Shown here piece by piece: positions 1-64,000 of a stretch of 64,000 nucleotides of DNA. The DNA lies in contig NZ_JADMKB010000105.1 of the NCBI RefSeq assembly GCF_018780075.1, positions 1-64,000 of the forward strand, in the 5' to 3' direction. The first letter of the stretch is position 1; each line of letters starts with the position of its first letter. The notes under the pieces are model-generated. The model saw only the letters and a list, made by a program, of their open reading frames with translations. It had not been told where the DNA came from and made no database searches. Origin of the DNA: Hydrogenophaga sp. (GTDB lineage: Bacteria > Pseudomonadota > Gammaproteobacteria > Burkholderiales > Burkholderiaceae_C). Position numbers and translations under genes: made by a program.

Positions 1-187
1 GGCCCTCTTCGGTGAGCGAGATGCGGCGCGTGGTGCGGTTGAACAGGCGCACGCCCAGGTCGGCCTCATAGGCCGCGAGCAGGCGCACCACCGCGGGCAA
101 GGACGTGCCCATCGCCCAAGCCGCCGCGGTGAGGCTGCCGGCGTCGGCGATCTGCACAAAGGTGTCCATGGCGCGGAACTTGTCCAT
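1..187 (-). CDS. LysR-family transcriptional regulator, N-terminal fragment (cut by window edge)
   Basis: The reverse strand from 187 reads MDKFRAMDTFVQIADAGSLT and continues through a winged helix-turn-helix to FNRTTRRISLTEEG before the window ends. This is the standard LysR N-terminal DNA-binding domain. It lies divergently to the glutathione S-transferase gene, with about 100 bases between the two starts, so it is the likely regulator of that gene and of its overlapping partner. The effector domain lies outside the window, so the inducer cannot be guessed. It was too short for the ORF track. Confidence 0.85.
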   Translation of the reverse strand, partial: MDKFRAMDTFVQIADAGSLTAAAWAMGTSLPAVVRLLAAYEADLGVRLFNRTTRRISLTEEG

Positions 188-288
188 GCGGCATTAAACC
201 GATTTTCGGAGCAGTGATGTGTGGAAAAGGGTATTTGTGAAACTGGCCGCAGCAAACAAGATGGCGGCCTCATCACCCAGGAACCGCC

Positions 289-921
289 ATGAAGCCCACC
301 CTCCCCACCCTCAGGCTCTACCGCAACCCCGTCTCGGGCCACTGCCACCGCGTTGAATTGTTCCTCTCGCTGCTCGGCCTGCCGTTCGAAAGCATCGATG
401 TGGACCTCGCGCAGAAGCAGCACAAAGCCCCCGACTTCCTCGCCATGAACCCGCTGGGCCAGATCCCGGTGCTGCGCGATGGCGAGCTGACGCTGGCGGA
501 TTCGAATGCGATCCTGGTCTACCTGGAAGCCCGCTACGCGCCAGGCCAGTGGTTGCCGCGCGACCCGGTGGGCGCGGCGCGCGTGCAGCGCTGGCTGTCG
601 CTGGCCGCCGGCCCGCTCGCCTTCGGGCCGGCCGCCGCCCGCGTGGTGCAGCTCTTCAAGCTGCCGACCGACCCGAAGGACGCGATCGCGCGGGCCGAGG
701 CACTGCTCGGGTTGATGGAGACGGAGCTCCACCGCACGCCGTTCCTGGTGGGCGAGCGCGCCACGCTGGCCGACCTGGCGCACTACGCCTACGTGGCGCG
801 CGCCCCCGAGGGCCTGGTGTCGCTGCAGCCGTATCCGGCCATCCGTGCCTGGCTCGCGCGCATCGAGGCGCTGCCGGGGTTTGTGCCCATGCTCAAGTCG
901 CCCGTGGGACTGGAAGCATGA
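289..921 (+). CDS. Glutathione S-transferase family protein
   Basis: 210 residues, the usual GST length. The N-terminal thioredoxin-like domain runs to about residue 80 and ends with the conserved IPVL...DSNAILVYLE region (glutathione gamma-glutamyl binding). The all-helical C-terminal domain contains the expected TLADLAHYAYV N-capping motif. The catalytic residue is probably the serine in NPVSGHCHR near the N terminus, as in beta/theta-like bacterial enzymes (inference). A cytosolic role in conjugation or detoxification is expected. CAGGAA precedes the ATG. The stop codon overlaps the next start (ATGA), so the two genes are translationally coupled, and the divergent LysR gene suggests inducible expression. 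The substrate is unknown. Confidence 0.9.
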   Translation: MKPTLPTLRLYRNPVSGHCHRVELFLSLLGLPFESIDVDLAQKQHKAPDFLAMNPLGQIPVLRDGELTLADSNAILVYLEARYAPGQWLPRDPVGAARVQRWLSLAAGPLAFGPAAARVVQLFKLPTDPKDAIARAEALLGLMETELHRTPFLVGERATLADLAHYAYVARAPEGLVSLQPYPAIRAWLARIEALPGFVPMLKSPVGLEA

Positions 922-1859
922 ACGCCTTCCACGCCGGTGAACAGACCCTGCAGGCGCGCGTGGGCGTGCAGGCGCAACTGGCGCAGATCGGCCCGCGCGT
1001 GATGCGCGACCACATGCCCGACCAGCACCGCGAATTCTTCGGCCTGCTGCCGTTGGTGGTGGTGGGCAGCGTGGACGCCCAGGGCCAGCCCTGGGCCAGC
1101 GTGCTGGCGGGCGCACCGGGCTTCATGCACTCGCCCGACCCCAGGCACCTGCACATCCGCGCACAGGCGCTGCCACACGACCCGCTGCAGGACACGCTGC
1201 AAGAAGGCTCGGCGCTCGGCTTACTGGGCATCCAGCCGCACACACGGCGGCGCAACCGCATGAACGGCACGGCGCACCTGCGGGACGACGGCTTCATGGT
1301 CGAAGTGGGGCAGAGCTTTGGCAACTGCCCGAAGTACATCCAGGCGCGCGAGCCGGTGTGGACACCCGCCGCGCCGGCGGGCCGGGTGGCGCACCAGGGC
1401 GCGGAGCTGGACGAGGCCTCGCGCGAGCTGATCCGCGCGGCCGACACCTTTTTCATTGCCACCGCACACCCCGGTGCGGCCGTGGTGCGCGAGCCCAGCC
1501 ACGGGGTGGACGTGTCGCACCGAGGTGGCGCGCCGGGTTTCGTGAAGGTCGAGGGTGAGCGCCTCACCGTGCCCGACTTCGTGGGCAACCAGTTCTTCAA
1601 CACACTGGGCAACGTCGCGGTGCATCCGCTGGCGGGCCTGCTGTTCATGGACTTCGAACGCGGCGACCGGCTCTACCTCGCAGCGCGCGCCAGCGTGGTG
1701 TGGGATGGCGCCGAGCTCGCGGCCTTCGAGGGCGCGCAGCGCTTGCTGCGGCTGGAGGTCACGCACGCCCTGCGCGTGCAGGGCGGCTTGCCGTTGCGCT
1801 GGGGCCCTGCCGAGCGCTCCCCCCACCTCGCTGGCATGGGGCATTGGCCATCACGGTAG
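918..1859 (+). CDS. Pyridoxamine 5'-phosphate oxidase-like flavin-binding protein
   Basis: 313 residues, starting at the ATG that overlaps the GST stop codon by the ATGA arrangement; the ORF track lists a longer ORF in the same frame, but its first part is a shadow of the GST. Two split-barrel-like segments are visible: FFGLLPLVVVGSVDAQGQPW near residue 36, and FFNTLGNVAVHPLAGLLFMD near residue 220. Both resemble the FMN-binding fold of the PNPOx superfamily. Proteins of this type are often annotated as flavin-nucleotide-binding proteins or fused to ferredoxin reductases, but no reductase domain is present here. Coupling to a GST suggests a shared detoxification role. The specific reaction is unknown. 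Confidence 0.75.
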   Translation: MNAFHAGEQTLQARVGVQAQLAQIGPRVMRDHMPDQHREFFGLLPLVVVGSVDAQGQPWASVLAGAPGFMHSPDPRHLHIRAQALPHDPLQDTLQEGSALGLLGIQPHTRRRNRMNGTAHLRDDGFMVEVGQSFGNCPKYIQAREPVWTPAAPAGRVAHQGAELDEASRELIRAADTFFIATAHPGAAVVREPSHGVDVSHRGGAPGFVKVEGERLTVPDFVGNQFFNTLGNVAVHPLAGLLFMDFERGDRLYLAARASVVWDGAELAAFEGAQRLLRLEVTHALRVQGGLPLRWGPAERSPHLAGMGHWPSR

Positions 1860-1889
1860 GCGAGGGCGCAAGGTCTTTGGCCGGTGGGG

Positions 1890-2429
1890 CTATGCCTTGG
1901 CACGCACCTCGTCGCGCTGCAGCGCACGGCGTTTGGCCATCTCGCGACCCATGCCCAGGGTGTCGATGCCGATCAGTCGCTTCTTCGCTTCCGGGTAGGC
2001 GATGGACTCCTCCAGGAGGATGTGGTCCAGGTACAGCGCTTCGAACACCTCCAGCGCGTGGCGCAGCTCCATGGTGTCGAACCACAGGTTGCCACCGGTG
2101 GCGGCTTCGAGCGAAGGCGCGATCTGGATCCAGTTTTCCTCCAGCCAGCCGTGGTCCTGGATCAGGTGTTCGGTGGCCTGCACGACCTCGGGGTTCTGGC
2201 TGTCCAGCAGGGCCGGGAAGATGTGTTTTTCTTCGTCGAGGTGGTGCTGACGGGCCTCGCCGTTGAAGTAGTCGAGCACGCGCCGCGCCTGCCCGCGGTT
2301 GGCCTGGTTCAGGCCATCGTTTTCGATCGCATCCACCAGCGCATGCAACAGCTTGATCTGGGACTGGATCTCCTGATGGGTGCTGTCGAGGAACTCGAAA
2401 ACGGCGAGGGAGACGGGGGCGGCATTCAT
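1890..2429 (-). CDS. Hemerythrin-domain (HHE) protein
   Basis: 179 residues. I chose the internal ATG at 2429 because AGGAG lies six bases upstream and the protein then begins directly at the four-helix domain; the longer ORF has no such site. The His and Glu residues expected of a di-iron hemerythrin fold are visible in STHQEIQSQI, ARQHHLDEEKHIFPAL and DHILLEESIAYPEAK. The family binds O2 or NO or protects and repairs iron centres. An FNR-like box lies about 60 bases upstream (annotated separately), consistent with control by oxygen or NO. It is monocistronic and faces the PNPOx-like gene convergently. Confidence 0.85.
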   Translation of the reverse strand: MNAAPVSLAVFEFLDSTHQEIQSQIKLLHALVDAIENDGLNQANRGQARRVLDYFNGEARQHHLDEEKHIFPALLDSQNPEVVQATEHLIQDHGWLEENWIQIAPSLEAATGGNLWFDTMELRHALEVFEALYLDHILLEESIAYPEAKKRLIGIDTLGMGREMAKRRALQRDEVRAKA

Positions 2430-2483
2430 GATGAACTCCTGTGAAACAGTGGGTTCATTCTGAGGATGCGGCGCCGCGGCATT

Positions 2484-2497
2484 TTGATCTTGCGCAA
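2484..2497 (-). promoter_or_regulatory. FNR/Anr/Dnr-like box upstream of the hemerythrin gene
   Basis: The minus strand reads TTGCGCAAGATCAA, matching the FNR consensus TTGAT-N4-ATCAA at 8 of 10 positions. Its centre is about 61 bases ahead of the hemerythrin ATG. A possible -10 (CAGAAT) lies about 30 bases downstream, which would place the box near -41.5, the class II activator position. The match and spacing are seen; binding is inferred. Confidence 0.5.
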
Positions 2498-2499
2498 AC

Positions 2500-2522
2500 A
2501 AAAAGCCCGCCGAAGCGGGCTT
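2500..2522 (-). terminator. Rho-independent terminator of the 3-hydroxybutyryl-CoA dehydrogenase gene
   Basis: On the minus strand an 8-bp stem AAGCCCGC/GCGGGCTT with a four-base loop is followed by a T run (TTTTTG). It lies 23 bases past the stop codon of the minus-strand gene at 2545. Confidence 0.85.
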
Positions 2523-2544
2523 CCGATGAACCGCGGTGTTGGGG

Positions 2545-3396
2545 TCAGTACGTGTACACACCCTTGCCTGTTTTTCGCCCCAGCCAGCCAGCCGCCACCA
2601 TTTCCTTCAGCAGCGGCGCCGGGCGGTACTTGCTGTCGTTGTACTCGGCCATGTAGACGTTCATCACGGCCAGGCACACGTCCAGGCCGATCATGTCGGC
2701 CAGGGCCAGCGGGCCGATGGGCTGGTTGGTGCCCAGCTTCATGCCGGCGTCGATGTCTTCCGGCGTGGCGATGCCTTCGGCCAGCACGAAGAAGGCCTCG
2801 TTGATCATGGGCACCAGGATGCGGTTGACCACAAAACCGGGCGCGTTCTTCACCGTGATCGGCGTCTTGCCCAGCGCTTCGGCCAGGGCCTTGACCGCGT
2901 CGTGCGTGGCGTCGCTGGTCTGCAGGCCGCGGATGATCTCCACCAGCGCCATCATGGGCACGGGGTTGAAGAAGTGCATGCCGATGAAGCGGTCGGGACG
3001 CTGCGTGGCGGCGGCCAGCTTGGTGATGCTGATCGAGCTGGTGTTGGTGGCCACGATCACCTCGGGCGCCAGCAGCGTGTCCAGCTGCTGCAGGATCTTG
3101 ACCTTCAGGCCCTCGTTTTCGGTCGCGGCTTCGATGACGAGCTGCGCGCCTTTGAGGTCGTCGTAGTTCGTCGAGCCCTTGATGAGGGCCAGCGCCTGGT
3201 CCTTGTCGGCGGCCGTCATCTTCTCTTTCTTGATCAGGCGGTCCAGGCTGCCGGCGACGGTGGCCAGGCCTTTGTCGACCGCTGCCTGCGCGATGTCGAC
3301 CATGACCACGCGCAGGCCGCTGGTGGCGCAGGCCTGGGCGATGCCATTGCCCATGGTGCCCGAGCCGATGATGCCGACGGTTTGAATGCTGCTCAT
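2545..3396 (-). CDS. 3-hydroxybutyryl-CoA dehydrogenase
   Basis: 283 residues, the normal family length, starting at MSSIQTVGIIGSGTMGNGIA, which carries the Rossmann GxGxxG NAD-binding motif. AGGAG precedes this ATG, so the longer ORF start is rejected. Further family landmarks are ATNTSSISITKLAA, RFIGMHFFNPVP (catalytic His) and PGFVVNRIL...NEAFFVLAEG in the C-terminal helical domain. The enzyme oxidises 3-hydroxybutyryl-CoA to acetoacetyl-CoA with NAD(P), in short-chain fatty acid or hydroxybutyrate metabolism. It is a single gene with a strong terminator. Hbd and PaaH are close relatives, so no symbol is given. Confidence 0.93.
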   Translation of the reverse strand: MSSIQTVGIIGSGTMGNGIAQACATSGLRVVMVDIAQAAVDKGLATVAGSLDRLIKKEKMTAADKDQALALIKGSTNYDDLKGAQLVIEAATENEGLKVKILQQLDTLLAPEVIVATNTSSISITKLAAATQRPDRFIGMHFFNPVPMMALVEIIRGLQTSDATHDAVKALAEALGKTPITVKNAPGFVVNRILVPMINEAFFVLAEGIATPEDIDAGMKLGTNQPIGPLALADMIGLDVCLAVMNVYMAEYNDSKYRPAPLLKEMVAAGWLGRKTGKGVYTY

Positions 3397-3626
3397 GAAG
3401 GGTTCACTCCTGTGTGGTTCGTTGCGAAAAATACATTGTCCGGGGTGGTGTGCGGTCGGGGCCAAAGGGCCGTCCCGCAGGCGTCTTTCCTAGGCTGGCG
3501 CACCTACCGGCGCCCCTGGGGGCCGTGCTAACTTGCCCGCAGATTGTCGCGCCACACCGTGCCGTGGCATGACAGTGGTGCGCTTTGCACGGGGAAGCGA
3601 TTCCCGTGCCACACAACGGAGACCCC

Positions 3627-5261
3627 ATGTTTGATTTCATCATCGTCGGCGGCGGCTCGGCGGGCAGCGTGCTCGCGGGGCGCCTGAGCGAAGACCCGGC
3701 CGTGCGCGTGGCCCTGCTCGAAGCCGGTCCGGCGGACAACAGCGTGCTGATCCACTGCCCGGGCGGTCTGGCCGTGATGGCCAAGTACGAGCTCAACGGC
3801 TGGGGCTACAGCACCGTGCCGCAACCCGGCCTGAACGGGCGCCGGGGTTACCAGCCGCGCGGCAAGGTGCTGGGCGGCTCCAGCTCGATCAACGCCATGA
3901 TCTACGCGCGCGGCCATGCGCAGGACTACGACAGCTGGGCCGCCGAAGGCAACCCGGGTTGGTCGTTCGCCGATGTGCTGCCGTACTTCAAGCGCGCCGA
4001 ACACAACGAGCGCGGCGCGGACGCGCTGCACGGCCAGGGCGGCCCGCTCAACGTGATGGACCTGCGTTCGCCCAATCCGTTTCTGCCGTCTTTTGTGCAG
4101 GCCGGGCAGCAGGCGGGCCACCGTCACAACCCCGACTTCAACGGCCCCGAGCAGGAGGGCGTGGGCGTCTACCAGGTCACGCACAAGAACGGTGAACGCT
4201 TCAGCGCCGCCAAGGCCTACCTCACGCCGCACCTGGGGCGGCCCAACCTGCAGGTGATCACCAACGCGCTGACCACGCGGGTGCTCACCGACACGGTGGA
4301 CGGCCAGCCCCACGCGGTGGGCGTGGAATACCGGGCCGACGGCGGGCGCGGCGCGTCGCAGCGCCTGATACTCCAGCCCGGTGGCGAGGTGCTGCTGAGC
4401 GCGGGGGCCTTCGGTTCACCGCAGTTGCTCATGCTATCGGGCATCGGTCCCGCCGCGCACCTGCGCGAACACGGCATCCCGGTGGTGCGCGACCTGCCCG
4501 GCGTGGGGGAGAACCTGCACGACCACCCCGATGTGGTGATGGTGGTGAACGCGCCGAAGGTGCGCGAGCTGTTCGGCATCTCGCCGCGTGGCGTGTTGAA
4601 CATGCTCAAGGGCATCTTCGAATGGCGACGCCGCCGCAGCGGCATGCTGACCACCAACTTCGCCGAGGCGGGAGGGTTCATCAAGAGCGCGCCGGAGGAG
4701 GCCATTCCCGACCTGCAACTGCACTTCGTGGTCGGCAAGCTGGTGGACCACGGTCGCAAGACGGTGCTGGGCCACGGCTATTCGTGCCACGTGTGCCTGC
4801 TGCGCCCCCGGAGTCGGGGCACGCTGCGCCTGGCGAGCGCCGACCCGCAGGTGATGCCGCTGATCGACCCGGCGTTCCTGAAGGACCCGGATGACGTCGA
4901 GCGGCTGGTGCGCGGCTTCAAGGTGATGCGCCACCTGCTGCAGCAACCGGCGCTGGCGCGCCATGGCGGGGTGGAGTCGAAAGCCTCGGCCGGCGCGCAG
5001 AGCGACGCACAGATCGAACAGTTCGTCCGGAACCACGCCGACACGATCTACCACCCGGTGGGCACCTGCCGCATGGGCGCCGATGCGCTGGCGGTGGTGG
5101 ACGCCCGCCTGCGCGTGCACGGTGTGGCGGGGCTTCGCGTGGTCGATGCCTCGGTGATGCCCAGCGTGGTGGGCGGCAACACCAATGCGCCGGTGATCAT
5201 GATGGCGGAGAAAGCGGTCGATATGGTGCGCGGCGATCGTGCTGCAGCGGGACTGCGGTAA
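3627..5261 (+). CDS. GMC-family FAD-dependent oxidoreductase (choline/alcohol dehydrogenase-like)
   Basis: 544 residues from [20 protein letters not shown], the FAD dinucleotide-binding motif. The ATG follows ACGGAGACCCC, so the upstream in-frame Met is not used. GMC signature 1 ([17 protein letters not shown]) lies near residue 80 and signature 2 ([16 protein letters not shown]) near 265. The C-terminal region has the catalytic HPVGTCRMG histidine region and the [16 protein letters not shown]-contact segment. Members oxidise primary alcohols or choline to aldehydes at the membrane or in the cytosol. Residue pattern alone does not fix the substrate; a medium-chain alcohol dehydrogenase of the AlkJ type is plausible. 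It stands alone, followed by a dispersed repeat. Confidence 0.9.
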
Positions 5262-5310
5262 CCTCGCTCCTACCTTCAACACCCACGCTCCGGCGCGCTG
5301 TGTCTGCCGA

Positions 5311-5391
5311 ACCAGGATGCCGCGGAACTGGCTTTGCCAGGCCGCAGACATCGCCCCCTGGGGGGTGACGCGAAGCGGCGCGGGGGGAGCT
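5311..5391 (-). repeat. Dispersed intergenic repeat, reverse orientation
   Basis: The minus strand reads GCGTCACCCCCCAGGGGGCG, then GGCAAAGCCAGTTCCGCGG, matching the family core described in the findings (C-run/G-run hairpin followed by CCGGCGAAGCCGG-type hairpin). The end of the element supplies the GGGGGAG stretch ahead of the next start codon. Confidence 0.75.
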
Positions 5392-5398
5392 CATCCAC

Positions 5399-5698
5399 AT
5401 GATTCTTGAACACGCCGACATCCGCATCGATCCCGCCCAGGCCACCGAATTCGAAGCCGCCATCACCCGCGGTGCCAGCACCGTGATCGCCCATGCCAAG
5501 GGCTTCCAGGGCTACAAGGTCAACCGCAGCATCGAGAGCCCGGGCCGCTACATCCTGATGATTTACTGGGACACGCTGGAGGACCACACGATGGGTTTCC
5601 GCCAGTCGCCGGCGTTTGCCGAGTGGCGCGCCATCGTGGGACCGTTCTTCGCCCAGCCGCCCGTGGTGGAACACCTGGAGCTGGTCAGCAAAAGCTGA
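5399..5698 (+). CDS. Antibiotic biosynthesis monooxygenase (ABM)-domain protein
   Basis: 99 residues, the length of a single ABM-domain ferredoxin-like protein. It begins MILEHADIRIDP and has the characteristic core GFQGYKVNRSIESPGRYILM and the ending FAEWRAIVGPFFAQPPVVEH. Family members act as cofactor-free monooxygenases or simply as small dimeric binding proteins. The only nearby redox gene on the strand is the GMC oxidoreductase, from which it is separated by a repeat element, so operon membership is doubtful. The function is not predictable from the sequence. Confidence 0.8.
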   Translation: MILEHADIRIDPAQATEFEAAITRGASTVIAHAKGFQGYKVNRSIESPGRYILMIYWDTLEDHTMGFRQSPAFAEWRAIVGPFFAQPPVVEHLELVSKS

Positions 5699-5706
5699 GT
5701 CACATC

Positions 5707-5800
5707 CCACCCCCATCGCTGGCTCACTTCGTGTCGCCAGCTCAGCCCCTCAAGGGGCAATGCCTGCGGCCCGGCGAAGCCGGTTCCACGGCATTCTTGG
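5707..5800 (+). repeat. Dispersed intergenic repeat, forward orientation, diverged left end
   Basis: Starts within ten bases of the stop codon of the ABM gene. The core AGCCCCTCAAGGGGC is followed by CGGCCCGGCGAAGCCGG and TTCCACGGCATTC, the shared right half of the family. Confidence 0.8.
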
Positions 5801-5821
5801 TTGGGATCACGCGCGCCGGAT

Positions 5822-6460
5822 TCAGGCCGGCGTCCGGCGCAATCCGGCGAGTACGACGCCGAAGCCAATGAACACGCTGCCCGCCACGCGGTTGATCCAC
5901 AGCGTGGCGCGCGGCCGCCGCAGCCAGTGCCGCGCCCGGCTGGCGAGCCACACATAGGTCAGCAGGCACGACACCGAGGCGCAGATGCTGAGCGAGACCA
6001 GCGTGGCGAACTGCGGCAGCAGCGCCTGGTCGGTCAACACGAACTGCGGGAACAGCGCACCGAAAAACAGGATGGCTTTCGGGTTGGTGAGCGAGACCCA
6101 CAGGCCCAGGCGCAGCATCTGCGCATCGCTGGCGGGCGGCGCATCGCCGCCGTCGGTGCTGTCCAGTTCCATCCCGCCGCGCGCCAGCAGCATGCGCGTG
6201 CCCAGGTACACCAGGTAGGCCGCGCCCACCCACTTCACCAGCGTGAACAGCCAGGCCGAGGTGTGCAGGATCACGCCCAGGCCGAGGATGGACGCGCCCG
6301 CCAGCAGCACCAGGCCCAGCTGGTTGCCCAGGGTGGAAAACAGGCCGGCGCGAAAGCCGCGGGTGGCGCCGTTGCGCAGCGCCAGCAGCACCGCCGGGCC
6401 GGGCGTGGCGGCCGTGAGCCAGGTGATCAGGCTGTAGGCCAGCAGCATTTGCAGGCTCAC
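5822..6460 (-). CDS. LysE/RhtB-family amino-acid exporter
   Basis: 212 residues from a GTG start with GGAGG eight bases upstream; the upstream ATG in the ORF track has no such site. Six hydrophobic segments fit the LysE/RhtB topology. The hallmark N-terminal GPAVLLALRNGATRGFRAGL follows the first helix, and SLTNPKAILFFGALFPQFV lies in the middle. These inner-membrane proteins export basic or small neutral amino acids, or homoserine lactones. It lies downstream of arginase on the same strand with a 70-base gap containing a hairpin. Joint control of arginine or ornithine breakdown and export is a reasonable inference. Confidence 0.9.
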   Translation of the reverse strand: MSLQMLLAYSLITWLTAATPGPAVLLALRNGATRGFRAGLFSTLGNQLGLVLLAGASILGLGVILHTSAWLFTLVKWVGAAYLVYLGTRMLLARGGMELDSTDGGDAPPASDAQMLRLGLWVSLTNPKAILFFGALFPQFVLTDQALLPQFATLVSLSICASVSCLLTYVWLASRARHWLRRPRATLWINRVAGSVFIGFGVVLAGLRRTPA

Positions 6461-6492
6461 TGGACCACCCTCCGCGCTGCGCACTGCGGGGC

Positions 6493-6524
6493 TGAGCGCC
6501 TTCGGAGCGGCCGGACGGCGCTCA
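6493..6524 (-). other. Hairpin between arginase and the LysE-type gene
   Basis: Perfect 8-bp inverted repeat TGAGCGCC/GGCGCTCA with a 16-base loop, seven bases past the arginase stop. There is no T run, so it is at most a weak terminator or an mRNA-stability element. Confidence 0.4.
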
Positions 6525-6530
6525 CGGGGC

Positions 6531-7460
6531 TCAGGCCCTCGGCGCCGTCTGGCGCATCAGCGTGGATTTGCCGAACAGGCTCTCGATCAGGTCCACCGCC
6601 ACCTCGGCGGTGCGGTTGCGCACGTCGAGTGCGGGGTTCAGTTCCATCACGTCGAGCGAGGCCAGGCGCCCGGTGTCGGCGATCATTTCCATGCAGAGCT
6701 GCGCCTCGCGGTAGGTGGGGCCGCCGGGCACCGTGGTGCCCACGCCGGGCGCGATCTCGGGGTCGAGAAAGTCCACGTCGAAACTCACGTGCAGGTGCGT
6801 GTTGTCATCCATGCCCATGAGCGCCTGGTCCATGGTGTGGCGCATGCCCATCTCGTCGATGTAGCGCATGTCGAACACCTCCAGCCCCGCTTCGTGCACC
6901 AGCCGTTTTTCCCCCGCGTCCACGCTGCGGATACCGATCTGGCGCACCACGCTCGCGCTGATGGCCGGGGTGGTGCCTCCGATGCCGGTGAGGGCCGACG
7001 GACCCATGCCGCAGAGCAGGGCCACCGGCATGCCGTGGATGTTGCCGCTGGGCGTGAGGGCGGCGGTGTTGAAGTCGGCGTGGGCGTCGAGCCAGAGCAC
7101 GCGCAGTGTCTTGCCGGTGTCGCGGCAATGGCGCGCGACCGCGCTGATCGACCCCAGCCCGAGGCAGTGGTCGCCGCCCAGCACGATGGGCATGCGCCCC
7201 TGTGCCAGCTCGGCATGCACCGCGTCGTGCAGGGCGGTGTTCCAGGCCACGACCTCGGCCAGGTGGCGGTAGCCCTCGGTGGGTGGTAACCAGGGGTTGG
7301 CCGGGCCGCCCAGGTTGCCGCGGTCGGCGACCTGCAGGCCATGGCTTTCCAGCACGGCCTGGATGCCCGCCACGCGCAGGGCTTCGGGCCCCATGGAGGC
7401 GCCGCGCGCGCCCGCGCCGATGTCGGTGGGAACGCCAATGAGACTGATGGGGTGTTGCAT
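6531..7460 (-). CDS. rocF: Arginase
   Basis: 309 residues, the length of a bacterial arginase. It starts MQHPISLIGVPTDIGAGARG after AAGGA. The manganese-binding motifs of the ureohydrolase superfamily are all visible: VLGGDHCLGLG near residue 97, LWLDAHADFNTA near 125, and SFDVDFLDPE near 230. The GASMGPEALR start of the domain is typical of arginases rather than agmatinases. The enzyme hydrolyses L-arginine to ornithine and urea in the cytosol. No urease or ornithine aminotransferase gene is next to it; the same-strand neighbour is a LysE-type exporter. Confidence 0.93.
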   Translation of the reverse strand: MQHPISLIGVPTDIGAGARGASMGPEALRVAGIQAVLESHGLQVADRGNLGGPANPWLPPTEGYRHLAEVVAWNTALHDAVHAELAQGRMPIVLGGDHCLGLGSISAVARHCRDTGKTLRVLWLDAHADFNTAALTPSGNIHGMPVALLCGMGPSALTGIGGTTPAISASVVRQIGIRSVDAGEKRLVHEAGLEVFDMRYIDEMGMRHTMDQALMGMDDNTHLHVSFDVDFLDPEIAPGVGTTVPGGPTYREAQLCMEMIADTGRLASLDVMELNPALDVRNRTAEVAVDLIESLFGKSTLMRQTAPRA

Positions 7461-7555
7461 GTCCTTATTGTGAAGCGAGTCAGCCCGCTGGCCGACAATC
7501 GCTTGCCCGATTGACCACCGCCGCGCGCTGCGGTTTCTTTTTTCCTCCCCCTGCC

Positions 7556-8626
7556 GTGCACCCCTTCTGGACCTCTTGCGGCCACGACCGCCTGGAAACC
7601 AACGCCCATGGCTGGCTCGTGCCCACCGATGCCTACTGGCGGCTGTGGCTGGAGCGGCCCGAACTGGCTTTGGTGGAGGCGTCCTGTGCAGGGGAAACCG
7701 CCCTGCACACGGCCCTCATGGAATCGCCCCGGCGGGCCGTGCAGGCCGCTGAACTCGACGCCATCGAAGACGCCGACGTGCGCGCCAACGTCCGCCTGTT
7801 CCTCGGCTTGCGTGACGCGGTGCTGGCAGCGGGCTCGCTCGAAGCGGCCTACCTGGGCCTGTTCAGGGCCGGCGCGATCCAGCTCCCGCCGCTGTTCCTG
7901 GACCTGCTGGCGCAGGCCATCGTCTGCCGCCTGCTGGCCGGCGACGACGATGCCTGGCACTGGCGTGCGGCCGAGTTGCTGTTCCGCCGCCAGCGCGTGA
8001 GCGTGCAGGATGGGCGCGTGCTCTGCGGCGACAGCGAGGTGCTGGACATGATGAGCGAGACCGGCGGGCTTGGTGAGATGGGCCGCTTGTTGATGCAGGG
8101 CGGCGCGGCGCTGCCGGTGGTGCAGATGGCCGTGCTGGGGCAGGACAACGCCGCCCACTACCGGCAGAGCCAGGCGGGGGAGGGCCGTTTCAACTTTCTG
8201 CTGGACCTCACGCACGAGGTGCACAACGAGCTGCCCCACGGTCTGACCCTGACGATGAACCGCGCGGATTCGGGCCTGACGGCGCTGGCCCATGTGCTGG
8301 AGCGGTGGGTGCAACACTTCCTGGGGGCCTCGGTGCAGATCCAGCCCGAGTCGCGCGTGGACGACCCGTCGTGGCGCTGGCACCTGGGCCTGGACGCCGA
8401 GTCCAGCCCCCTGCTCAATGACCTGTACCTGGGCCACGAGGTGGCGCCCGAGCGCCTGCAGCGTCTGATCAGCCTGTTCCGCCTGCGCTTCGACGATCCG
8501 CAGCAGATGCGGGCCGACCTGCAGGGCAAGCCGGTCTACCTGGGGCTGGCCATGACGGCCGACGGCCTGCTCAAGCTCAAGCCGCAGAACCTGCTGCTCA
8601 ACCTGCCGCTGGCGGCATCCGCCTGA
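7556..8626 (+). CDS. DUF6352 family protein
   Basis: The reading frame opens at a TTG at 7511, but the region with family-like sequence begins at HPFWTSCGHDRLETNAHGWL, so I place the start at the in-frame GTG at 7556; neither start has a clear ribosome-binding site. The product is about 356 residues without signal peptide or membrane segments. The pattern FW-SCG...GWL-PT-Y at the N terminus followed by a long alpha-helical body is what I recall of DUF6352 proteins of Burkholderiales; no biochemical role is known to me. It is divergent from arginase and convergent with the large sensor kinase. Confidence 0.7.
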   Translation: MHPFWTSCGHDRLETNAHGWLVPTDAYWRLWLERPELALVEASCAGETALHTALMESPRRAVQAAELDAIEDADVRANVRLFLGLRDAVLAAGSLEAAYLGLFRAGAIQLPPLFLDLLAQAIVCRLLAGDDDAWHWRAAELLFRRQRVSVQDGRVLCGDSEVLDMMSETGGLGEMGRLLMQGGAALPVVQMAVLGQDNAAHYRQSQAGEGRFNFLLDLTHEVHNELPHGLTLTMNRADSGLTALAHVLERWVQHFLGASVQIQPESRVDDPSWRWHLGLDAESSPLLNDLYLGHEVAPERLQRLISLFRLRFDDPQQMRADLQGKPVYLGLAMTADGLLKLKPQNLLLNLPLAASA

Positions 8627-8632
8627 GCGGGC

Positions 8633-11600
8633 TTACACGCGCGGCAGCTCGATGTGGAAGGTGGCACCTTGTCCAGGTGCGCTTTCTGCGCGAATGTGCC
8701 CTCCCATGCGCTCCACCGCTTTCTGCACGAGTGCCAGCCCGATGCCGGTGCCGGGAATCTGGTCTTGCCGGTGCAGGCGCTGGAACATGCCGAAGATGCG
8801 GTCGTGGTGCTTCATGTCGAAGCCGATGCCCTGGTCGGACACGCTCAGCAGCACCCGGTCGCCGTCGGCCTGTGCCTCGATGCGGATGCGCGGCGCGGCG
8901 CCCGCCGGCGTGAACTTCAGCGCGTTGTCGATGAGGTTGCGCAGCACGATGGCCAGGCCCTTGGGATCGGCCTGCACCCGCAGCCCATCGGGTATCTGCA
9001 CCGCCAGCTGGCCCTGGCGTGCCTCGATCTCGTCCTGAAAAGGGGCCACCACTTCGCGCACACCCTCCGCCAGCGCCACAGGCGAGATCTGTTCAACCAT
9101 CTGCTGCAGGCGCGAGTAGGCCAGCAGGTCGCTGACCAGGCGCGACATGTGCAGCGTCGCACGCTGGATGCGACCCAGGTACTCCCGGCCCTGGTCGTCC
9201 AGTTGCGCGGCGTGTTCCTCCAGCAGCAGTGCGCTGAAGCCCTCGATGCCGCGCAACGGCGTGCGCAGGTCGTGCGAGGCCGAGTAGGTGAAGGACTCCA
9301 GCTCGCGGTTGACGGTCTGCAGCCGCTGCACGCTCTCGTGCAGTTGCTGCGTGCGTTCCTGCACCTTCTGTTCGAGCTGCTCGGCCAGTTCGCGCAGCTG
9401 CGCCTGGGCGCGGCTGCGCTCCTGCAGGTTGACCAGCATCTGTGCGAACAGCTTCAGCAGCGTGATCTCTTCGTCTTCGTAGGCATGGGTTCCGCGCACC
9501 GAGTCCAGGCCCACATAGCCCAGGCACGCGTCCTGGCCGATCAGGGGCAGCGTCATGAGGCTGCGGATGCCCTGAGGCATGAGGAGGTCCTTGAGCGGGC
9601 CTTCCGGCATGGACTGGACGTCGGGCTCGTACACCATGTCGCCGCGCTGGTGGGCGGCCACCCAGCCCAGGTCCCAGTCCAGGGGAAGGTTCTGCAGCCG
9701 GGCCTTTTCGGAGGTGATGCCCTCGGCGCACCACTCGTGCGTGTTGGAGTTGGTGCGGGCCTGGAAGTCGTAGTGGAACAGGTAGGCGCGGTCGGCCGAG
9801 ACGAAACGGCCCAGATCACCCAGCGCTTCCTGAATGGCCTGGTCCATCTGCTGCAGGGGCAGGTTGATGAAGCGGTTGGCCAGCCGGAACAGCAGCAGCA
9901 CGAAGTCGTTCAAGCGTTCGCGCTCGCGCTGGACCGCCTGCTGCTCGGTGGTGTCGCGCACCAGGAACATGCACTGCTCGTCGCCGGGCAGCCAGGCCAG
10001 GCGGGCGTTGAAGTGGTGGGTGCCCACCGGCAGTGCCATGCTGTAGTCCAGTTCTTGCAGACCGTCGGTGCGCGCCTTCTCCATGGCGGACCTCAGGTCG
10101 GCCACCAGCGGCGGCGGCATGACCTCGCTGATGGTGTGCCCCAGAAAGTCCTCCGGCCGGCGGTAGAGCCGCTCTTCGGAACCGGCCTGGAAGAAGACGA
10201 AGCGCTGCTGGGCGTCCACCACGAACAGCATGTCCTTGAGCACGTCGAAGACCTGCTTGAGCGTCGCGTCGCGTTCGCGCGCGGTGGCTTCGGCCTCCCG
10301 CAGATCGGTCACGTCCAGGCAGGAGCCCACGTAGCCGATGAAGCGTTGGTCGGCGTCGTACCGGGGTTTGCCCTGCTCGTGCACCCAGCGGTACTGGCCG
10401 TCGTGGCGCCGCAGGCGGTATTCCGTGCTGTAGGGTCGGCGTGCCGCGAAGCTCTCTTCGAAGATCTTCTCGCAGCGCTGCTGGTCCTGCGGGTGAAGGT
10501 CCTCCAGCCAGTGGGTGTCGCACTCGGTGGCGAGGTCGCGCCCGGTGAAGTCGAGCCAGGCCTGGTTGAGCCAGTCCGGGTGCTTCTGGGCGTCCACGGT
10601 CCAGGCCAGGGCGGCCGAGGCATTGGCCACCGTGTCCAGGTGCTTCAGGGTCTGCCGCTGCGCTTCCTCCAGGGCCTTGCGATCGGTGATGTCGAAGGTG
10701 GTGCCGGCCATGTAGGTCACACGGCCGCTGGCATCGCGCAGGCCGTTGCACCGGGTGTCGAACCAGTGGTACTGGCCGTTTGCATCGCGGGCGCGGTACT
10801 CGATGCGAAAGTCGGCCCCGCCCGCATAGAAGCGGTCCAGGGCCTCGCGCATCCGCGGCCGGTCTTCCGGGTGCAGCAGGTGCTTGAGGGTCTGCGCCAC
10901 GCGGTCGGTCGACGGGGACGGGTGGCCCAGGGAAACGAAAAACTCGTCACTGGGCTGGGCCAAACCCTGCCCGAAGTCCCACTCCCACACCTGGCCATGT
11001 GAGGCCGCCAGCCGGAAGCGCTGCTCGCTCCGCGCCAGTGCCGGCTGGTCGAGCTCCAGCTGGGTCACGTCGCGGAACATCAGCAACAGGCGGTGTTCTC
11101 CGTTCTGCTCCACCCGTTCTGCGCTGTAGCGCACGTGGATGACCTGCCCATCCGGACGGCTGCTGCTGCCCGCGACATCGCGCACCTTCTCGCCACGCTC
11201 CAGTGCTTCCAGCAGTTGCTGACGGGTGGCGGCCGATCGCCAGAGACCCAGGCCGGTGGCGGGCTGGCCGAGCAACTGATCGCGGGCGCGGCCGAACAGG
11301 GCACAGAACGCATCGTTGACCAGCAGCAGGCGGGCGCTGTCCCATTCGCTGAGCGACATGGCCTCCGGTGCCGACTGAAAGACGGTTTCAAAGAGCTGCT
11401 GGGCCGCGTGCCGCTGGGCCTCGGCCTCAACGCGTTCGGTGATGTCGCGCGTGATGACCAGGACGGTGGGCGCCTCGCCAGCGGGTGCGGCTTCCAGGCG
11501 GGCCTGTGCCTCCCAGTGCCGCACACCACCCGGCCCGCTGTGACTGAAGTACAGGGTCTCCGCCAGTCCGGTGGCGAGCACGCGTTGCAGGCAGGCGGCC

Positions 11601-12706
11601 CACACCGCCTGGTTGTCGGGGGATGCACCAAGGGACTCGACCGAGTGGCCGGTCAGGTCTTCCGGCTTGCGGCCGGTGGCCGACTCGATGGCCGGGTTGG
11701 CGTACAGCACCCGGCAGGCGCTGTCATAGCGCACGACCACATCGGGCATGTGGTCGGTCAGGGTCTGGAAATGGACTTTGCTGCGGGCCAGGGCGCGCAC
11801 CGAGCGGTCCAGGCGCCAGGCGCCGTAGGCCATGGCGGCGGCCACCAGCAGGGTCAGCCCCCAGGCCAGCGGCAGGATGGCCCGCCATCCGGCCAGCACG
11901 CTGTCGACCGACAGCGCGAACACCACCACCATGCGGTCGGCTCCGCCAGCCAGGCGCTGAAAGCCAACGATCCGCTCGACGCCATCGAGTTGGGCCTCCG
12001 CCCGAAACACCCCGGCGGTCTGCGCCGCCACCGCGGTCGCGACATGTCCGTGGAAACTGCGCCCCTGCTCCTCGGGCACCAGCGGATGGCGCACCAGCAG
12101 CGTGGTCGCCCCGTCCGGCTCCAGCCGGAAAAGGCTCATGCTGCCACCGGCGGGCAGGCCCTCGGACTCGAAACGCGCCAGGACAGCGTCGCGGGGCAAC
12201 AACAGCTCGTGGGTCTGGGGAGCGCCCGCGCCCGGCTGTTGCCAGAGGAACGGCAGTACCCAGCGGTCGGCCTGCTGGCGGGCTCGTTCCGGTACCCAGG
12301 TCCGTTCCGGCAGCGGTGGGCCGGGCCGCGACCCCGGGTCCAGCAGGCTGAGTTCGAACGGCAGGCTCAGCGCCTCGACCAACGGTTGGTGGTCGCCCAG
12401 CAGGTGGGTGGCCTGCAGTTGCGGCGACTGGCTGGCCACCTCGATGCTGGCGCGACCCAGCCGCAGCGACTGGTCGAGTTCGGCCGCGAGGCGCTTGACC
12501 TCGCGCTGCGCCCGGGCCTTGGCCAGGTCCAGGGTGGCATCGCGCTGAGCGGCCAGCAGGACCGCAGAAAGCGACAGCAGCAGCCCGATGGACACCAGCG
12601 CCAGTGCCACGAGCCCCCAGGGCCTGGCGCCGGACCGGGGCCGCATGGCAGCGGATGCCGGGGGCGCCGGGGGGCAAGGCTCGGACGGCGCGGTGTGTGA
12701 GGCCAT
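8633..12706 (-). CDS. Large multi-PAS/GAF sensor histidine kinase
   Basis: 1357 residues. A membrane helix near residues 30-52 and another near 275-297 flank a periplasmic sensor region with no recognised domain. About five PAS-type segments follow (opening at QTLTDHMPDVVVRYD, LFETVFQSAPEAMSL, RFRLAASHGQVWEWD, LDTVANASAALAW and VFDVLKDMLFVVDA). A GAF-like domain (QEALGDLGRFVSADRAYLF), a coiled coil, the HisKA phospho-acceptor SASHDLRTPLRG and an ATPase domain with NLIDNALKFTP and GTGIGLALVQK complete it. There is no receiver domain, and no response regulator gene is adjacent, so it is an orphan kinase. The stimulus is unknown; stacked PAS domains suggest redox, light or small-ligand sensing. 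Confidence 0.93.
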   Translation of the reverse strand: MASHTAPSEPCPPAPPASAAMRPRSGARPWGLVALALVSIGLLLSLSAVLLAAQRDATLDLAKARAQREVKRLAAELDQSLRLGRASIEVASQSPQLQATHLLGDHQPLVEALSLPFELSLLDPGSRPGPPLPERTWVPERARQQADRWVLPFLWQQPGAGAPQTHELLLPRDAVLARFESEGLPAGGSMSLFRLEPDGATTLLVRHPLVPEEQGRSFHGHVATAVAAQTAGVFRAEAQLDGVERIVGFQRLAGGADRMVVVFALSVDSVLAGWRAILPLAWGLTLLVAAAMAYGAWRLDRSVRALARSKVHFQTLTDHMPDVVVRYDSACRVLYANPAIESATGRKPEDLTGHSVESLGASPDNQAVWAACLQRVLATGLAETLYFSHSGPGGVRHWEAQARLEAAPAGEAPTVLVITRDITERVEAEAQRHAAQQLFETVFQSAPEAMSLSEWDSARLLLVNDAFCALFGRARDQLLGQPATGLGLWRSAATRQQLLEALERGEKVRDVAGSSSRPDGQVIHVRYSAERVEQNGEHRLLLMFRDVTQLELDQPALARSEQRFRLAASHGQVWEWDFGQGLAQPSDEFFVSLGHPSPSTDRVAQTLKHLLHPEDRPRMREALDRFYAGGADFRIEYRARDANGQYHWFDTRCNGLRDASGRVTYMAGTTFDITDRKALEEAQRQTLKHLDTVANASAALAWTVDAQKHPDWLNQAWLDFTGRDLATECDTHWLEDLHPQDQQRCEKIFEESFAARRPYSTEYRLRRHDGQYRWVHEQGKPRYDADQRFIGYVGSCLDVTDLREAEATARERDATLKQVFDVLKDMLFVVDAQQRFVFFQAGSEERLYRRPEDFLGHTISEVMPPPLVADLRSAMEKARTDGLQELDYSMALPVGTHHFNARLAWLPGDEQCMFLVRDTTEQQAVQRERERLNDFVLLLFRLANRFINLPLQQMDQAIQEALGDLGRFVSADRAYLFHYDFQARTNSNTHEWCAEGITSEKARLQNLPLDWDLGWVAAHQRGDMVYEPDVQSMPEGPLKDLLMPQGIRSLMTLPLIGQDACLGYVGLDSVRGTHAYEDEEITLLKLFAQMLVNLQERSRAQAQLRELAEQLEQKVQERTQQLHESVQRLQTVNRELESFTYSASHDLRTPLRGIEGFSALLLEEHAAQLDDQGREYLGRIQRATLHMSRLVSDLLAYSRLQQMVEQISPVALAEGVREVVAPFQDEIEARQGQLAVQIPDGLRVQADPKGLAIVLRNLIDNALKFTPAGAAPRIRIEAQADGDRVLLSVSDQGIGFDMKHHDRIFGMFQRLHRQDQIPGTGIGLALVQKAVERMGGHIRAESAPGQGATFHIELPRV

Positions 12707-12785
12707 GGGTCGGGGGGTGGGCTTCGGTGCGTGACCCCACGTGGGGCCGCGATCAAGTCTAGCAATGCGCCGCCGGTTTCAGTGG

Positions 12786-12814
12786 GAAATCTGGCCTGCA
12801 AAAGCAGGCCAGAT
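12786..12814 (-). terminator. Rho-independent terminator downstream of icmF
   Basis: Perfect 11-bp stem ATCTGGCCTGC/GCAGGCCAGAT with a four-base loop, followed on the minus strand by TTTCC, about 30 bases past the icmF stop. Confidence 0.85.
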
Positions 12815-12843
12815 GCCCGCGACCGCCGCGCCCCCCGAAGGGT

Positions 12844-15800
12844 TCACATGTTGCGCCGGTACTGGCCGCCCACCTCGAACAGGGCCGAGGTGATCTGGCC
12901 CAGCGAGCAGCAGCGCACCGCGTCCATCAGCACCTCGAACACGTTCTTGTTCTGAATCACGGCCAGCTTCAGTCGCGCCAGCAGGGCGGGCGCCTCGTTC
13001 GCGTGGCGGGTGTGGAAGTCGGCCAGGCGCTGCAGCTGGCTCTGCTTTTCTTCCTCGGTCGAACGCGCCAGTTCGATGGTCTCGGGCGTCTGGTCGCCGT
13101 GCGGGTTGCGGAAGGTGTTGACGCCGATGATGGGGTACTCGCCGGTGTGCTTGAGCATCTCGTAGTGCATGCTCTCTTCCTGGATCTTGGAGCGCTGGTA
13201 GCCGGTCTCCATCGCGCCCAGCACGCCGCCGCGTTCGGCGATCTTCTCGAACTCGCTCAGCACCATTTCTTCGACCAGCTCGGTCAGCTCGTCGATGATG
13301 AAAGCGCCCTGGTTGGGGTTCTCGTTCTTCGCCAGGCCCCACTCGCGGTTGATGATGAGCTGGATCGCCATCGCGCGGCGCACCGACTCTTCGGTCGGCG
13401 TGGTGATGGCTTCGTCGAAGGCGTTGGTGTGCAGCGTGTTGCAGTTGTCGTAGATCGCGATCAGCGCCTGCAGCGTGGTGCGGATGTCGTTGAACTGGAT
13501 CTCCTGCGCGTGCAGGCTGCGGCCGCTGGTCTGGATGTGGTACTTGAGCTTCTGGCTGCGTTCGTTGGCGCCGTATTTTTCCTTCATCGCCACCGCCCAG
13601 ATGCGGCGCGCCACGCGGCCGAGCACGGTGTATTCCGGGTCCATGCCGTTGCTGAAGAAGAAGCTCAGGTTGGGCGCGAAATCGTCGATGTGCATGCCGC
13701 GCGCCAGGTACGCCTCCACAAACGTGAAGCCATTGGACAGGGTGAAGGCGAGCTGGCTGATCGGGTTCGCGCCGGCTTCGGCGATGTGGTACCCCGAGAT
13801 CGAGACCGAGTAGAAGTTGCGCACGTCGTGGTGCACGAAGTACTCGGCGATGTCGCCCATCACCTTGAGCGAGAACTCGGTCGAGAAGATGCAGGTGTTC
13901 TGACCCTGGTCTTCTTTCAGGATGTCGGCCTGCACCGTGCCGCGCACATTGGCCAGCACCCACTCGCGGATCTTGGCGGCCTCGGTGTCGGTGGGCTCGC
14001 GGCCGTTCTCCGCCTTGAACTTGTCCAGGTTCTGGTCGATGGCGGTGTTCATGAACATCGCCAGGATGGACGGCGCCGGGCCATTGATGGTCATCGACAC
14101 CGAGGTGGTCGGGTGGCACAGGTCGAAGCCGCCGTACAGCACCTTCATGTCGTCCAGCGTGGCCACGTTCACACCGCTGTTGCCCACCTTGCCGTAGATG
14201 TCCGGCCGCAGGTCGGGGTCATTGCCGTAGAGCGTGACCGAGTCGAAAGCGGTGGACAGGCGCTTGGCCGGCAGGCCTTCGCTCACCAGCTTGAAGCGGC
14301 GGTTGGTGCGAAACGGATCGCCTTCGCCAGCGAACATGCGGGTCGGGTCCTCACCCTCGCGCTTGAAGGCGAAGGTGCCCGAGGTGTAGGGGAAGCTGCC
14401 CGGCACGTTGTCCAGCATCAGCCACTTGAGGATCTCGCCGTGGTCCTCGTACTGCGGCAGCGCGACCTTGCGGATGGTGGTGCCGGACAGCGATTTCGTG
14501 GTCAGTGCCGTGCGGATTTCCTTGTCACGGATCTTCACCACGTACTCGTCGCCCGCGTAGGCCTTCTGCATGTCGGGCCATTGCACGAGCAGCTTGCGCG
14601 CGGCTGCGTCTTGCGACAGTTCACGCGTTTGTGCCAGGTCGATGGCGGCCTCGGACGCCTTGGGCCGGTTGGGCTTGTCCACCGCCAGCATGTCGGCGGC
14701 GGCGCGCAGTTGCTGGATCTCGCGCGCCAGCTTCGCCTGCTCGCGCGCCTTCTTCTTGTAGCCGCGCACGGTGTCCGAAATCTCGGCGAGGTAGCGGGTG
14801 CGCGCGGGCGGCACGATGGGCGTCTGGTTGGTGCTGTGGCGCACGTTCACCCGCGGCAGGTGGCCGTCGGTGAGCTTCAAGCCGAGTTCGATCAGGCGCG
14901 CCTTGATGGCCTGGTAGAGCGCGGTCACGCCGTCGTCGTTGAAGCGCGCGGCCATGGTGCCGAAGACCGGCATCTGGTCGGGCATGACGGTGAAGGCCTC
15001 GCGGTTGCGCTGCACCTGCTTGGCCACGTCGCGCAGCGCGTCGGCCGCGCCCTTGCGGTCGAACTTGTTGATCGCCACGAACTCGGCGAAGTCCAGCATG
15101 TCGATTTTTTCCAGCTGGCTGGCGGCACCGAACTCGGGTGTCATCACGTACATCGGGATGTCCACGTGCGGCACGATCGCCGCGTCACCCTGGCCGATGC
15201 CCGAGGTCTCGACCACGATGAGGTCGAAGCCCGCCACCTTGCAGGCCGCCACCACGTCGGGCAGGGCGGCGCTGATCTCGCTGCTGGTGTCGCGCGTGGC
15301 CAGGCTGCGCATGTAGACGCGCTGGCCGTTCTGCCATGGCGTGATCGCGTTCATGCGGATGCGGTCGCCGAGCAGGGCGCCGCCGCTCTTGCGGCGCGAG
15401 GGGTCGATGCTGATCACGGCCACGCGCAACGCGTCGTCCTGGTCCAGGCGGATGCGGCGGATCAGTTCGTCGGTGAGGCTGGACTTGCCGGCGCCGCCGG
15501 TGCCGGTGATGCCGAGCACGGGCGTCTTGATGCCTGCGGCGGCCAGGCGCACCGCGTCGAGCACCGATGCTTCGGCTTGGCTGTTCTCGATGGCCGTGAT
15601 CAGCTGCGCCAGCGCGCGCCAGTTCAGTTCGTTGTGGCCCTGGATCGCTTCGATGGCCTTGGGGGCGTACGCGCTGATGTCGCGGTCGCAGCGCATCACC
15701 ATCTCGCCGATCATCCCCTGCAGGCCCATCTTCTGGCCATCTTCGGGGCTGTAGATGCGGCCCACGCCGTAGCTGTGCAGCTCGCGGATCTCGGCCGGCA

Positions 15801-16137
15801 CGATCACGCCGCCGCCGCCGCCGAACACCTGGATGTGCTCACCGCCGCGCGCGCGCAGCAGGTCCACCATGTACTTGAAGTACTCGACGTGGCCGCCCTG
15901 GTAGGAACTGATCGCGATGCCCTGCACGTCTTCCTGCAGCGCGGCCGTGACCACGTCGTCCACCGAGCGGTTGTGGCCCAGGTGGATCACCTCGGCGCCC
16001 ATGCCCTGCAGGATGCGCCGCATGATGTTGATGGCCGCGTCGTGCCCGTCGAACAGGCTCGCAGCGGTGACGAAGCGCACCTTGTGCGTGGGGCGGTAGT
16101 TGGCCAGGGCCTGGTATTCGGCGGCAAGGTTGCTCAT
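12844..16137 (-). CDS. icmF: Fused isobutyryl-CoA mutase (B12-dependent, with G-protein chaperone domain)
   Basis: 1097 residues, matching IcmF. The N-terminal cobalamin-binding domain has [17 protein letters not shown] (the DxHxxG region that supplies the cobalt ligand) near residue 30. A MeaB-type GTPase follows with P-loop [13 protein letters not shown] near 214, [26 protein letters not shown] and NKFD. The catalytic barrel occupies about 545 to the end. The family isomerises isobutyryl-CoA and n-butyryl-CoA, and some members act on isovaleryl/pivalyl-CoA; the GTPase domain loads and protects adenosylcobalamin. Only 41 bases separate it from the upstream ppk2 gene, so both are probably transcribed from the palindrome-bearing promoter. 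A long antisense ORF over this gene is a codon-bias shadow. Confidence 0.97.
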
Positions 16138-16178
16138 GGTGTGTCTCTGGGTCGGTAGCGGAAAAGGGGTGGCAGGCG

Positions 16179-17069
16179 TCAGGCGATCTTCAGGCCGGAC
16201 AGCTTCGGGTCTTCGGGCGGAAAGCGCAAGTCCAGCGCCTTGAGCGTGTCGCGCACGATGGTGGCGATCATCAGGTTGCGGTGTGTCTTGGAGTCGGCCG
16301 GCACCACGGTCCAGGGTGCCCAGGGGGTGCTCGTGGCGTTGAGGAAGGCTTCGTAGGTGCTCTGGTAGTCATCCCATTGCTTGCGCACGTCGAGGTCGCT
16401 CAGGCTGAATTTCCAGTGTTTTTCGGGATCGTCCACCCGCTCCTGCAGGCGCTCGCGTTGCTCGTCCTTGCCGATGTGCAGCATGAACTTGAGGATCACC
16501 GTGCCGGTCTCGGCCAGCAGGCGCTCGAAATCCTTGATGTGTTCGTAGCGTTGCAGCGTCTGCTGCGGCGTGATCCAGCCATTGACCGCAGGCACCAGCA
16601 CGTCTTCGTAATGGCTGCGGTTGAAGATCATCATCTCGCCGGCGCCCGGGACTTTCTGGTGGATGCGCCAGAGGTAGTCGTGGTCGCGCTCGGCCTCGGT
16701 GGGCGCTTTCCAGCCGACGGTGTGCACGCCCAGCGGGCTGGTGCGCGCGAACACGCCACGCACCGTGCCGTCCTTGCCCGAGGTGTCGGTGCCCTGCAGC
16801 ATCACCAGCAGCTTGTAGCGGCCGTCGGCATGGAAGAGGTTCTGCAGCGCGTCGAGCTCTTCGGCCAGGATGGCCAGGGCCGCCTGGTCAGCAGACTTGC
16901 TGCCGCTGGAAAACGGCTTGGCGTCGGGTTTGAACGACTTGAGTGAGACGCCCTTGGCCTTCTTGCTGCCGTTGCCGGGGCTCACCTGCCAGTCCTGCCA
17001 GGGACTGCCTTTGCCGGCCAGGATGGCACGGGCGGGGAAGGGCAGGGCGGCGTCGGTCGTGCTGGGCAT
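16179..17069 (-). CDS. ppk2: Polyphosphate kinase 2 family protein
   Basis: 296 residues, one PPK2 domain. The Walker A-like [18 protein letters not shown] lies near residue 88 and the Walker B/lid region [13 protein letters not shown] near 150. The enzyme transfers phosphate between polyphosphate and nucleoside phosphates; the sequence does not tell me whether class I, II or III applies. It precedes icmF in the same direction with a 41-base gap. An operon link between polyphosphate-driven nucleotide supply and a GTP-using mutase is possible but speculative. The start ATG follows a short leader that contains the 16-bp palindrome about 50 bases upstream. Confidence 0.9.
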
Positions 17070-17118
17070 GGGGGTTCCGTTCGGTGCACGGGCACTTTCT
17101 TGCGGGCCCGTTTGGTTG

Positions 17119-17134
17119 ACGTTTACGTAAACGT
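17119..17134. promoter_or_regulatory. Perfect 16-bp palindrome upstream of ppk2-icmF (operator candidate)
   Basis: ACGTTTACGTAAACGT is a perfect inverted repeat, AT-rich compared with its surroundings, 50 bases ahead of the ppk2 start. It resembles the spaced ACGT/TTACG-type sites I associate with the MerR-family regulator LiuR of branched-chain amino-acid catabolism; that assignment is from memory and tentative. A link to icmF would make metabolic sense. Confidence 0.55.
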
Positions 17135-17153
17135 AATGTTACCGCGTATCGGC

Positions 17154-17179
17154 AAAAAAAGGGGCGCTTGCGCGCCCCT
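17154..17179 (-). terminator. Rho-independent terminator of the TRAP transporter operon
   Basis: On the minus strand an 8-bp stem AGGGGCGC/GCGCCCCT with a four-base loop is followed by an uninterrupted run of seven T. It lies about 28 bases past the dctM stop codon. Confidence 0.9.
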
Positions 17180-17206
17180 GGTTCTGCATGGTTGCTGCCC
17201 GCTGGA

Positions 17207-19216
17207 TCAGCGGTAGAGCACCTGTGGCAGCCACATGCCGATGGCCGGGAACTGGTAGAGCAGGACGATGGCCAGGATCTGGATGCCCATGAAAGGCAGC
17301 ATGCCGACAAAGATCTGGTTCAGCGTCACGTGCTTGGGCGACACGCCCTTGAGGTAGAAGGCCGCCATGGCCACGGGCGGGCTCAGGAAGGCGGTTTGCA
17401 GGTTCAGCGCCACCAGCAGGCCGAAGAACAGCGGGTCCACACCAAAGTTGTCCAGCAGCGGGATGAAGATGGGCATGAAGATCACGATGATCTCGGTCCA
17501 CTCCAGCGGCCAGCCCAGGATGAAGATCAGCACCTGCGACAAGATCAGGAACTCGGTCTTGGACAGGTTCATGCTCAGCACCCAGGTCTCGACCAGTTCC
17601 TGCCCGCCCAGCAGCGCGAAGGCCGCCGAGAAAATGGCCGAGCCCACAAACAGCCAGCACACCATGGCGCTGGTCTTGGCCGTGAGGAACACGCTTTCCT
17701 TGACCACACTGAAGGTGAGCTGTCGGTAGGCCGCCGCCAGCAGGAAGCCGCCGAAGGCGCCCACCGCTGCCGCTTCCGTGGGCGTGGCCAGACCGAAGAC
17801 GATCGAACCCAGCACCGACAGGATGAGCACCAGCAGCGGGAAGAAGCTGGAGAGCAGCATCTTGAAGACTTCCAACCGCGTGAAGCTCAGGATGGCGTAG
17901 AAGATCACCATGGCCAGCAGACCCACGGCCAGGCCGATCCAGAAGCTCATGGAGGCTGGCTTGGTGGTGGCAGCAGGCTCTGCGGCCTCACCTGCGGGAG
18001 CTGCAGCAGCAGCCGGCTCGGCCACGGCATCGGGTGCCGCGCCAGCCGCAGGAGCCTCTTTCTCGGCACCGGGTGGTTCGGCCACGGCGCCTTCCTGTGC
18101 ACCCGGTGGCTCGGCCACCGCGTCGTCGGATGGGGGTTCAGCCAGACCGCCTTCTTCGGCTTCGGGTTCGGCCAGACCACCTTCGCTGGTGTTCTCGTCC
18201 ACGTTGGCGCCAGCGCCCATGGGCTGCAGCTCTTCGTAGGTTTCCACCGGCACCACGGTGGTGGCGCTCTGGTAACTGGCGAAGGCCACGGCGGCGAACA
18301 GGATCGCTGGCAGCAGTGCGATGCCCAACTGGCCCAGCAGGTACTTGGCGGACACGTCCTGGTTGCGCCGGCCTTTGAGTGCCTTGATCAGGTTGGACAC
18401 GGCCCAGCCGTCGCCGGTGGCACCGATGGCCGTCAGCGGCGCCGGCAGCGGCACGAAGCGCTGCGCTGCGGTGAGCGGCGGCGCCCAAGCCGGCTTGATC
18501 TTGGCCATGATGATCACGTACAGGATGTACAGACCGGCCAGCATGATGCCGGGGAAGAAGGCACCTGCATACAGCTGCACCACCGACACGCCGGCGGTGG
18601 CGCCGTACACGATCAACAGCACCGAGGGCGGGATCAGGATGCCCAGGCAGCCACCAGCGGTGATGACACCGGCCGACAGGCGCACGTCGTAGCCGGCGCG
18701 CAGCATCTGCGGCAGGGCCAGCAAACCCATGAGCGTGACGACCGCACCCACGATGCCGGTGGCGGTGGCGAACACCGCGCAAGTCACCAGCGTGGCCACA
18801 CCCAGCGAGCCCGGCACACGGGCCAGGGCCAGGTGCAGGCTGCGGAACAGCTTGTCGATCAGATTGGCGCGTTCCACGAGATAGCCCATGAACACGAACA
18901 GCGGGATCGAGATCAGCACGTCGTTGCTCATCACCGAAAACGCGCGCTGCACCATCAGGTCCAGCGTCTGCCGGATCGCGCCGGCGGAGGTCTGGTCGCC
19001 CGAGTGGTAGGCGAAGAACGCAAACAGCATGCCCATGCCCATGAGCGTGAACGCGGTCGGAAAGCCCAGCATGATCGCCACGACCACCAGCGAGAGCATG
19101 AGCAGGCCGTAGTGGCCGTTGGTCATGGTCGGCACGCTGATCACCATGGCCAGCACGGCCACGAGGATGAGCGCCATCAGACCGAAGCCGAACCAGAGTT
19201 CCTTGCGGATGGTCAT
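17207..19216 (-). CDS. TRAP transporter large permease (DctM-type) with a low-complexity insertion
   Basis: 669 residues, against about 430 for a usual DctM. The start MTIRKELWFG overlaps the end of the small-subunit gene by ATGA, so the long N-terminal extension in the ORF track is rejected. The N-terminal half carries the family's GFPTAFTLMGMGMLF, SIPLFVFMGYLVERA and ATATGIVGAVVTLMGLLALP segments, and the C-terminal half has FGLATPTEAAAVGAFGGF and GWPLEWTEIIVIFMPIF. Between them, roughly residues 325-405, is an Ala/Glu/Pro/Gly-rich stretch with repeated GLAEPP/AVAEPPGA units, bounded by transmembrane helices. It works with the DctP receptor to import organic acids using ion gradients. The insertion is discussed in the findings. 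Confidence 0.93.
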   Translation of the reverse strand: MTIRKELWFGFGLMALILVAVLAMVISVPTMTNGHYGLLMLSLVVVAIMLGFPTAFTLMGMGMLFAFFAYHSGDQTSAGAIRQTLDLMVQRAFSVMSNDVLISIPLFVFMGYLVERANLIDKLFRSLHLALARVPGSLGVATLVTCAVFATATGIVGAVVTLMGLLALPQMLRAGYDVRLSAGVITAGGCLGILIPPSVLLIVYGATAGVSVVQLYAGAFFPGIMLAGLYILYVIIMAKIKPAWAPPLTAAQRFVPLPAPLTAIGATGDGWAVSNLIKALKGRRNQDVSAKYLLGQLGIALLPAILFAAVAFASYQSATTVVPVETYEELQPMGAGANVDENTSEGGLAEPEAEEGGLAEPPSDDAVAEPPGAQEGAVAEPPGAEKEAPAAGAAPDAVAEPAAAAAPAGEAAEPAATTKPASMSFWIGLAVGLLAMVIFYAILSFTRLEVFKMLLSSFFPLLVLILSVLGSIVFGLATPTEAAAVGAFGGFLLAAAYRQLTFSVVKESVFLTAKTSAMVCWLFVGSAIFSAAFALLGGQELVETWVLSMNLSKTEFLILSQVLIFILGWPLEWTEIIVIFMPIFIPLLDNFGVDPLFFGLLVALNLQTAFLSPPVAMAAFYLKGVSPKHVTLNQIFVGMLPFMGIQILAIVLLYQFPAIGMWLPQVLYR

Positions 19217-19833
19217 GGCTGGCCGCCCTTCTGCTGCACCAGCTGGTCCAGGCTCTCGATGTCGCTGTCCTTCACGTGGACCATCTCTTTCAGCTTGTCG
19301 ACATCGACCTCTTCCACGTCGTCTTCGCGGGTCGGCCATTCACCGGTCTTCAGGCAGATCACGCAGCGCACGATCTCCACCAGGCCCTGCAGCAGCAGCA
19401 TGGCGCCCGCGATGGGCACCACGAACTTGAACGGGTAGACCGGCAGCGGGTCGGCGTTGAAGGTCTGTTCCCGGATCGCCAGCGAGTCGTTGGCAAAGGT
19501 CCAGCCGGCCCAGGTGAGCGCCACGATGCCGGGCAGGAAGAACACGATGTACAGCGTGAGGTCCACGCTGGCCTGCGTGCGCGGCTTGAAGAAGCCGTAG
19601 AGCACGTCGCCGCGCACGTGGCCGTTTTTCGCCAGGGTGTAGGCGCCCGCCGACATGAAGAGCAGGCCGTACATCATGATCTGTGCGTCCAGCACCCAGG
19701 CGTGCGGCTGGTTGAGCACGTAGCGCGAAAACACCTCCCAGCTGATCAGCAGGGTGAGGGCCACCACCGACCAGGCGCAGAGCTTGCCGAACCCGGTCGA
19801 GAGACGGTCCACCGTCCAGAGAAATTGTTGCAT
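19213..19833 (-). CDS. TRAP transporter small permease (DctQ-type)
   Basis: 206 residues with four predicted membrane helices and the family segment SWEVFSRYVLNQPHAWVLD near residue 32. An acidic C-terminal tail (TREDDVEEVDVDKLKEM) extends past the domain. It lies between dctP and dctM on the minus strand; its stop overlaps the dctM start, giving translational coupling of the two membrane subunits. The substrate cannot be inferred; the NQPHAWVLD form is common in the mannitol/chloroaromatic-annotated subgroup. Confidence 0.92.
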   Translation of the reverse strand: MQQFLWTVDRLSTGFGKLCAWSVVALTLLISWEVFSRYVLNQPHAWVLDAQIMMYGLLFMSAGAYTLAKNGHVRGDVLYGFFKPRTQASVDLTLYIVFFLPGIVALTWAGWTFANDSLAIREQTFNADPLPVYPFKFVVPIAGAMLLLQGLVEIVRCVICLKTGEWPTREDDVEEVDVDKLKEMVHVKDSDIESLDQLVQQKGGQP

Positions 19834-19855
19834 CGTGTCTCCGACTCAAACAGAA

Positions 19856-19876
19856 AGGGGCGCCGGTGGCGCCCCT
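19856..19876 (-). terminator. Intra-operon hairpin between dctP and dctQ (attenuator-like)
   Basis: A 9-bp stem AGGGGCGCC/GGCGCCCCT with a three-base loop, followed on the minus strand by TTCTGTTTG. It lies 17 bases past the dctP stop and ahead of dctQ. The imperfect T tract suggests partial termination, letting the receptor be made in excess of the permease. Confidence 0.65.
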
Positions 19877-19892
19877 GTTGGACAGCCAGGGA

Positions 19893-21011
19893 TCAGCCCT
19901 TCTTCGCGCCCTTGCCGAAGTAGTGGTTGTAGGCCATCTTGAAGTCGACCATGTAGTCGTTCTGCCACTGACCGGCCCGCTGCGCAAAGACGCGCTGGCT
20001 GTCCAGCACCTTCTTGAACAGGGGGTTCTCGCCACCCTTCTTGGCCATGATCTTGTCCCAGGCCGCGAGCTGCGCGCGCAGGATGGTGTCGGGCGTCTTG
20101 TAGAACTTGATGCCCTTCTTCTTCAGGTCGATGTAGTCCTCGGAGTTGCGCTGAATGGCCTTCCAGCTCATGTCGGCGCTGGCGGCCTGAACACCGTAGT
20201 CGATGATGGCCTTGAGCTCGGTGGGCAGCGCCTTGAGCTTGCCCGTGTTGAACAGGATCTCGAACTGTTCACCGCTCTGGTGGAAGCTCTGCAGCATGCA
20301 GTTCTTCACCACGTCGGGGAAGCCCAGCAGGCGGTCGCTCGTCGCGTTGTTGAACTCGGCCGCGTCGATCAGGCCGCGGTCCAGCGCGGGCACGATCTCG
20401 CCACCGGGCAGCGGGTTCACCGCAGCGCCCATGTCGGTGTACATGTCCACCGCCAGGCCCACGGTGCGGAACTTGACGCCCTTCAGGTCCTCGGCCTTGG
20501 CGATCGGTTTCTTGAACCAGCCGAAGGGCTGGGTCGGCATGGGGCCGTACAGGTAGGAGGTGACGTCCAGGTTCAGGCTTTTGTAGATCTCGGCCAGCAG
20601 GTCCTTGCCGCCGCCGTAGTTGTGCCAGGCCAGCAGCATGTTGGGGTCCATGCCGAAGGACGGGCCGGAGCCCCACAGGGCCAGCGCCGAGTTCTTGCCG
20701 TAGTGGTAGGCCACCACGCCGTGGCCGCCGTCCAGCGTGCCCTTGGCCACCGCTTCGAGCAACTGGAACGCGGGCACCACGGCGCCCGCCGGCAGCACCT
20801 CGATCTTCAGCTTGCCACCGGCCATGTCGTTGACCTTCTTGGCGAAATCGGAGGCGTACTCGTGGAAGATGTCTTTCGACGGCCAGGTGCTCTGGAACCG
20901 CAGGCTGGTGGTCTGTGCGGTGGCGATCATCGGCGCCGACATCGCGCCTGCCGCGACGGCTGCGCCCTTGATGATGTTGCGGCGTGAAGGGGCGGCTTTT
21001 TTGTCACTCAT
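19893..21011 (-). CDS. TRAP transporter substrate-binding protein (DctP-type)
   Basis: 372 residues from MSDKKAAPSRRNIIKGAAVA; the N terminus has a twin-arginine-like RR followed by a hydrophobic stretch and a cleavage site near ATAQT, so export (Tat or Sec) to the periplasm is expected. The mature protein starts TSLRFQSTWPSKDIFHEYA and has KAEDLKGVKFRTVGLAVDMY, the usual arginine-containing ligand region of DctP proteins. It is the first gene of dctP-dctQ-dctM, with a hairpin behind it. It binds an organic acid, probably a carboxylate; identity is unknown. Confidence 0.93.
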   Translation of the reverse strand: MSDKKAAPSRRNIIKGAAVAAGAMSAPMIATAQTTSLRFQSTWPSKDIFHEYASDFAKKVNDMAGGKLKIEVLPAGAVVPAFQLLEAVAKGTLDGGHGVVAYHYGKNSALALWGSGPSFGMDPNMLLAWHNYGGGKDLLAEIYKSLNLDVTSYLYGPMPTQPFGWFKKPIAKAEDLKGVKFRTVGLAVDMYTDMGAAVNPLPGGEIVPALDRGLIDAAEFNNATSDRLLGFPDVVKNCMLQSFHQSGEQFEILFNTGKLKALPTELKAIIDYGVQAASADMSWKAIQRNSEDYIDLKKKGIKFYKTPDTILRAQLAAWDKIMAKKGGENPLFKKVLDSQRVFAQRAGQWQNDYMVDFKMAYNHYFGKGAKKG

Positions 21012-21213
21012 CGAGGGAGTCTCCAAGGAGGTGAAAGAGCGTTTCATCATGCGCGGCATGTGTCGCCGTGCGGACAGGGGTTTTCACCAACCACTGTCGT
21101 GTCTGGGACTGCAAGATGCGAGGCCAACAGGGTCTTTCAAAAAGGCGCAGGAAAGGTGAAAAAAAGAGGGTGATTTGCGGGGCCCGCCGGACACCGGCGT
21201 GCGCTTCCCTACA

Positions 21214-21229
21214 ATACCTGTCAGGGTAT
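21214..21229. promoter_or_regulatory. CsoR/CstR-type operator upstream of the persulfide module
   Basis: ATACCTGTCAGGGTAT has 5-bp inverted arms ATACC/GGTAT separated by six bases, the form of CsoR-family sites (ATACCC...GGGTAT). It lies about 47 bases ahead of the regulator start, where it would cover the promoter and allow autorepression. Confidence 0.65.
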
Positions 21230-21275
21230 GGCGTGATGCCGCCCCGGACTTGTCCCCATGCACACAGGAGTGCCC

Positions 21276-21521
21276 ATGACCACCGTCCACGACCCCGAAC
21301 GCCAACGCGCGCTCGTGCTGCGCCTCAAGCGGGTGGAGGGCCAGTTGCGCGGCATCCAGAAGCTCATCGAAAGCGACGCGGACTGCGAGACCGTGGCGCA
21401 GCAGATGGCGGCGGCGCGCAAGGCCCTCGACAAGACGTTTTTCGCCATGGTGGGTTGCGTGATCGCACAAGGTGACGTGCCGCCCGACGATGTGGCCGAT
21501 ATGCTGTCGCGTTTTGCCTGA
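21276..21521 (+). CDS. CsoR-family regulator, CstR-like persulfide sensor
   Basis: 81 residues, all helical, with the family opening ALVLRLKRVEGQLRGIQKLIES. Two cysteines fit the sensing positions (about C37 in SDADCETV and C61 in MVGCVIAQ). The copper-ligand histidine four residues before the second Cys is replaced by Ala, which argues against copper sensing and for a CstR-type dithiol that reacts with persulfide. CAGGAG precedes the chosen ATG. The next gene, 27 bases downstream, is a persulfide dioxygenase-rhodanese fusion, which supports this reading. Alternative: an FrmR-like formaldehyde sensor, less likely because of the second Cys and the context. Confidence 0.88.
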   Translation: MTTVHDPERQRALVLRLKRVEGQLRGIQKLIESDADCETVAQQMAAARKALDKTFFAMVGCVIAQGDVPPDDVADMLSRFA

Positions 21522-21548
21522 CACACCATTTTGGGAAGCCGACCCGCC

Positions 21549-22664
21549 ATGAAGCCCCTCCAGTTGTTCGACCCCGACTCCAGCACTTTCACCTATGTGC
21601 TGTTCGACCAGTCCACCCGCGACGCGCTGATCATCGATCCGGTGGACGAGCAGATCGAACGCGACCTGGCGACGCTGCGCGAGTACGGCCTGAAGCTCGT
21701 GTGGACGGTGGAGACCCATGCCCACGCCGACCACATCACCAGCGCCGGCAAGCTCGCCGAGCTGACCGGCGCCAGGACCGCCGCGCCGGTCGGTTGCGGC
21801 ATCGGCACGGCGGGGGTGCAACTGCGGCACGCCGACACCCTGTCGTTCGGTGGCGAGACGCTGAGCGCCCTGCACACGCCGGGACACACCGCCGGCAGCA
21901 TGAGCTTCGTGTGGCGTGAGCACGTGTTCACCGGCGACACGCTGCTCATCAACGGGTGCGGCCGCACCGACTTCCAGTCCGGCAACGCCGCCGACCTTTA
22001 CCGCAGTCTCACGCAGGTGCTGTTTGCGCTGCCCGACACGACCACCGTCTGGCCGGGTCACGACTACCAGGGCCGCAGCCACTCGACCATCGGTCAGGAG
22101 AAGGCCGGCAATCCGCGGGTGGCGGGCAAGAGCGAGGCCGAGTTCGTGGCCCTCATGGACGCCCTGAACCTGCCCAAGCCCAGGCGCATCGACGAGGCCG
22201 TGCCGGCCAACCTCACCTCCGGCATCCGCCACGACATGGACGGTGCGCTGCTCATGCAGCCGCGACCCACCCAGAGCGGCTACGCCGGCGATGTGTCGCC
22301 GCAGCTGGCCTGGCAGTGGGCGCAGGCGGGCCGGGCGGTGCTGGTGGACGTGCGCACCGATGCCGAGCGTGAATGGGTGGGTTTTGTGCCGGGCGCCGTG
22401 CCGGTGGCCTGGAAGCAGTGGCCGGGCATGGCCATGAACCCGCAGTTCGACGACGCCGTGCGGCAGGCCGCGGTCGGCGGGAAGCCGCTGGTGCTGTTGT
22501 GCCGCAGCGGCGTGCGCTCCATCGCCGCCGCCAAGCGGGCCACCGAGCTTGGCCTGGAGGCCTACAACATCCTGGAAGGTTTCGAGGGCGATCCGGACGC
22601 CCAGGCTCAGCGGGGGCGAAAGGGCGGCTGGCGCCACCACGGTTTGCCCTGGCGCCAGAATTGA
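21549..22664 (+). CDS. Metallo-beta-lactamase/rhodanese fusion, persulfide dioxygenase
   Basis: 371 residues. The N-terminal metallo-beta-lactamase domain has THAHADHITSAGKL near residue 57, TPGHTAGSMSF, TGDTLLINGCGRTDFQSG and WPGHDYQG, the mononuclear-iron pattern of ETHE1-type persulfide dioxygenases. The C-terminal rhodanese domain (about 265-365) has the active-site loop LLCRSGVRS with its catalytic Cys. The fusion oxidises glutathione or other persulfides to sulfite and can transfer sulfane sulfur, completing sulfide detoxification. It is cotranscribed with the CstR-like regulator. No sulfide:quinone reductase is in the window. Confidence 0.92.
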   Translation: MKPLQLFDPDSSTFTYVLFDQSTRDALIIDPVDEQIERDLATLREYGLKLVWTVETHAHADHITSAGKLAELTGARTAAPVGCGIGTAGVQLRHADTLSFGGETLSALHTPGHTAGSMSFVWREHVFTGDTLLINGCGRTDFQSGNAADLYRSLTQVLFALPDTTTVWPGHDYQGRSHSTIGQEKAGNPRVAGKSEAEFVALMDALNLPKPRRIDEAVPANLTSGIRHDMDGALLMQPRPTQSGYAGDVSPQLAWQWAQAGRAVLVDVRTDAEREWVGFVPGAVPVAWKQWPGMAMNPQFDDAVRQAAVGGKPLVLLCRSGVRSIAAAKRATELGLEAYNILEGFEGDPDAQAQRGRKGGWRHHGLPWRQN

Positions 22665-22780
22665 GCCGGTGCGCGGTCCCGGATGGCGAGGCGACCCGGC
22701 GGTTTCTGGCCTCGGCGGGAGGGCAACGGCGCCGCTTATCGGATGAACAGCCCCAAACTTGAGAAGAAAGCGTAACAACC

Positions 22781-22798
22781 CCTGTCAACCTTGACAGG
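22781..22798. promoter_or_regulatory. lux-box-like palindrome at the cqsA promoter
   Basis: CCTGTCAACCTTGACAGG is a perfect 8+2+8 inverted repeat and fits the CTG-N10-CAG form of LuxR-type binding sites. The same arms (CTGTCAA/TTGACAG) recur at 26515-26530. The right arm contains a consensus -35 hexamer. Confidence 0.75.
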
Positions 22799-22819
22799 TG
22801 GTGCGGGGGTTTCATTTTG
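22791..22819 (+). promoter_or_regulatory. Predicted sigma70 promoter of the autoinducer synthase gene
   Basis: TTGACA (22791-22796), a 17-base spacer and ATTTTG (22814-22819), giving a leader of about 35 bases with CAGGAG before the ATG. The -35 lies inside the palindrome, so a bound regulator would either block polymerase or need to contact it directly. Spacing is seen; activity is inferred. Confidence 0.6.
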
Positions 22820-22860
22820 TTTCTTTTTTCAATGGGTTCTTCTTTACTCAGGAGAATCCC

Positions 22861-24108
22861 ATGGAACTGCTCGAAACCACCGCCCGTTCAACACCCCGTT
22901 CGGCACCCCGTTTGAGTGCGGCACTGGAGGCCCGCGTGGAGCGGGACTTTGCGCCGCGCTGGAACGGTCTCTGGAGCGGACGTTTCGCCGTCCAAGGCGC
23001 GCGGCCCGGGCCCAATTCGGTGCGGTTGGACGGCAACGACTACCTGGCCGTCTCGGGTCACCCGGACATTGTTCGCGCGCAGGTCGAGGCCCTGACCCGC
23101 TGCGGCAATTTCGCGGTGCAATCGGGCGTGTTCATGCACGATGAGCACCCGACCCGCAACCTGGAGCTGAAGCTGGCCGACTGGGTGGGCATGGACGACG
23201 GATTCGTCTGTCAATCGGGTTACGCGGCCAATGTCGGTCTGATCCAGTCGGTCGCGAACCAGGACACGCCGGTGTACCTGGACGGACAGGCCCACGCCTC
23301 GCTGTGGGAGGGGGCGCACGCGGCCCGCGCCCCGGCGCACGTGTTCCGCCACAACGACCCGCAGCACCTGGACAAGCTCATGTCGCGCGCGGGGCCGGGC
23401 CTGGTGGCGGTGGACTCGGTCTACAGCACCACGGGCGCCCTGTGTCCCCTGGAGGAGATCCTGGAGGTGGTCGAGCGGCACGGTTCCATGATCCTGGTCG
23501 ACGAATCGCATTCGCTGGGCACACACGGTCCGCGCGGCGCGGGTTTGTGCGCGCAGCTGGGCGTGACCGATCGCGTGCACTTCATCTCGGCCAGCCTGGC
23601 CAAGGCACTGGCCGGCCGTGCGGGCTTCTTCAGCGCCCCCGCGAAGCTGCGGTACCACATCCTCACGTCGAGCTTTCCCAACATCTTCAGCTCCTGTGTG
23701 CTGCCGCACGAGGCGGTCGGTCTCGGCGCGACCGTGGACGTGCTGCAGCAGGCCGATGCCGCGCGGGCCACGCTGCAGCGGCACACCCGCCGCATGCGCC
23801 AGTCGCTCACCGACATGGGCTACCCGATCCATCAGGGGACCGAACAGATCATTGCGCTGGAGGCCGGGCTCGAACCGGCCACCATCCGCCTGCGCGACGA
23901 ACTGGATGCCCGGGGTGTGCACACCGCGTTTTTTGGCGCGCCCGCGACCAGCCGCAACCGGTCGCTGGCCAGGATGACCCTGCACGCCGCGCTGACCGAG
24001 GCCGAGTTGAGCCACGTCGAGGCGGCCGCGCAGGAAGTGGCGGCGCTGGTGAAGCCCTGGGACTGGCCCGTGGCGCGCCGGAACCGGGGCGCGACTCAGC
24101 TGTCGTGA
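22861..24108 (+). CDS. cqsA: Alpha-hydroxyketone autoinducer synthase (CqsA/LqsA family)
   Basis: 415 residues, a PLP-dependent alpha-oxoamine synthase. It has RLDGNDYLAVSGHP near residue 55, the cofactor aspartate/histidine segment ILVDESHSLGTHGPRGAG near 211, and the Schiff-base lysine in SASLAKALAGRAGF at about 248. The fold is shared with BioF and KBL, but the FMHDEHPTRNLELKLADW and DGQAHASLWEGAH segments fit the CqsA/LqsA branch. No biotin or threonine genes are near; instead a six-helix sensor kinase and an LqsR-like regulator follow. CqsA joins an acyl-CoA to S-adenosylmethionine or an amino acid to give an aminoketone that becomes CAI-1/LAI-1-type signal. Its 3' end overlaps the convergent regulator gene by 13 bases. 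Confidence 0.88.
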   Translation: MELLETTARSTPRSAPRLSAALEARVERDFAPRWNGLWSGRFAVQGARPGPNSVRLDGNDYLAVSGHPDIVRAQVEALTRCGNFAVQSGVFMHDEHPTRNLELKLADWVGMDDGFVCQSGYAANVGLIQSVANQDTPVYLDGQAHASLWEGAHAARAPAHVFRHNDPQHLDKLMSRAGPGLVAVDSVYSTTGALCPLEEILEVVERHGSMILVDESHSLGTHGPRGAGLCAQLGVTDRVHFISASLAKALAGRAGFFSAPAKLRYHILTSSFPNIFSSCVLPHEAVGLGATVDVLQQADAARATLQRHTRRMRQSLTDMGYPIHQGTEQIIALEAGLEPATIRLRDELDARGVHTAFFGAPATSRNRSLARMTLHAALTEAELSHVEAAAQEVAALVKPWDWPVARRNRGATQLS

Positions 24109-25082
24109 ATCGCGCGGGAGCCCTGCACGTCCAGGAAGTTGTGGTACGGGTACACCGGGTGCGGTGTGTCGGCATCGTCCAGGCTGAACACCGCGCCGCT
24201 CAGCAGGCTCTCGTTGCCGATGGGAAAGGCGGGGGCGGTGCGGATCGGACCGCGCAGGCCCAGCTGCTGGTGCAGCTCAACCGCGGGCAGGAGGGCGCCG
24301 CTTTGAATGGCGCGCACGGTGTCGGACCCCAGCCCCGCCGAGCGGGCCAGCTCGGCGACGTCGTTGAGACCGGCGGCGGGTTCGAGCTGCAGCCAGTGGC
24401 AGCGACCCGCCGCGTCCAGCCCGAACATGCCAAACGGCTCACCCAGCACCACGTACTCGATCCAGTGCTTCAGTGCATAGGCCTGCAGCGCCTCGGCCAG
24501 TGAAGGCACCTGCAGCAGCGACTGTTGCGCCGGTTGCAGCGCGGTGCGCCACAGCGTGTTGAGCCGGGGGTGGGCCGCGTGGGCCAGCCGGACCAGGGTG
24601 GTCAGCAGGCGCCCGGTGATGTCGGCCGTCTGTTTCGGGATGAACTGGTCGATCAAACCCTGGTTGAAGGCCTGGATGGCGATCTGCTCGTCGGCCTGAC
24701 CGGTCAGCAGGATGCGCGAGCCCGGCCAGTCCAGCAGGGTCTTGAGCACCTTGAGGCCGTCGGTTCCGGGCATGGCGTAGTCGACCACGCAGGTGTGCGC
24801 CAGCTGGTAGCGCGCCGGGTGGTTGCCCCAGTAGCTCATCACCTGCGGCAGCAGCGGATGTCCCTGGCGCCAGCGCTCGATCATCAGCAAATGCAGCGCC
24901 GCGTCGGCTTCCCACTTGGCGGGTTCATCGCGCATGCGGGCCAGGAATGCCGCAGGGCGGGAGTACAGCTCCACCTGCATGTGGGTCGGCACGACCATGC
25001 CGAGCATCTCCAGGTAGTCGATGTCGTCATCGAGAAAGAGGATGCAGCCCGAGCGGTGGTACAGGGGAAGTTTGAGGGCCAT
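24096..25082 (-). CDS. LqsR-like response regulator with extended receiver and no DNA-binding domain
   Basis: 328 residues. The acidic pair is in ILFLDDDIDYLEML (18-20), the phospho-acceptor aspartate is about D101 in CVVDYAMPGTDGL, the conserved Thr is about T127 in ILLTGQADEQ, and the Lys about K150 in QFIPKQ. In a plain receiver the aspartate is near 55, so some 45 residues (WEADAALHLLMIERWRQGHP region) are inserted before it. The remaining 165 residues match no output domain I recognise and have no helix-turn-helix. It follows the kinase gene by three bases on the same strand. By analogy with LqsR, JqsR and relatives it relays the kinase state, but its target is unknown. Confidence 0.82.
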   Translation of the reverse strand: MALKLPLYHRSGCILFLDDDIDYLEMLGMVVPTHMQVELYSRPAAFLARMRDEPAKWEADAALHLLMIERWRQGHPLLPQVMSYWGNHPARYQLAHTCVVDYAMPGTDGLKVLKTLLDWPGSRILLTGQADEQIAIQAFNQGLIDQFIPKQTADITGRLLTTLVRLAHAAHPRLNTLWRTALQPAQQSLLQVPSLAEALQAYALKHWIEYVVLGEPFGMFGLDAAGRCHWLQLEPAAGLNDVAELARSAGLGSDTVRAIQSGALLPAVELHQQLGLRGPIRTAPAFPIGNESLLSGAVFSLDDADTPHPVYPYHNFLDVQGSRAIHDS

Positions 25083-25085
25083 GGA

Positions 25086-26417
25086 TCAAGCGGTATCGGG
25101 TGACGGTTCGGCGGACGTGGGGCGGTGGATCGGCAGGTCGATCGTGAAGGTGGCGCCATGCGGTGGTTCGGAGTGCAGGCTCAGCACCCCGTCTGCGGCT
25201 TCCACCACGTTCTTGCAAAAGGTCAGGCCCAGTCCGTTGCCCACGGTGTTTTGCAGCGAGAAGAAGGGTTCGAAGACCCGCTGCTGTTTGGCCAGGGGAA
25301 TGCCCATGCCTTTGTCGGCCACCGTGAAACGTCCTCGGCCCCCGGACACCTCCACCGTGATGTGCAGCGCGCCGGTTTGCAATGCCTCGCTGGACGAGGC
25401 CAGTGAATGCAGTGCATTTTTGATCAGATTCACCAGCACCTGGGCAAACTGGGCCCGCGAGCCCAGGAAACAAAAATCTTCCTTGAGGTTCAGGGTCACG
25501 CACTCGCGCTCCCCCGGTGAGCGGTAAGGGTACTGCGTCACCACGTCCTGAACCAATTCAAACCCCATGATTCGCGTGGTCGGGCGGGGCAGGCGCAGCA
25601 ACTGGGCATTGGAAATCTGGGTGTCGATCTGCCGGTTCATGCTGCGCACCATGCTCTGCAAACGGACCGACAGGTCTTCGAGCTTCTTGCGTTTGCCCTC
25701 GGGCATGTCGGCCTGGGCCAGACCGCGCAGCACGTCGCCCATCAGGTTCACCGACGCCAGCGGCGTGCGCAACTCGTGCGCCATGACGCCCATGGTGCTC
25801 AGTGTGTTGATGAGCCGCGCCCGGCGCAGGTTGGCGCCCGACATGCCCAGCATGATGCTCATGACCCAGGCGAAAGACAGCACGGCGAGGTTGTCCAGGT
25901 CCAGACCCAGCCACGCCTGGTCGGTCCGGGTGAGTTCAAACAGCACCGCCGCCAGGGCAAACCCGGTCACCGAGCCCAGCGTGGCCAGGCGCCAGTCGGT
26001 GATGTGGTAGTAGATCAGGAGCATCGAGCAGAGGCTGGCCAGCCAGACCTTGTTGCCCTCGTTCATCAGGTACATCCAGCCAAAGTACAGCGGCAATTGT
26101 GTCCAGAAGATCAGGCCGAACACCCAGATGCTCGTGGTGGCGGTCAGGTCGCGGTTCACCCGCTTGAGCAGCAGCAGCAGGCCCATGACGGCCAGTGCAA
26201 CACGCACGCTGAAAACCTCGTAGGGCTGCGGCAGCAAGCGCCCCCACAGCCACGCGAACAGGAAATGGCCGCCGAACGTGAACAGACCCAGCCACTGAGT
26301 CCGCACCGTGGATGGGTGCAAAATAGGTTCCAGAGGAGCGTGGACGACTTCGTCCACCACCCAGCGCCAGAACCTTGCACTGGCGTTGTGAACCCACAGG
26401 CGGTCCAGCGGCAACAT
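25086..26417 (-). CDS. Six-transmembrane sensor histidine kinase (LqsS/CqsS-like)
   Basis: 443 residues, start supported by AAAGGA. Six hydrophobic helices fall between about residues 40 and 197 (for example LGLFTFGGHFLFAWLWG, VALAVMGLLLLLKRV, LASLCSMLLIYYHI), the topology of alpha-hydroxyketone receptors CqsS and LqsS. The phospho-acceptor is about H214 in MGVMAHELRTPLASV. The ATPase domain shows NLIKNALHSLASS, VADKGMGIP and GNGLGLTFCKNVVEA. There is no receiver domain, unlike the hybrid CqsS, which matches LqsS. It is the first gene of a kinase-regulator operon, divergent from luxR across a region that holds the second lux-box-like palindrome. Predicted role: detecting the signal made by CqsA. 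Confidence 0.87.
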   Translation of the reverse strand: MLPLDRLWVHNASARFWRWVVDEVVHAPLEPILHPSTVRTQWLGLFTFGGHFLFAWLWGRLLPQPYEVFSVRVALAVMGLLLLLKRVNRDLTATTSIWVFGLIFWTQLPLYFGWMYLMNEGNKVWLASLCSMLLIYYHITDWRLATLGSVTGFALAAVLFELTRTDQAWLGLDLDNLAVLSFAWVMSIMLGMSGANLRRARLINTLSTMGVMAHELRTPLASVNLMGDVLRGLAQADMPEGKRKKLEDLSVRLQSMVRSMNRQIDTQISNAQLLRLPRPTTRIMGFELVQDVVTQYPYRSPGERECVTLNLKEDFCFLGSRAQFAQVLVNLIKNALHSLASSSEALQTGALHITVEVSGGRGRFTVADKGMGIPLAKQQRVFEPFFSLQNTVGNGLGLTFCKNVVEAADGVLSLHSEPPHGATFTIDLPIHRPTSAEPSPDTA

Positions 26418-26504
26418 GTATTCCTTTCAGCTACGGTTCAAACCTTTCGCCAGAGCCTCTGGGACGAAGTGGTGCATTGTCCCTTTTGCGGGGCGTCCCC
26501 GGTC

Positions 26505-27176
26505 ATGACCTTGCCTGTCAATTTTGACAGCGTGGGGGTCGACGCCATTCTGGCCGATTGGGTTCGTGCGCTGCAGGACCACGGCGTGGAAGCGGTCCTG
26601 GTGCTCGGTCCGAATCCGCTGGGCGGGCGCGATGAGCGCGAGGTGCTGGCGGTGCACCCGCCGCGCCTGCTCGGTCCGGCACAGGCGCTGGCCGAGAGCC
26701 CCGACTTTGGCGCCAGCTGGCGCGACAGCGATGCGCCCCTGGTGGCCTGGCAGGACATTTCCAAATCGGCCTACGCCGAACAGGCCGGGCGCTGGCGCCG
26801 CCTGTGGCTGGCGCACGGCCACCAGACGCTGGTGCGCGTGGCGTTCAGCCTGCCGGCGGGCCGGGCGTTCGAGTGCTTCATGTTCAGCCCGCGGGCGTTT
26901 GCGGACCGCTCGGAAGCGGCCTCGCTGGCCTGGTCGGCGTTCAACATCTGGCCGATGCTGCGGCGCGCGATCGCCGAGCAGCGCGTGACCCTGAGCCCGC
27001 GCGAGCAGGAGAGCCTGAACCTCGCGTTCGAAGGGTTGACCGCCCGCGAAACGGCGCTGCGCATGGATTGTTCCGAGCGCACGGTCAATTACCACCTGGC
27101 CAACGCCATGGCCAAGCTCAAGACCGACAACAAGCTCTCGGCGGTGCAGCGGGCCTGCTGGATCGGTTTGATTTGA
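26505..27176 (+). CDS. LuxR-type transcriptional regulator
   Basis: About 223 residues. The C-terminal 65 residues form a clear LuxR/FixJ helix-turn-helix (LSPREQESLNLAFEGLTARE, SERTVNYHLANAMAKL). The N-terminal 150 residues are a possible autoinducer-binding-like fold (GHQTLVRVAFSLPAGRAFE), but I cannot place the Trp/Tyr/Asp set of AHL receptors with confidence, and no luxI is present. The start is uncertain: ATG 26505 has no Shine-Dalgarno site and the palindrome 26514-26531 would lie inside its first codons; GTG 26532 or GTG 26469 are alternatives. It is the only DNA-binding protein of the locus and so the best candidate for the output regulator and for binding both palindromes. Confidence 0.8.
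   Translation: MTLPVNFDSVGVDAILADWVRALQDHGVEAVLVLGPNPLGGRDEREVLAVHPPRLLGPAQALAESPDFGASWRDSDAPLVAWQDISKSAYAEQAGRWRRLWLAHGHQTLVRVAFSLPAGRAFECFMFSPRAFADRSEAASLAWSAFNIWPMLRRAIAEQRVTLSPREQESLNLAFEGLTARETALRMDCSERTVNYHLANAMAKLKTDNKLSAVQRACWIGLI
26514..26531. promoter_or_regulatory. Second lux-box-like palindrome between the kinase operon and luxR
   Basis: CTGTCAATTTTGACAG (26515-26530) shares both 7-base arms with the box at the cqsA promoter and differs only in the two central bases. It lies about 97 bases ahead of the kinase start and at the 5' end of luxR. Confidence 0.7.
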
Positions 27177-27260
27177 CCCACCCCCGCCACGCTGCGCGTG
27201 ACCCCCTCAAGGGGGCGACGCAGGTGGCCCGGCAGAGCCGGTTCCACCGCATCCTGGGGG
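27177..27260 (+). repeat. Dispersed intergenic repeat, forward orientation
   Basis: Begins right after the luxR stop. Core GACCCCCTCAAGGGGGCGAC followed by GGCCCGGCAGAGCCGGTTCC and ACCGCATCCTGG. Confidence 0.85.
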
Positions 27261-27374
27261 CATTCACCTCGCGCCGGATGAGCGCTTCCGCTTGCAGGGG
27301 TTGCGTGGGCTGTCCGGCAGCGTCCGTGCTGCGCCGCCGCATATTCGGTGTTGGCCCTTGTTCATAATCGGACC

Positions 27375-28139
27375 ATGACATTCTTGGCCCTGGACGTAGG
27401 CAACACGCGATTGAAATGGGCGCTGTACGACGCACCCCGGGTGGGGGGCCGGTTGCTGGCGCATGGCGCGCAGTTCCTGGAAAACATCGAAAAGCTCGCC
27501 GAGGGCGACTGGAGCGTGCTGCCGGCCCCCACCTGGGTGCTGGGTTGCGTGGTGGCCGGAGACGCCGTCAAGCGCCGCGTGATCGAGCAAATGGAGCTGT
27601 GGGACGTGTCCCCGCAATGGGTGGTCTCCAGCGCCGCAGAGGCCGGACTGACCAATGGCTACGATCACCCGGCCCGGCTCGGGTCCGACCGCTGGGTGGC
27701 CATGATCGGTGCGCGCCAGCGGCTGTTGCAGCAGGGGCGCCCACGGCCTTGCGTGGTGGTGATGGTCGGCACGGCGGTGACGGTGGAGGCCATCGACGCC
27801 GAGGGCCGTTTTCTCGGCGGCATCATCCTGCCCGGCCACGGCATCATGTTGCGCGCGCTGGAGTCGGGCACCGCCGGCCTGCACGTGCCCACCGGCGAGG
27901 TGCGCGACTTCCCCACCAACACCAGCGACGCGCTCACCAGCGGTGGCACCTTTGCCATCGCAGGGGCTGTGCAGCGCATGGTGGACAACCTCCAGAACCA
28001 CTGCGGCGAAGCGCCCGTGGTCTTCATGACCGGTGGGGCCGGCTGGAAGATGGCGCCGAGCATGTCGACGCCGTGCGAACTGGTGGACAGCCTGATCTTC
28101 GACGGGCTGCTGGAAATCGCACATCAAAGGCTGGGGTAG
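27375..28139 (+). CDS. coaX: Type III pantothenate kinase
   Basis: 254 residues, normal for CoaX. The phosphate-binding [16 protein letters not shown] is at the N terminus, [13 protein letters not shown] near residue 103, and [16 protein letters not shown] near 130 supplies the second conserved Asp region. [14 protein letters not shown] follows. The enzyme phosphorylates pantothenate in the first step of coenzyme A synthesis and, unlike CoaA, is not feedback-inhibited by CoA and uses a monovalent cation. It is a single gene running convergently into the WS/DGAT gene, with a shared hairpin between the stops. The usual BirA neighbour is not seen. Confidence 0.93.
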
Positions 28140-28167
28140 CCCCCCGCGCCGCAGGCGGCACGGGGGG
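28140..28167. terminator. Bidirectional hairpin between convergent coaX and WS/DGAT
   Basis: Arms CCCCCCGCGCCGC and GCGGCACGGGGGG pair over 13 positions with one mismatch, filling the whole 28-base gap between the two stop codons. It reuses the left-end sequence of the dispersed repeat family. Confidence 0.65.
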
Positions 28168-29700
28168 TTACTCCACCCCCCACGGCAGCATCAGCGTCAC
28201 CGCCAGCAGCTGTGCGAACTCGGGTTCGAAGGCGTCGATGATCTGCTGCGGGTCGGGGCAGAGGGCGCTGTCCGAAATCACGCCGAACTGCACGCCGCCG
28301 CCGTAGCTCAGGATCGACACGCCCAGGCCCACGGTGCCGGTCTGCGGCACCCAGAACATGGTCTGTTCCAGCGTGGCGCCGCAGAACTTCAGCTTGGTCG
28401 CCGGCCCCGGCACGTTGGTCATCACCGCCGTCGTCTTGCGGCCAAACAGGCTCAGCATCGCGTCCTGCGCGGGTTTGATCAGCAGTCCCGCTACCGACAG
28501 CAGGCCGAAGGTCAGCAGCGGCTGCAGGCTGCCTTTGAGCGCGTTCATGCGCGAGCGCACCGTGTACACGCGCTCGATGGGGTTGTCCATGCCGATCGGC
28601 AGCACCAGCGGGATCAGGCCGAAGCGGTTGCCCAGTTTCCAGGCGTCTTCCATGGGCCGCAGGTTGATCGGCACCATGGCGCGGATCTCCTGGCCTTTCG
28701 GGTCGTCCCCCTGCTGCTTCAGGTAGGCGCCGATGGCGCCGGCCACGCAGCCGAGCAGCACGTCGTTGACCGAGCAGTTCAAGGCCTTGCCGATGGCCTT
28801 CACCTCGTCGAGCGGAATCGGCTGGCCCCAGGCCACGCGTTTGCTGCCCTGGGGCTGGCCCTTGAGGCGGGTGGGCGAGTCGTCGGGCATGAGGGCGAGC
28901 GCGGCAAGGTCGCTCGCGAGCTGGCCGCCCATGCGGGCGAGTTCCACCGCCTGCCCCAGCGAGTCGCTGAGCCCCTGCTGGGGCGAGGCCAGCAGGGCAA
29001 ACGACTTGGCCGCGCCGCCGCCGGCGGCCTCCAGCGCCCGGGCGGTCAGGTCGCCGAACGGGCGGATCAGGGTGTCGGCCACCCAGTCTTCGGCGGCGTC
29101 CATCCCGCTTTTGGTTTCTCTGGCTTTGCGCTTCGGTGGCAAGGCGCCCCCATCGACCAGGCTCATCATCACGCCGATGAGCGCGATGCCGTCGGCGATG
29201 CAATGGTGGATGCGGGCCACCAACGCCGAGCCACCGTCGTAGCGCTCGACCAGCTCAAAGCGCCACAGTGGGTGCTGTGCGTCCAGCGGCTCCATCGCCA
29301 GCGTGCCCACGCGTGCCTGCAGGGCCTGCTGCTCGCTGTGGCCGCGCTGCCGGGTGAGCACGTGGCGCACCACGTGGCGGTGAATGTCGAAGTCGGCGTC
29401 GTCGATCCAGTGGGCGCCGGCCGCGTCCTGCCGCGCGACCTGCACGAAGCGGCGGTAGGGCAGCAGGCGCTCGCTCACGCGTTCGGTCAGCGCTTCCAGG
29501 GTGATGCCCGGGCGCAGGATCCAGACCCCCACGATCATCATCAGGTTGGTGGCCGAGTCCATGCGCAGCCAGGCGGTGTCCACCTTGCTCATGCGCTCGC
29601 CTTCCAGCCCCAGCGTGGTCGCCAGGTTCGAGGCCGTGGCGGCGCGTGGGCGGGGAGGGGCTGCGGCTGGACGCGTTGCCCGGGAAGTGCGCTGAACCAT
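28168..29700 (-). CDS. Wax ester synthase/acyl-CoA:diacylglycerol acyltransferase (WS/DGAT)
   Basis: 510 residues. AGGAG lies five bases before the ATG at 29700, supporting this start over the inner Met that begins MSKVDTAWLRMDS. The catalytic HHxxxDG motif is RIHHCIADGIAL near residue 165. Other family landmarks are PLWRFELVERYDGG before it, and VNDVLLGCVAGAIGAYL and MVPINLRP in the second half; NVPGPATKL near 420 is the conserved PLW/ND-type C-terminal region. The enzyme esterifies acyl-CoA to a fatty alcohol or diacylglycerol, making storage lipid at the membrane or lipid body. It is divergent from an acyl-CoA-binding protein, and a fatty acyl-CoA reductase lies 12 kb away. Confidence 0.92.
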   Translation of the reverse strand: MVQRTSRATRPAAAPPRPRAATASNLATTLGLEGERMSKVDTAWLRMDSATNLMMIVGVWILRPGITLEALTERVSERLLPYRRFVQVARQDAAGAHWIDDADFDIHRHVVRHVLTRQRGHSEQQALQARVGTLAMEPLDAQHPLWRFELVERYDGGSALVARIHHCIADGIALIGVMMSLVDGGALPPKRKARETKSGMDAAEDWVADTLIRPFGDLTARALEAAGGGAAKSFALLASPQQGLSDSLGQAVELARMGGQLASDLAALALMPDDSPTRLKGQPQGSKRVAWGQPIPLDEVKAIGKALNCSVNDVLLGCVAGAIGAYLKQQGDDPKGQEIRAMVPINLRPMEDAWKLGNRFGLIPLVLPIGMDNPIERVYTVRSRMNALKGSLQPLLTFGLLSVAGLLIKPAQDAMLSLFGRKTTAVMTNVPGPATKLKFCGATLEQTMFWVPQTGTVGLGVSILSYGGGVQFGVISDSALCPDPQQIIDAFEPEFAQLLAVTLMLPWGVE

Positions 29701-29847
29701 GGGGTCTCCTGCTGCGCCGCGTCATGGCGCGGGGTCTGTGGTTGGGTGCTGGCGTCTATTTTGCCGGTGGATCCAAACGTAAGATACCGGGCCAGCCCTT
29801 AGCCCGGCCCTCCGCCGGCGCCCCATGCTTTCCACAGGAGCCCCAAC

Positions 29848-30102
29848 ATGTCCGATCTGCAGTCCCGTTTCGACGCCGCCGTGGCCAACTCCAAGAACCT
29901 CAGCGAGCGCCCGGACAACGCCACGCTGCTGAAGATCTACGGCCTGTACAAGCAGGCCACCACCGGCGACAACACCGAGAAAAAACCGGGCTTCGGCGAC
30001 ATGGTCGGCCGTGCCAAGTGGGATGCGTGGAACGGTCTCAAGGGCACGGCGGCCGACGCCGCGAAGCAGCAGTACATCGACCTGATCGGGTCGCTGGCCT
30101 GA
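29848..30102 (+). CDS. Acyl-CoA-binding protein (ACBP)
   Basis: 84 residues, the size of a single four-helix ACBP. The signature residues are in LLKIYGLYKQATTGD and GRAKWDAWNGLKG, which contact the CoA phosphate and adenine. CAGGAG precedes the ATG. It keeps long-chain acyl-CoA esters soluble and available in the cytosol. Its divergent position next to WS/DGAT suggests that it feeds acyl-CoA into storage-lipid synthesis (inference). Confidence 0.93.
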   Translation: MSDLQSRFDAAVANSKNLSERPDNATLLKIYGLYKQATTGDNTEKKPGFGDMVGRAKWDAWNGLKGTAADAAKQQYIDLIGSLA

Positions 30103-30185
30103 ACTCCCTCGCCGCGCTGCGCGCGACCCCTTCAAGGGGGCGATACAGGCGGCCCGGCGAAGCCGGTTCCACCGCATTCTGCGGC
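30103..30185 (+). repeat. Dispersed intergenic repeat, forward orientation
   Basis: Begins at the ACBP stop codon. Core GACCCCTTCAAGGGGGCGAT, then GGCCCGGCGAAGCCGGTTCC and ACCGCATTCTGCGG. Confidence 0.85.
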
Positions 30186-30223
30186 CAGGGGATCTCGCGC
30201 AGGCGGAGATCTCTGCCTGCCCC

Positions 30224-30550
30224 TCAGGGGGCTTTCTTCTTGGTCGCCGGCTTTTTCTTTTTCTCGGCCAGCAGCTCGTCGAGGTTCTTGACGATTTCGC
30301 TTTCGATGCGGTCCCTGAACGCGCCCAGCAGGAAGCCGAGCTGGGCGTCGAGTTCGAAGTGGTCGGCCGAGACCTTGAGCGTGCCCTTCACGCCCGAGCG
30401 GGTGAACTGCACCTCGTCGCAATCGTCGCCCTCTTCGTAGGCGCAGGCCATGTCGAACTCGGCCTCGGCGTGTTCGGCCCATTTCCAGGCCACCTTGCGA
30501 GCGCCGCTCAGACCCAGTTGGTGGGAGCGCTGAATGTGGATGTCGGCCAT
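30224..30550 (-). CDS. Polyhydroxyalkanoic acid system family protein
   Basis: 108 residues, matching the small PHA_gran_rgn family: it begins MADIHIQRSHQLGLSGAR, has a central FTRSGVKGTLKVSADHFEL and ends in a lysine-rich tail (KKKKPATKKK) like those of granule-associated proteins. Family members are found with PHA synthesis genes, and their exact role is not established. A phasin-like gene lies 10 kb away. The aminopeptidase lipoprotein gene ends 12 bases upstream of its start, so the two may be cotranscribed. Confidence 0.85.
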   Translation of the reverse strand: MADIHIQRSHQLGLSGARKVAWKWAEHAEAEFDMACAYEEGDDCDEVQFTRSGVKGTLKVSADHFELDAQLGFLLGAFRDRIESEIVKNLDELLAEKKKKPATKKKAP

Positions 30551-30562
30551 GGGTTGTCCTGT

Positions 30563-31654
30563 TCAGTGGGTGGGAAGGGGTGATGCGGCGGGCGCGAGCG
30601 CCTGCAATGCGGCCTGGCGATCGTCGGCGCCCATGGCGGCGAGCGCGCGAACCGCATCATAAAACCGCGCAAAGTCCCGGCCTTCGCGCTCGAACAGCAC
30701 ATCGAAAGCGGGCACCCACTGGTCGTAGGCGGCCTGCGCGCCAAAGGTCGCGTTGCTGGCTTGCGCCACCCAGGCGTCGTAGCCTTTGTAGCCCCCCCAG
30801 CCCTGCTTCAGCTCCTGGTAGCGCCGGCGGAAGTCGTCCATGGCCGCGGCCTTGCGCTGCCGTTTGGTGTCGTCGTCGAGGCTGACGTCGTCGTACACGG
30901 CCTGCAGCCGCTGGCGCGTGGCCAGCGCGTGCGCCCGAAAGGCCTGCCGGCGGCCGTCGAATTCGGCGTAGGCCTGGCGTGCCGGTTCGTCGGCCTGGGC
31001 CAGCCAGCGGGCACCGCCGATGCGTTCGACCGCCGTGGCGAAGGACTCGTTGAACACCGTGTCGCCCGAGGCATAGACGACCTGGTGCGCCAGCTCGTGA
31101 AACAGCAGCCGGGCCAGTTCGCCCTCGGGGTAGCCGATGAAGGTGTTGAGCAGCGGATCGCCGCCGGCCCAGTTCATCCAGCCCAGGGTCGAATACGCCG
31201 GCACCGGGTAGACCGCCACGTCCATGTTCGACGACAGGGCCGCCGCGAACGCCTTGGCTTCGGCCTCGTCGAAGTAGCCGCGATAGCCCACACAACCCGC
31301 CACCGGAAAGCACCAGTTGTGCAGCTTGAGCGACAGCTCCGGCGCGGCCACCACGTTGTAGACGGCAGCGCGGCGCTGGAGGTCGGCATAACGCCGGTAG
31401 CTCGCGTTGTCCGGCAAGCCCAGTTCGGTCACGGCGAAACGGCGCATGCGCTGGGCCAGCACCAGTTTTTGCTGCAGGACCGGCGGCGTGGCCGGGTCGT
31501 CGAGCCAGTCCTGCACCGGGCGCGCCGCGTGCATCAGCTTCAGGTGGCCGGTGACCGACTGCCAGTAGTAGCTGGGACCAGCGTCTGTAGCAGCGCAGCC
31601 GCCGACGAGACTGGCAACAAGGAGCTGCGCCAGCAATCGCCGTGGCCCCGCCAC
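30563..31654 (-). CDS. Zinc aminopeptidase-like lipoprotein
   Basis: About 363 residues. The start is taken at GTG 31654, giving a short signal peptide with lipobox LVGGC; the longer ORF runs into a dispersed repeat and is not credible upstream. The HExxH metalloprotease motif is RLLFHELAHQVVYASGD near residue 185, followed by FNESFATAVERIGG with the third metal ligand Glu. The conserved YRGYFDEAEAKAFA and YSTLGWMNWAGGDPLLNTF regions fit the putative aminopeptidase family of proteobacteria (COG4324). It is probably anchored in the outer membrane facing the periplasm. Substrate unknown. The exact start is uncertain, since no Shine-Dalgarno site is visible. Confidence 0.82.
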   Translation of the reverse strand: MAGPRRLLAQLLVASLVGGCAATDAGPSYYWQSVTGHLKLMHAARPVQDWLDDPATPPVLQQKLVLAQRMRRFAVTELGLPDNASYRRYADLQRRAAVYNVVAAPELSLKLHNWCFPVAGCVGYRGYFDEAEAKAFAAALSSNMDVAVYPVPAYSTLGWMNWAGGDPLLNTFIGYPEGELARLLFHELAHQVVYASGDTVFNESFATAVERIGGARWLAQADEPARQAYAEFDGRRQAFRAHALATRQRLQAVYDDVSLDDDTKRQRKAAAMDDFRRRYQELKQGWGGYKGYDAWVAQASNATFGAQAAYDQWVPAFDVLFEREGRDFARFYDAVRALAAMGADDRQAALQALAPAASPLPTH

Positions 31655-31725
31655 ATGAGGCAACCGCGAGACGGCACCGCAAAGAAACCATCCCCTCAGC
31701 CCAAGAAGGGCAGCCCTGCCAGCAC

Positions 31726-31800
31726 ACGCCGAAGATCCGGCTTCGCCGGTCCGAGGGCGTGGTCCCCCTGGGGGGACGCCGCGCAGCGGCGCAGGGGGGA
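31726..31800 (-). repeat. Dispersed intergenic repeat, reverse orientation
   Basis: Read on the minus strand it begins at the stop codon of the molybdopterin oxidoreductase gene: GCGTCCCCCCAGGGGGACCA, then GGACCGGCGAAGCCGGATCT. Confidence 0.75.
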
Positions 31801-33846
31801 TCATTGTTTTTCCACCTCAACCAGACAGTCATAGAACACCGGCCCCCGTCCCATGTCGGTCAGCTTCTGGCTGGTGAGCTGGTTGACGTTGGTGCCGTCC
31901 AGCCCCAGCTTGCGCCACCAGATGCCCAGGCCGTTGACCACGCCAGGTCGCGCCCGCGCCGACACCTTGGCCTTGCAGCGGTATTCGCCCCGGCCGTTGA
32001 AGACCCGCACCGTGTCGCCGCTCTGGATGCCACGCGCCTCGGCGTCCTCGGCGTGCATTTCCAGCAAAGGCTCGCCTTCGATGTCGCGCAGGCTCTTCAC
32101 GTTGACGAAGCTGGAGTTGAGGAAGTTGCGGGCCGGTGGCGAGATCATGGCCAGCGGGTGGCGCGGGTCGCTGCCTGCCGTCTCGAAGTTGGGCAGGTGG
32201 TCGGGCAGGCCGTCCTGTCCCTGCGCGGCGAGTGCGGCGCTGAAGAACTCGCAGCGACCCGAGGCGGTAGGGAAGCCGCCTTGCGCGAAGGGCGCCTCAG
32301 GCAGCGGCAGGGTGGCGAAACCCTGGGCGAGCAGTTGATCGAAATCGATCGATGTCCCGAAGGCTGTGCGGCACAGCGTTTCATCGTCGTCGGCGAAGCA
32401 GGGCTCATCGAAACCCATGCGTGCGGCGAGCGCGCGGAAGATGTCGGTGTTGCTGCGCGACTGCCCCAGCGGCGCGATGGCCGGCTGGTTGAGCAGCACG
32501 TCGGTGTGGCCGTAGCTGGTGTGGATGTCCCAGTGCTCCAGCTGCGTGGTGGCGGGCAGGATGTAGTCGGCGTAGTCGGCGGTGTCGGTCTGGAAGTGTT
32601 CGAGCACCACGGTGAACAGGTCCTCGCGCTCAAAGCCTTTCACCACCCGGCCCGACTCGGGCGCCACCGCCACCGGGTTGCTGTTGTAGACGATGAGTGC
32701 CTCGATCTTCGGACCAAAATCCGGCGAGGCCTCGCGCAGCAGGTCGTCGCCGATCGTCACCATGTTGATGGTGCGTGGCGTGCGACCGGTCAGCAGGTCG
32801 GGCCGTTGCAGCGCGGCGCGGCGGACCGGGAAGTGGCCCGAGGCCGAGAGCAGCAGGCCGCCCGCGCGGTGCCGCCACGCGCCCACCAGCGCCGGCAGGC
32901 AGGCCACCGCCCGCACCGCGTTGCCGCCACCGCGCACGCGCTGCATGCCGTAGTTGAGCCGGATCGCGGCGGGCTTCGTCGTGCCGTAGGCGCGCGCGAG
33001 GTCAACAATCTGCTGCACCGGCACACCACAGACCTCGGCCGCACGCTCGGGCGGCCACTGCAAGGCACGTTCGCGCAGCGCTTCCCAGCCCAGCGTGTGC
33101 TGCGCGATGTAATCGTGGTCCAGCCAGTCGTGGGTGATCAGCTGGTGCATCAGCGCCAGCGCCAGCGCGGCGTCGGTGCCGGGGCGCAGAGCGATGTGTT
33201 CGTGGCACTTGTCCGCCGTCTCGCTGCGGCGCGGGTCGATGCACACCAGCCGCGCGCCGTCGCGCTTGGCCTGTTGCGCGAGGCGCCAGAAGTGCAGGTT
33301 GCTCGCGATGGAGTTGCTGCCCCAGATCACGATCAGCTTCGCCTCGGCGAAGCACTCGACCTTCATGCCCAGCTTGCCGCCCAGTGTCTGCACCAGCGCT
33401 TCGCCGCCCGCGGCTGCGCAGATGGTGCGGTCCAGGTGGGCGGCGCCGAGGCGGTTGAAGAAACGCGCTGCCATGCCCTCGCCCTGCACCAGGCCCATGG
33501 TGCCGGCGTAGCTGTAGGGCTGGATGGCCTGTGGGTCGCGCGCGGCGACGTCTTTCAGGCGAGCGGCGATGTCGTCCAGCGCCTCGTCCCAGCCCACCGG
33601 CTCGAACTGGCCGCTGCCTTTGGGTCCGACGCGCCGTAGCGGATGGAGGATGCGCTCGGGGTGGTAGGTCCGTTCGGTGTAGCGCGAGACTTTGGTGCAC
33701 AGCGCACCGTCGGTGTGCCTGTGGGCCGGGTTGCCGGCCACGCGCACCGCCTTGGTGTCGATCACGGTGGTGATCAACGAGCAGGTGTCGGGACAGTCGT
33801 GAGGGCAGGCGCCGCGCACCGTGCGTTCTTGCATAACTTGGGACAT
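31801..33846 (-). CDS. Molybdopterin-dependent oxidoreductase (DMSO reductase/formate dehydrogenase superfamily)
   Basis: 681 residues. The N-terminal [4Fe-4S] motif is GACPHDCPDTCSL...GALCTKV (four cysteines). The molybdopterin-binding segments MGLVQGEGMAARFFNRLGA and WGSNSIASNLHFW follow, and a C-terminal dinucleotide-binding domain has SGDTVRVFNGRGEYRCKA. There is no Tat signal, so it is cytosolic. The subgroup that opens ACPHDCPDTC is usually annotated only as molybdopterin oxidoreductase; the electron donor and acceptor cannot be told. No small subunits or cofactor genes are adjacent. The start could also be the ATG 12 bases inside; neither has a good ribosome-binding site. Confidence 0.9.
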   Translation of the reverse strand: MSQVMQERTVRGACPHDCPDTCSLITTVIDTKAVRVAGNPAHRHTDGALCTKVSRYTERTYHPERILHPLRRVGPKGSGQFEPVGWDEALDDIAARLKDVAARDPQAIQPYSYAGTMGLVQGEGMAARFFNRLGAAHLDRTICAAAGGEALVQTLGGKLGMKVECFAEAKLIVIWGSNSIASNLHFWRLAQQAKRDGARLVCIDPRRSETADKCHEHIALRPGTDAALALALMHQLITHDWLDHDYIAQHTLGWEALRERALQWPPERAAEVCGVPVQQIVDLARAYGTTKPAAIRLNYGMQRVRGGGNAVRAVACLPALVGAWRHRAGGLLLSASGHFPVRRAALQRPDLLTGRTPRTINMVTIGDDLLREASPDFGPKIEALIVYNSNPVAVAPESGRVVKGFEREDLFTVVLEHFQTDTADYADYILPATTQLEHWDIHTSYGHTDVLLNQPAIAPLGQSRSNTDIFRALAARMGFDEPCFADDDETLCRTAFGTSIDFDQLLAQGFATLPLPEAPFAQGGFPTASGRCEFFSAALAAQGQDGLPDHLPNFETAGSDPRHPLAMISPPARNFLNSSFVNVKSLRDIEGEPLLEMHAEDAEARGIQSGDTVRVFNGRGEYRCKAKVSARARPGVVNGLGIWWRKLGLDGTNVNQLTSQKLTDMGRGPVFYDCLVEVEKQ

Positions 33847-33975
33847 TTGGTACCGCCGAAAGTGTAGGCAGGGGAAAGGGGCTGTAGTACGCTCAAAGCC
33901 AGTGGTGACAGCTGCTCACACGGGAAGTGCGAGAGCGTGCCGAATGCATCAAAAAAGCATATCAGGAGAAACTGT

Positions 33976-35124
33976 ATGCAACGTCGTCGGGTGATTGCGA
34001 GTGTGGGTTCGTTGGTGGGAGGGTCTGTTCTGGGGGGATGGAGCGCCATGGCTCAGGCCCAAAGCGCTGGCGGGGGCGACCGCATCGTGATCGGCCAGTC
34101 GGCCCCATTCACCGGGCCGTCTACCCAACTGGGCCTGCAGTTTCACCTGGGTGCCCAGCTTTACTTCGAGCAGGTCAATGCCAAGGGTGGCGTCAACGGG
34201 CGGCGCATCGATCTGCAGCGCCTCGACGATGGCTACGAACCCGAACGCTGTGCGGCCAACACCAAGCAGTTCATCTCCGACGGTGTGTTCGCCTTGTTCG
34301 GTTATGTCGGGACGGCCACCAGCCTGGCGGCCTTGCCGCTGGCCACCGAAGCCAAGACGCCGTTTTTTGCCCCGTTCACCGGCGCCCAGGCGCTGCGTGA
34401 GCCTTTCAACCGCTACGCGATCCACGTCCGGGCCTCCTACTTTGACGAAACGGCGGCCATCGTGCGGCAGGTCACGTCCACCGGCATCAAGAAGCTCGCG
34501 GTGTTCTACCAGAACGACGCCTACGGCAAGACCGGCCTGGAAGGCGTGCAGCGCGCGCTGAAAGCGATGAACCTGGAGACGGCGGCGCTCGGTTCGGTGG
34601 AACGCAACACCAACGACGTGGCGCCGGCGCTGAAAGACATCCTGGCGGCCAAGCCCGAAGCGATCGTGCAGATCGGCGCCTACAAGGCCTGTGCCACCTT
34701 CATCCGGCTGGCCCGCCAGCAGGGCTTTGGTGGCAATTTCTACAACGTGTCCTTCGTCGGCACCCAGGCCCTGATGGATGAGCTGGGGGCGGTGGCGAAA
34801 GGGGTGGTGGTGAGCCAGGTGATGCCCTTTCCCTATTCGCCGGCCACCCAGCTCTCGGGCGAGTACCTCGCCGACCTCAAGGACAAACGTGGCCAGGCGC
34901 CCAACTACTCGGGCATGGAGGGTTACGTGGCGGCGAAGGTGTTTGTTGAAGCGCTCAAGCGGGCCGGCCGCGGCGCCACGCGGGAATCGTTCATCGATGC
35001 CATCCACGGCATGCAGGCGGTCAACCTGGGCGGTTTCCCGGTGGATTTCGGCCCACAGAAGCACACCGGCTCGCGCTTCGTGGAGCTCACCCTGTTGACC
35101 GAGGACGGGCGCATCCGGCGCTGA
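33976..35124 (+). CDS. ABC transporter substrate-binding protein, branched-chain amino acid (LivJ/K) type
   Basis: 382 residues from MQRRRVIASVGSLVGG, with TCAGGAG upstream and a signal peptide cleaved near AQAQSA. The mature protein has RIVIGQSAPFTGPSTQLG, AQLYFEQVNAKGGVNGRRI and VFALFGYVGTATSLAALPLA, the periplasmic-binding fold type I of Liv receptors. No permease or ATPase genes are near, so it must work with a transporter elsewhere, or act as a sensor. It lies 113 bases upstream of an M20 amidohydrolase gene on the same strand. Such orphan receptors are abundant in Burkholderiales; the ligand could be an aromatic acid or an amino-acid derivative. Confidence 0.9.
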   Translation: MQRRRVIASVGSLVGGSVLGGWSAMAQAQSAGGGDRIVIGQSAPFTGPSTQLGLQFHLGAQLYFEQVNAKGGVNGRRIDLQRLDDGYEPERCAANTKQFISDGVFALFGYVGTATSLAALPLATEAKTPFFAPFTGAQALREPFNRYAIHVRASYFDETAAIVRQVTSTGIKKLAVFYQNDAYGKTGLEGVQRALKAMNLETAALGSVERNTNDVAPALKDILAAKPEAIVQIGAYKACATFIRLARQQGFGGNFYNVSFVGTQALMDELGAVAKGVVVSQVMPFPYSPATQLSGEYLADLKDKRGQAPNYSGMEGYVAAKVFVEALKRAGRGATRESFIDAIHGMQAVNLGGFPVDFGPQKHTGSRFVELTLLTEDGRIRR

Positions 35125-35237
35125 AGCCCCGGCCCGGCGGCGGGCCGGATGGGCGGTGTCGCGCTCGGGCGCGACAGGTCTTGGTTACCATGAGCCTTTG
35201 ACCCGGGGTGCCCGTCCCCGGGCAACCGGAGGCTCTC

Positions 35238-36455
35238 ATGCAACTGATCGATTCCATCCTGACGCAGGCGGCCAGCATCGCGGCCGTGCGCCGCGACATC
35301 CACGCCCACCCCGAGCTCTGTTTTGAAGAGGTGCGTACCGCCGACGTGGTGGCGCACAAGCTCGCCGAGTGGGGCATCCCGGTGCACCGGGGCATGGGCA
35401 CCACCGGTGTGGTGGGCATCGTGCACGGCCGCGACGGCGGGGCCTGTGGTCGGGCCATCGGCCTGCGCGCCGACATGGACGCCTTGCCCATGCAGGAGCA
35501 CAACCACTTTGCCCACAAGAGCCAGCACGCCGGCAAGATGCACGCCTGCGGCCACGACGGCCACACCGCCATGTTGTTGGCCGCGGCGCAGCACTTCGCG
35601 AAACACCGGAACTTCGACGGCACGGTCTACCTGATCTTCCAGCCGGCCGAAGAGGGCGGTGGCGGTGCGCGCGAGATGATCAAGGACGGCCTGTTCGAGC
35701 AGTTTCCGGTCGAGGCCGTGTTCGGCATGCACAACTGGCCGGGCATGCCGGTGGGCACCTTCGCCGCCAGCGCCGGGCCGGTGATGGCGTCGAGCAACGA
35801 GTTCCACATCGTCATCCGTGGCAAGGGCGCGCACGCCGCGCTGCCGCACAACGGCATCGACCCGGTGCCGGTGGCCTGCCAGATGGTGATGGCCTTCCAG
35901 ACCATCATCTCGCGCAACAAGAAGCCGGTGGACGCCGGCGTGATCTCGGTCACCATGATCCACACCGGCGAGGCCACCAACGTGGTGCCCGACAGCTGCG
36001 AGATCCAGGGCACGGTGCGCACCTTCACGTTCGAGGTGCTCGACATGATCGAGCAGCGCATGCAGGCGATTGCCGAACACACCAGCGCGGCCTTCGGTGC
36101 CACGGTCGAGTTCCAGTTCAAGCGCAACTACCCGCCCACCGTCAACCACGCCGCCGAGACCGCGTTCGCGCGCGAGGTCATGGCCGAGATCGTGGGGCCC
36201 GAGCGCGTGCTGGAGCAGGAGCCCACCATGGGCGCCGAAGACTTTGCCTACATGCTGCAGGCCCGCCCGGGCTGCTACGCCTTCATCGCCAACGGCGACG
36301 GCGCGCACCGCGAGATGGGCCACGGCGGCGGCCCCTGCATGCTGCACAACCCGAGCTACGACTTCAACGACGACCTGATCCCGCTGGGCGCGACCTACTG
36401 GGTCCGGCTCGCCGAGCGGTGGCTGGGACAGGCCCGTCCGGGGCTGGCGGCATGA
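35238..36455 (+). CDS. M20-family amidohydrolase (hippurate hydrolase/N-acyl amino acid amidohydrolase)
   Basis: 405 residues. The start MQLIDSILTQ follows CGGAGG. M20D metal-binding landmarks are RRDIHAHPELCFEE near residue 20, GLRADMDALPMQE, MHACGHDGHTAMLL and QPAEEGGGGAREMI, with EPTMGAEDFAYML at the end. The internal lid domain is at about 180-300. These cytosolic enzymes cleave N-acylated or N-benzoylated amino acids. Its stop overlaps the start of the next gene by ATGA, so both hydrolases are made together. Confidence 0.92.
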   Translation: MQLIDSILTQAASIAAVRRDIHAHPELCFEEVRTADVVAHKLAEWGIPVHRGMGTTGVVGIVHGRDGGACGRAIGLRADMDALPMQEHNHFAHKSQHAGKMHACGHDGHTAMLLAAAQHFAKHRNFDGTVYLIFQPAEEGGGGAREMIKDGLFEQFPVEAVFGMHNWPGMPVGTFAASAGPVMASSNEFHIVIRGKGAHAALPHNGIDPVPVACQMVMAFQTIISRNKKPVDAGVISVTMIHTGEATNVVPDSCEIQGTVRTFTFEVLDMIEQRMQAIAEHTSAAFGATVEFQFKRNYPPTVNHAAETAFAREVMAEIVGPERVLEQEPTMGAEDFAYMLQARPGCYAFIANGDGAHREMGHGGGPCMLHNPSYDFNDDLIPLGATYWVRLAERWLGQARPGLAA

Positions 36456-37564
36456 TCAATCCCCTGTTGGCCTTTGCCAGCTCCTATGCCCGCGCCCGTG
36501 TCCAGTTTCTGGAAGGTGCGGCCACCGCCGGCATGTCGATCCGGAGCCACGACCATCCGCTGGCGGGGCGCGACGGCGAAACCCTGGCCATGGACACCGC
36601 GCTGGACGGCGCGTCCGATGCCGGGTGCCTGCTGATCGTCAGCAGCGCCTGTCACGGCGTCGAGGGGTTTTGCGGCTCGGGGGTGCAGGTGTTCGCTGCG
36701 CACGATGCCGAATGGCGCGCCCACGCCAGGGCGGCCGGCGTGGCCGTGCTCTACATCCACGCGCTCAACCCGCACGGGTTCTCCCACCTGCGCCGCGTGA
36801 CCCACGAGAACGTGGACCTCAACCGCAACTTCCACGATTTCAGCCAGCCGCTGCCCGCCAACCCGGCCTACGACGAACTGCACAGCGCCCTGGTGCCCGC
36901 CGAGTGGCCCCCCACGGCCGACGCCGAGGCGCGCATCGCCCACTACATCGGCCGGCATGGCCTGAGCCGCTACCAGGCGGCGGTGTCCCAGGGGCAGCAC
37001 CACCACGCCGACGGTCTGTTCTATGGCGGCATCGCGCCCACCTGGAGCAACCTGACCCTGCGGCAGGTGCTGCGCCAGCACGCGCGGACCGCGCGGCACA
37101 TCGCGTGGATCGACTTGCACACGGGCCTCGGCCCCAGCGGCCTGGGCGAGCGCATCTTTGCCGGCCGCGACGACGTGGACGCGATGCGGCGCGCCCGCGC
37201 CTGGTGGGGTGGCGACGGACAGACCCCGGTGACGTCGATCTACGACGGCACGTCGACCTCGGCCCGGCTCACGGGGCTCATGTGCGGCGCGGTGTACGAC
37301 GAGTGCCCGCAGGCCGAGTACACCGGCATGGCGATGGAGTACGGCACCTTGCCGCTTCTGGAGATGCTGAACGCCTTGCGCGGCGACCACTGGCTGCACC
37401 AGCACCCCGATGCGCCGGCGGGCTTGCGCACGGCGATCCAGCGGCGCATGAAAGAGGCGTTTTATGTGGACACCGACGAGTGGCGGGCCCAGGTGGTGGT
37501 GCAGGCCCGGCAGGCGATGTTCCAGGCGGTGGACGGCCTGCGCCGCCGCTGCGCCTGCGTGTGA
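36452..37564 (+). CDS. DUF2817 domain protein, M14-like zinc carboxypeptidase fold
   Basis: 370 residues, translationally coupled to the M20 gene through ATGA. The putative zinc ligands are in SSACHGVEGFCGSG near residue 65 (H..E), and WIDLHTGLGP near 215 supplies the third His; MAMEYGTLPLLEML near 290 gives the catalytic Glu region. NVDLNRNFHDF is the substrate-binding Asn-Arg pair typical of M14 peptidases. There is no signal peptide, so it is cytosolic. The family is annotated only as DUF2817; a carboxypeptidase or deacylase acting on the products of the M20 enzyme is an inference from coupling. Confidence 0.85.
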   Translation: MINPLLAFASSYARARVQFLEGAATAGMSIRSHDHPLAGRDGETLAMDTALDGASDAGCLLIVSSACHGVEGFCGSGVQVFAAHDAEWRAHARAAGVAVLYIHALNPHGFSHLRRVTHENVDLNRNFHDFSQPLPANPAYDELHSALVPAEWPPTADAEARIAHYIGRHGLSRYQAAVSQGQHHHADGLFYGGIAPTWSNLTLRQVLRQHARTARHIAWIDLHTGLGPSGLGERIFAGRDDVDAMRRARAWWGGDGQTPVTSIYDGTSTSARLTGLMCGAVYDECPQAEYTGMAMEYGTLPLLEMLNALRGDHWLHQHPDAPAGLRTAIQRRMKEAFYVDTDEWRAQVVVQARQAMFQAVDGLRRRCACV

Positions 37565-37594
37565 CGGCGTGGACCATCGCCCGGGGTGCGCCGC

Positions 37595-38368
37595 TCAGCT
37601 GCCGAGGTCGGCCCTGACCCCGGCGAGGTAGAGCCGTTCCATCGCGTCCAGCGGGTCGAAGGCGTCGGCCCGTTCGCGCAGCTGGGTGGCCCGCGCCAGC
37701 CCTCCCTCGCCCTCCAGCATCAGCAGCCCGCTGGCGTATTCATGGAGCGTGACGGCTGACCGGGGGTTGAGCGCCAGGGCTTTTTCGTAGAGTGCCAGCG
37801 CAGCGCTTTTGCGCGCGCCATGCACCATGCCGCCGATCAGCTCGCCCACCTTGTCGATGACTTCCGCGTGGAAGTTGGCCAGCGCCAGGTGGGCGTCGGC
37901 GTGGTGGGGCGCCAGCGCGATGGTGGTGTCCAGGGCGTGCCGCACCTTGCTGCCCAGCCCCTTGGTCAGGGCCTTGGCCACGCTCACACCCTGGCTGTAG
38001 CGGCCCAGCGCATAGCCTTGCCAGTACCAGGCGCCGGGAAGGTCTGGCGCAAGGGCTTGTTGCTGCTGGGCGCGTTCCGCCGCGCCCAGCAGGCGCTCCA
38101 GCCGGACCGGCTCGCTCGGTTCGACGTAGGTGGCGTGGATGCAGGCGGCCTTGTTGGCGAGGGTGAGCCCTGACGGGCCCAGCGCCAGCGCGGCGAGGGC
38201 CGCGTCCTCGAACGCCCCGTTGTGGTACAGCACCCAGGCGTCCAGCAGCGCGGCATCGGTGGGCAGCGGTTCGGCGTCACCCGCGTGCAGGTCTGCCCAG
38301 TGCCCGGTGATGCTGTCGCGGTGGTACTGGTACACGCCGGAGAAGGGGCAAGGTGTCCACGAAGGCAT
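37595..38368 (-). CDS. Hypothetical TPR-like repeat protein
   Basis: 257 residues. The sequence has helical repeats that look like tetratricopeptide units, with ADAHLALANFHAEVIDKVGE near residue 160 and ALYEKALALNPRSAVTLHEYASGL near 190 the clearest. The N-terminal third (GHWADLHAGDAEPLPTDAAL) matches nothing I know. There is no signal peptide. It is the last gene of the patatin-tetR-TPR run on the minus strand, 14 bases behind tetR, so a scaffold role in the same process is possible. The function is unknown. Confidence 0.75.
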   Translation of the reverse strand: MPSWTPCPFSGVYQYHRDSITGHWADLHAGDAEPLPTDAALLDAWVLYHNGAFEDAALAALALGPSGLTLANKAACIHATYVEPSEPVRLERLLGAAERAQQQQALAPDLPGAWYWQGYALGRYSQGVSVAKALTKGLGSKVRHALDTTIALAPHHADAHLALANFHAEVIDKVGELIGGMVHGARKSAALALYEKALALNPRSAVTLHEYASGLLMLEGEGGLARATQLRERADAFDPLDAMERLYLAGVRADLGS

Positions 38369-38382
38369 GGCGCGTCCCGGGG

Positions 38383-39042
38383 TCAGGCCGGGTTCTGGTA
38401 GGCGCCGGTGAGCTGCAGCAAATGCTGGCGCTGACCGGTTTCGAGGTAAGGCGCCAGCAGGTTGAGCACGTGCTGCGCGCCGCGCAGCAGGGCTTTCTGG
38501 GCGTTGTCGGGTTCGAGGGCGTGGCGCGGATCGCGCACGTATTCGAAGCTCAGCCAGTAGGTGAGCAGCACCACCATGCAGTTGGCCGTGGGCTCCAGCT
38601 CGCGGGCATCGAGGTCGATGGCACCGGCACGGCTCATGCCCGAGAGCAGGCTGCGGATGGCGCGGGTCTTGTTTTTCAGTACGCCCTGGAAGCGGGTTTC
38701 GAGCAGGCGGTTCTTCGACAGCAGGTCGTTGAGGTCGCGGTAGAGGAAGCGGTACTCCCAGATGATCTCGAACAGCGAGTGCAGGAAGAACCAGGCGTCT
38801 TCCACGTTGCGCACGCCGTCGCTGGCGCCCAGCAGCTCGCCGAGCGCGCGCTCGTAGCGCTCGAACAGCGAGTTGATGAGCTCGTCCTTGGCCGGGTAGT
38901 GGTAGTACAGGTTGCCCGGGCTGATGCCCAGCTCCGACGAGATCAGGGTGGTGGAGACGTTGGGTTCACCGAAGCGGTTGAACAGCGCCAGCGAAACCTC
39001 CAGGATGCGCTCGGCGGTGCGGCGGGGGGCTTTTTTCGCCAT
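38383..39042 (-). CDS. TetR-family transcriptional regulator
   Basis: 219 residues. The N-terminal helix-turn-helix is RILEVSLALFNRFGEPNVST...GISPGNLYYHYPAKDELI, the classic TetR recognition region. The C-terminal domain (FLHSLFEIIWEYRFLYRDLNDLL) resembles that of a lipid-linked subgroup. It is three bases behind the patatin gene and is probably cotranscribed with it, so it likely regulates this operon in response to a lipid. No operator was identified. Confidence 0.88.
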   Translation of the reverse strand: MAKKAPRRTAERILEVSLALFNRFGEPNVSTTLISSELGISPGNLYYHYPAKDELINSLFERYERALGELLGASDGVRNVEDAWFFLHSLFEIIWEYRFLYRDLNDLLSKNRLLETRFQGVLKNKTRAIRSLLSGMSRAGAIDLDARELEPTANCMVVLLTYWLSFEYVRDPRHALEPDNAQKALLRGAQHVLNLLAPYLETGQRQHLLQLTGAYQNPA

Positions 39043-39045
39043 GGT

Positions 39046-40281
39046 TCAGGCGCGCTGGGTCTGCAGCCGCTGTTGCAGGGTGTCGAGTGTGGCGTGCAGC
39101 CGGTCCAGCGCGGCGGGCCGCCGCGGACGCAGCGGTGCGAGCAGGCGGCGCTGGCAGTCGTGGATCACGTCCATGTCCAGCGTCACACCATGGCGCTGCA
39201 GGCGCGGACCGAGCACCGAAGCGCGCTGGCGCAAGAGGCGCAGCGTCTGCTGGTAGGCGTGTTCGGCCAGCTCGCGGCGCTGGCGGTAGCTGAAGGTGTT
39301 GGCGAAAAACAGTTCGGCGTCGCGCTGGTCGGGCTCGATCAGCACGATGTCGGTGTCGGGGTAGGCGCGCTCGTAGTGTTTGAAGCCCAGCGCCAGGCGC
39401 GAGTGGATCATGGAGCGGAAGGTCTGGCTCATCACCGCCGGCAGCCCGCCCTCGACCAGGGACGGGATGCGGGTGCTGTGGCTGGCGCGGGGATCGGCGT
39501 GAAACGGCACCAGCGGGTTCAGGCAGAGCAGCAGGTCCACGCCCTCATCCAGCGCCACCGTGGCGTGCACCGTCTTCTTCAGTGCGCCATCGACGTAGTG
39601 TTTGCCTTCGATCTCCACCGGCGGAAACAGGCCGGGCAGGGCGGCGCTGGCCTGGATCGCGCGCGAGATCGGCACATGGTCCCAGCCCGGCTGGCCAAAC
39701 GGCGCGGCCTCGCCGGTGTCGAGCTCGGTGGCGACCAGGGTCAGGCGCGCGCGCAGGCGGCGGAAGTCGTTGCTGCGACCGGGCTTGTCGAAGAGCCGTT
39801 GAACCTGCTCGTGAATGCCTTCGTTGTCGAGCACGCCGGTGGGCAGTGCGGCGCCCATGCGCTCGAAGGCGTTGGTGAGGCTTTTGCCTTGTGCCATCCA
39901 GGCCCAGAGCGCGCCGCCGAGCAGGCCTGGAATGCGTCTGGCCCGGTCCCTCAGCTCGCCCCAGGCCGGCTTCATCAGGCAGGCCGGGTCAAAGTGGTCG
40001 TCACCCAGGCGGTCTTCGATGAAGGCGTCGCAAAGCTGGCGCGGGGTGATGCCGTTGGCCAGACCCGCCGCAATGAAGCCCCCGGCGGACACGCCCACGT
40101 AGTGATCGCAGCCGTTGAAGTCGAGGCCCTTCAGTGCATCGGCCAGCGCGCACAGCGCGCCGATTTCGTAGATGGCGCCGAGCGGCCCGCCACCGGCGAA
40201 CGCCAGCGCGATGCGCGGCCGGCGCCTGTCGCGCGCCGGGCCCTTGGGTCGAGCGGCGGGGGCTGTGCGGGTGGGCGTCAT
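39046..40281 (-). CDS. Patatin-like phospholipase
   Basis: 411 residues from MTPTRTAPA; the upstream in-frame Met is less likely. The oxyanion loop ALAFAGGGPLGAIYEIGA is at about residue 30, the nucleophile serine in YVGVSAGGFIAAG (GxSxG) near 65, and the catalytic aspartate in KHYVDGALKKTVHA (DGA) near 228. It has no signal peptide, so a cytosolic lipid hydrolase is expected, such as a lysophospholipase or one acting on storage lipid. It heads the patatin-tetR-TPR operon and is divergent from nothing close; the phasin gene ends 124 bases upstream. Confidence 0.9.
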   Translation of the reverse strand: MTPTRTAPAARPKGPARDRRRPRIALAFAGGGPLGAIYEIGALCALADALKGLDFNGCDHYVGVSAGGFIAAGLANGITPRQLCDAFIEDRLGDDHFDPACLMKPAWGELRDRARRIPGLLGGALWAWMAQGKSLTNAFERMGAALPTGVLDNEGIHEQVQRLFDKPGRSNDFRRLRARLTLVATELDTGEAAPFGQPGWDHVPISRAIQASAALPGLFPPVEIEGKHYVDGALKKTVHATVALDEGVDLLLCLNPLVPFHADPRASHSTRIPSLVEGGLPAVMSQTFRSMIHSRLALGFKHYERAYPDTDIVLIEPDQRDAELFFANTFSYRQRRELAEHAYQQTLRLLRQRASVLGPRLQRHGVTLDMDVIHDCQRRLLAPLRPRRPAALDRLHATLDTLQQRLQTQRA

Positions 40282-40343
40282 GCGATTGAGTGTAGACCGC
40301 CCACGTGACCGGTCATGTTGCATCGCAGCATGACCACGGGGCC

Positions 40344-40367
40344 AAAAAAAGGGGCGCCTCGCGCCCC
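40344..40367 (-). terminator. Rho-independent terminator of the phasin gene
   Basis: 7-bp stem GGGGCGC/GCGCCCC with a three-base loop followed on the minus strand by seven T, 38 bases past the phasin stop. Confidence 0.9.
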
Positions 40368-40404
40368 GGATGCTGCGTGCAAACGGTGTGCACGGTCAGC
40401 GGTC

Positions 40405-40947
40405 TCAGGCCTTCTTGGTCCGGGCAGGGGTCTTGCGAGCGGCCGGCTTGGCCGCGGCTTTGGCGGGCGCTGCCTTGGCCGGCGCGGCTTTGCGAGCGGG
40501 CGCCTTGGGCGCGGCGACGGCCTTGATGCCCTGCTTCTGCACCAGCGCGTTCAGGGCGTCGATGCGTTCGATCAGTGCGTCGATGTCGCGCGCCGAGGGC
40601 ACGCCCAGCTTGTTCAGGGCCTTGGCGACACGGTCTTCAAAAATGTTCTCCAGCTTGTCCCACTGACCGGCGGCCTTGGACGAAATCTCGGTGGCCATGC
40701 CGCTCATGCGGTTGGTGGCTTCGGAGATGCGCTCTTCGGCCACGGCCTGGGTTTTGCGCTGGATCGACAGGCCTTCCTTGACCAGCGATTCAAAGGCTTT
40801 GCCGCCTTCTTCCTGGGCCTTGGAGAAGGCGCCGAGGCCGGCCAGCCAGATCTGCTGTGCGGAGTCCTTGATGGCGCCGGACAGGGGCGAGCCGGAGGCG
40901 GCGGTGCTGGCTTTGGAGGTGCCGGATTTTTGTGTCTTGGTGACCAT
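40405..40947 (-). CDS. Phasin family/PHA granule-associated protein
   Basis: 180 residues from MVTKTQKSGTSKAST. The central helical region (IKDSAQQIWLAGLGAFSKAQEEGGKAF) is the poly(hydroxyalkanoate) granule-associated family signature. The C-terminal 50 residues are a Lys/Ala/Pro-rich tail (PARKAAPAKAAPAKAAAKP), like the histone-H1-like tails of PhaM/PhaF-type proteins that link granules to the nucleoid. The start GGAG lies in a strong stem with a perfectly complementary upstream sequence (annotated separately). It has its own terminator. Predicted role: coating and positioning storage granules. Confidence 0.9.
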   Translation of the reverse strand: MVTKTQKSGTSKASTAASGSPLSGAIKDSAQQIWLAGLGAFSKAQEEGGKAFESLVKEGLSIQRKTQAVAEERISEATNRMSGMATEISSKAAGQWDKLENIFEDRVAKALNKLGVPSARDIDALIERIDALNALVQKQGIKAVAAPKAPARKAAPAKAAPAKAAAKPAARKTPARTKKA

Positions 40948-40950
40948 GGG

Positions 40951-41014
40951 GACTCCGTTGAAGGTGGACAGGGGGGTGTGCTCGACAGAGGGGGAAGCCC
41001 TCTGCAACGGAGTC
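40951..41014 (-). promoter_or_regulatory. Structured 5' leader of the phasin mRNA that pairs with the ribosome-binding site
   Basis: In mRNA sense GACTCCGTTG (41014-41005) is perfectly complementary to CAACGGAGTC (40960-40951), which contains the Shine-Dalgarno GGAG four bases before ATG. Between them a perfect 7-bp hairpin CAGAGGG/CCCTCTG with a five-base loop abuts the first strand. Folding would hide the ribosome-binding site. No known riboswitch matches. Confidence 0.6.
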
Positions 41015-41161
41015 AATGTAAGGGGGTGCCGTGGGGCCTGTGTAGGGGTTCACGACTAAATCCTGGCCGCGGGTCCACGGGTTTGTGCTGAACCCCGGGG
41101 CTTCGGGCATGGTGAAGAATGGCGGGCTGTGCCCGAAACCAACGACCTCAGGAGAAACGCC

Positions 41162-43147
41162 ATGCATTACTTCGTCACCGGTGCCACCGGCTTCATCGGC
41201 AAACGCCTCGTCAAGAAACTGCTGGAGCGCAAAGGGTCGGTGGTGCACTTCCTGCTGCGCCAGGAAAGCGAAGCGAAGGTGGCGGCCTTGCGCGAGTACT
41301 GGGGCGTGAGCGCGGCGCGTGCGGTGCCGGTGTTCGGTGACCTCACGACCAAAAAGCTGGGCGTGAGCGCCGAGGCCGTGAAGGCCTTGAAAGGGCAGAT
41401 CGATCATTTCTACCACCTGGCCGCGGTGTACGACCTGGAGGCCGACGCCGAGAGCCAGATCGCGGTGAACGTCGATGGCACGCGCAACACGGTGGAGTTC
41501 GCCAAGGCCATTGCCGCGGGGCACTTCCACCACGTGTCCTCGATCGCTGCCGCCGGCCTCTATGAAGGCGTGTTCCGCGAGGACATGTTCGACGAGGCCG
41601 AGGGGCTGGACCACCCGTACTTCATGACCAAGCACGAGAGCGAGAAGATCGTGCGCCAGGAGTGCAAAAGCCCGTGGTCGGTGTACCGGCCCGCCGCCGT
41701 GGTGGGCGACAGCCGCACCGGCGAGATGGACAAGATCGACGGGCCGTATTACTTTTTCAAGCTGATCCAGCGCATGCGCCAGATCCTGCCGCCCTGGATG
41801 CCCAGCGTCGGCCTCGAAGGCGGGCGCATCAACATCGTGCCGGTGGACTTCGTGGTCAACGCGCTGGACCACATCAGCCACCAGAAACGCGGTGGTGGTC
41901 AGTGCTTCCACCTCGTGGACCCCATGGGCTACCGCGTGGGCGATGTGCTGGACATTTTGAGCAAGGCCGCGCACGCGCCCAAGATGAACCTGTTCATCAA
42001 CGCGGCGCTGATGGGCTTCATTCCCAAGAGCGTGAAGAAGGGCCTGATGGCGCTGGCGCCGGTGCGGCGTGTCTACCGCGCAGTGATGCAGGACCTCGGC
42101 TTGCCCGAGGACATGATGACCTTCGTCAACTACCCAACGCGTTTCGATTGCCGCGACACCACGGCCGCGCTCAAGGGCAGCGGCATCGCGTGCCCCGATT
42201 TCAAGGACTACGCCTGGCGCCTCTGGGATTACTGGGAACGCCACCTCGACCCCGACCTGCACATCGACCGCAGCCTGCGCGGCACCGTGGCCGGCAAGGT
42301 GGTGCTGGTCACCGGCGGCAGCTCGGGCATCGGCCTGGCCGCCGCACACAAGTTCGCCGAGGCCGGCGCCGTGACGATCATCTGCGGCCGTGACCAGGAC
42401 AAGCTCGACGAGGCCTGCAAGGAAGCGAAGGACAAGGGCTACCAGTTCATTCCCTACCCGGCCGACATCGCCGACATGGGCGACGCCGACCGCTTCGTGC
42501 AACTGCTCATCGCCAACCACGGCGGTGTGGATTTCCTGATCAACAACGCCGGCCGATCGATTCGCCGAGCCATCGAAGGCAGCTACGACCGCTTCCACGA
42601 TTTCGAGCGCACCATGCAGCTCAACTACTTCGGCTGCCTGCGCGTGACCATGGGGCTGCTGCCGGGCATGGTGGCCAAGCGCAAGGGGCACATCGTCAAC
42701 ATCAGCTCCATCGGCGTGCTGACCAACGCGCCGCGCTTCAGCGCCTATGTCGCCAGCAAGGCCGCGCTGGACGCCTGGACGCGCTGCGCCTCCAGCGAAT
42801 TCGCCGACCAGGGCATCTCGTTCACCACCATCAACATGCCGCTGGTGCGCACGCCCATGATCGCGCCGACGCAGATCTACAAGAACGTGCCCACGCTGGC
42901 GCCGGAAGAGGCGGCCGACATGATCGCGCAGGCCTGCATCTTCAAGCCGGTGCGCATCGCCACGCGCCTGGGCGTGACGGGGCAGGTGCTGCACGCCTTC
43001 GTGCCACGCATCGCGCAGATCGTGATGAACACCAGCTTCCGCATGTTCCCGGATTCGTCCGCGGCCAAGGGCGAGAAGGGCGCGAAGCCACAGTTGTCGC
43101 CGGAGGCGGTGGCGATGCAGCAGATGATGCGCGGCATCCACTTCTGA
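41162..43147 (+). CDS. Fatty acyl-CoA reductase, two-domain SDR fusion
   Basis: 661 residues from MHYFVTGATGFIGKRLVKKL, with CAGGAG upstream. The first domain (1-360) is an extended SDR with TGATGFIG and active-site Tyr/Lys in YFMTKHESEKI. The second (about 375-661) is a classical SDR with VTGGSSGIG, NNAGRSIRRA and YVASKAALDAW. From memory, the overall order and blocks such as GEMDKIDGPYYFFKLIQ and FERTMQLNYFG agree closely with the Marinobacter alcohol-forming reductase (Maqu_2507 type), which reduces acyl-CoA to fatty alcohol in two steps with NADPH. Generic annotation would be SDR family oxidoreductase. With WS/DGAT in the same window it suggests wax-ester synthesis. Confidence 0.85.
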   Translation: MHYFVTGATGFIGKRLVKKLLERKGSVVHFLLRQESEAKVAALREYWGVSAARAVPVFGDLTTKKLGVSAEAVKALKGQIDHFYHLAAVYDLEADAESQIAVNVDGTRNTVEFAKAIAAGHFHHVSSIAAAGLYEGVFREDMFDEAEGLDHPYFMTKHESEKIVRQECKSPWSVYRPAAVVGDSRTGEMDKIDGPYYFFKLIQRMRQILPPWMPSVGLEGGRINIVPVDFVVNALDHISHQKRGGGQCFHLVDPMGYRVGDVLDILSKAAHAPKMNLFINAALMGFIPKSVKKGLMALAPVRRVYRAVMQDLGLPEDMMTFVNYPTRFDCRDTTAALKGSGIACPDFKDYAWRLWDYWERHLDPDLHIDRSLRGTVAGKVVLVTGGSSGIGLAAAHKFAEAGAVTIICGRDQDKLDEACKEAKDKGYQFIPYPADIADMGDADRFVQLLIANHGGVDFLINNAGRSIRRAIEGSYDRFHDFERTMQLNYFGCLRVTMGLLPGMVAKRKGHIVNISSIGVLTNAPRFSAYVASKAALDAWTRCASSEFADQGISFTTINMPLVRTPMIAPTQIYKNVPTLAPEEAADMIAQACIFKPVRIATRLGVTGQVLHAFVPRIAQIVMNTSFRMFPDSSAAKGEKGAKPQLSPEAVAMQQMMRGIHF

Positions 43148-43149
43148 AG

Positions 43150-43222
43150 CCCCCCGCCGCTGGCAACACCAGCGACCCGTCCTGGGCTTGTCGAAGGGCG
43201 GTTCCGCGGTGTTTCCGGATGG
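43150..43222 (+). repeat. Dispersed intergenic repeat, forward, degenerate copy
   Basis: Starts just past the reductase stop. It has AGCCCCCCGCCGC at the left and GGCGGTTCCGCGGTGTTTCC at the right, but the central hairpins are changed. Confidence 0.5.
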
Positions 43223-43285
43223 AGGGGCTGACGGGCGGCGCGACCTACAATTTGGCGGCCCTCTCTTTTCATTTGCCCATCCGCC

Positions 43286-44197
43286 ATGACCAGCCCTGAC
43301 CACACCCCTGTCGACCTCTCCCACATCCAGCCCCGCGAAAAGGCCGAGATCCTGGCGCAGGCCCTGCCCTACATCCGCAAGTACCACGGCAAGACCATGG
43401 TCATCAAGTACGGCGGCAACGCCATGACCGACCCGGCCCTGCAGCAGGACTTTGCCGAAGACGTGGTGCTCCTGAAGCTGGTCGGCATCAACCCGGTGGT
43501 GGTGCATGGCGGTGGTCCGCAGATCGAGACGCTGCTGCAGCGCCTGGGCAAGAAGGGCCAGTTCATCCAGGGCATGCGCGTGACCGATGCCGAAACCATG
43601 GAGGTGGTCGAGTGGGTGCTCGGCGGCGAGGTGCAGCAGGACATCGTGGGCCTGATCAACGCCGCCGGCGGCAAGGCCGTGGGCCTGACGGGGCGTGACG
43701 GCGCGATGATCCGGGCCCAGAAGCTGCGCCTGGCCGATCAGAAGGACCCGGGTCTGGAGCACGACGTGGGCCAGGTGGGCGACATCGTCAGCATCGACCC
43801 CAGCGTGGTCCAGGCGCTGCAGGACGACCAGTTCATCCCGGTGGTCAGCCCGATCGGCTTCGGCGAGAAGAACGAGAGCTACAACATCAACGCCGACGTG
43901 GTGGCCGCCAAGCTGGCCACGGTGTTGCAGGCCGAGAAGCTGCTGATGCTCACCAACATCCGTGGTGTGCTGGACAAAGAAGGCCATCTGATGACCGAGC
44001 TGACGCCGCGCCGCATCGATGAGCTGTGTGAAGACGGCACCATCTCCGGCGGCATGATCCCCAAGATCGCGGGCGCGCTGGACGCGGCCAAGAGCGGCGT
44101 GAACGCGGTGCACATCATCGACGGCCGGGTGCCGCACGCGTTGCTGCTGGAGGTGCTGGGCGACCAGCCCTTCGGCACCATGATCAAGAACCACTGA
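43286..44197 (+). CDS. argB: Acetylglutamate kinase
   Basis: 303 residues. Family motifs are [12 protein letters not shown] near residue 35, [20 protein letters not shown] near 72, [10 protein letters not shown] near 135, and [27 protein letters not shown] near 255. The enzyme phosphorylates N-acetylglutamate, the second and often arginine-inhibited step of arginine synthesis. In Burkholderiales argB commonly lies near slmA, as here, with a two-component pair between them. The N-terminal extension [20 protein letters not shown] contributes to the arginine-sensitive form in other bacteria (inference). Confidence 0.96.
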
Positions 44198-44204
44198 CAT
44201 GGAC

Positions 44205-44298
44205 ACTCGCACGCTCCTGTCCGGAGCGAGGCCTCCGATCCAGGGCACCCGAGGATCCGGCTTCACCGGTTCCAGGGTGCGTCCCCCTCGGGATCGCT
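44205..44298 (-). repeat. Dispersed intergenic repeat, reverse, diverged copy
   Basis: Contains GATCCGGCTTCACCGGTTCC and GTCCCCCTCGGG, the reversed right half of the family, filling the gap between argB and the response regulator. Confidence 0.55.
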
Positions 44299-44300
44299 AG

Positions 44301-44993
44301 ATGAGACTCTTGCTGGTTGAAGACGACGTGATGGTCGCCAGCGGCATGAAGCTGGGGCTCACCGATGCCGGCTACACCGTGGACTGGGTGGGCAGCGGCG
44401 AGCGGGCCGAGCAGGCGCTGGAGCGCGACAGCTTCGATCTGGCGATCGTGGACATCGGTCTGCCCGGGCTCAACGGCCTGGAGCTCACGCAGCGTTTGCG
44501 CGTGCTCGGACTCACCATGCCGGTGCTGATCCTGACGGCGCGCGACGCGCTGCACGACCGCGTGCAGGGCCTGGACCTCGGCGCCGACGACTACATGCTC
44601 AAGCCCTTCGAGCTGCCCGAGTTGCTCGCGCGCCTGCGCGCCCTGCTGCGCCGTTCGCAGGCCGCGACCTCGGCGGTGCTCGGGCTCGGGCCGCTGGAGA
44701 TGGACACCGCGCAACGCCGCGTCACCCTCGCAGGGCAACCGATGGAGCTGGGCCCGCGCGAGTGGACGGTGCTCGAATACCTGTTGCTCCAGGCGCCCAA
44801 GCCCGCGGCCAAAGACAAGCTGCTGGCGGCCCTGACCGGCTGGGACAAGGAGATCACGCCCAACGCGATCGAGGTCTATGTCTCGCGTCTGCGGGCCAAG
44901 CTCGAACCGGCGGGTGTGGCGTTGCGCTCCATCCGGGGGTTTGGCTACCGCCTGGAGCTGACGGCGCCGCCCGACCATGCGCCCCCGGGTTGA
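44301..44993 (+). CDS. OmpR-family response regulator (QseB-like)
   Basis: 230 residues. The receiver domain has LLVEDDVMVASGM, the phospho-acceptor Asp in LAIVDIGLPGLNGLEL (about D51), LILTAR and ADDYMLKPFEL. The C-terminal winged helix ends NAIEVYVSRLRAKLEP...SIRGFGYRLEL. Its end overlaps the kinase gene start by 17 bases. It will bind promoters of a target set not visible here. Similar to QseB/TctD. Confidence 0.93.
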   Translation: MRLLLVEDDVMVASGMKLGLTDAGYTVDWVGSGERAEQALERDSFDLAIVDIGLPGLNGLELTQRLRVLGLTMPVLILTARDALHDRVQGLDLGADDYMLKPFELPELLARLRALLRRSQAATSAVLGLGPLEMDTAQRRVTLAGQPMELGPREWTVLEYLLLQAPKPAAKDKLLAALTGWDKEITPNAIEVYVSRLRAKLEPAGVALRSIRGFGYRLELTAPPDHAPPG

Positions 44994-46452
44994 ACGCGCG
45001 GCCTCGGACGGCCTGATCTGGGGCCTGCAGCGCCGCCTGCTGGTGATGCTGTTTCTGCCCCTGGGCATGGTGGGCATGGTCAGCGTGTTTTTCCACTACC
45101 AGAGCGCCGGCACGGCGGCCTTGCAGCAGGACCAGCAGCTGCTGCGCCTGGTGCCCCTGCTCGCCGACTCGGTGGTGGTGAGCCAGGACGGTTCCGAGCC
45201 CCGCGCGCTGGGGACCGAGCTGGGGCTCGCGCTGCTCCTGGCGCCGCCGGTGGAGGAGTTTCTCAAAGAGCGGGAGGGCTTTGCGGCCTATGGCTTGATG
45301 GACGCCAGCGGCCGCTTGTTGCTCGGCGACGCGTGGCTGCCGACGGTGCTGCCTTCGACAGGTGACGCTGAATTTCTGAGTGTGGTGGAAGGCGGTGTCA
45401 CCTACCGCGTGGTGGCGCAGCGCAACGACACGGCGGCCGGTGAGTTGATCGTGATGCTGGCCGACGGATCGGACGCGCGCCAGCACTGGCTGGACACGGT
45501 GCTGGTGCGGGTGCTGTTGCCCAACCTGCTGCTCCTGCTGGTGGCCGCGGCGGCCGTGACCTGGGCCGTGGCCCGCGCCTTGCGGCCGCTGATCGACCTG
45601 AAGGAAGCGGTGGAGCACCGTTCCCCGCGCGACCTGAGCCCCATCGACGCCGAGAGCGCGCCCGCCGAAGTGCGCCCGCTGGTGGCGTCGCTCAACCGCC
45701 TGTTCTCGCTGGTGAACGACCAGACGCAGGCCCAGCGCCGTTTTGTCGCCGACGCCGCGCACCAGCTGCGCACGCCGCTGGCCGGTCTGCAGGCCCAGGT
45801 GGAGGCCTGGGCGCAGGCGGCCCGCTCCATGGGGGAGGGCGATCTGCTGAGCCTGCGCGTGGAACAGGTGCAGCGCCTGCGGGACGCCACCCGCCGGACC
45901 TCGCAGCTGGCCAACCAGCTGCTGGCGCTGTCGCGCGCCGACAGCGTGAGCGCCGACACGCAGCCGATGGAGCAGGTGGACCTTCGCGAGCTGTGCGAGA
46001 ACATCCTCGCGCTGTACCTCGATGCGGCGGCGAACAAGCAGATGGACCTGGGCATCGAGAGCCAGCCCGCCCAGACGCGCGGCCACGCCTGGCTGTTGCG
46101 CGAGCTGCTGATCAACGTCGTGGACAACGCGGTGAAGTACACCCCGCCGGGCGGTCGCATCACCCTGCGTTGCGGGCTGGAAGAATCGCCGGCAGGGCGG
46201 CGCGCCTGGATGGAGGTCGAAGACGACGGCCCGGGCATCGCCTGCGACGAGCAGCACCGTGTGCTGCAGCGCTTCTACCGCCTGCCCGGCACGCAGACCG
46301 AGGGCAACGGCCTGGGCCTGGCCATTGCCGACGAGATCGCGCGCGCGCACCGCACGCAGCTTCAGCTGGCGGTGGGCGCCATGGGGCATGGCCTGCGGGT
46401 GCGGGTGAGCTTTGACGCGGTGACACCGCCGCCCGGCGCTGTTGCGCGCTGA
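44977..46452 (+). CDS. Sensor histidine kinase (TctE/QseC-like)
   Basis: 491 residues. A membrane helix lies near residues 20-42, and another near 170-195 (LLPNLLLLLVAAAAVTWAVA) flanks a periplasmic sensor region. A HAMP-like linker follows. The phospho-acceptor is in VADAAHQLRTPLAGLQAQV near 265, and the ATPase domain has LINVVDNAVKYTPPGG, VEDDGPGIA and EGNGLGLAIADEI. It pairs with the OmpR-type regulator, whose gene it overlaps. The periplasmic ligand is unknown; tricarboxylates or organic acids are sensed by TctE relatives. Confidence 0.92.
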   Translation: MRPRVERAASDGLIWGLQRRLLVMLFLPLGMVGMVSVFFHYQSAGTAALQQDQQLLRLVPLLADSVVVSQDGSEPRALGTELGLALLLAPPVEEFLKEREGFAAYGLMDASGRLLLGDAWLPTVLPSTGDAEFLSVVEGGVTYRVVAQRNDTAAGELIVMLADGSDARQHWLDTVLVRVLLPNLLLLLVAAAAVTWAVARALRPLIDLKEAVEHRSPRDLSPIDAESAPAEVRPLVASLNRLFSLVNDQTQAQRRFVADAAHQLRTPLAGLQAQVEAWAQAARSMGEGDLLSLRVEQVQRLRDATRRTSQLANQLLALSRADSVSADTQPMEQVDLRELCENILALYLDAAANKQMDLGIESQPAQTRGHAWLLRELLINVVDNAVKYTPPGGRITLRCGLEESPAGRRAWMEVEDDGPGIACDEQHRVLQRFYRLPGTQTEGNGLGLAIADEIARAHRTQLQLAVGAMGHGLRVRVSFDAVTPPPGAVAR

Positions 46453-46562
46453 CTTCAGCGCGGGCCGAGGGCCGACGGGCCTGTGCGAGAATCAAAACAG
46501 GGAAGACACACCACGGGCAGGGACTCTCGCCCACCGCCGAAAACCAACGGACCTTTTCGCCC

Positions 46563-47240
46563 ATGACCTCCAGCGCCCCTCTGCCCATGGCCGCCGCCGC
46601 TTCCGATGCCGCACCCGAAGCCGCCGACAGCAGCGAAGGCAATGGACGCAAACGGCCCAAGCCGGGCGAGCGCAAGGTGCAGATCCTGCAGGCTCTGGCC
46701 ACCATGCTGGAACAACCCGGCGCCGAGCGCATCACGACGGCCGCGCTGGCCGCCAAGCTCGATGTGAGCGAGGCCGCCCTCTACCGCCATTTCGCCAGCA
46801 AGGCCCAGATGTTCGAGGGCCTGATCGAGTTCATCGAACAGACCGTGTTCGGCCTGATCAACCAGCTGGGCGACCGCGAACCCGATGCGGTCCTGCGTTC
46901 GCGCAAGCTGGTCAGCCTGCTGTTGCAGTTCGGTGAAAAGAACCCGGGCATGGCGCGGGTCATGGTGGGCGACGCGCTGGTGTTTGAAAACGAGCGGCTG
47001 CAGCAGCGCATGAACCTGTTCTTCGACAAGATCGAGTCGGCCCTGCGCCAGAACATGCGCGAAGCGGCCTTGCTCGTCGGCACCGCCACCCCCACGGTCG
47101 ATGCCCAGGCCGATGCGTCGGTGATCACCTCGTTTTGTGTGGGGCGGCTGCAGCGCTTCGCGCGCAGCGGCTTCAAGCGCTTGCCCAGCGAAAGCCTGGA
47201 CCACAGCCTGGCCCTGCTGTTGCCCGAAGGCCGGCTTTAA
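46563..47240 (+). CDS. slmA: Nucleoid occlusion factor SlmA
   Basis: 225 residues. The TetR-type helix-turn-helix is RITTAALAAKLDVSEAALYRHFASKAQMFEGLIEFIE, and the C-terminal domain follows with VSLLLQFGEKNPGMARVMVGDAL. The pattern and the argB neighbourhood match SlmA of betaproteobacteria. SlmA binds chromosomal sites and blocks FtsZ ring assembly over the nucleoid. An N-terminal Ala/Pro-rich extension of about 30 residues is present. No SlmA binding site was seen in the window. Confidence 0.9.
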   Translation: MTSSAPLPMAAAASDAAPEAADSSEGNGRKRPKPGERKVQILQALATMLEQPGAERITTAALAAKLDVSEAALYRHFASKAQMFEGLIEFIEQTVFGLINQLGDREPDAVLRSRKLVSLLLQFGEKNPGMARVMVGDALVFENERLQQRMNLFFDKIESALRQNMREAALLVGTATPTVDAQADASVITSFCVGRLQRFARSGFKRLPSESLDHSLALLLPEGRL

Positions 47241-47245
47241 ACGAA

Positions 47246-47327
47246 GCACCCCCGCCGCGCTTTGCGCGACCCCCTCGAGGGGGCGGCACTGGCCGTCCGG
47301 CGAAGCCGGCCCGGCGGTGCCCTGGGC
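47246..47327 (+). repeat. Dispersed intergenic repeat, forward orientation
   Basis: Six bases past the slmA stop. GCGCGACCCCCTCGAGGGGG, then GTCCGGCGAAGCCGGCCC and GGCGGTGCCCTGG. Confidence 0.85.
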
Positions 47328-47501
47328 TCACCGCCTCGCGCGTCCGCACCACGCCAAACCGGATGCGAGACTGGGGTGGCATCAAGGCGCGCGGGTTAAC
47401 CCTCAACGGACCGTTCTTCTGTCGATCTTTTAGGGCCTGGCCCCTAAACAATTTCGACGCCCGTGGCGTGCAGATCGCACGGGTGGCACGTTTTGCGGTA
47501 A

Positions 47502-47523
47502 AAATAGCACGACCGTTCGATTT
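47502..47523. promoter_or_regulatory. Imperfect 22-bp palindrome upstream of tetR-fad operon (operator candidate)
   Basis: AAATAGCACG and CGTTCGATTT flank a two-base centre; 16 of 22 positions are symmetric (AAATNGNACG form). It is 37 bases ahead of the TetR start, at the place where an autoregulatory fatty-acid-responsive TetR would bind. Confidence 0.5.
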
Positions 47524-47559
47524 GCGAGCGGTTTGTTTTTTAACGCACCGCCACCTCGC

Positions 47560-48264
47560 ATGAGCATCACTTCCACCGTCAAGCGCTCTCGCAGCGAACC
47601 CGCCGAGGTACGACCCTTGCAGAAGGGGCAACAGACCAAGGCGGCCATCGTCGACGCCGCGCTCGGTCTGGCGACACAGATCGGTCTCGAAGGCCTGTCC
47701 ATCGGGGCGCTGGCCGAGGTCATGCAGATGAGCAAGTCGGGCGTGTTTGCGCACTTCGGCTCGCGCGAGGAGCTGCAGATCTCGGTGGTGCGCGAGTACC
47801 ACGCGCGCTTCGAAGAAGAGGTGTTCTACCCCGCCATGAGCACGCCGCGCGGCCTGCCCCGCCTGCGAGCGATGTTCGACAACTGGATGAAGCGCACCTC
47901 GGTCGAGATCGACTCGGGCTGCATCTACATCAGCGGCGCGGTCGAGTTCGACGACCGGCCCGGCCCGGTGCGCGACGCGCTGGCGAGTTCGGTCAACACC
48001 TGGCTTTCCGCCATGCGCCGCGCGGTCGAGATCTCCATCGAAGAAGGCCACCTCGCACCCGACACCGACGCGGCGCAGATGGCGTTCGAGATCCACGCGC
48101 TGATCCTGGCGTTGCACTACGAGGCCCGCTTCCTGCGCAGCCCCGACTCGGCCAGCCGCGCCGTGCGCGCGTTCGAGAACATCGTGACCCGCTTCGGGAG
48201 CGCCCCCGCGCCAATCGCGCGCAAGACCACCAAAACCCCAGCCTCCGCACGCACGCAGGGCTGA
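47560..48264 (+). CDS. TetR-family regulator of the beta-oxidation operon
   Basis: 234 residues. The helix-turn-helix reads AAIVDAALGLATQIGLEGLS...MQMSKSGVFAHFGSREELQ. The C-terminal domain has YISGAVEFDDRPGPVRDAL and MAFEIHALILALHYEARFL, like the acyl-CoA-responsive TetR subgroup next to fadE genes. The fadE start is 43 bases downstream, with no promoter evident between, so it is the first gene of the operon. It probably represses the operon until long-chain acyl-CoA accumulates (inference). Confidence 0.88.
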   Translation: MSITSTVKRSRSEPAEVRPLQKGQQTKAAIVDAALGLATQIGLEGLSIGALAEVMQMSKSGVFAHFGSREELQISVVREYHARFEEEVFYPAMSTPRGLPRLRAMFDNWMKRTSVEIDSGCIYISGAVEFDDRPGPVRDALASSVNTWLSAMRRAVEISIEEGHLAPDTDAAQMAFEIHALILALHYEARFLRSPDSASRAVRAFENIVTRFGSAPAPIARKTTKTPASARTQG

Positions 48265-48307
48265 TTTCCTTTTCGCCTTTTCACAAACCCAGCACAGGAG
48301 TTTCCCC

Positions 48308-50104
<1,797 letters not shown>

Positions 50105-50138
50105 ACACGCGATTCCCAACAACCACCAGGAGACTTCC

Positions 50139-50579
50139 ATGATCAAGACCGTTGTGAGCACCCTCGCCCTGTCGCTGGCATCGCTGTCCGCGTTCGCGCA
50201 GATGTCGCCCGTGGGCCTGTGGAAAACGATTGACGACGACTCGAAGAAAGAGAAGTCCCTGGTGCGCATCAAGGAAAACAACGGCGTCTACAGCGGCACG
50301 ATCGAAAAGCTGCTCGACCCGACCAGCAAACAGGACGCGGTGTGCGACAAGTGCACCGACGAGCGCAAGGACAAGCCCGTGCTGGGCATGACCATTCTGC
50401 GCAACCTCAAGCAGAGCGCCGACGACAAGACCGTGTACGACGGTGGCGACATCGTCGACCCGAACAACGGCAAGGTCTACCGCACGCGCCTCAAACCCGT
50501 CGAAGACGGCAAGAAGCTGGAAATGCGCGGCTACATCGGCCCGTTCTACCGCACCCAGGTCTGGATAAGGGTGGAATGA
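50139..50579 (+). CDS. DUF2147 exported protein
   Basis: 146 residues with a signal peptide MIKTVVSTLALSLASLSAFA cleaved at AFAQ. The mature part begins SPVGLWKTIDDDSKKEKSLV and contains a Cys pair in DAVCDKCTDERKDKPVLGM and GYIGPFYRTQVWIR, the DUF2147 pattern. It is a small periplasmic beta-rich protein of unknown role. It lies inside the fad operon, 34 bases after fadE, with a repeat element after it. Confidence 0.9.
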   Translation: MIKTVVSTLALSLASLSAFAQMSPVGLWKTIDDDSKKEKSLVRIKENNGVYSGTIEKLLDPTSKQDAVCDKCTDERKDKPVLGMTILRNLKQSADDKTVYDGGDIVDPNNGKVYRTRLKPVEDGKKLEMRGYIGPFYRTQVWIRVE

Positions 50580-50660
50580 CACCCCTGCCGCGCTTCGCGC
50601 GACCCCCTCAAGGGGGCGACACCTGCGGCCCGGCAAAGCCGGTTCCGCGGTATCCCTCGA
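50580..50660 (+). repeat. Dispersed intergenic repeat, forward orientation
   Basis: Begins directly at the DUF2147 stop: CGCGCGACCCCCTCAAGGGG, then GCGGCCCGGCAAAGCCGG and TTCCGCGGTATCC. It sits inside an operon, so it need not stop transcription. Confidence 0.85.
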
Positions 50661-50705
50661 TCAACACCCCTCGCGCGTTGCATGGCGCGTAAAGGAACTC
50701 AACGA

Positions 50706-53105
50706 ATGAACCGATTTCAAGTGAAGAAAGTCGCCGTGCTCGGCGCAGGCGTGATGGGCGCGCAGATCGCCGCGCACCTGGTCAACGTCAAGGTGCCGGT
50801 TGTGCTGTTCGACCTGCCTGCCAAGGAAGGCCCGAAGAACGGCATCGTGACCCGCGCGATCGAGAACCTGAAGAAGCTCAAGCCCTCACCGCTGGGCGTG
50901 GTGGCCGATGCCGACCTGATTGGTCAGGCCAACTACGAAGAGCACATGGATCAGTTGAAGGACTGCGACCTGATCATCGAGGCCATCGCCGAGCGCATGG
51001 ACTGGAAGCTCGACCTGTACACGAAGATCGCGCCCTTCATTGCGCCGCACGCCATCGTCGCGTCCAACACCTCGGGTCTGTCGATCACCAAACTCTCCGA
51101 GGTGCTGCCTGAGGCGATCAAGCCGCGCTTCTGCGGCATCCACTTCTTCAACCCGCCGCGCTACATGACGCTGGTGGAGCTGATCAACACCCCGACGACC
51201 GGAGCCCAGATCCTCGACGACCTGGAAGCCTTCGTCACCAGCGGCCTGGGCAAGGGCGTGGTGCGCGCGAAGGACACGCCCAACTTCGTGGCCAACCGCA
51301 TCGGCATCGCCGGCATGCTGGCGACGATGAAGGAGGTGGAGAACTTCGGCCTGACCTACGACGTGGTCGACGACCTGACCGGCAAGCGCCTGGGGCGCGC
51401 GTCCAGCGGCACCTTCCGCACCGCGGACGTGGTGGGTCTGGACACCATGGCCCACGTCATCAAGACGCTGCAGGACAACCTGAACGAACAGACCGATCCG
51501 TTCTACGGCAGCTTCGGCACACCGCCGGTGCTGGCCAAGCTGATCGAGCTGGGGAGCCTGGGCCAGAAGGCCAAGGCCGGCTTCTTCAAGAAGGTGGGGC
51601 GCGACATCCAACGCTTCGATCTGGAGAGCGGTGAGTACGTGCCTGCCGGCGAGAAGGCCGACGAGGTCTACGGCCGCATGCTCAAGCGTCCGGCCGCCGA
51701 GCGCCTGAAGCTCTTGCGCAACGCCGAAGGCCCGCAAGGCCAGTTCCTCTGGGCGATTTTGCGCAACGGCTTCCATTACGCCGCCGTGCACCTGGCCACC
51801 ATCGCCGACACCGCGCGCGATGTGGACCAGGCCATGCGCTGGGGCTTCGGCATGAAGCAGGGCCCCTTCGAGCTGTGGCAGGAAGCCGGCTGGCTCGAAG
51901 TCGCGAAGATGGTCCAGGAGGACATAGCCGCGGGCAAGGCGCTGAGCAAGGCACCGCTGCCCGACTGGGTGTTCAAGGGCCCCGTGGCCGAGGTCGGTGG
52001 CGTGCACACCGCCCAGGGTTCGTGGAACCCGTCCAAGGGCGTGTTCGAAGCGCGCCGCTCGCTGCCGGTCTATGAGCGCCAGCACTTCCCCGAGCTGCTG
52101 CTGGGCGAAGCCGGGCCGAAGTTCGAGACCGCTGGCACCACCATCGACGAAAACGACAGCCTGCGCACCTGGACGCTGGACGGTCAGGTGCTGATCGCCA
52201 GCATCAAGACCAAGATGCACGCCATCAGCCCCGAGGTCTGCGAAGGCCTGATGGCCGCCATCGATCTGGCCGAGTCGGAGTACCAGGGCCTGGTGGTCTG
52301 GTCGGGCGACGAGCCCTTCAGCGCCGGCGCCGACCTGCAGGCCATGCTGCCGGCCTTCATGGCCGTGGGCGTGGCCGCCATCGAAGACGCCGAAGGCTTC
52401 ATGCAGCAGGTGATGCTGCGCCTGCGTTACGCCAACGTGCCGGTGGTCAGTGCCGTGCGCGGCCTGGCGCTGGGCGGCGGTTGCGAACTGGCGGTGCACA
52501 GCGCGCGCCGCGTGCTGCACATGGAAAGCTACGTCGGTCTGGTCGAAGTCGGTGTGGGCCTGGTGCCCGGCGCCGGCGGCCTGACCTACATCGCGCGCCG
52601 CGCGGCCGAGAACGCCGAGACCTCCACGGGCAAAGACCTGCTGCCCTTCCTGACCGAAGGCTTCACCGCCGCGGCCATGGCCAAGGTCGGCACCAGCGCC
52701 ATCGAGTCGCGCCAGCTGGGCTATGTGCTGCATTCCGACCTGATCGTGCCGCACAAGGACGAGTTGCTGTTCGTCGCCATCAACGAAGCGAAGGCACTGT
52801 TCGCGGGCGGCTACCGCGCGCCGCACAAGCGCCTGTTCCCTGTCGCCGGCCGCGACGGCAAGGCCACCATCCTGGGCAGCCTGGTCAACATGCGCGACGG
52901 CGGCTTCATCAGCCAGCACGACTTCCACATCGCGTCGCTGATCGCGAATGTGGTCACTGGCGGCGATGTCGAACCCGGCACGCTGGTCAGCGAGGAATAC
53001 CTGATGACGCTGGAGCGCCAGGCCTTCTGCTCGCTGATCGTTCACCCGAAAACGCAAGAGCGCATTCTGGGCATGCTGAACACCGGCAAGCCCGTCCGCA
53101 ACTGA
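50706..53105 (+). CDS. 3-hydroxyacyl-CoA dehydrogenase/enoyl-CoA hydratase, bifunctional (FadB/FadN-like)
   Basis: 799 residues. The dehydrogenase part comes first (KVAVLGAGVMGAQIAAHL, NTSGLSITKLSE, CGIHFFNPPRYMTLVEL) and the crotonase part comes last (VRGLALGGGCELAVHSARRV, EVGVGLVPGAGGLTYIA). This order is the reverse of E. coli FadB and is the type usual in Burkholderiales. It performs the second and third steps of beta-oxidation. It is followed after nine bases by the thiolase. Confidence 0.94.
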   Translation: MNRFQVKKVAVLGAGVMGAQIAAHLVNVKVPVVLFDLPAKEGPKNGIVTRAIENLKKLKPSPLGVVADADLIGQANYEEHMDQLKDCDLIIEAIAERMDWKLDLYTKIAPFIAPHAIVASNTSGLSITKLSEVLPEAIKPRFCGIHFFNPPRYMTLVELINTPTTGAQILDDLEAFVTSGLGKGVVRAKDTPNFVANRIGIAGMLATMKEVENFGLTYDVVDDLTGKRLGRASSGTFRTADVVGLDTMAHVIKTLQDNLNEQTDPFYGSFGTPPVLAKLIELGSLGQKAKAGFFKKVGRDIQRFDLESGEYVPAGEKADEVYGRMLKRPAAERLKLLRNAEGPQGQFLWAILRNGFHYAAVHLATIADTARDVDQAMRWGFGMKQGPFELWQEAGWLEVAKMVQEDIAAGKALSKAPLPDWVFKGPVAEVGGVHTAQGSWNPSKGVFEARRSLPVYERQHFPELLLGEAGPKFETAGTTIDENDSLRTWTLDGQVLIASIKTKMHAISPEVCEGLMAAIDLAESEYQGLVVWSGDEPFSAGADLQAMLPAFMAVGVAAIEDAEGFMQQVMLRLRYANVPVVSAVRGLALGGGCELAVHSARRVLHMESYVGLVEVGVGLVPGAGGLTYIARRAAENAETSTGKDLLPFLTEGFTAAAMAKVGTSAIESRQLGYVLHSDLIVPHKDELLFVAINEAKALFAGGYRAPHKRLFPVAGRDGKATILGSLVNMRDGGFISQHDFHIASLIANVVTGGDVEPGTLVSEEYLMTLERQAFCSLIVHPKTQERILGMLNTGKPVRN

Positions 53106-53114
53106 GGAAGCGAC

Positions 53115-54323
<1,209 letters not shown>

Positions 54324-54327
54324 CGCC

Positions 54328-55149
54328 ATGAACGCGCATGTCTTTGACCAGGCCATCGCGCTGACCGCCACCGGCGACGGCCAATACACCGGCGCCACTT
54401 CATCGGCCTACGCCAACATGGTGGGGCCTTTCGGTGGCATCACGGCGGCCACGGTGCTGAACGCGGTGATGCTTCACCCGGCGCTGCTGGGCGAGCCGCT
54501 GTCGCTGACGGTCAACTTCTGCGCGGGGCTGGCCGACGGGCCGTTCGAGGTGTCGGCGCAGCCGGTGCGCACCAACCGCTCCACCCAGCACTGGGTGATG
54601 GCGATCACTCAGACCAACGCCGCCGGCGAGGCCGAGACCGTGACAACCGCCTCGGCCGTCACGGCCGCGCGACGCGAGACCTGGAGCGTGGACGACGAAG
54701 CCATGCCGGCCGTCCCAGTTCCGTCCGAGGTGTCGCCGTACACCGTGCCCTCACCGGTCGAGTGGATCCGGCGCTACGAGCTGCGGCCCATCGAAGGCGC
54801 GATCCCGCCCACCTGGGACGGCACGGGCAGCGACAGCCGCTCGCGCCTGTGGATGCGCGAGGCGGTGCCGCGGCCACTGGACCTGTGTGGCCTCGCGGCG
54901 CTGGCCGACGTGTTCTTCCCGCGCGTCTGGCTGCGCCGCGCCACGCGCGTGCCGGCCGGCACGGTGTCGATGACGGTGTACTTCCACGCCGGCTCGGCGC
55001 AGCTGGCCGAGGTCGGCCACGGCTGGGTGCTGGGCCAGGCGCGGGCCCAGGCCTTTCGCAACGGCTTCTTCGACCAGACCGCGCTGCTCTGGAACGAGGC
55101 CGGGCACCTGCTGTGCTCCAGCCACCAGGTCGTTTACTACAAGGAGTGA
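54328..55149 (+). CDS. Acyl-CoA thioesterase-like double-hotdog protein
   Basis: 273 residues, starting four bases past the fadA stop at MNAHVFDQAIAL. The first hotdog segment has YANMVGPFGGITAATVLNAV and PLSLTVNFCAGLADGP, and the second has AGTVSMTVYFHAGSAQLAEVG. It resembles TesB-like thioesterases that hydrolyse acyl-CoA. As the last gene of the fad operon it may release stalled or excess acyl-CoA. Substrate range is unknown. Confidence 0.85.
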   Translation: MNAHVFDQAIALTATGDGQYTGATSSAYANMVGPFGGITAATVLNAVMLHPALLGEPLSLTVNFCAGLADGPFEVSAQPVRTNRSTQHWVMAITQTNAAGEAETVTTASAVTAARRETWSVDDEAMPAVPVPSEVSPYTVPSPVEWIRRYELRPIEGAIPPTWDGTGSDSRSRLWMREAVPRPLDLCGLAALADVFFPRVWLRRATRVPAGTVSMTVYFHAGSAQLAEVGHGWVLGQARAQAFRNGFFDQTALLWNEAGHLLCSSHQVVYYKE

Positions 55150-55150
55150 C

Positions 55151-55229
55151 GGTCCGGCGCCGGGCCGCCCCAAGCCGGATCAGCCCCCTCGGGGGGCAAC
55201 GACACGCGCAGCGGCGGAGTGTGGGGGCC
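55151..55229 (-). repeat. Dispersed intergenic repeat, reverse orientation
   Basis: On the minus strand it starts near the stop of the patatin/barrel gene: CTCCGCCGCTGCGCGTGTCG, then TTGCCCCCCGAGGGGGCTGA and TCCGGCTTGGGGCGGCCC; the distal half is diverged. Confidence 0.6.
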
Positions 55230-55235
55230 TGATGT

Positions 55236-57524
55236 TCACGGTCGGCCCAGGAACAGGTACAGCCCCGTGTAGCCCTTGGGCGCGCTGACCACGCCCAGGT
55301 ACAGCGGGCCGACCCCGGTGTCGGCGCCGATGAACAGGCTGGTGCCGGTGCGCAGTCCCTTGAAGCTGATGTCGCGGCGGCTCGCCCAGGCGTTGCCCGC
55401 CTCGATCGACCCGCCCGCGAACAGCGCGCGCGCCACGCTCACGTTCCAGGGCAGGCGCTGGTAGTAGGTCAGCCGCCCGAACAACAGGTAGTTGCCCGCG
55501 ACCTGGCCCACGCGGTAGCCCGAGAGCTGCTGGAAGCCTCCGAGCGAGTACTCGTCGATGGCGCCCGCGGGGATCTGCGTGGCGCGCGCGAAGCGGCCGC
55601 CAAGGTTGAAGCTGTGGCGGCCCCAGGTGCGCACCGCCGTGCCGCTGCTCTCCAGCCGCGAGAAACGGGTGCTCGCCCCGCTGCCGAGGCTGCGCCGGCC
55701 GCCCGCCAGCTCGCCCTGCAGGCGGTAGCCCGACGAGGGGAAGTTGGCGAAGTCCAGCTGGTCCGAGATCACCGCCGCGCGCACGCCGGCGTCGCGCCAC
55801 TTCTGCGAGCTGATCGCCTCGCTCGTGTTGACCACGCTGGCCGACACCAGCTCGGGCACGGCTTTGTTCAGCCCCAGCTGCAGGCCCACGCGCAGGTCGC
55901 CATAGCGGCCCAGGATGCCGATGGGCCAGCCGATGTCGGCGCCCAGCCGCAGGCCCTGGCGCCGGCCAATGCCCAGCGCGCTGCCGTCGCTGCCGTACAC
56001 CTCGACGCGCTTCAGGCTGGCGTCGGTGTAGGCGGCCACGAAGGCTTCGTTGGCCTGGCCCAGGGGCTGGTACAGCTCGGAGTAGCCTGCCAGCGTTTCG
56101 CCCAGCTGCAGCCGGTTGCGCCATTCGGCGCCGAGGTCGTTGAGCCAGTGGCGGTTGTGGCTGATCAACAGGTTGAAGGCGCCGCGCCCCTCGAAATCGG
56201 TGCGCAGGTCCATGCCCAGCCGCAGGTAGTTGGGGCCCCAGTCGTTCTCGCGCAGGCTCACCACCAGGGTTTCGTCGGTGTTGCCGCGCTCGCGCTCCAG
56301 CCGGTAGTCCACGCGGTCGTAGTCGCCGCTGGCGGCGAGCTTCTGCAGATCGGCCTCGATCTGCTTCACGTCCACGCGCTGCCCCGGTGCGGTGTCCAGC
56401 GTGTGCGCGAGCTGCTCGGCGCGCGCCCCGGGCACGCCCTCGAAGCGCACCGCCTTCACCTGGCCCATGCGCTCCGCGTAGGCCTGCGCGTTCATGCCGC
56501 GCGCCGCGCGCCATTGCGCGTAGCTGGCCTCGTCCACCGCAAAGCGCGCCAGCGCCTCGCGCATCGAGCGCGCGTGGTCGGTGCCGATGCCCACCAGCGC
56601 CTTCGCCTGATCGAAATCGGCCGAGGTCAGCTTGCCCAGCGGTGGCTGCAGCAGCAAGTCGCTGGGCGTGAGCGTGGCGATGCTGGCCTGCACGTTCTGC
56701 TCGGTCAGGATGTTGACCATCTGCGTCGTGATGCCCAGCAGGCTGCCCAGGGTCTCGCGCCCGGCCAGCGGCGTGCCGATGTTGACCGCGATGATGACGT
56801 CCGCGCCCATGCGCCGCGCCACGTCCACCGGCAGGTTGTTCACCAGCCCGCCGTCGCCCAGGATGCGGCCGTCCACTTCGAGGGGCGAGAACACGCCGGG
56901 CACCGACATGCTCGCGCGCAGCGCCGCCGCGAGGTCGCCGTGGTCCATCACCACCGCCTTGCCGGTTTCCATGTCGGTGGCCACCGCGCGGAACGGCGTG
57001 GGCAGGCCGTCGAAGGTGGCGAGCAGGCGGGTCGAGAGCGTGTAGCGGCGCAGCAGCATCTCCAGCGAACGCGTGGACACCGCGCCCGTGGGCAACCGGA
57101 ACTCGCCGTCGCGAAAGCCCACCTGCAGCACCGGCGAGAGCTCGAAGTCCTCTTCCTTGCGGCGTTGTGAGAGCAGCTGGCGCGGTTCGCGCCGCTCGAA
57201 CACGTCGCCCCAGTCCACCGCCAGGATCTCTCGCTCCAGGTCCTCGGCCCCCATGCCACTGGCGTAGAGCCCGCCGATGATCGCGCCCATCGAGGTGCCG
57301 ACGATGACGTCCACCGGCACCCGCGCTTCTTCCAGCACCTTGAGCACGCCCACGTGCGAGATGCCGCGCGCCCCGCCGCCCGAGAGCACCAGGGCCACGC
57401 GCGGCTTGCTCACGACCGTGGCGGGGGCCGTCGTGGTCTGTGCGAGGACGGGGCTGGCGAGCAGCAGCGACAGCAGGCCCACCGACAGGGTGCGGGCCAG
57501 CGAGACAAGGGGGTGAAGTGGCAT
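55236..57524 (-). CDS. Patatin-like phospholipase with POTRA and outer-membrane beta-barrel (PlpD-like, type Vd)
   Basis: 762 residues with a signal peptide (LLSLLLASPVLAQ). The patatin domain carries LVLSGGGARGISHVGVLKVL, the nucleophile in VIVGTSMGAIIGGLY, and the aspartate in ILGDGGLVNNLPVDVARRMG. A POTRA-like segment follows (VKAVRFEGVPGARAEQL), and the last 350 residues form a BamA-type 16-strand barrel with C-terminal YLFLGRP. In PlpD the barrel displays or releases the lipase at the cell surface. GTG 57533 is an alternative start. It is transcribed alone and diverges from an enoyl-CoA hydratase. Confidence 0.9.
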   Translation of the reverse strand: MPLHPLVSLARTLSVGLLSLLLASPVLAQTTTAPATVVSKPRVALVLSGGGARGISHVGVLKVLEEARVPVDVIVGTSMGAIIGGLYASGMGAEDLEREILAVDWGDVFERREPRQLLSQRRKEEDFELSPVLQVGFRDGEFRLPTGAVSTRSLEMLLRRYTLSTRLLATFDGLPTPFRAVATDMETGKAVVMDHGDLAAALRASMSVPGVFSPLEVDGRILGDGGLVNNLPVDVARRMGADVIIAVNIGTPLAGRETLGSLLGITTQMVNILTEQNVQASIATLTPSDLLLQPPLGKLTSADFDQAKALVGIGTDHARSMREALARFAVDEASYAQWRAARGMNAQAYAERMGQVKAVRFEGVPGARAEQLAHTLDTAPGQRVDVKQIEADLQKLAASGDYDRVDYRLERERGNTDETLVVSLRENDWGPNYLRLGMDLRTDFEGRGAFNLLISHNRHWLNDLGAEWRNRLQLGETLAGYSELYQPLGQANEAFVAAYTDASLKRVEVYGSDGSALGIGRRQGLRLGADIGWPIGILGRYGDLRVGLQLGLNKAVPELVSASVVNTSEAISSQKWRDAGVRAAVISDQLDFANFPSSGYRLQGELAGGRRSLGSGASTRFSRLESSGTAVRTWGRHSFNLGGRFARATQIPAGAIDEYSLGGFQQLSGYRVGQVAGNYLLFGRLTYYQRLPWNVSVARALFAGGSIEAGNAWASRRDISFKGLRTGTSLFIGADTGVGPLYLGVVSAPKGYTGLYLFLGRP

Positions 57525-57695
57525 GGGCGGCACTCGCAGAAGCTCGGGTGAGTCGCAGTGTAGGGGCCTCGGCGCCGTGTCGCCGATTGGGCACGGTGCT
57601 CCAGACGGCGCGCCGCTTTCATGTTAATTTGGCGCCCTTCTTCGCGTGCCCCGTTCCCTGTGGCGCGCGCCCCATCTGCCCAACACCGATTGACC

Positions 57696-58460
57696 ATGAG
57701 CGACATCCTCGTCCACACCGAAGCCGGCGTCACCACGCTCACCTTCAACCGCCCCGACAAGAAGAACTCCATCACCGCGGCCATGTACGGCGCGCTGGCC
57801 GATGCGCTGGCCGCGGCCGAGGTCGACCCGGCCGTGCGCGTGGTGGTGTTCCAGGGCAACGAAACCACCTTCAGCGCCGGCAACGACATCGGCGATTTCC
57901 TCAACAACCCGCCCGCCACCGAGGACTCGCCGGTGTTCCGCTTCCTGCGCGGCATCGCGCAGTTCCGCAAGCCGGTGCTGGCAGCGGTGTGCGGCCCGGC
58001 CGTGGGCATCGGCACCACGCTGCTGCTGCATTGCGACCTGGTCTACGCGGGCGACAACGCCGCCTTCTCCATGCCCTTCGTCAACCTGGGCCTGTGCCCC
58101 GAAGCGGCGTCGAGCCTGCTGGTGCCGCAGATGATGGGTTACCACCGCGCCGCCGAGGCGCTGCTGCTGGGCGAGCCTTTCATGGCCGAGGCCGCGCTCG
58201 AAGTGGGCCTGGTCAACCGCGTGCTGGCGCCGAGCGAGACCACGGTCTACGCCCAGGCCGTGGCGCGCCGCCTCGCCGCCAAGCCGCTGGCCTCGCTGAT
58301 CGAGACCAAGCGCCTGATGAAGAAGGGCAATGCCGCACAGGTCATGGCGGCCATGGCGGAAGAGGGCGCGAGCTTCGGCCGCATGCTCGGCGAGCCGGCG
58401 GCGAAGGAAGCCTTCGGCGCTTTCATGGAGCGCCGCAAGCCGGATTTCTCTGGCCTCTGA
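57696..58460 (+). CDS. Enoyl-CoA hydratase/isomerase family protein
   Basis: 254 residues from MSDILVHTEAGVTTLTFNRP. Crotonase landmarks are TTFSAGNDIGDFLNNP (oxyanion hole) near residue 62, KPVLAAVCGPAVGIGTTLLL near 95 and FVNLGLCPEAASSLLVPQMMG with a Glu in the catalytic region. It hydrates or isomerises enoyl-CoA in the cytosol. It is a single gene convergent with the aromatic degradation operon. Confidence 0.9.
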   Translation: MSDILVHTEAGVTTLTFNRPDKKNSITAAMYGALADALAAAEVDPAVRVVVFQGNETTFSAGNDIGDFLNNPPATEDSPVFRFLRGIAQFRKPVLAAVCGPAVGIGTTLLLHCDLVYAGDNAAFSMPFVNLGLCPEAASSLLVPQMMGYHRAAEALLLGEPFMAEAALEVGLVNRVLAPSETTVYAQAVARRLAAKPLASLIETKRLMKKGNAAQVMAAMAEEGASFGRMLGEPAAKEAFGAFMERRKPDFSGL

Positions 58461-58483
58461 ACCCGGCCGCCGGGCTCGGGTTC
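58459..58483. terminator. Bidirectional hairpin between convergent genes
   Basis: 7-bp arms GAACCCG/CGGGTTC overlap both stop codons, with an 11-base GC-rich loop. It would serve either gene; there is no T run. Confidence 0.45.
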
Positions 58484-60035
58484 AGGCGCCCACCCGGCCC
58501 AGCTGCGTGGCCAGCCCCTGGATCAGCGTGGCGGTTTCCTGCGCGGAGCCGGCCACGCCATAGACGAGGTTGTCGGGGCGAACCAGGGCCGCCACGCACT
58601 GGTGGCGCTGGAACCAGGCCTCGGCCACCCCATCCAGCTCCTGCGCGTCGCGGCTGCCCAATGCCACCGTGCGCAACCACGGCGGCGTGGGCACCCCGCC
58701 GGTGAGGGCGAGCGACGGCGCCAGCACGCAGCGCCAGCCGTTGCCTGCCACCGCGTCCATGCGCTGGGCATGCTCCCCGGCGGCGAGCCACGGCTGAGGG
58801 AACAGGCTGCCGCGCGCGGCATGGGTCTGGGGGGCCAGCAGGCCGGTCTCCAGCGCGGGCAGGATGTCCTGGCGCGGCGTGTCCTGGACCACGCCGTCGC
58901 AGGCCGCCAGCAGCTGGGCGTCGCGCGCGCGGGCCTTCACCGGGTCGCGCTCGCAGATCACCGAACCCACGTGTTTGATGCGGCTGGTCAGCTCGCGCAC
59001 ATGGGCCTTGCGCTCGGCGCCGTAGCTGTCGAGCAGCGCCTCGGCGTGCGCGCCCGTGACCTCGCCGCGCAACACGGCGGCCAGCTTCCAGGCCAGGTTG
59101 CTCACGTCGCGCACGCCCTGGCACATGCCCTGCCCCAGGAAGGGCGGCTGCATGTGCGCCGCGTCGCCCGCAAGGAACACCCGCCCTTGGCGCCAGTCCC
59201 GCGCCACCAGCGCGTGGAAGCGGTAGCTCGACTGGCGCCACAGCGTGCCGTCCTCGGGCGTGAGCCAGCGCGCGAGCAGCTTCCAGGTGGCCTCCGGGGT
59301 GGCGGCCTGCTTCGGGTCTTCGCCGGGCTTGAGCGAGATCTCCCAGCGGCGGTGGTTCTTCGGGCCGATCACCATCGTGCACGGCCGCTCGGGCTCGCAG
59401 TACTGCACGCTCACCTGGGGCAGTTTGGCCAGCCCGCGTTGATTCACCCGCACGTCCACCACCAGCCAGGGCTCGTCGAAATCGAGGTCGTCGAGGGGCA
59501 TGTCGAGCTGGGTGCGCACCCCGCTGGAGCCGCCGTCGCAGGCGATGGCGTAACGCGCGCGCACGGTCTTGTCGGCACCCGGTGCCGAACGGATCGACAG
59601 TTCGACGCCCTCAGCGTCCTGCGTCAGACCCGTCATCTCCACGCCCAGCTCCACCACCACGTTGGGCAGTTGGGCCACGCGCTCGCGCAGGATGCGCTCG
59701 ACCTCTGGCTGGGTGAACACCATCGAGGGCGTGTGGCCCTGCGGGTAGGGCGGCGCCACCATCGTCATGCGGCGGATCAGCTGGCCGTCCACGCCGAAGT
59801 ACTCGGAGGGCGTGAAAGGCTCGCAGAACGGCAGCACCGCGTCGGCCACGCCCAGCTGCTGGAACACCCGCATGATCTCGTGGTCCAGCGCGATGGCGCG
59901 CGGGATCTCGTAGACCTCGGTGAGGCGGTCGCACACGTGCACGCTCAGGCCTGCCTGACCGAGCAGGCCGGCCGCCACCACCCCAGAGGGTCCATAGCCC
60001 ACGATCGCCACATCGAACAAGCGTTCCATGCTCAC
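58482..60035 (-). CDS. FAD-dependent aromatic hydroxylase (MhpA-like)
   Basis: 517 residues, GTG start overlapping the previous stop (GTGA). The FAD motif is DVAIVGYGPSGVVAAGLL at the N terminus, ACDGGSSGVRTQL (DG motif) near residue 165, and VFLAGDAAHMQPPFLGQGMC (GD motif) near 290. This matches flavoprotein monooxygenases such as 3-(3-hydroxyphenyl)propionate hydroxylase MhpA, which add a hydroxyl group ortho to a phenolic OH. It is the last gene of the aromatic operon. The exact phenol is unknown; a resorcinol- or hydroxybenzoate-like compound is possible. Confidence 0.87.
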   Translation of the reverse strand: MSMERLFDVAIVGYGPSGVVAAGLLGQAGLSVHVCDRLTEVYEIPRAIALDHEIMRVFQQLGVADAVLPFCEPFTPSEYFGVDGQLIRRMTMVAPPYPQGHTPSMVFTQPEVERILRERVAQLPNVVVELGVEMTGLTQDAEGVELSIRSAPGADKTVRARYAIACDGGSSGVRTQLDMPLDDLDFDEPWLVVDVRVNQRGLAKLPQVSVQYCEPERPCTMVIGPKNHRRWEISLKPGEDPKQAATPEATWKLLARWLTPEDGTLWRQSSYRFHALVARDWRQGRVFLAGDAAHMQPPFLGQGMCQGVRDVSNLAWKLAAVLRGEVTGAHAEALLDSYGAERKAHVRELTSRIKHVGSVICERDPVKARARDAQLLAACDGVVQDTPRQDILPALETGLLAPQTHAARGSLFPQPWLAAGEHAQRMDAVAGNGWRCVLAPSLALTGGVPTPPWLRTVALGSRDAQELDGVAEAWFQRHQCVAALVRPDNLVYGVAGSAQETATLIQGLATQLGRVGA

Positions 60036-60898
60036 GTCCGCTCATTGACGATGGGGTTGACCAAGGTGCCGATGCGCTCGATCTCCACCTCGAAGCTGTC
60101 GCCGGCCTTCATCCACACCGGTGGCGTGCGCGCCTGGCCCACGCCGGCGGGCGTGCCCATCACGATCACGTCGCCCGGCGCCAGCGTGAGCACGTCGGCC
60201 AGCAACGCGATGGTTTCCGCGACGCTGAAGATCATGTCGCTGGTGTTCGCGTCCTGCATCACCTGGCCGTTGAGGCGGCCCTGGATCTTCAGGCCCTTCG
60301 CACCGGGCGGCAGCTCGTCGGCCGTCACCAGCACCGGGCCGAAGCCGCCGGTGCCGTCGAAGTTCTTACCGATGGTCCACTGCGGTGTGCGCTTCTGGTA
60401 GTCGCGCACGCTCATGTCGTTGAAGCAGCTGTAGCCGAACACGTAGGGCAGCGCGTCGGCCTCTTTTGTGTGACGGGGCACGCGCCGGCCGATCACCACC
60501 GCGAGTTCTGCTTCGTAGTCGAACTTCGACGACACGGTGGGCACCACGCCGGCGTCGTTGTGCGCGATCAGCGAGGACGCGCCACGGAAGAAGAACCACG
60601 GGTAGTCGGGCTTCTCGCGCCCGCCTTCCTTGGCGTGGTCGAAGTAGTTGAGGCCCAGGCACACGGTCTTGCCGGGTTCGGGCACCAGGGGGGCGAGCAT
60701 CGCGCTGGCAAGCGGCTGTCGCTCGAAATGTCCGGCCAGCGCGGCGCCTGCAGCGGCGTGCAGGTCCACGCCGGCCTGGAGGGCCTCGCGCAGGTCGCTG
60801 GGCACCTGGGGCTGGGCGTCGTTGAGGTCGATCAGGTCGGTGCCGTCAACCACGGCGAGGCGGGGCGCGCCTTGGCGCAGGTAGGTGGTGAATTTCAT
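60032..60898 (-). CDS. Fumarylacetoacetate hydrolase family protein
   Basis: 288 residues. The metal-binding acidic residues are in SSKFDYEAELAVVIGRRVPR near residue 125, with FGYSCFNDMSVRDYQKR following and VIVMGTPAGVG near 250. FAH-family enzymes cleave or hydrate the ring-fission products of aromatic catabolism (for example 2-hydroxy-oxo-dienoates). It is in operon with the extradiol dioxygenase gene upstream. Confidence 0.9.
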   Translation of the reverse strand: MKFTTYLRQGAPRLAVVDGTDLIDLNDAQPQVPSDLREALQAGVDLHAAAGAALAGHFERQPLASAMLAPLVPEPGKTVCLGLNYFDHAKEGGREKPDYPWFFFRGASSLIAHNDAGVVPTVSSKFDYEAELAVVIGRRVPRHTKEADALPYVFGYSCFNDMSVRDYQKRTPQWTIGKNFDGTGGFGPVLVTADELPPGAKGLKIQGRLNGQVMQDANTSDMIFSVAETIALLADVLTLAPGDVIVMGTPAGVGQARTPPVWMKAGDSFEVEIERIGTLVNPIVNERT

Positions 60899-60925
60899 GG
60901 TGCGGGTTGCTTTCAGGGAACGGAT

Positions 60926-61831
60926 TCAGGGAGCGGGCACGAACAGCACACGGCGCTGCGCTGCCTTCAAGGTGGGACCAGGCGGTGGCGAGATGCCCCA
61001 CTGGTCGACCCGGCCGGGCGGCCACGCCCAGTCGGCGGGGCCACGCGGCCGGTAGCTTTCGTCGACCTGCTCGACCTCGGCCGTGTACTCGATGACGACG
61101 CCGAAGGGGTCGATGAAGTAGTTGAAGAGGTTGTTGCCCGGGCCGTGGCGCCCGGGGCCCCACTGAATGGGGTGGCCTGCGTCCTTCATGCGGCCGCCGC
61201 CGCGCATCACCGAGTCGGCGTCGGGCATCAGGAAAGCGATGTGGTTGAGCGCGTCGTTGTCGCTCACGCCCACGGCCAGCGTGTGGTGGTCGTGGTTGCA
61301 GTTCATGAAGGCGATGGCCACGGTGCGGTCGGCCAGCGAGAAGCCCAGCGCCTCGGTCAGGAAGCGCTGCGTGTCGTCCACCGCGTGGCTGTTGAGCACC
61401 ACGTGCGTGAGGCGCTGCGGCCGGTCGCGCTGCGGGCCGAGATCGGGCTGGCGAGCGTCGCCGTGCACCACCTGGAACATCCGGCCATGGGGGTCGCGCA
61501 ACGTGAGGCCTGTGCCACCGGCCGGGTTCCTCGTGAGCGGGCCGACGGGCGAGACGATCTGGCCGCCCGCGCGCGGCACGGCCTCGGCCACCGCCTGCAG
61601 CGCCTGGGCGCTGCGCGCGCGCAAGGTCACCTGCCGGATTTGCGGCACCGGCCCACCGGCGTAGAGCGCCAGCAGGTGGTGGTCGCTGCCGGTGCCGCGC
61701 AGGTAGAGCGCGTGCTCGCTGCGGTGTGCCACGTCGAGGCGCCACACCTCGGTGTAGAAGGTTTCGGCCTGTGCGAGGTCGGGCACGTTGAGCGCCACGC
61801 TGCGCACCGCTTCGATCCAGGGGGAACTCAT
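60926..61831 (-). CDS. VOC-family extradiol ring-cleavage dioxygenase
   Basis: 301 residues, two VOC modules. The C-terminal one carries the iron ligand set: His in RLTHVVLNSHAV, His in ALNHIAFLMP and Glu in GVVIEYTAEVE. Extradiol dioxygenases of this type (2,3-dihydroxybiphenyl class) cleave catechols next to the hydroxyls. Its start overlaps the amidohydrolase stop by ATGA. A substrate made by the neighbouring hydroxylase is likely. Confidence 0.87.
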   Translation of the reverse strand: MSSPWIEAVRSVALNVPDLAQAETFYTEVWRLDVAHRSEHALYLRGTGSDHHLLALYAGGPVPQIRQVTLRARSAQALQAVAEAVPRAGGQIVSPVGPLTRNPAGGTGLTLRDPHGRMFQVVHGDARQPDLGPQRDRPQRLTHVVLNSHAVDDTQRFLTEALGFSLADRTVAIAFMNCNHDHHTLAVGVSDNDALNHIAFLMPDADSVMRGGGRMKDAGHPIQWGPGRHGPGNNLFNYFIDPFGVVIEYTAEVEQVDESYRPRGPADWAWPPGRVDQWGISPPPGPTLKAAQRRVLFVPAP

Positions 61832-62859
61832 GGGGTGATCGCTTTCTGCAGGCCGAGGAAACGCTCGGCGTTGTGTTGCACCAGGCGCGCAACGGTGTCG
61901 GCGTCGAAGCCGGCTGTCTCGATGCGCTGCACCGGGGTGTGGTCGTGGAAGTTGAAGGGGTAGTCCGTGCCCACCATCAGCTGTGTGTCGCCGAAGCTGG
62001 CCACCAGGTGGCGCAGCGTCGGCGTATCGAACACCAGCGTGTCGTAGAACAGACGGCGCGCCTGCTCGGCCGGGGCTTGCTGCACCGCATCGCGCAGCGC
62101 CGGGAACACGCCCCAGCCCTGCTGCAGGCGCGGCAGCAGCGAGGCCAGGGTGCCGCCGCCGTGGCTGAAGGCGATGCGCAGTTTGGGCCGGCGCACCAGC
62201 AGGTTGGTGGTGATCACGGACGCGGCCGCCAGGCCCACGTCACCGGGGTAGCCCAGCACCTGCTGCAGCGGCGGAGGCCCCACCAGGCGCTCCATGCCGG
62301 CGGGCCGGATGGCGTGCACGAACACCGCCGCGTCCAGCGCCTCGCACGCCTCGAAGAAGGGGTCGAACTGTGGCGCGCCGATGGGCACGCCGTTGATGTT
62401 GCTGCCCACCTCCACGCCGGGAAAACCAAGCACCTTGACCACGTGCTCCAGTTCGCGGATCGCCAGGTCCATGTCCTGCATCGGCACCGCGCCCAGCCCC
62501 GCAAGGTGACCGGCGCCGTCGACCACCATGCCCGCGATCTGGTCATTGAGGAAACGCAGCAGCTGTTGCGCGTCGGCCGGCGCCATCCAGTGCGACAGCA
62601 GCTCGGGCATGGGCGACATCACCTGCAGCGCCAGGCCCATGCCGGGCAGATCTTCCAGGCGCTTGGCAGGGTCCCAGCACTTGTCGGATACCGTGCGGTA
62701 GTTCTTGCCCGCGATCGTCACGTGGCGGTGGCAGGGCTGCGCCGGTGCCATCGACGGCCAGTCGGCCGGCAGGCTGCGGCCGATGTAGGCGGGAAAGTTC
62801 TCCGGCACGACGTGCGCGTGCACGTCGATGCCGCAGGTGCAGGGGGCCAGCGTCGCCAC
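61828..62859 (-). CDS. Amidohydrolase-family decarboxylase (ACMSD-like)
   Basis: 343 residues, GTG start. The N-terminal metal motif is GIDVHAHVVPE (HxH), a further His is in VFVHAIRPAG and in RIAFSHGGGTL, and the catalytic Asp is in LMVGTDYPFNFHDH near residue 293. This is the pattern of ACMSD/gamma-resorcylate-type decarboxylases in the amidohydrolase superfamily, which remove CO2 from aromatic or muconic semialdehyde acids. It lies between a solute receptor and the ring-cleavage enzyme. Confidence 0.87.
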   Translation of the reverse strand: MATLAPCTCGIDVHAHVVPENFPAYIGRSLPADWPSMAPAQPCHRHVTIAGKNYRTVSDKCWDPAKRLEDLPGMGLALQVMSPMPELLSHWMAPADAQQLLRFLNDQIAGMVVDGAGHLAGLGAVPMQDMDLAIRELEHVVKVLGFPGVEVGSNINGVPIGAPQFDPFFEACEALDAAVFVHAIRPAGMERLVGPPPLQQVLGYPGDVGLAAASVITTNLLVRRPKLRIAFSHGGGTLASLLPRLQQGWGVFPALRDAVQQAPAEQARRLFYDTLVFDTPTLRHLVASFGDTQLMVGTDYPFNFHDHTPVQRIETAGFDADTVARLVQHNAERFLGLQKAITP

Positions 62860-62865
62860 GCGCGA

Positions 62866-63837
62866 TCACTCCGCCGTGATGCCCAGGGTCTTGACGACCT
62901 CGCGCCAGCGCTCGTGCTCACCGCGCATGAAGGCCTCGAACTCCGCCACCGACATCTTCTGCTCGGCCAGCGAGCCCAGGGCCTGCATGCGTTGCACGAC
63001 CTCGGGCTGGCGCAACACAGTTTCCAGATCGCGGTTCACGCGCGCGATCACCTCGGGCGGCGTGCCGGCCGGTGCGAACACGCCGTTCCAGCCGGTGTAC
63101 TCGAAGCCGGGGAAGGTTTCGGCGAGTGACGGCACCGTGGGCATGTCGGCCTGGCGCTGCGCGGTGCTCGTCGCCAGCGCGCGCACCTGGCCGCTCTTGA
63201 TGAACGCGGTGAGCGCGGCATCGGGCAGGCAGACGAGCTGGATGCGGCCACCGATCAGATCCTGGATCGCCTCGGAGCCCTTGGTGTACGAAACGTGGTT
63301 GAACTTGCCGCCGGCCTTGCCGGCCACGCTGTCGGCCAGCATGCCGGAGAAGGTCTTCGGCCCCTCGGTGCCCATGGTCACCGTGCCCGGCTGCGCCTTC
63401 GCGGCGGCCAGGGCCTGCGCCAGGTCCTTGAACGGGGACGCGGCGGTGGTGGCGATCACGAAGGGGCTGCGGCCGACCAGGCGCACCGGGGCGAAGTCTT
63501 TCACCGGGTCGTAGGGCAGGGTCTTGAAGGTGAAGGCGTTGGTCACCATGGCCGCCGTGGTCGCGTAATAAAAGGTGTAGCCGTCGGGCGCCGAGCGTGC
63601 CGCCGCCTGGGCTCCGATCACGTTCTGGCCGCCCGGCCGGTTCTCGATCACCACGCCCGGGGTCCACAGGCGCGCCAGCTGCTCGCCGACGAATCGCGCC
63701 AGGATGTCGGGACCCGCGCCTGCGGGCTGCGAGAGGATGAATTTCACCGGGCGCTGCGGCCAGGCCGGGGTCTGTGCCAGCAGCGGGCTGGCGAAAGGCA
63801 GCAGCACGGCTGCGCGGGCAAAGTCTCGGCGTTGCAT
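62866..63837 (-). CDS. Tripartite tricarboxylate transporter substrate-binding protein (Bug/TctC)
   Basis: 323 residues with a signal peptide ending at LLAQT and ACAGGAG before the ATG. Bug landmarks are WPQRPVKFILSQPAGAGPDILAR, VVIENRPGGQNVIGAQAAA, and QDLIGGRIQLVCLPDAAL. It binds an organic acid in the periplasm for uptake by a TctAB pair that is not in the window. As first gene of the aromatic operon it probably binds the aromatic acid degraded by the downstream enzymes. Confidence 0.92.
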   Translation of the reverse strand: MQRRDFARAAVLLPFASPLLAQTPAWPQRPVKFILSQPAGAGPDILARFVGEQLARLWTPGVVIENRPGGQNVIGAQAAARSAPDGYTFYYATTAAMVTNAFTFKTLPYDPVKDFAPVRLVGRSPFVIATTAASPFKDLAQALAAAKAQPGTVTMGTEGPKTFSGMLADSVAGKAGGKFNHVSYTKGSEAIQDLIGGRIQLVCLPDAALTAFIKSGQVRALATSTAQRQADMPTVPSLAETFPGFEYTGWNGVFAPAGTPPEVIARVNRDLETVLRQPEVVQRMQALGSLAEQKMSVAEFEAFMRGEHERWREVVKTLGITAE

Positions 63838-63945
63838 GGTTTGTCTCCTGTAAAGATGCGGTGCCGTGCGTGCGGCGCCGTCGTGGTTGAGGCGAATGCA
63901 AGGCGGATGCTAGGCAGCGGCGGCCAATCTGACCAGACGATCTCG

Positions 63946-63962
63946 TGGATTCATAGAATCCA
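63946..63962. promoter_or_regulatory. Inverted repeat between the divergent LysR gene and the aromatic operon
   Basis: TGGATTC-ATA-GAATCCA is a perfect 7+3+7 inverted repeat ending four bases before the LysR start. It is a likely LysR-type site, well placed for autorepression and for control of the operon. Confidence 0.6.
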
Positions 63963-63966
63963 TGGC

Positions 63967-64000
63967 ATGGATATCCGAAATGTCGACCTGAACCTGCTCG
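63967..64000 (+). CDS. LysR-family regulator, N-terminal fragment (cut by window edge)
   Basis: The frame reads MDIRNVDLNLL before the window ends, the usual opening of a LysR regulator (MDIRxxDLNLL). It is divergent from the Bug/amidohydrolase/dioxygenase operon, so it is its likely activator. It is too short for the ORF track. Confidence 0.7.
   Translation, partial: MDIRNVDLNLL

Follow-up and report, generated by a model that had tools for sequence, protein, structure and literature searches.

The stretch of DNA analyzed here (the window) is a 64-kb piece of Hydrogenophaga sp. sequence, contig C191 of assembly G000. It carries a cqsA gene for an alpha-hydroxyketone autoinducer synthase, genes for an LqsR-type response regulator and a sensor histidine kinase that together form an operon, and, divergent from that operon, the gene of a luxR-type solo regulator (Table 1). 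The response regulator had only one strong PDB match, 6sy9, which we take to be Legionella LqsR. A metallo-beta-lactamase/rhodanese fusion gene (21549-22664) lies 5' of cqsA on the same strand, a position that is kept in most Hydrogenophaga loci.

Table 1. Features of the cqsA-luxR locus, with positions in the window.
Feature	Position	Strand	Basis or remark
Lux-type box 5' of cqsA, CCTGTCAACCTTGACAGG	22781..22798	.	perfect dyad
TTCAAT, conserved -10-like element of cqsA	22828..22833	+	fixed offset from box
Predicted leader hairpin pairing cqsA Shine-Dalgarno region and AUG	22832..22862	+	arm-swap test, covariation
cqsA, alpha-hydroxyketone autoinducer synthase	22861..24108	+	NCBIfam NF005526, 514 bits (cut-off 428)
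LqsR-type response regulator	24096..25082	-	phmmer to 6sy9 'Response regulator', E=1.2e-14; receiver domain part
Sensor histidine kinase, CqsS/LqsS position	25086..26417	-	HisKA, HATPase_c
GACAAT, conserved -10-like element between luxR and kinase	26476..26481	-	ACAAT offsets
luxR-type solo regulator, 223 aa	26505..27176	+	GerE domain, fold matches
Second lux-type box, CTGTCAATTTTGACAG, in luxR codons 4-9	26515..26530	.	+10 in 80/80 loci

The LuxR-type protein (LuxR below) ends in a GerE helix-turn-helix (PF00196, 4.5e-14) that is nearest to those of RhlR and QscR. The autoinducer-binding domain PF03472 was matched in none of 38 orthologues at E values up to 5, so the ligand domain has diverged beyond detection by that profile. 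An AlphaFold model (mean pLDDT 84) gave TraR, QscR, RhlR, SdiA, CviR, and LasR as its first 33 PDB fold matches, with E values down to 2e-9. From the model, a quorum-sensing LuxR fold is likely, with an uncertain domain arrangement because full-length TM-scores were only 0.3-0.53. The nearest named relative is from Hydrogenophaga sp. A37 (98% identity). A LuxI-type AHL synthase (PF00765 above cut-off) was found in 0 of 12 genomes with luxR, including G000.

Two boxes and their conservation

A first-pass annotation of this DNA had pointed to two matching palindromes that share 7-base arms and a CTG-N10-CAG form, and both are intact in the window as CCTGTCAACCTTGACAGG and CTGTCAATTTTGACAG. Each has the form of a lux box, a dyad of about 16-20 bp with CTG-N10-CAG at a target promoter. 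With up to three mismatches permitted, a scan of the window returned just these two sites (22781-22798 and 26515-26530), each of them perfect. The annotation had also proposed a genome-wide search for the perfect motif CTGTCAANNTTGACAG. Run as a pattern search over the 5.39-Mb assembly, it found two sites about 3.7 kb apart (22782-22797 and 26515-26530) and no others, where by our own arithmetic about 0.02 would be expected by chance for 14 fixed bases. The second box had been placed between the kinase operon and luxR; it actually starts 10 bases past the A of the luxR ATG (26505). Relatives have the luxR start at the equivalent position, and several have an in-frame stop just 5' of that ATG.

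Both boxes recur in orthologous loci, at both genes, among family genomes and in 80 named related loci from Hydrogenophaga, Polaromonas, Ramlibacter, and Caenimonas, a set that partially overlaps with the family genomes. All of the named loci have the luxR box at position +10 relative to the luxR start (44 perfect, 29 with one mismatch, and seven with two), and a cqsA box is present at all 67 readable promoters, mostly extended towards CCCTGTCARNNYTGACAGGG. Loci with luxR and the response regulator and without cqsA (in G056, G163, and G273) keep the luxR-side box, with two mismatches in G273. One relative, G100, has a degraded luxR-side box and no adjacent ACAAT element; its cqsA box is intact.

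Reduced forms of the locus were also seen. Box-like palindromes lie 3' of the response-regulator gene at two loci that have no cqsA there, L071 of G163 (9710-9725) and L072 of G273 (9294-9309), roughly at the place expected of a cqsA promoter. At L066-L068 (G254, G176, and G070), where cqsA and the kinase are absent and only the divergent response regulator and luxR are left, two of the three loci retain CTGTCAGAACTGCCAG in the first luxR codons.

The cqsA palindrome might instead serve as an intrinsic terminator for the gene that precedes cqsA, a reading that we find barely credible. A third palindrome of the same assembly does resemble a terminator (C12:4388-4405). However, at least six T in the next 10 bases follow only 3 of the 67 cqsA boxes, and the arms keep their sequence from genus to genus, as expected of a protein-binding site, and turn up again within luxR. 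The third palindrome itself, the extended match CCTGTCAGATCTGACAGG (L077), sits within a longer hairpin followed by T and is probably a terminator; as a terminator-like sequence, it was rejected as a regulon site.

The position of the second box within luxR raises another possibility, that the match is a mere by-product of a conserved N-terminal peptide. The box encodes P-V-N-F-D-S (codons 4-9), and P4, N6, F7, and D8 are invariant among 38 close relatives. However, the codons themselves are nearly fixed. The proline in the box is CCT in 29 of 30 luxR genes, compared with about 9% at other prolines; the phenylalanine is TTT in 26 of 27, and the aspartate and serine are GAC and AGY in 30 of 30 each. 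At conserved residues elsewhere in luxR, by contrast, synonyms are freely used. Divergent orthologues change the peptide to PVNLDS, PVKSDS, or, in genus g71, PVRTAS, and yet retain most of the box. The LuxR model is also of low confidence at residues 1-8, which are probably disordered. Because the codons are near-fixed and the box survives under a changed peptide, the luxR-side box, as judged from these comparisons, is selected as DNA and not as protein alone, and the by-product explanation is extremely unlikely. This makes it a clear case of a putative operator that is preserved within the first codons of the regulator itself.

The candidate regulator of the boxes

The annotation had proposed that one regulator, most likely the adjacent LuxR-type protein, acts at both boxes. 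To judge from the genome comparisons, this is supported, as the boxes track the presence of luxR. Of 301 family genomes, 36 have LuxR, and 22 of these carry the exact extended box CCTGTCANNNNTGACAGG, at 52 sites in all; among the 265 genomes without LuxR, eight carry it, at nine sites. With sites at the cqs/luxR locus left out, it is still found in 17 of the 36. The corresponding Fisher p values of 1e-17 and 2e-12 ignore kinship between the genomes and are only indicative. Box presence follows luxR, not the response regulator or cqsA, and the box is missing where luxR is missing. For example, no box was found at the cqsA loci without luxR in three family genomes (G010, G094, and G130), or at 14 cqsA loci (one partial) from other families of the order. 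LuxR itself was not found outside the family.

The LqsR-type response regulator is the other obvious candidate. In the loci examined, its gene is a neighbor of luxR, and the kinase would be expected to signal through it, so that it, and not LuxR, might bind the boxes. Against this, none of the eight genomes that carry the response regulator but lack LuxR has the extended box. Three of these eight (G244, G177, and, at one of its loci, G255) have regulators that are 48-50% identical and occupy the same position in the chromosome, with the MBL-rhodanese gene on one side and coaX on the other; luxR and the box are both absent there. In addition, the box has the lux-box form, and the helix-turn-helix of LuxR belongs to the matching subfamily. 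LuxR is favored as the binder because the box is concentrated in luxR-positive genomes and absent from these eight, and we regard binding by the response regulator as very unlikely.

No box targets outside the cqs locus were found in G000. In G048 and G165, the extended boxes number five or six. Relatives from three genera (G043, G048, and G106; loci L130, L123, and L119) have additional extended boxes 5' of ShlB/FhaC two-partner secretion genes, and further boxes lie 5' of genes for a TonB-type receptor, an M16 peptidase, and, more distantly, a GH5 enzyme. From the genes that they precede, these extra boxes look like a regulon of exported proteins.

Promoter layout and the cqsA leader

Counted from the first base of the box, a nearly invariant TTCAAT, or a variant that differs at one base, starts at 46-47 in 63 of 67 cqsA loci. 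The annotation had taken the box to hold the -35 hexamer, which does not agree with this geometry; TTCAAT begins 31-32 bases after the TTGACA of the box, too far for such a pair, and no conserved element stands at the normal 17-base spacing at cqsA promoters. On the kinase side, the offset of ACAAT from the luxR box is 49-50 in 53 of 80 loci; in 14 of 80 it is 56-60, longer by about one helical turn. Around the other box sites of relatives, -10-like hexamers are enriched at an offset of 46-48 (13 against a mean of 2.9); this offset was fixed beforehand from cqsA and was also the best of 60 windows. That box and hexamer are similarly spaced at cqsA, before the kinase, and at the other box promoters of relatives counts in favor of the boxes as operators of LuxR.

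A typical lux box is centered near -42.5 and overlaps the -35. With TTCAAT as the -10, the cqsA box would be centered at about -51; with TTCAAT across the start site, it would be centered at -42.5. We favor the layout in which TTCAAT and the kinase-side element are -10 elements, with the box centered near -51 and no conserved -35, an arrangement that fits activation. The annotation had noted that a -35 hexamer within the cqsA box would fit repression as well as activation; as an argument for repression, this hexamer is not supported. Read on the + strand as ATTGTC, the GACAAT element could also serve luxR.

This double reading bears on the possibility that LuxR, bound at both boxes, acts as a repressor of cqsA and of luxR itself, keeping the signal in homeostasis. 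On the luxR side, the box comes after the start codon, so that a protein bound to it would stand in the way of transcription, and the upstream ATTGTC can be read as a luxR -10. The cqsA side speaks for the opposite sign; its box lies 5' of a -10-like element at fixed spacing and without a conserved -35, which is the layout of an activated promoter, and other box promoters have this spacing too. We consider repression at both genes unlikely.

Directly 3' of the conserved TTCAAT, the cqsA leader is predicted to form a hairpin in which the Shine-Dalgarno region and the AUG are paired, in the window and in the leaders of loci L005-L032 and L162-L241. When hairpin arms were exchanged between genomes, own arms paired at -12.65 kcal/mol and swapped arms at -7.66 (0 of 20000 permutations), and 63 distinct named leaders repeated the result (-13.20 for own against -9.79 for swapped arms, 0 of 20000). 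In an alignment of 26 leaders, 9 of 11 hairpin pairs have changed on both sides, with a covariation score of 0.357 compared with 0.212 for shuffled alignments (0 of 500); slid structures scored no higher than 0.246. An Rfam search of the leader gave no credible match. A luxR leader hairpin was unsupported in the same arm test (own -5.93, cross -5.58, reached by 520 of 5000 permutations). Hairpin strength was equal for upstream genes on the + and - strands, a comparison that addressed whether the hairpin silences read-through from the preceding gene.

Such a covarying hairpin would place signal synthesis under translational control. It is not easily reconciled with TTCAAT as the -10, since the start site would then fall in the left arm; either transcription would start further upstream, or the full hairpin would form only in longer transcripts.

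A proposed circuit and its relation to known systems

The boxes are conserved at the DNA level, linked to luxR, and set at a fixed spacing from -10-like elements. On this footing, we put the probability at roughly three in four that the LuxR-type solo binds both boxes as operators, probably with positive feedback on cqsA together with control of the kinase operon, of its own gene, or of both. At the cqsA box, LuxR would probably activate the synthase gene from a promoter without a recognizable -35, which would put signal production in a positive feedback loop. Either luxR or the kinase/response-regulator operon could be the target of the luxR-side box; LuxR bound there would probably switch on the divergent operon with its LqsR-type regulator, limit its own transcription, or do both. 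Limiting of luxR would act from inside the coding region, at codons 4-9. LuxR in turn may receive its input as a signal or through a phosphorelay.

A more tentative and rather unlikely version is that this LuxR-fold protein, with its diverged ligand domain, senses the hydroxyketone or a precursor directly, in parallel to the membrane kinase, and drives the synthase from a lux-type box, with the hairpin adding translational control. If true, it would be, to our knowledge, the first LuxR-type receptor of that signal class.

Hydroxyketone systems are kinase/response-regulator circuits, and by its synthase, kinase, and response regulator this locus is predicted to belong to the Lqs/Jqs kind, with production and sensing of a hydroxyketone. 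Like the Lqs, Cqs, and Jqs systems of Legionella, Vibrio, and Janthinobacterium (PMC3376566, PMC3566124), it clusters a CqsA/LqsA-type synthase with a kinase and an LqsR-type regulator; unlike them, it adds a LuxR-type regulator and the boxes. The passages on Lqs/Jqs-type loci in the literature searched name no DNA-binding output together with its site. The closest precedent in those passages is the JAI-1 motif of Janthinobacterium and Duganella, a TTGA-N6/7-TCAA palindrome 5' of jqsA and of signal-regulated genes, for which the passages on the motif name no DNA-binding protein (PMC5080296). Both are palindromes 5' of a hydroxyketone synthase gene, the JAI-1 motif being linked to the signal, but the box sequence here differs. 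The JAI-1 motif was not found near cqsA; its single copy in the window lies far away, at position 4596.

With LuxI/LuxR feedback, the locus shares a LuxR-fold regulator, a CTG-N10-CAG palindrome 5' of the synthase gene, and likely positive feedback. It differs in that the synthase is CqsA, which makes a hydroxyketone, and not LuxI, in that the ligand domain is unrecognized by Pfam, and in that the putative second operator lies within the coding sequence of the regulator. The two kinds of system also meet elsewhere in the family. In G036 and G133, an LqsR-type regulator (32% identical) adjoins a LuxI/LuxR pair whose PF00765 and PF03472 domains are normal (L261, 4106-7139, and L262, 3673-6690, respectively), so in this family LqsR-type regulators accompany AHL synthases as well as hydroxyketone synthases. 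In G036, CTATCAACCTTGATAG lies 5' of luxI and CTATCGACCTTGATAG after luxR.

LuxR solos (PMC4338825, PMC10134790) likewise have a quorum-sensing LuxR fold and no LuxI in the genome. The LuxR described here differs in being genetically tied to another synthase and its promoter, and its sequence gives no match to PF03472, which is part of the usual definition of solos in those sources. A literature search beyond whose reach most subscription journals lay found no description of this LuxR or of the box. The locus offers a specific candidate regulator, putative operators, and a candidate regulon in a family that is common in fresh water and soil. The proposed circuit would join two textbook kinds of quorum sensing, the LuxR-type and the hydroxyketone.
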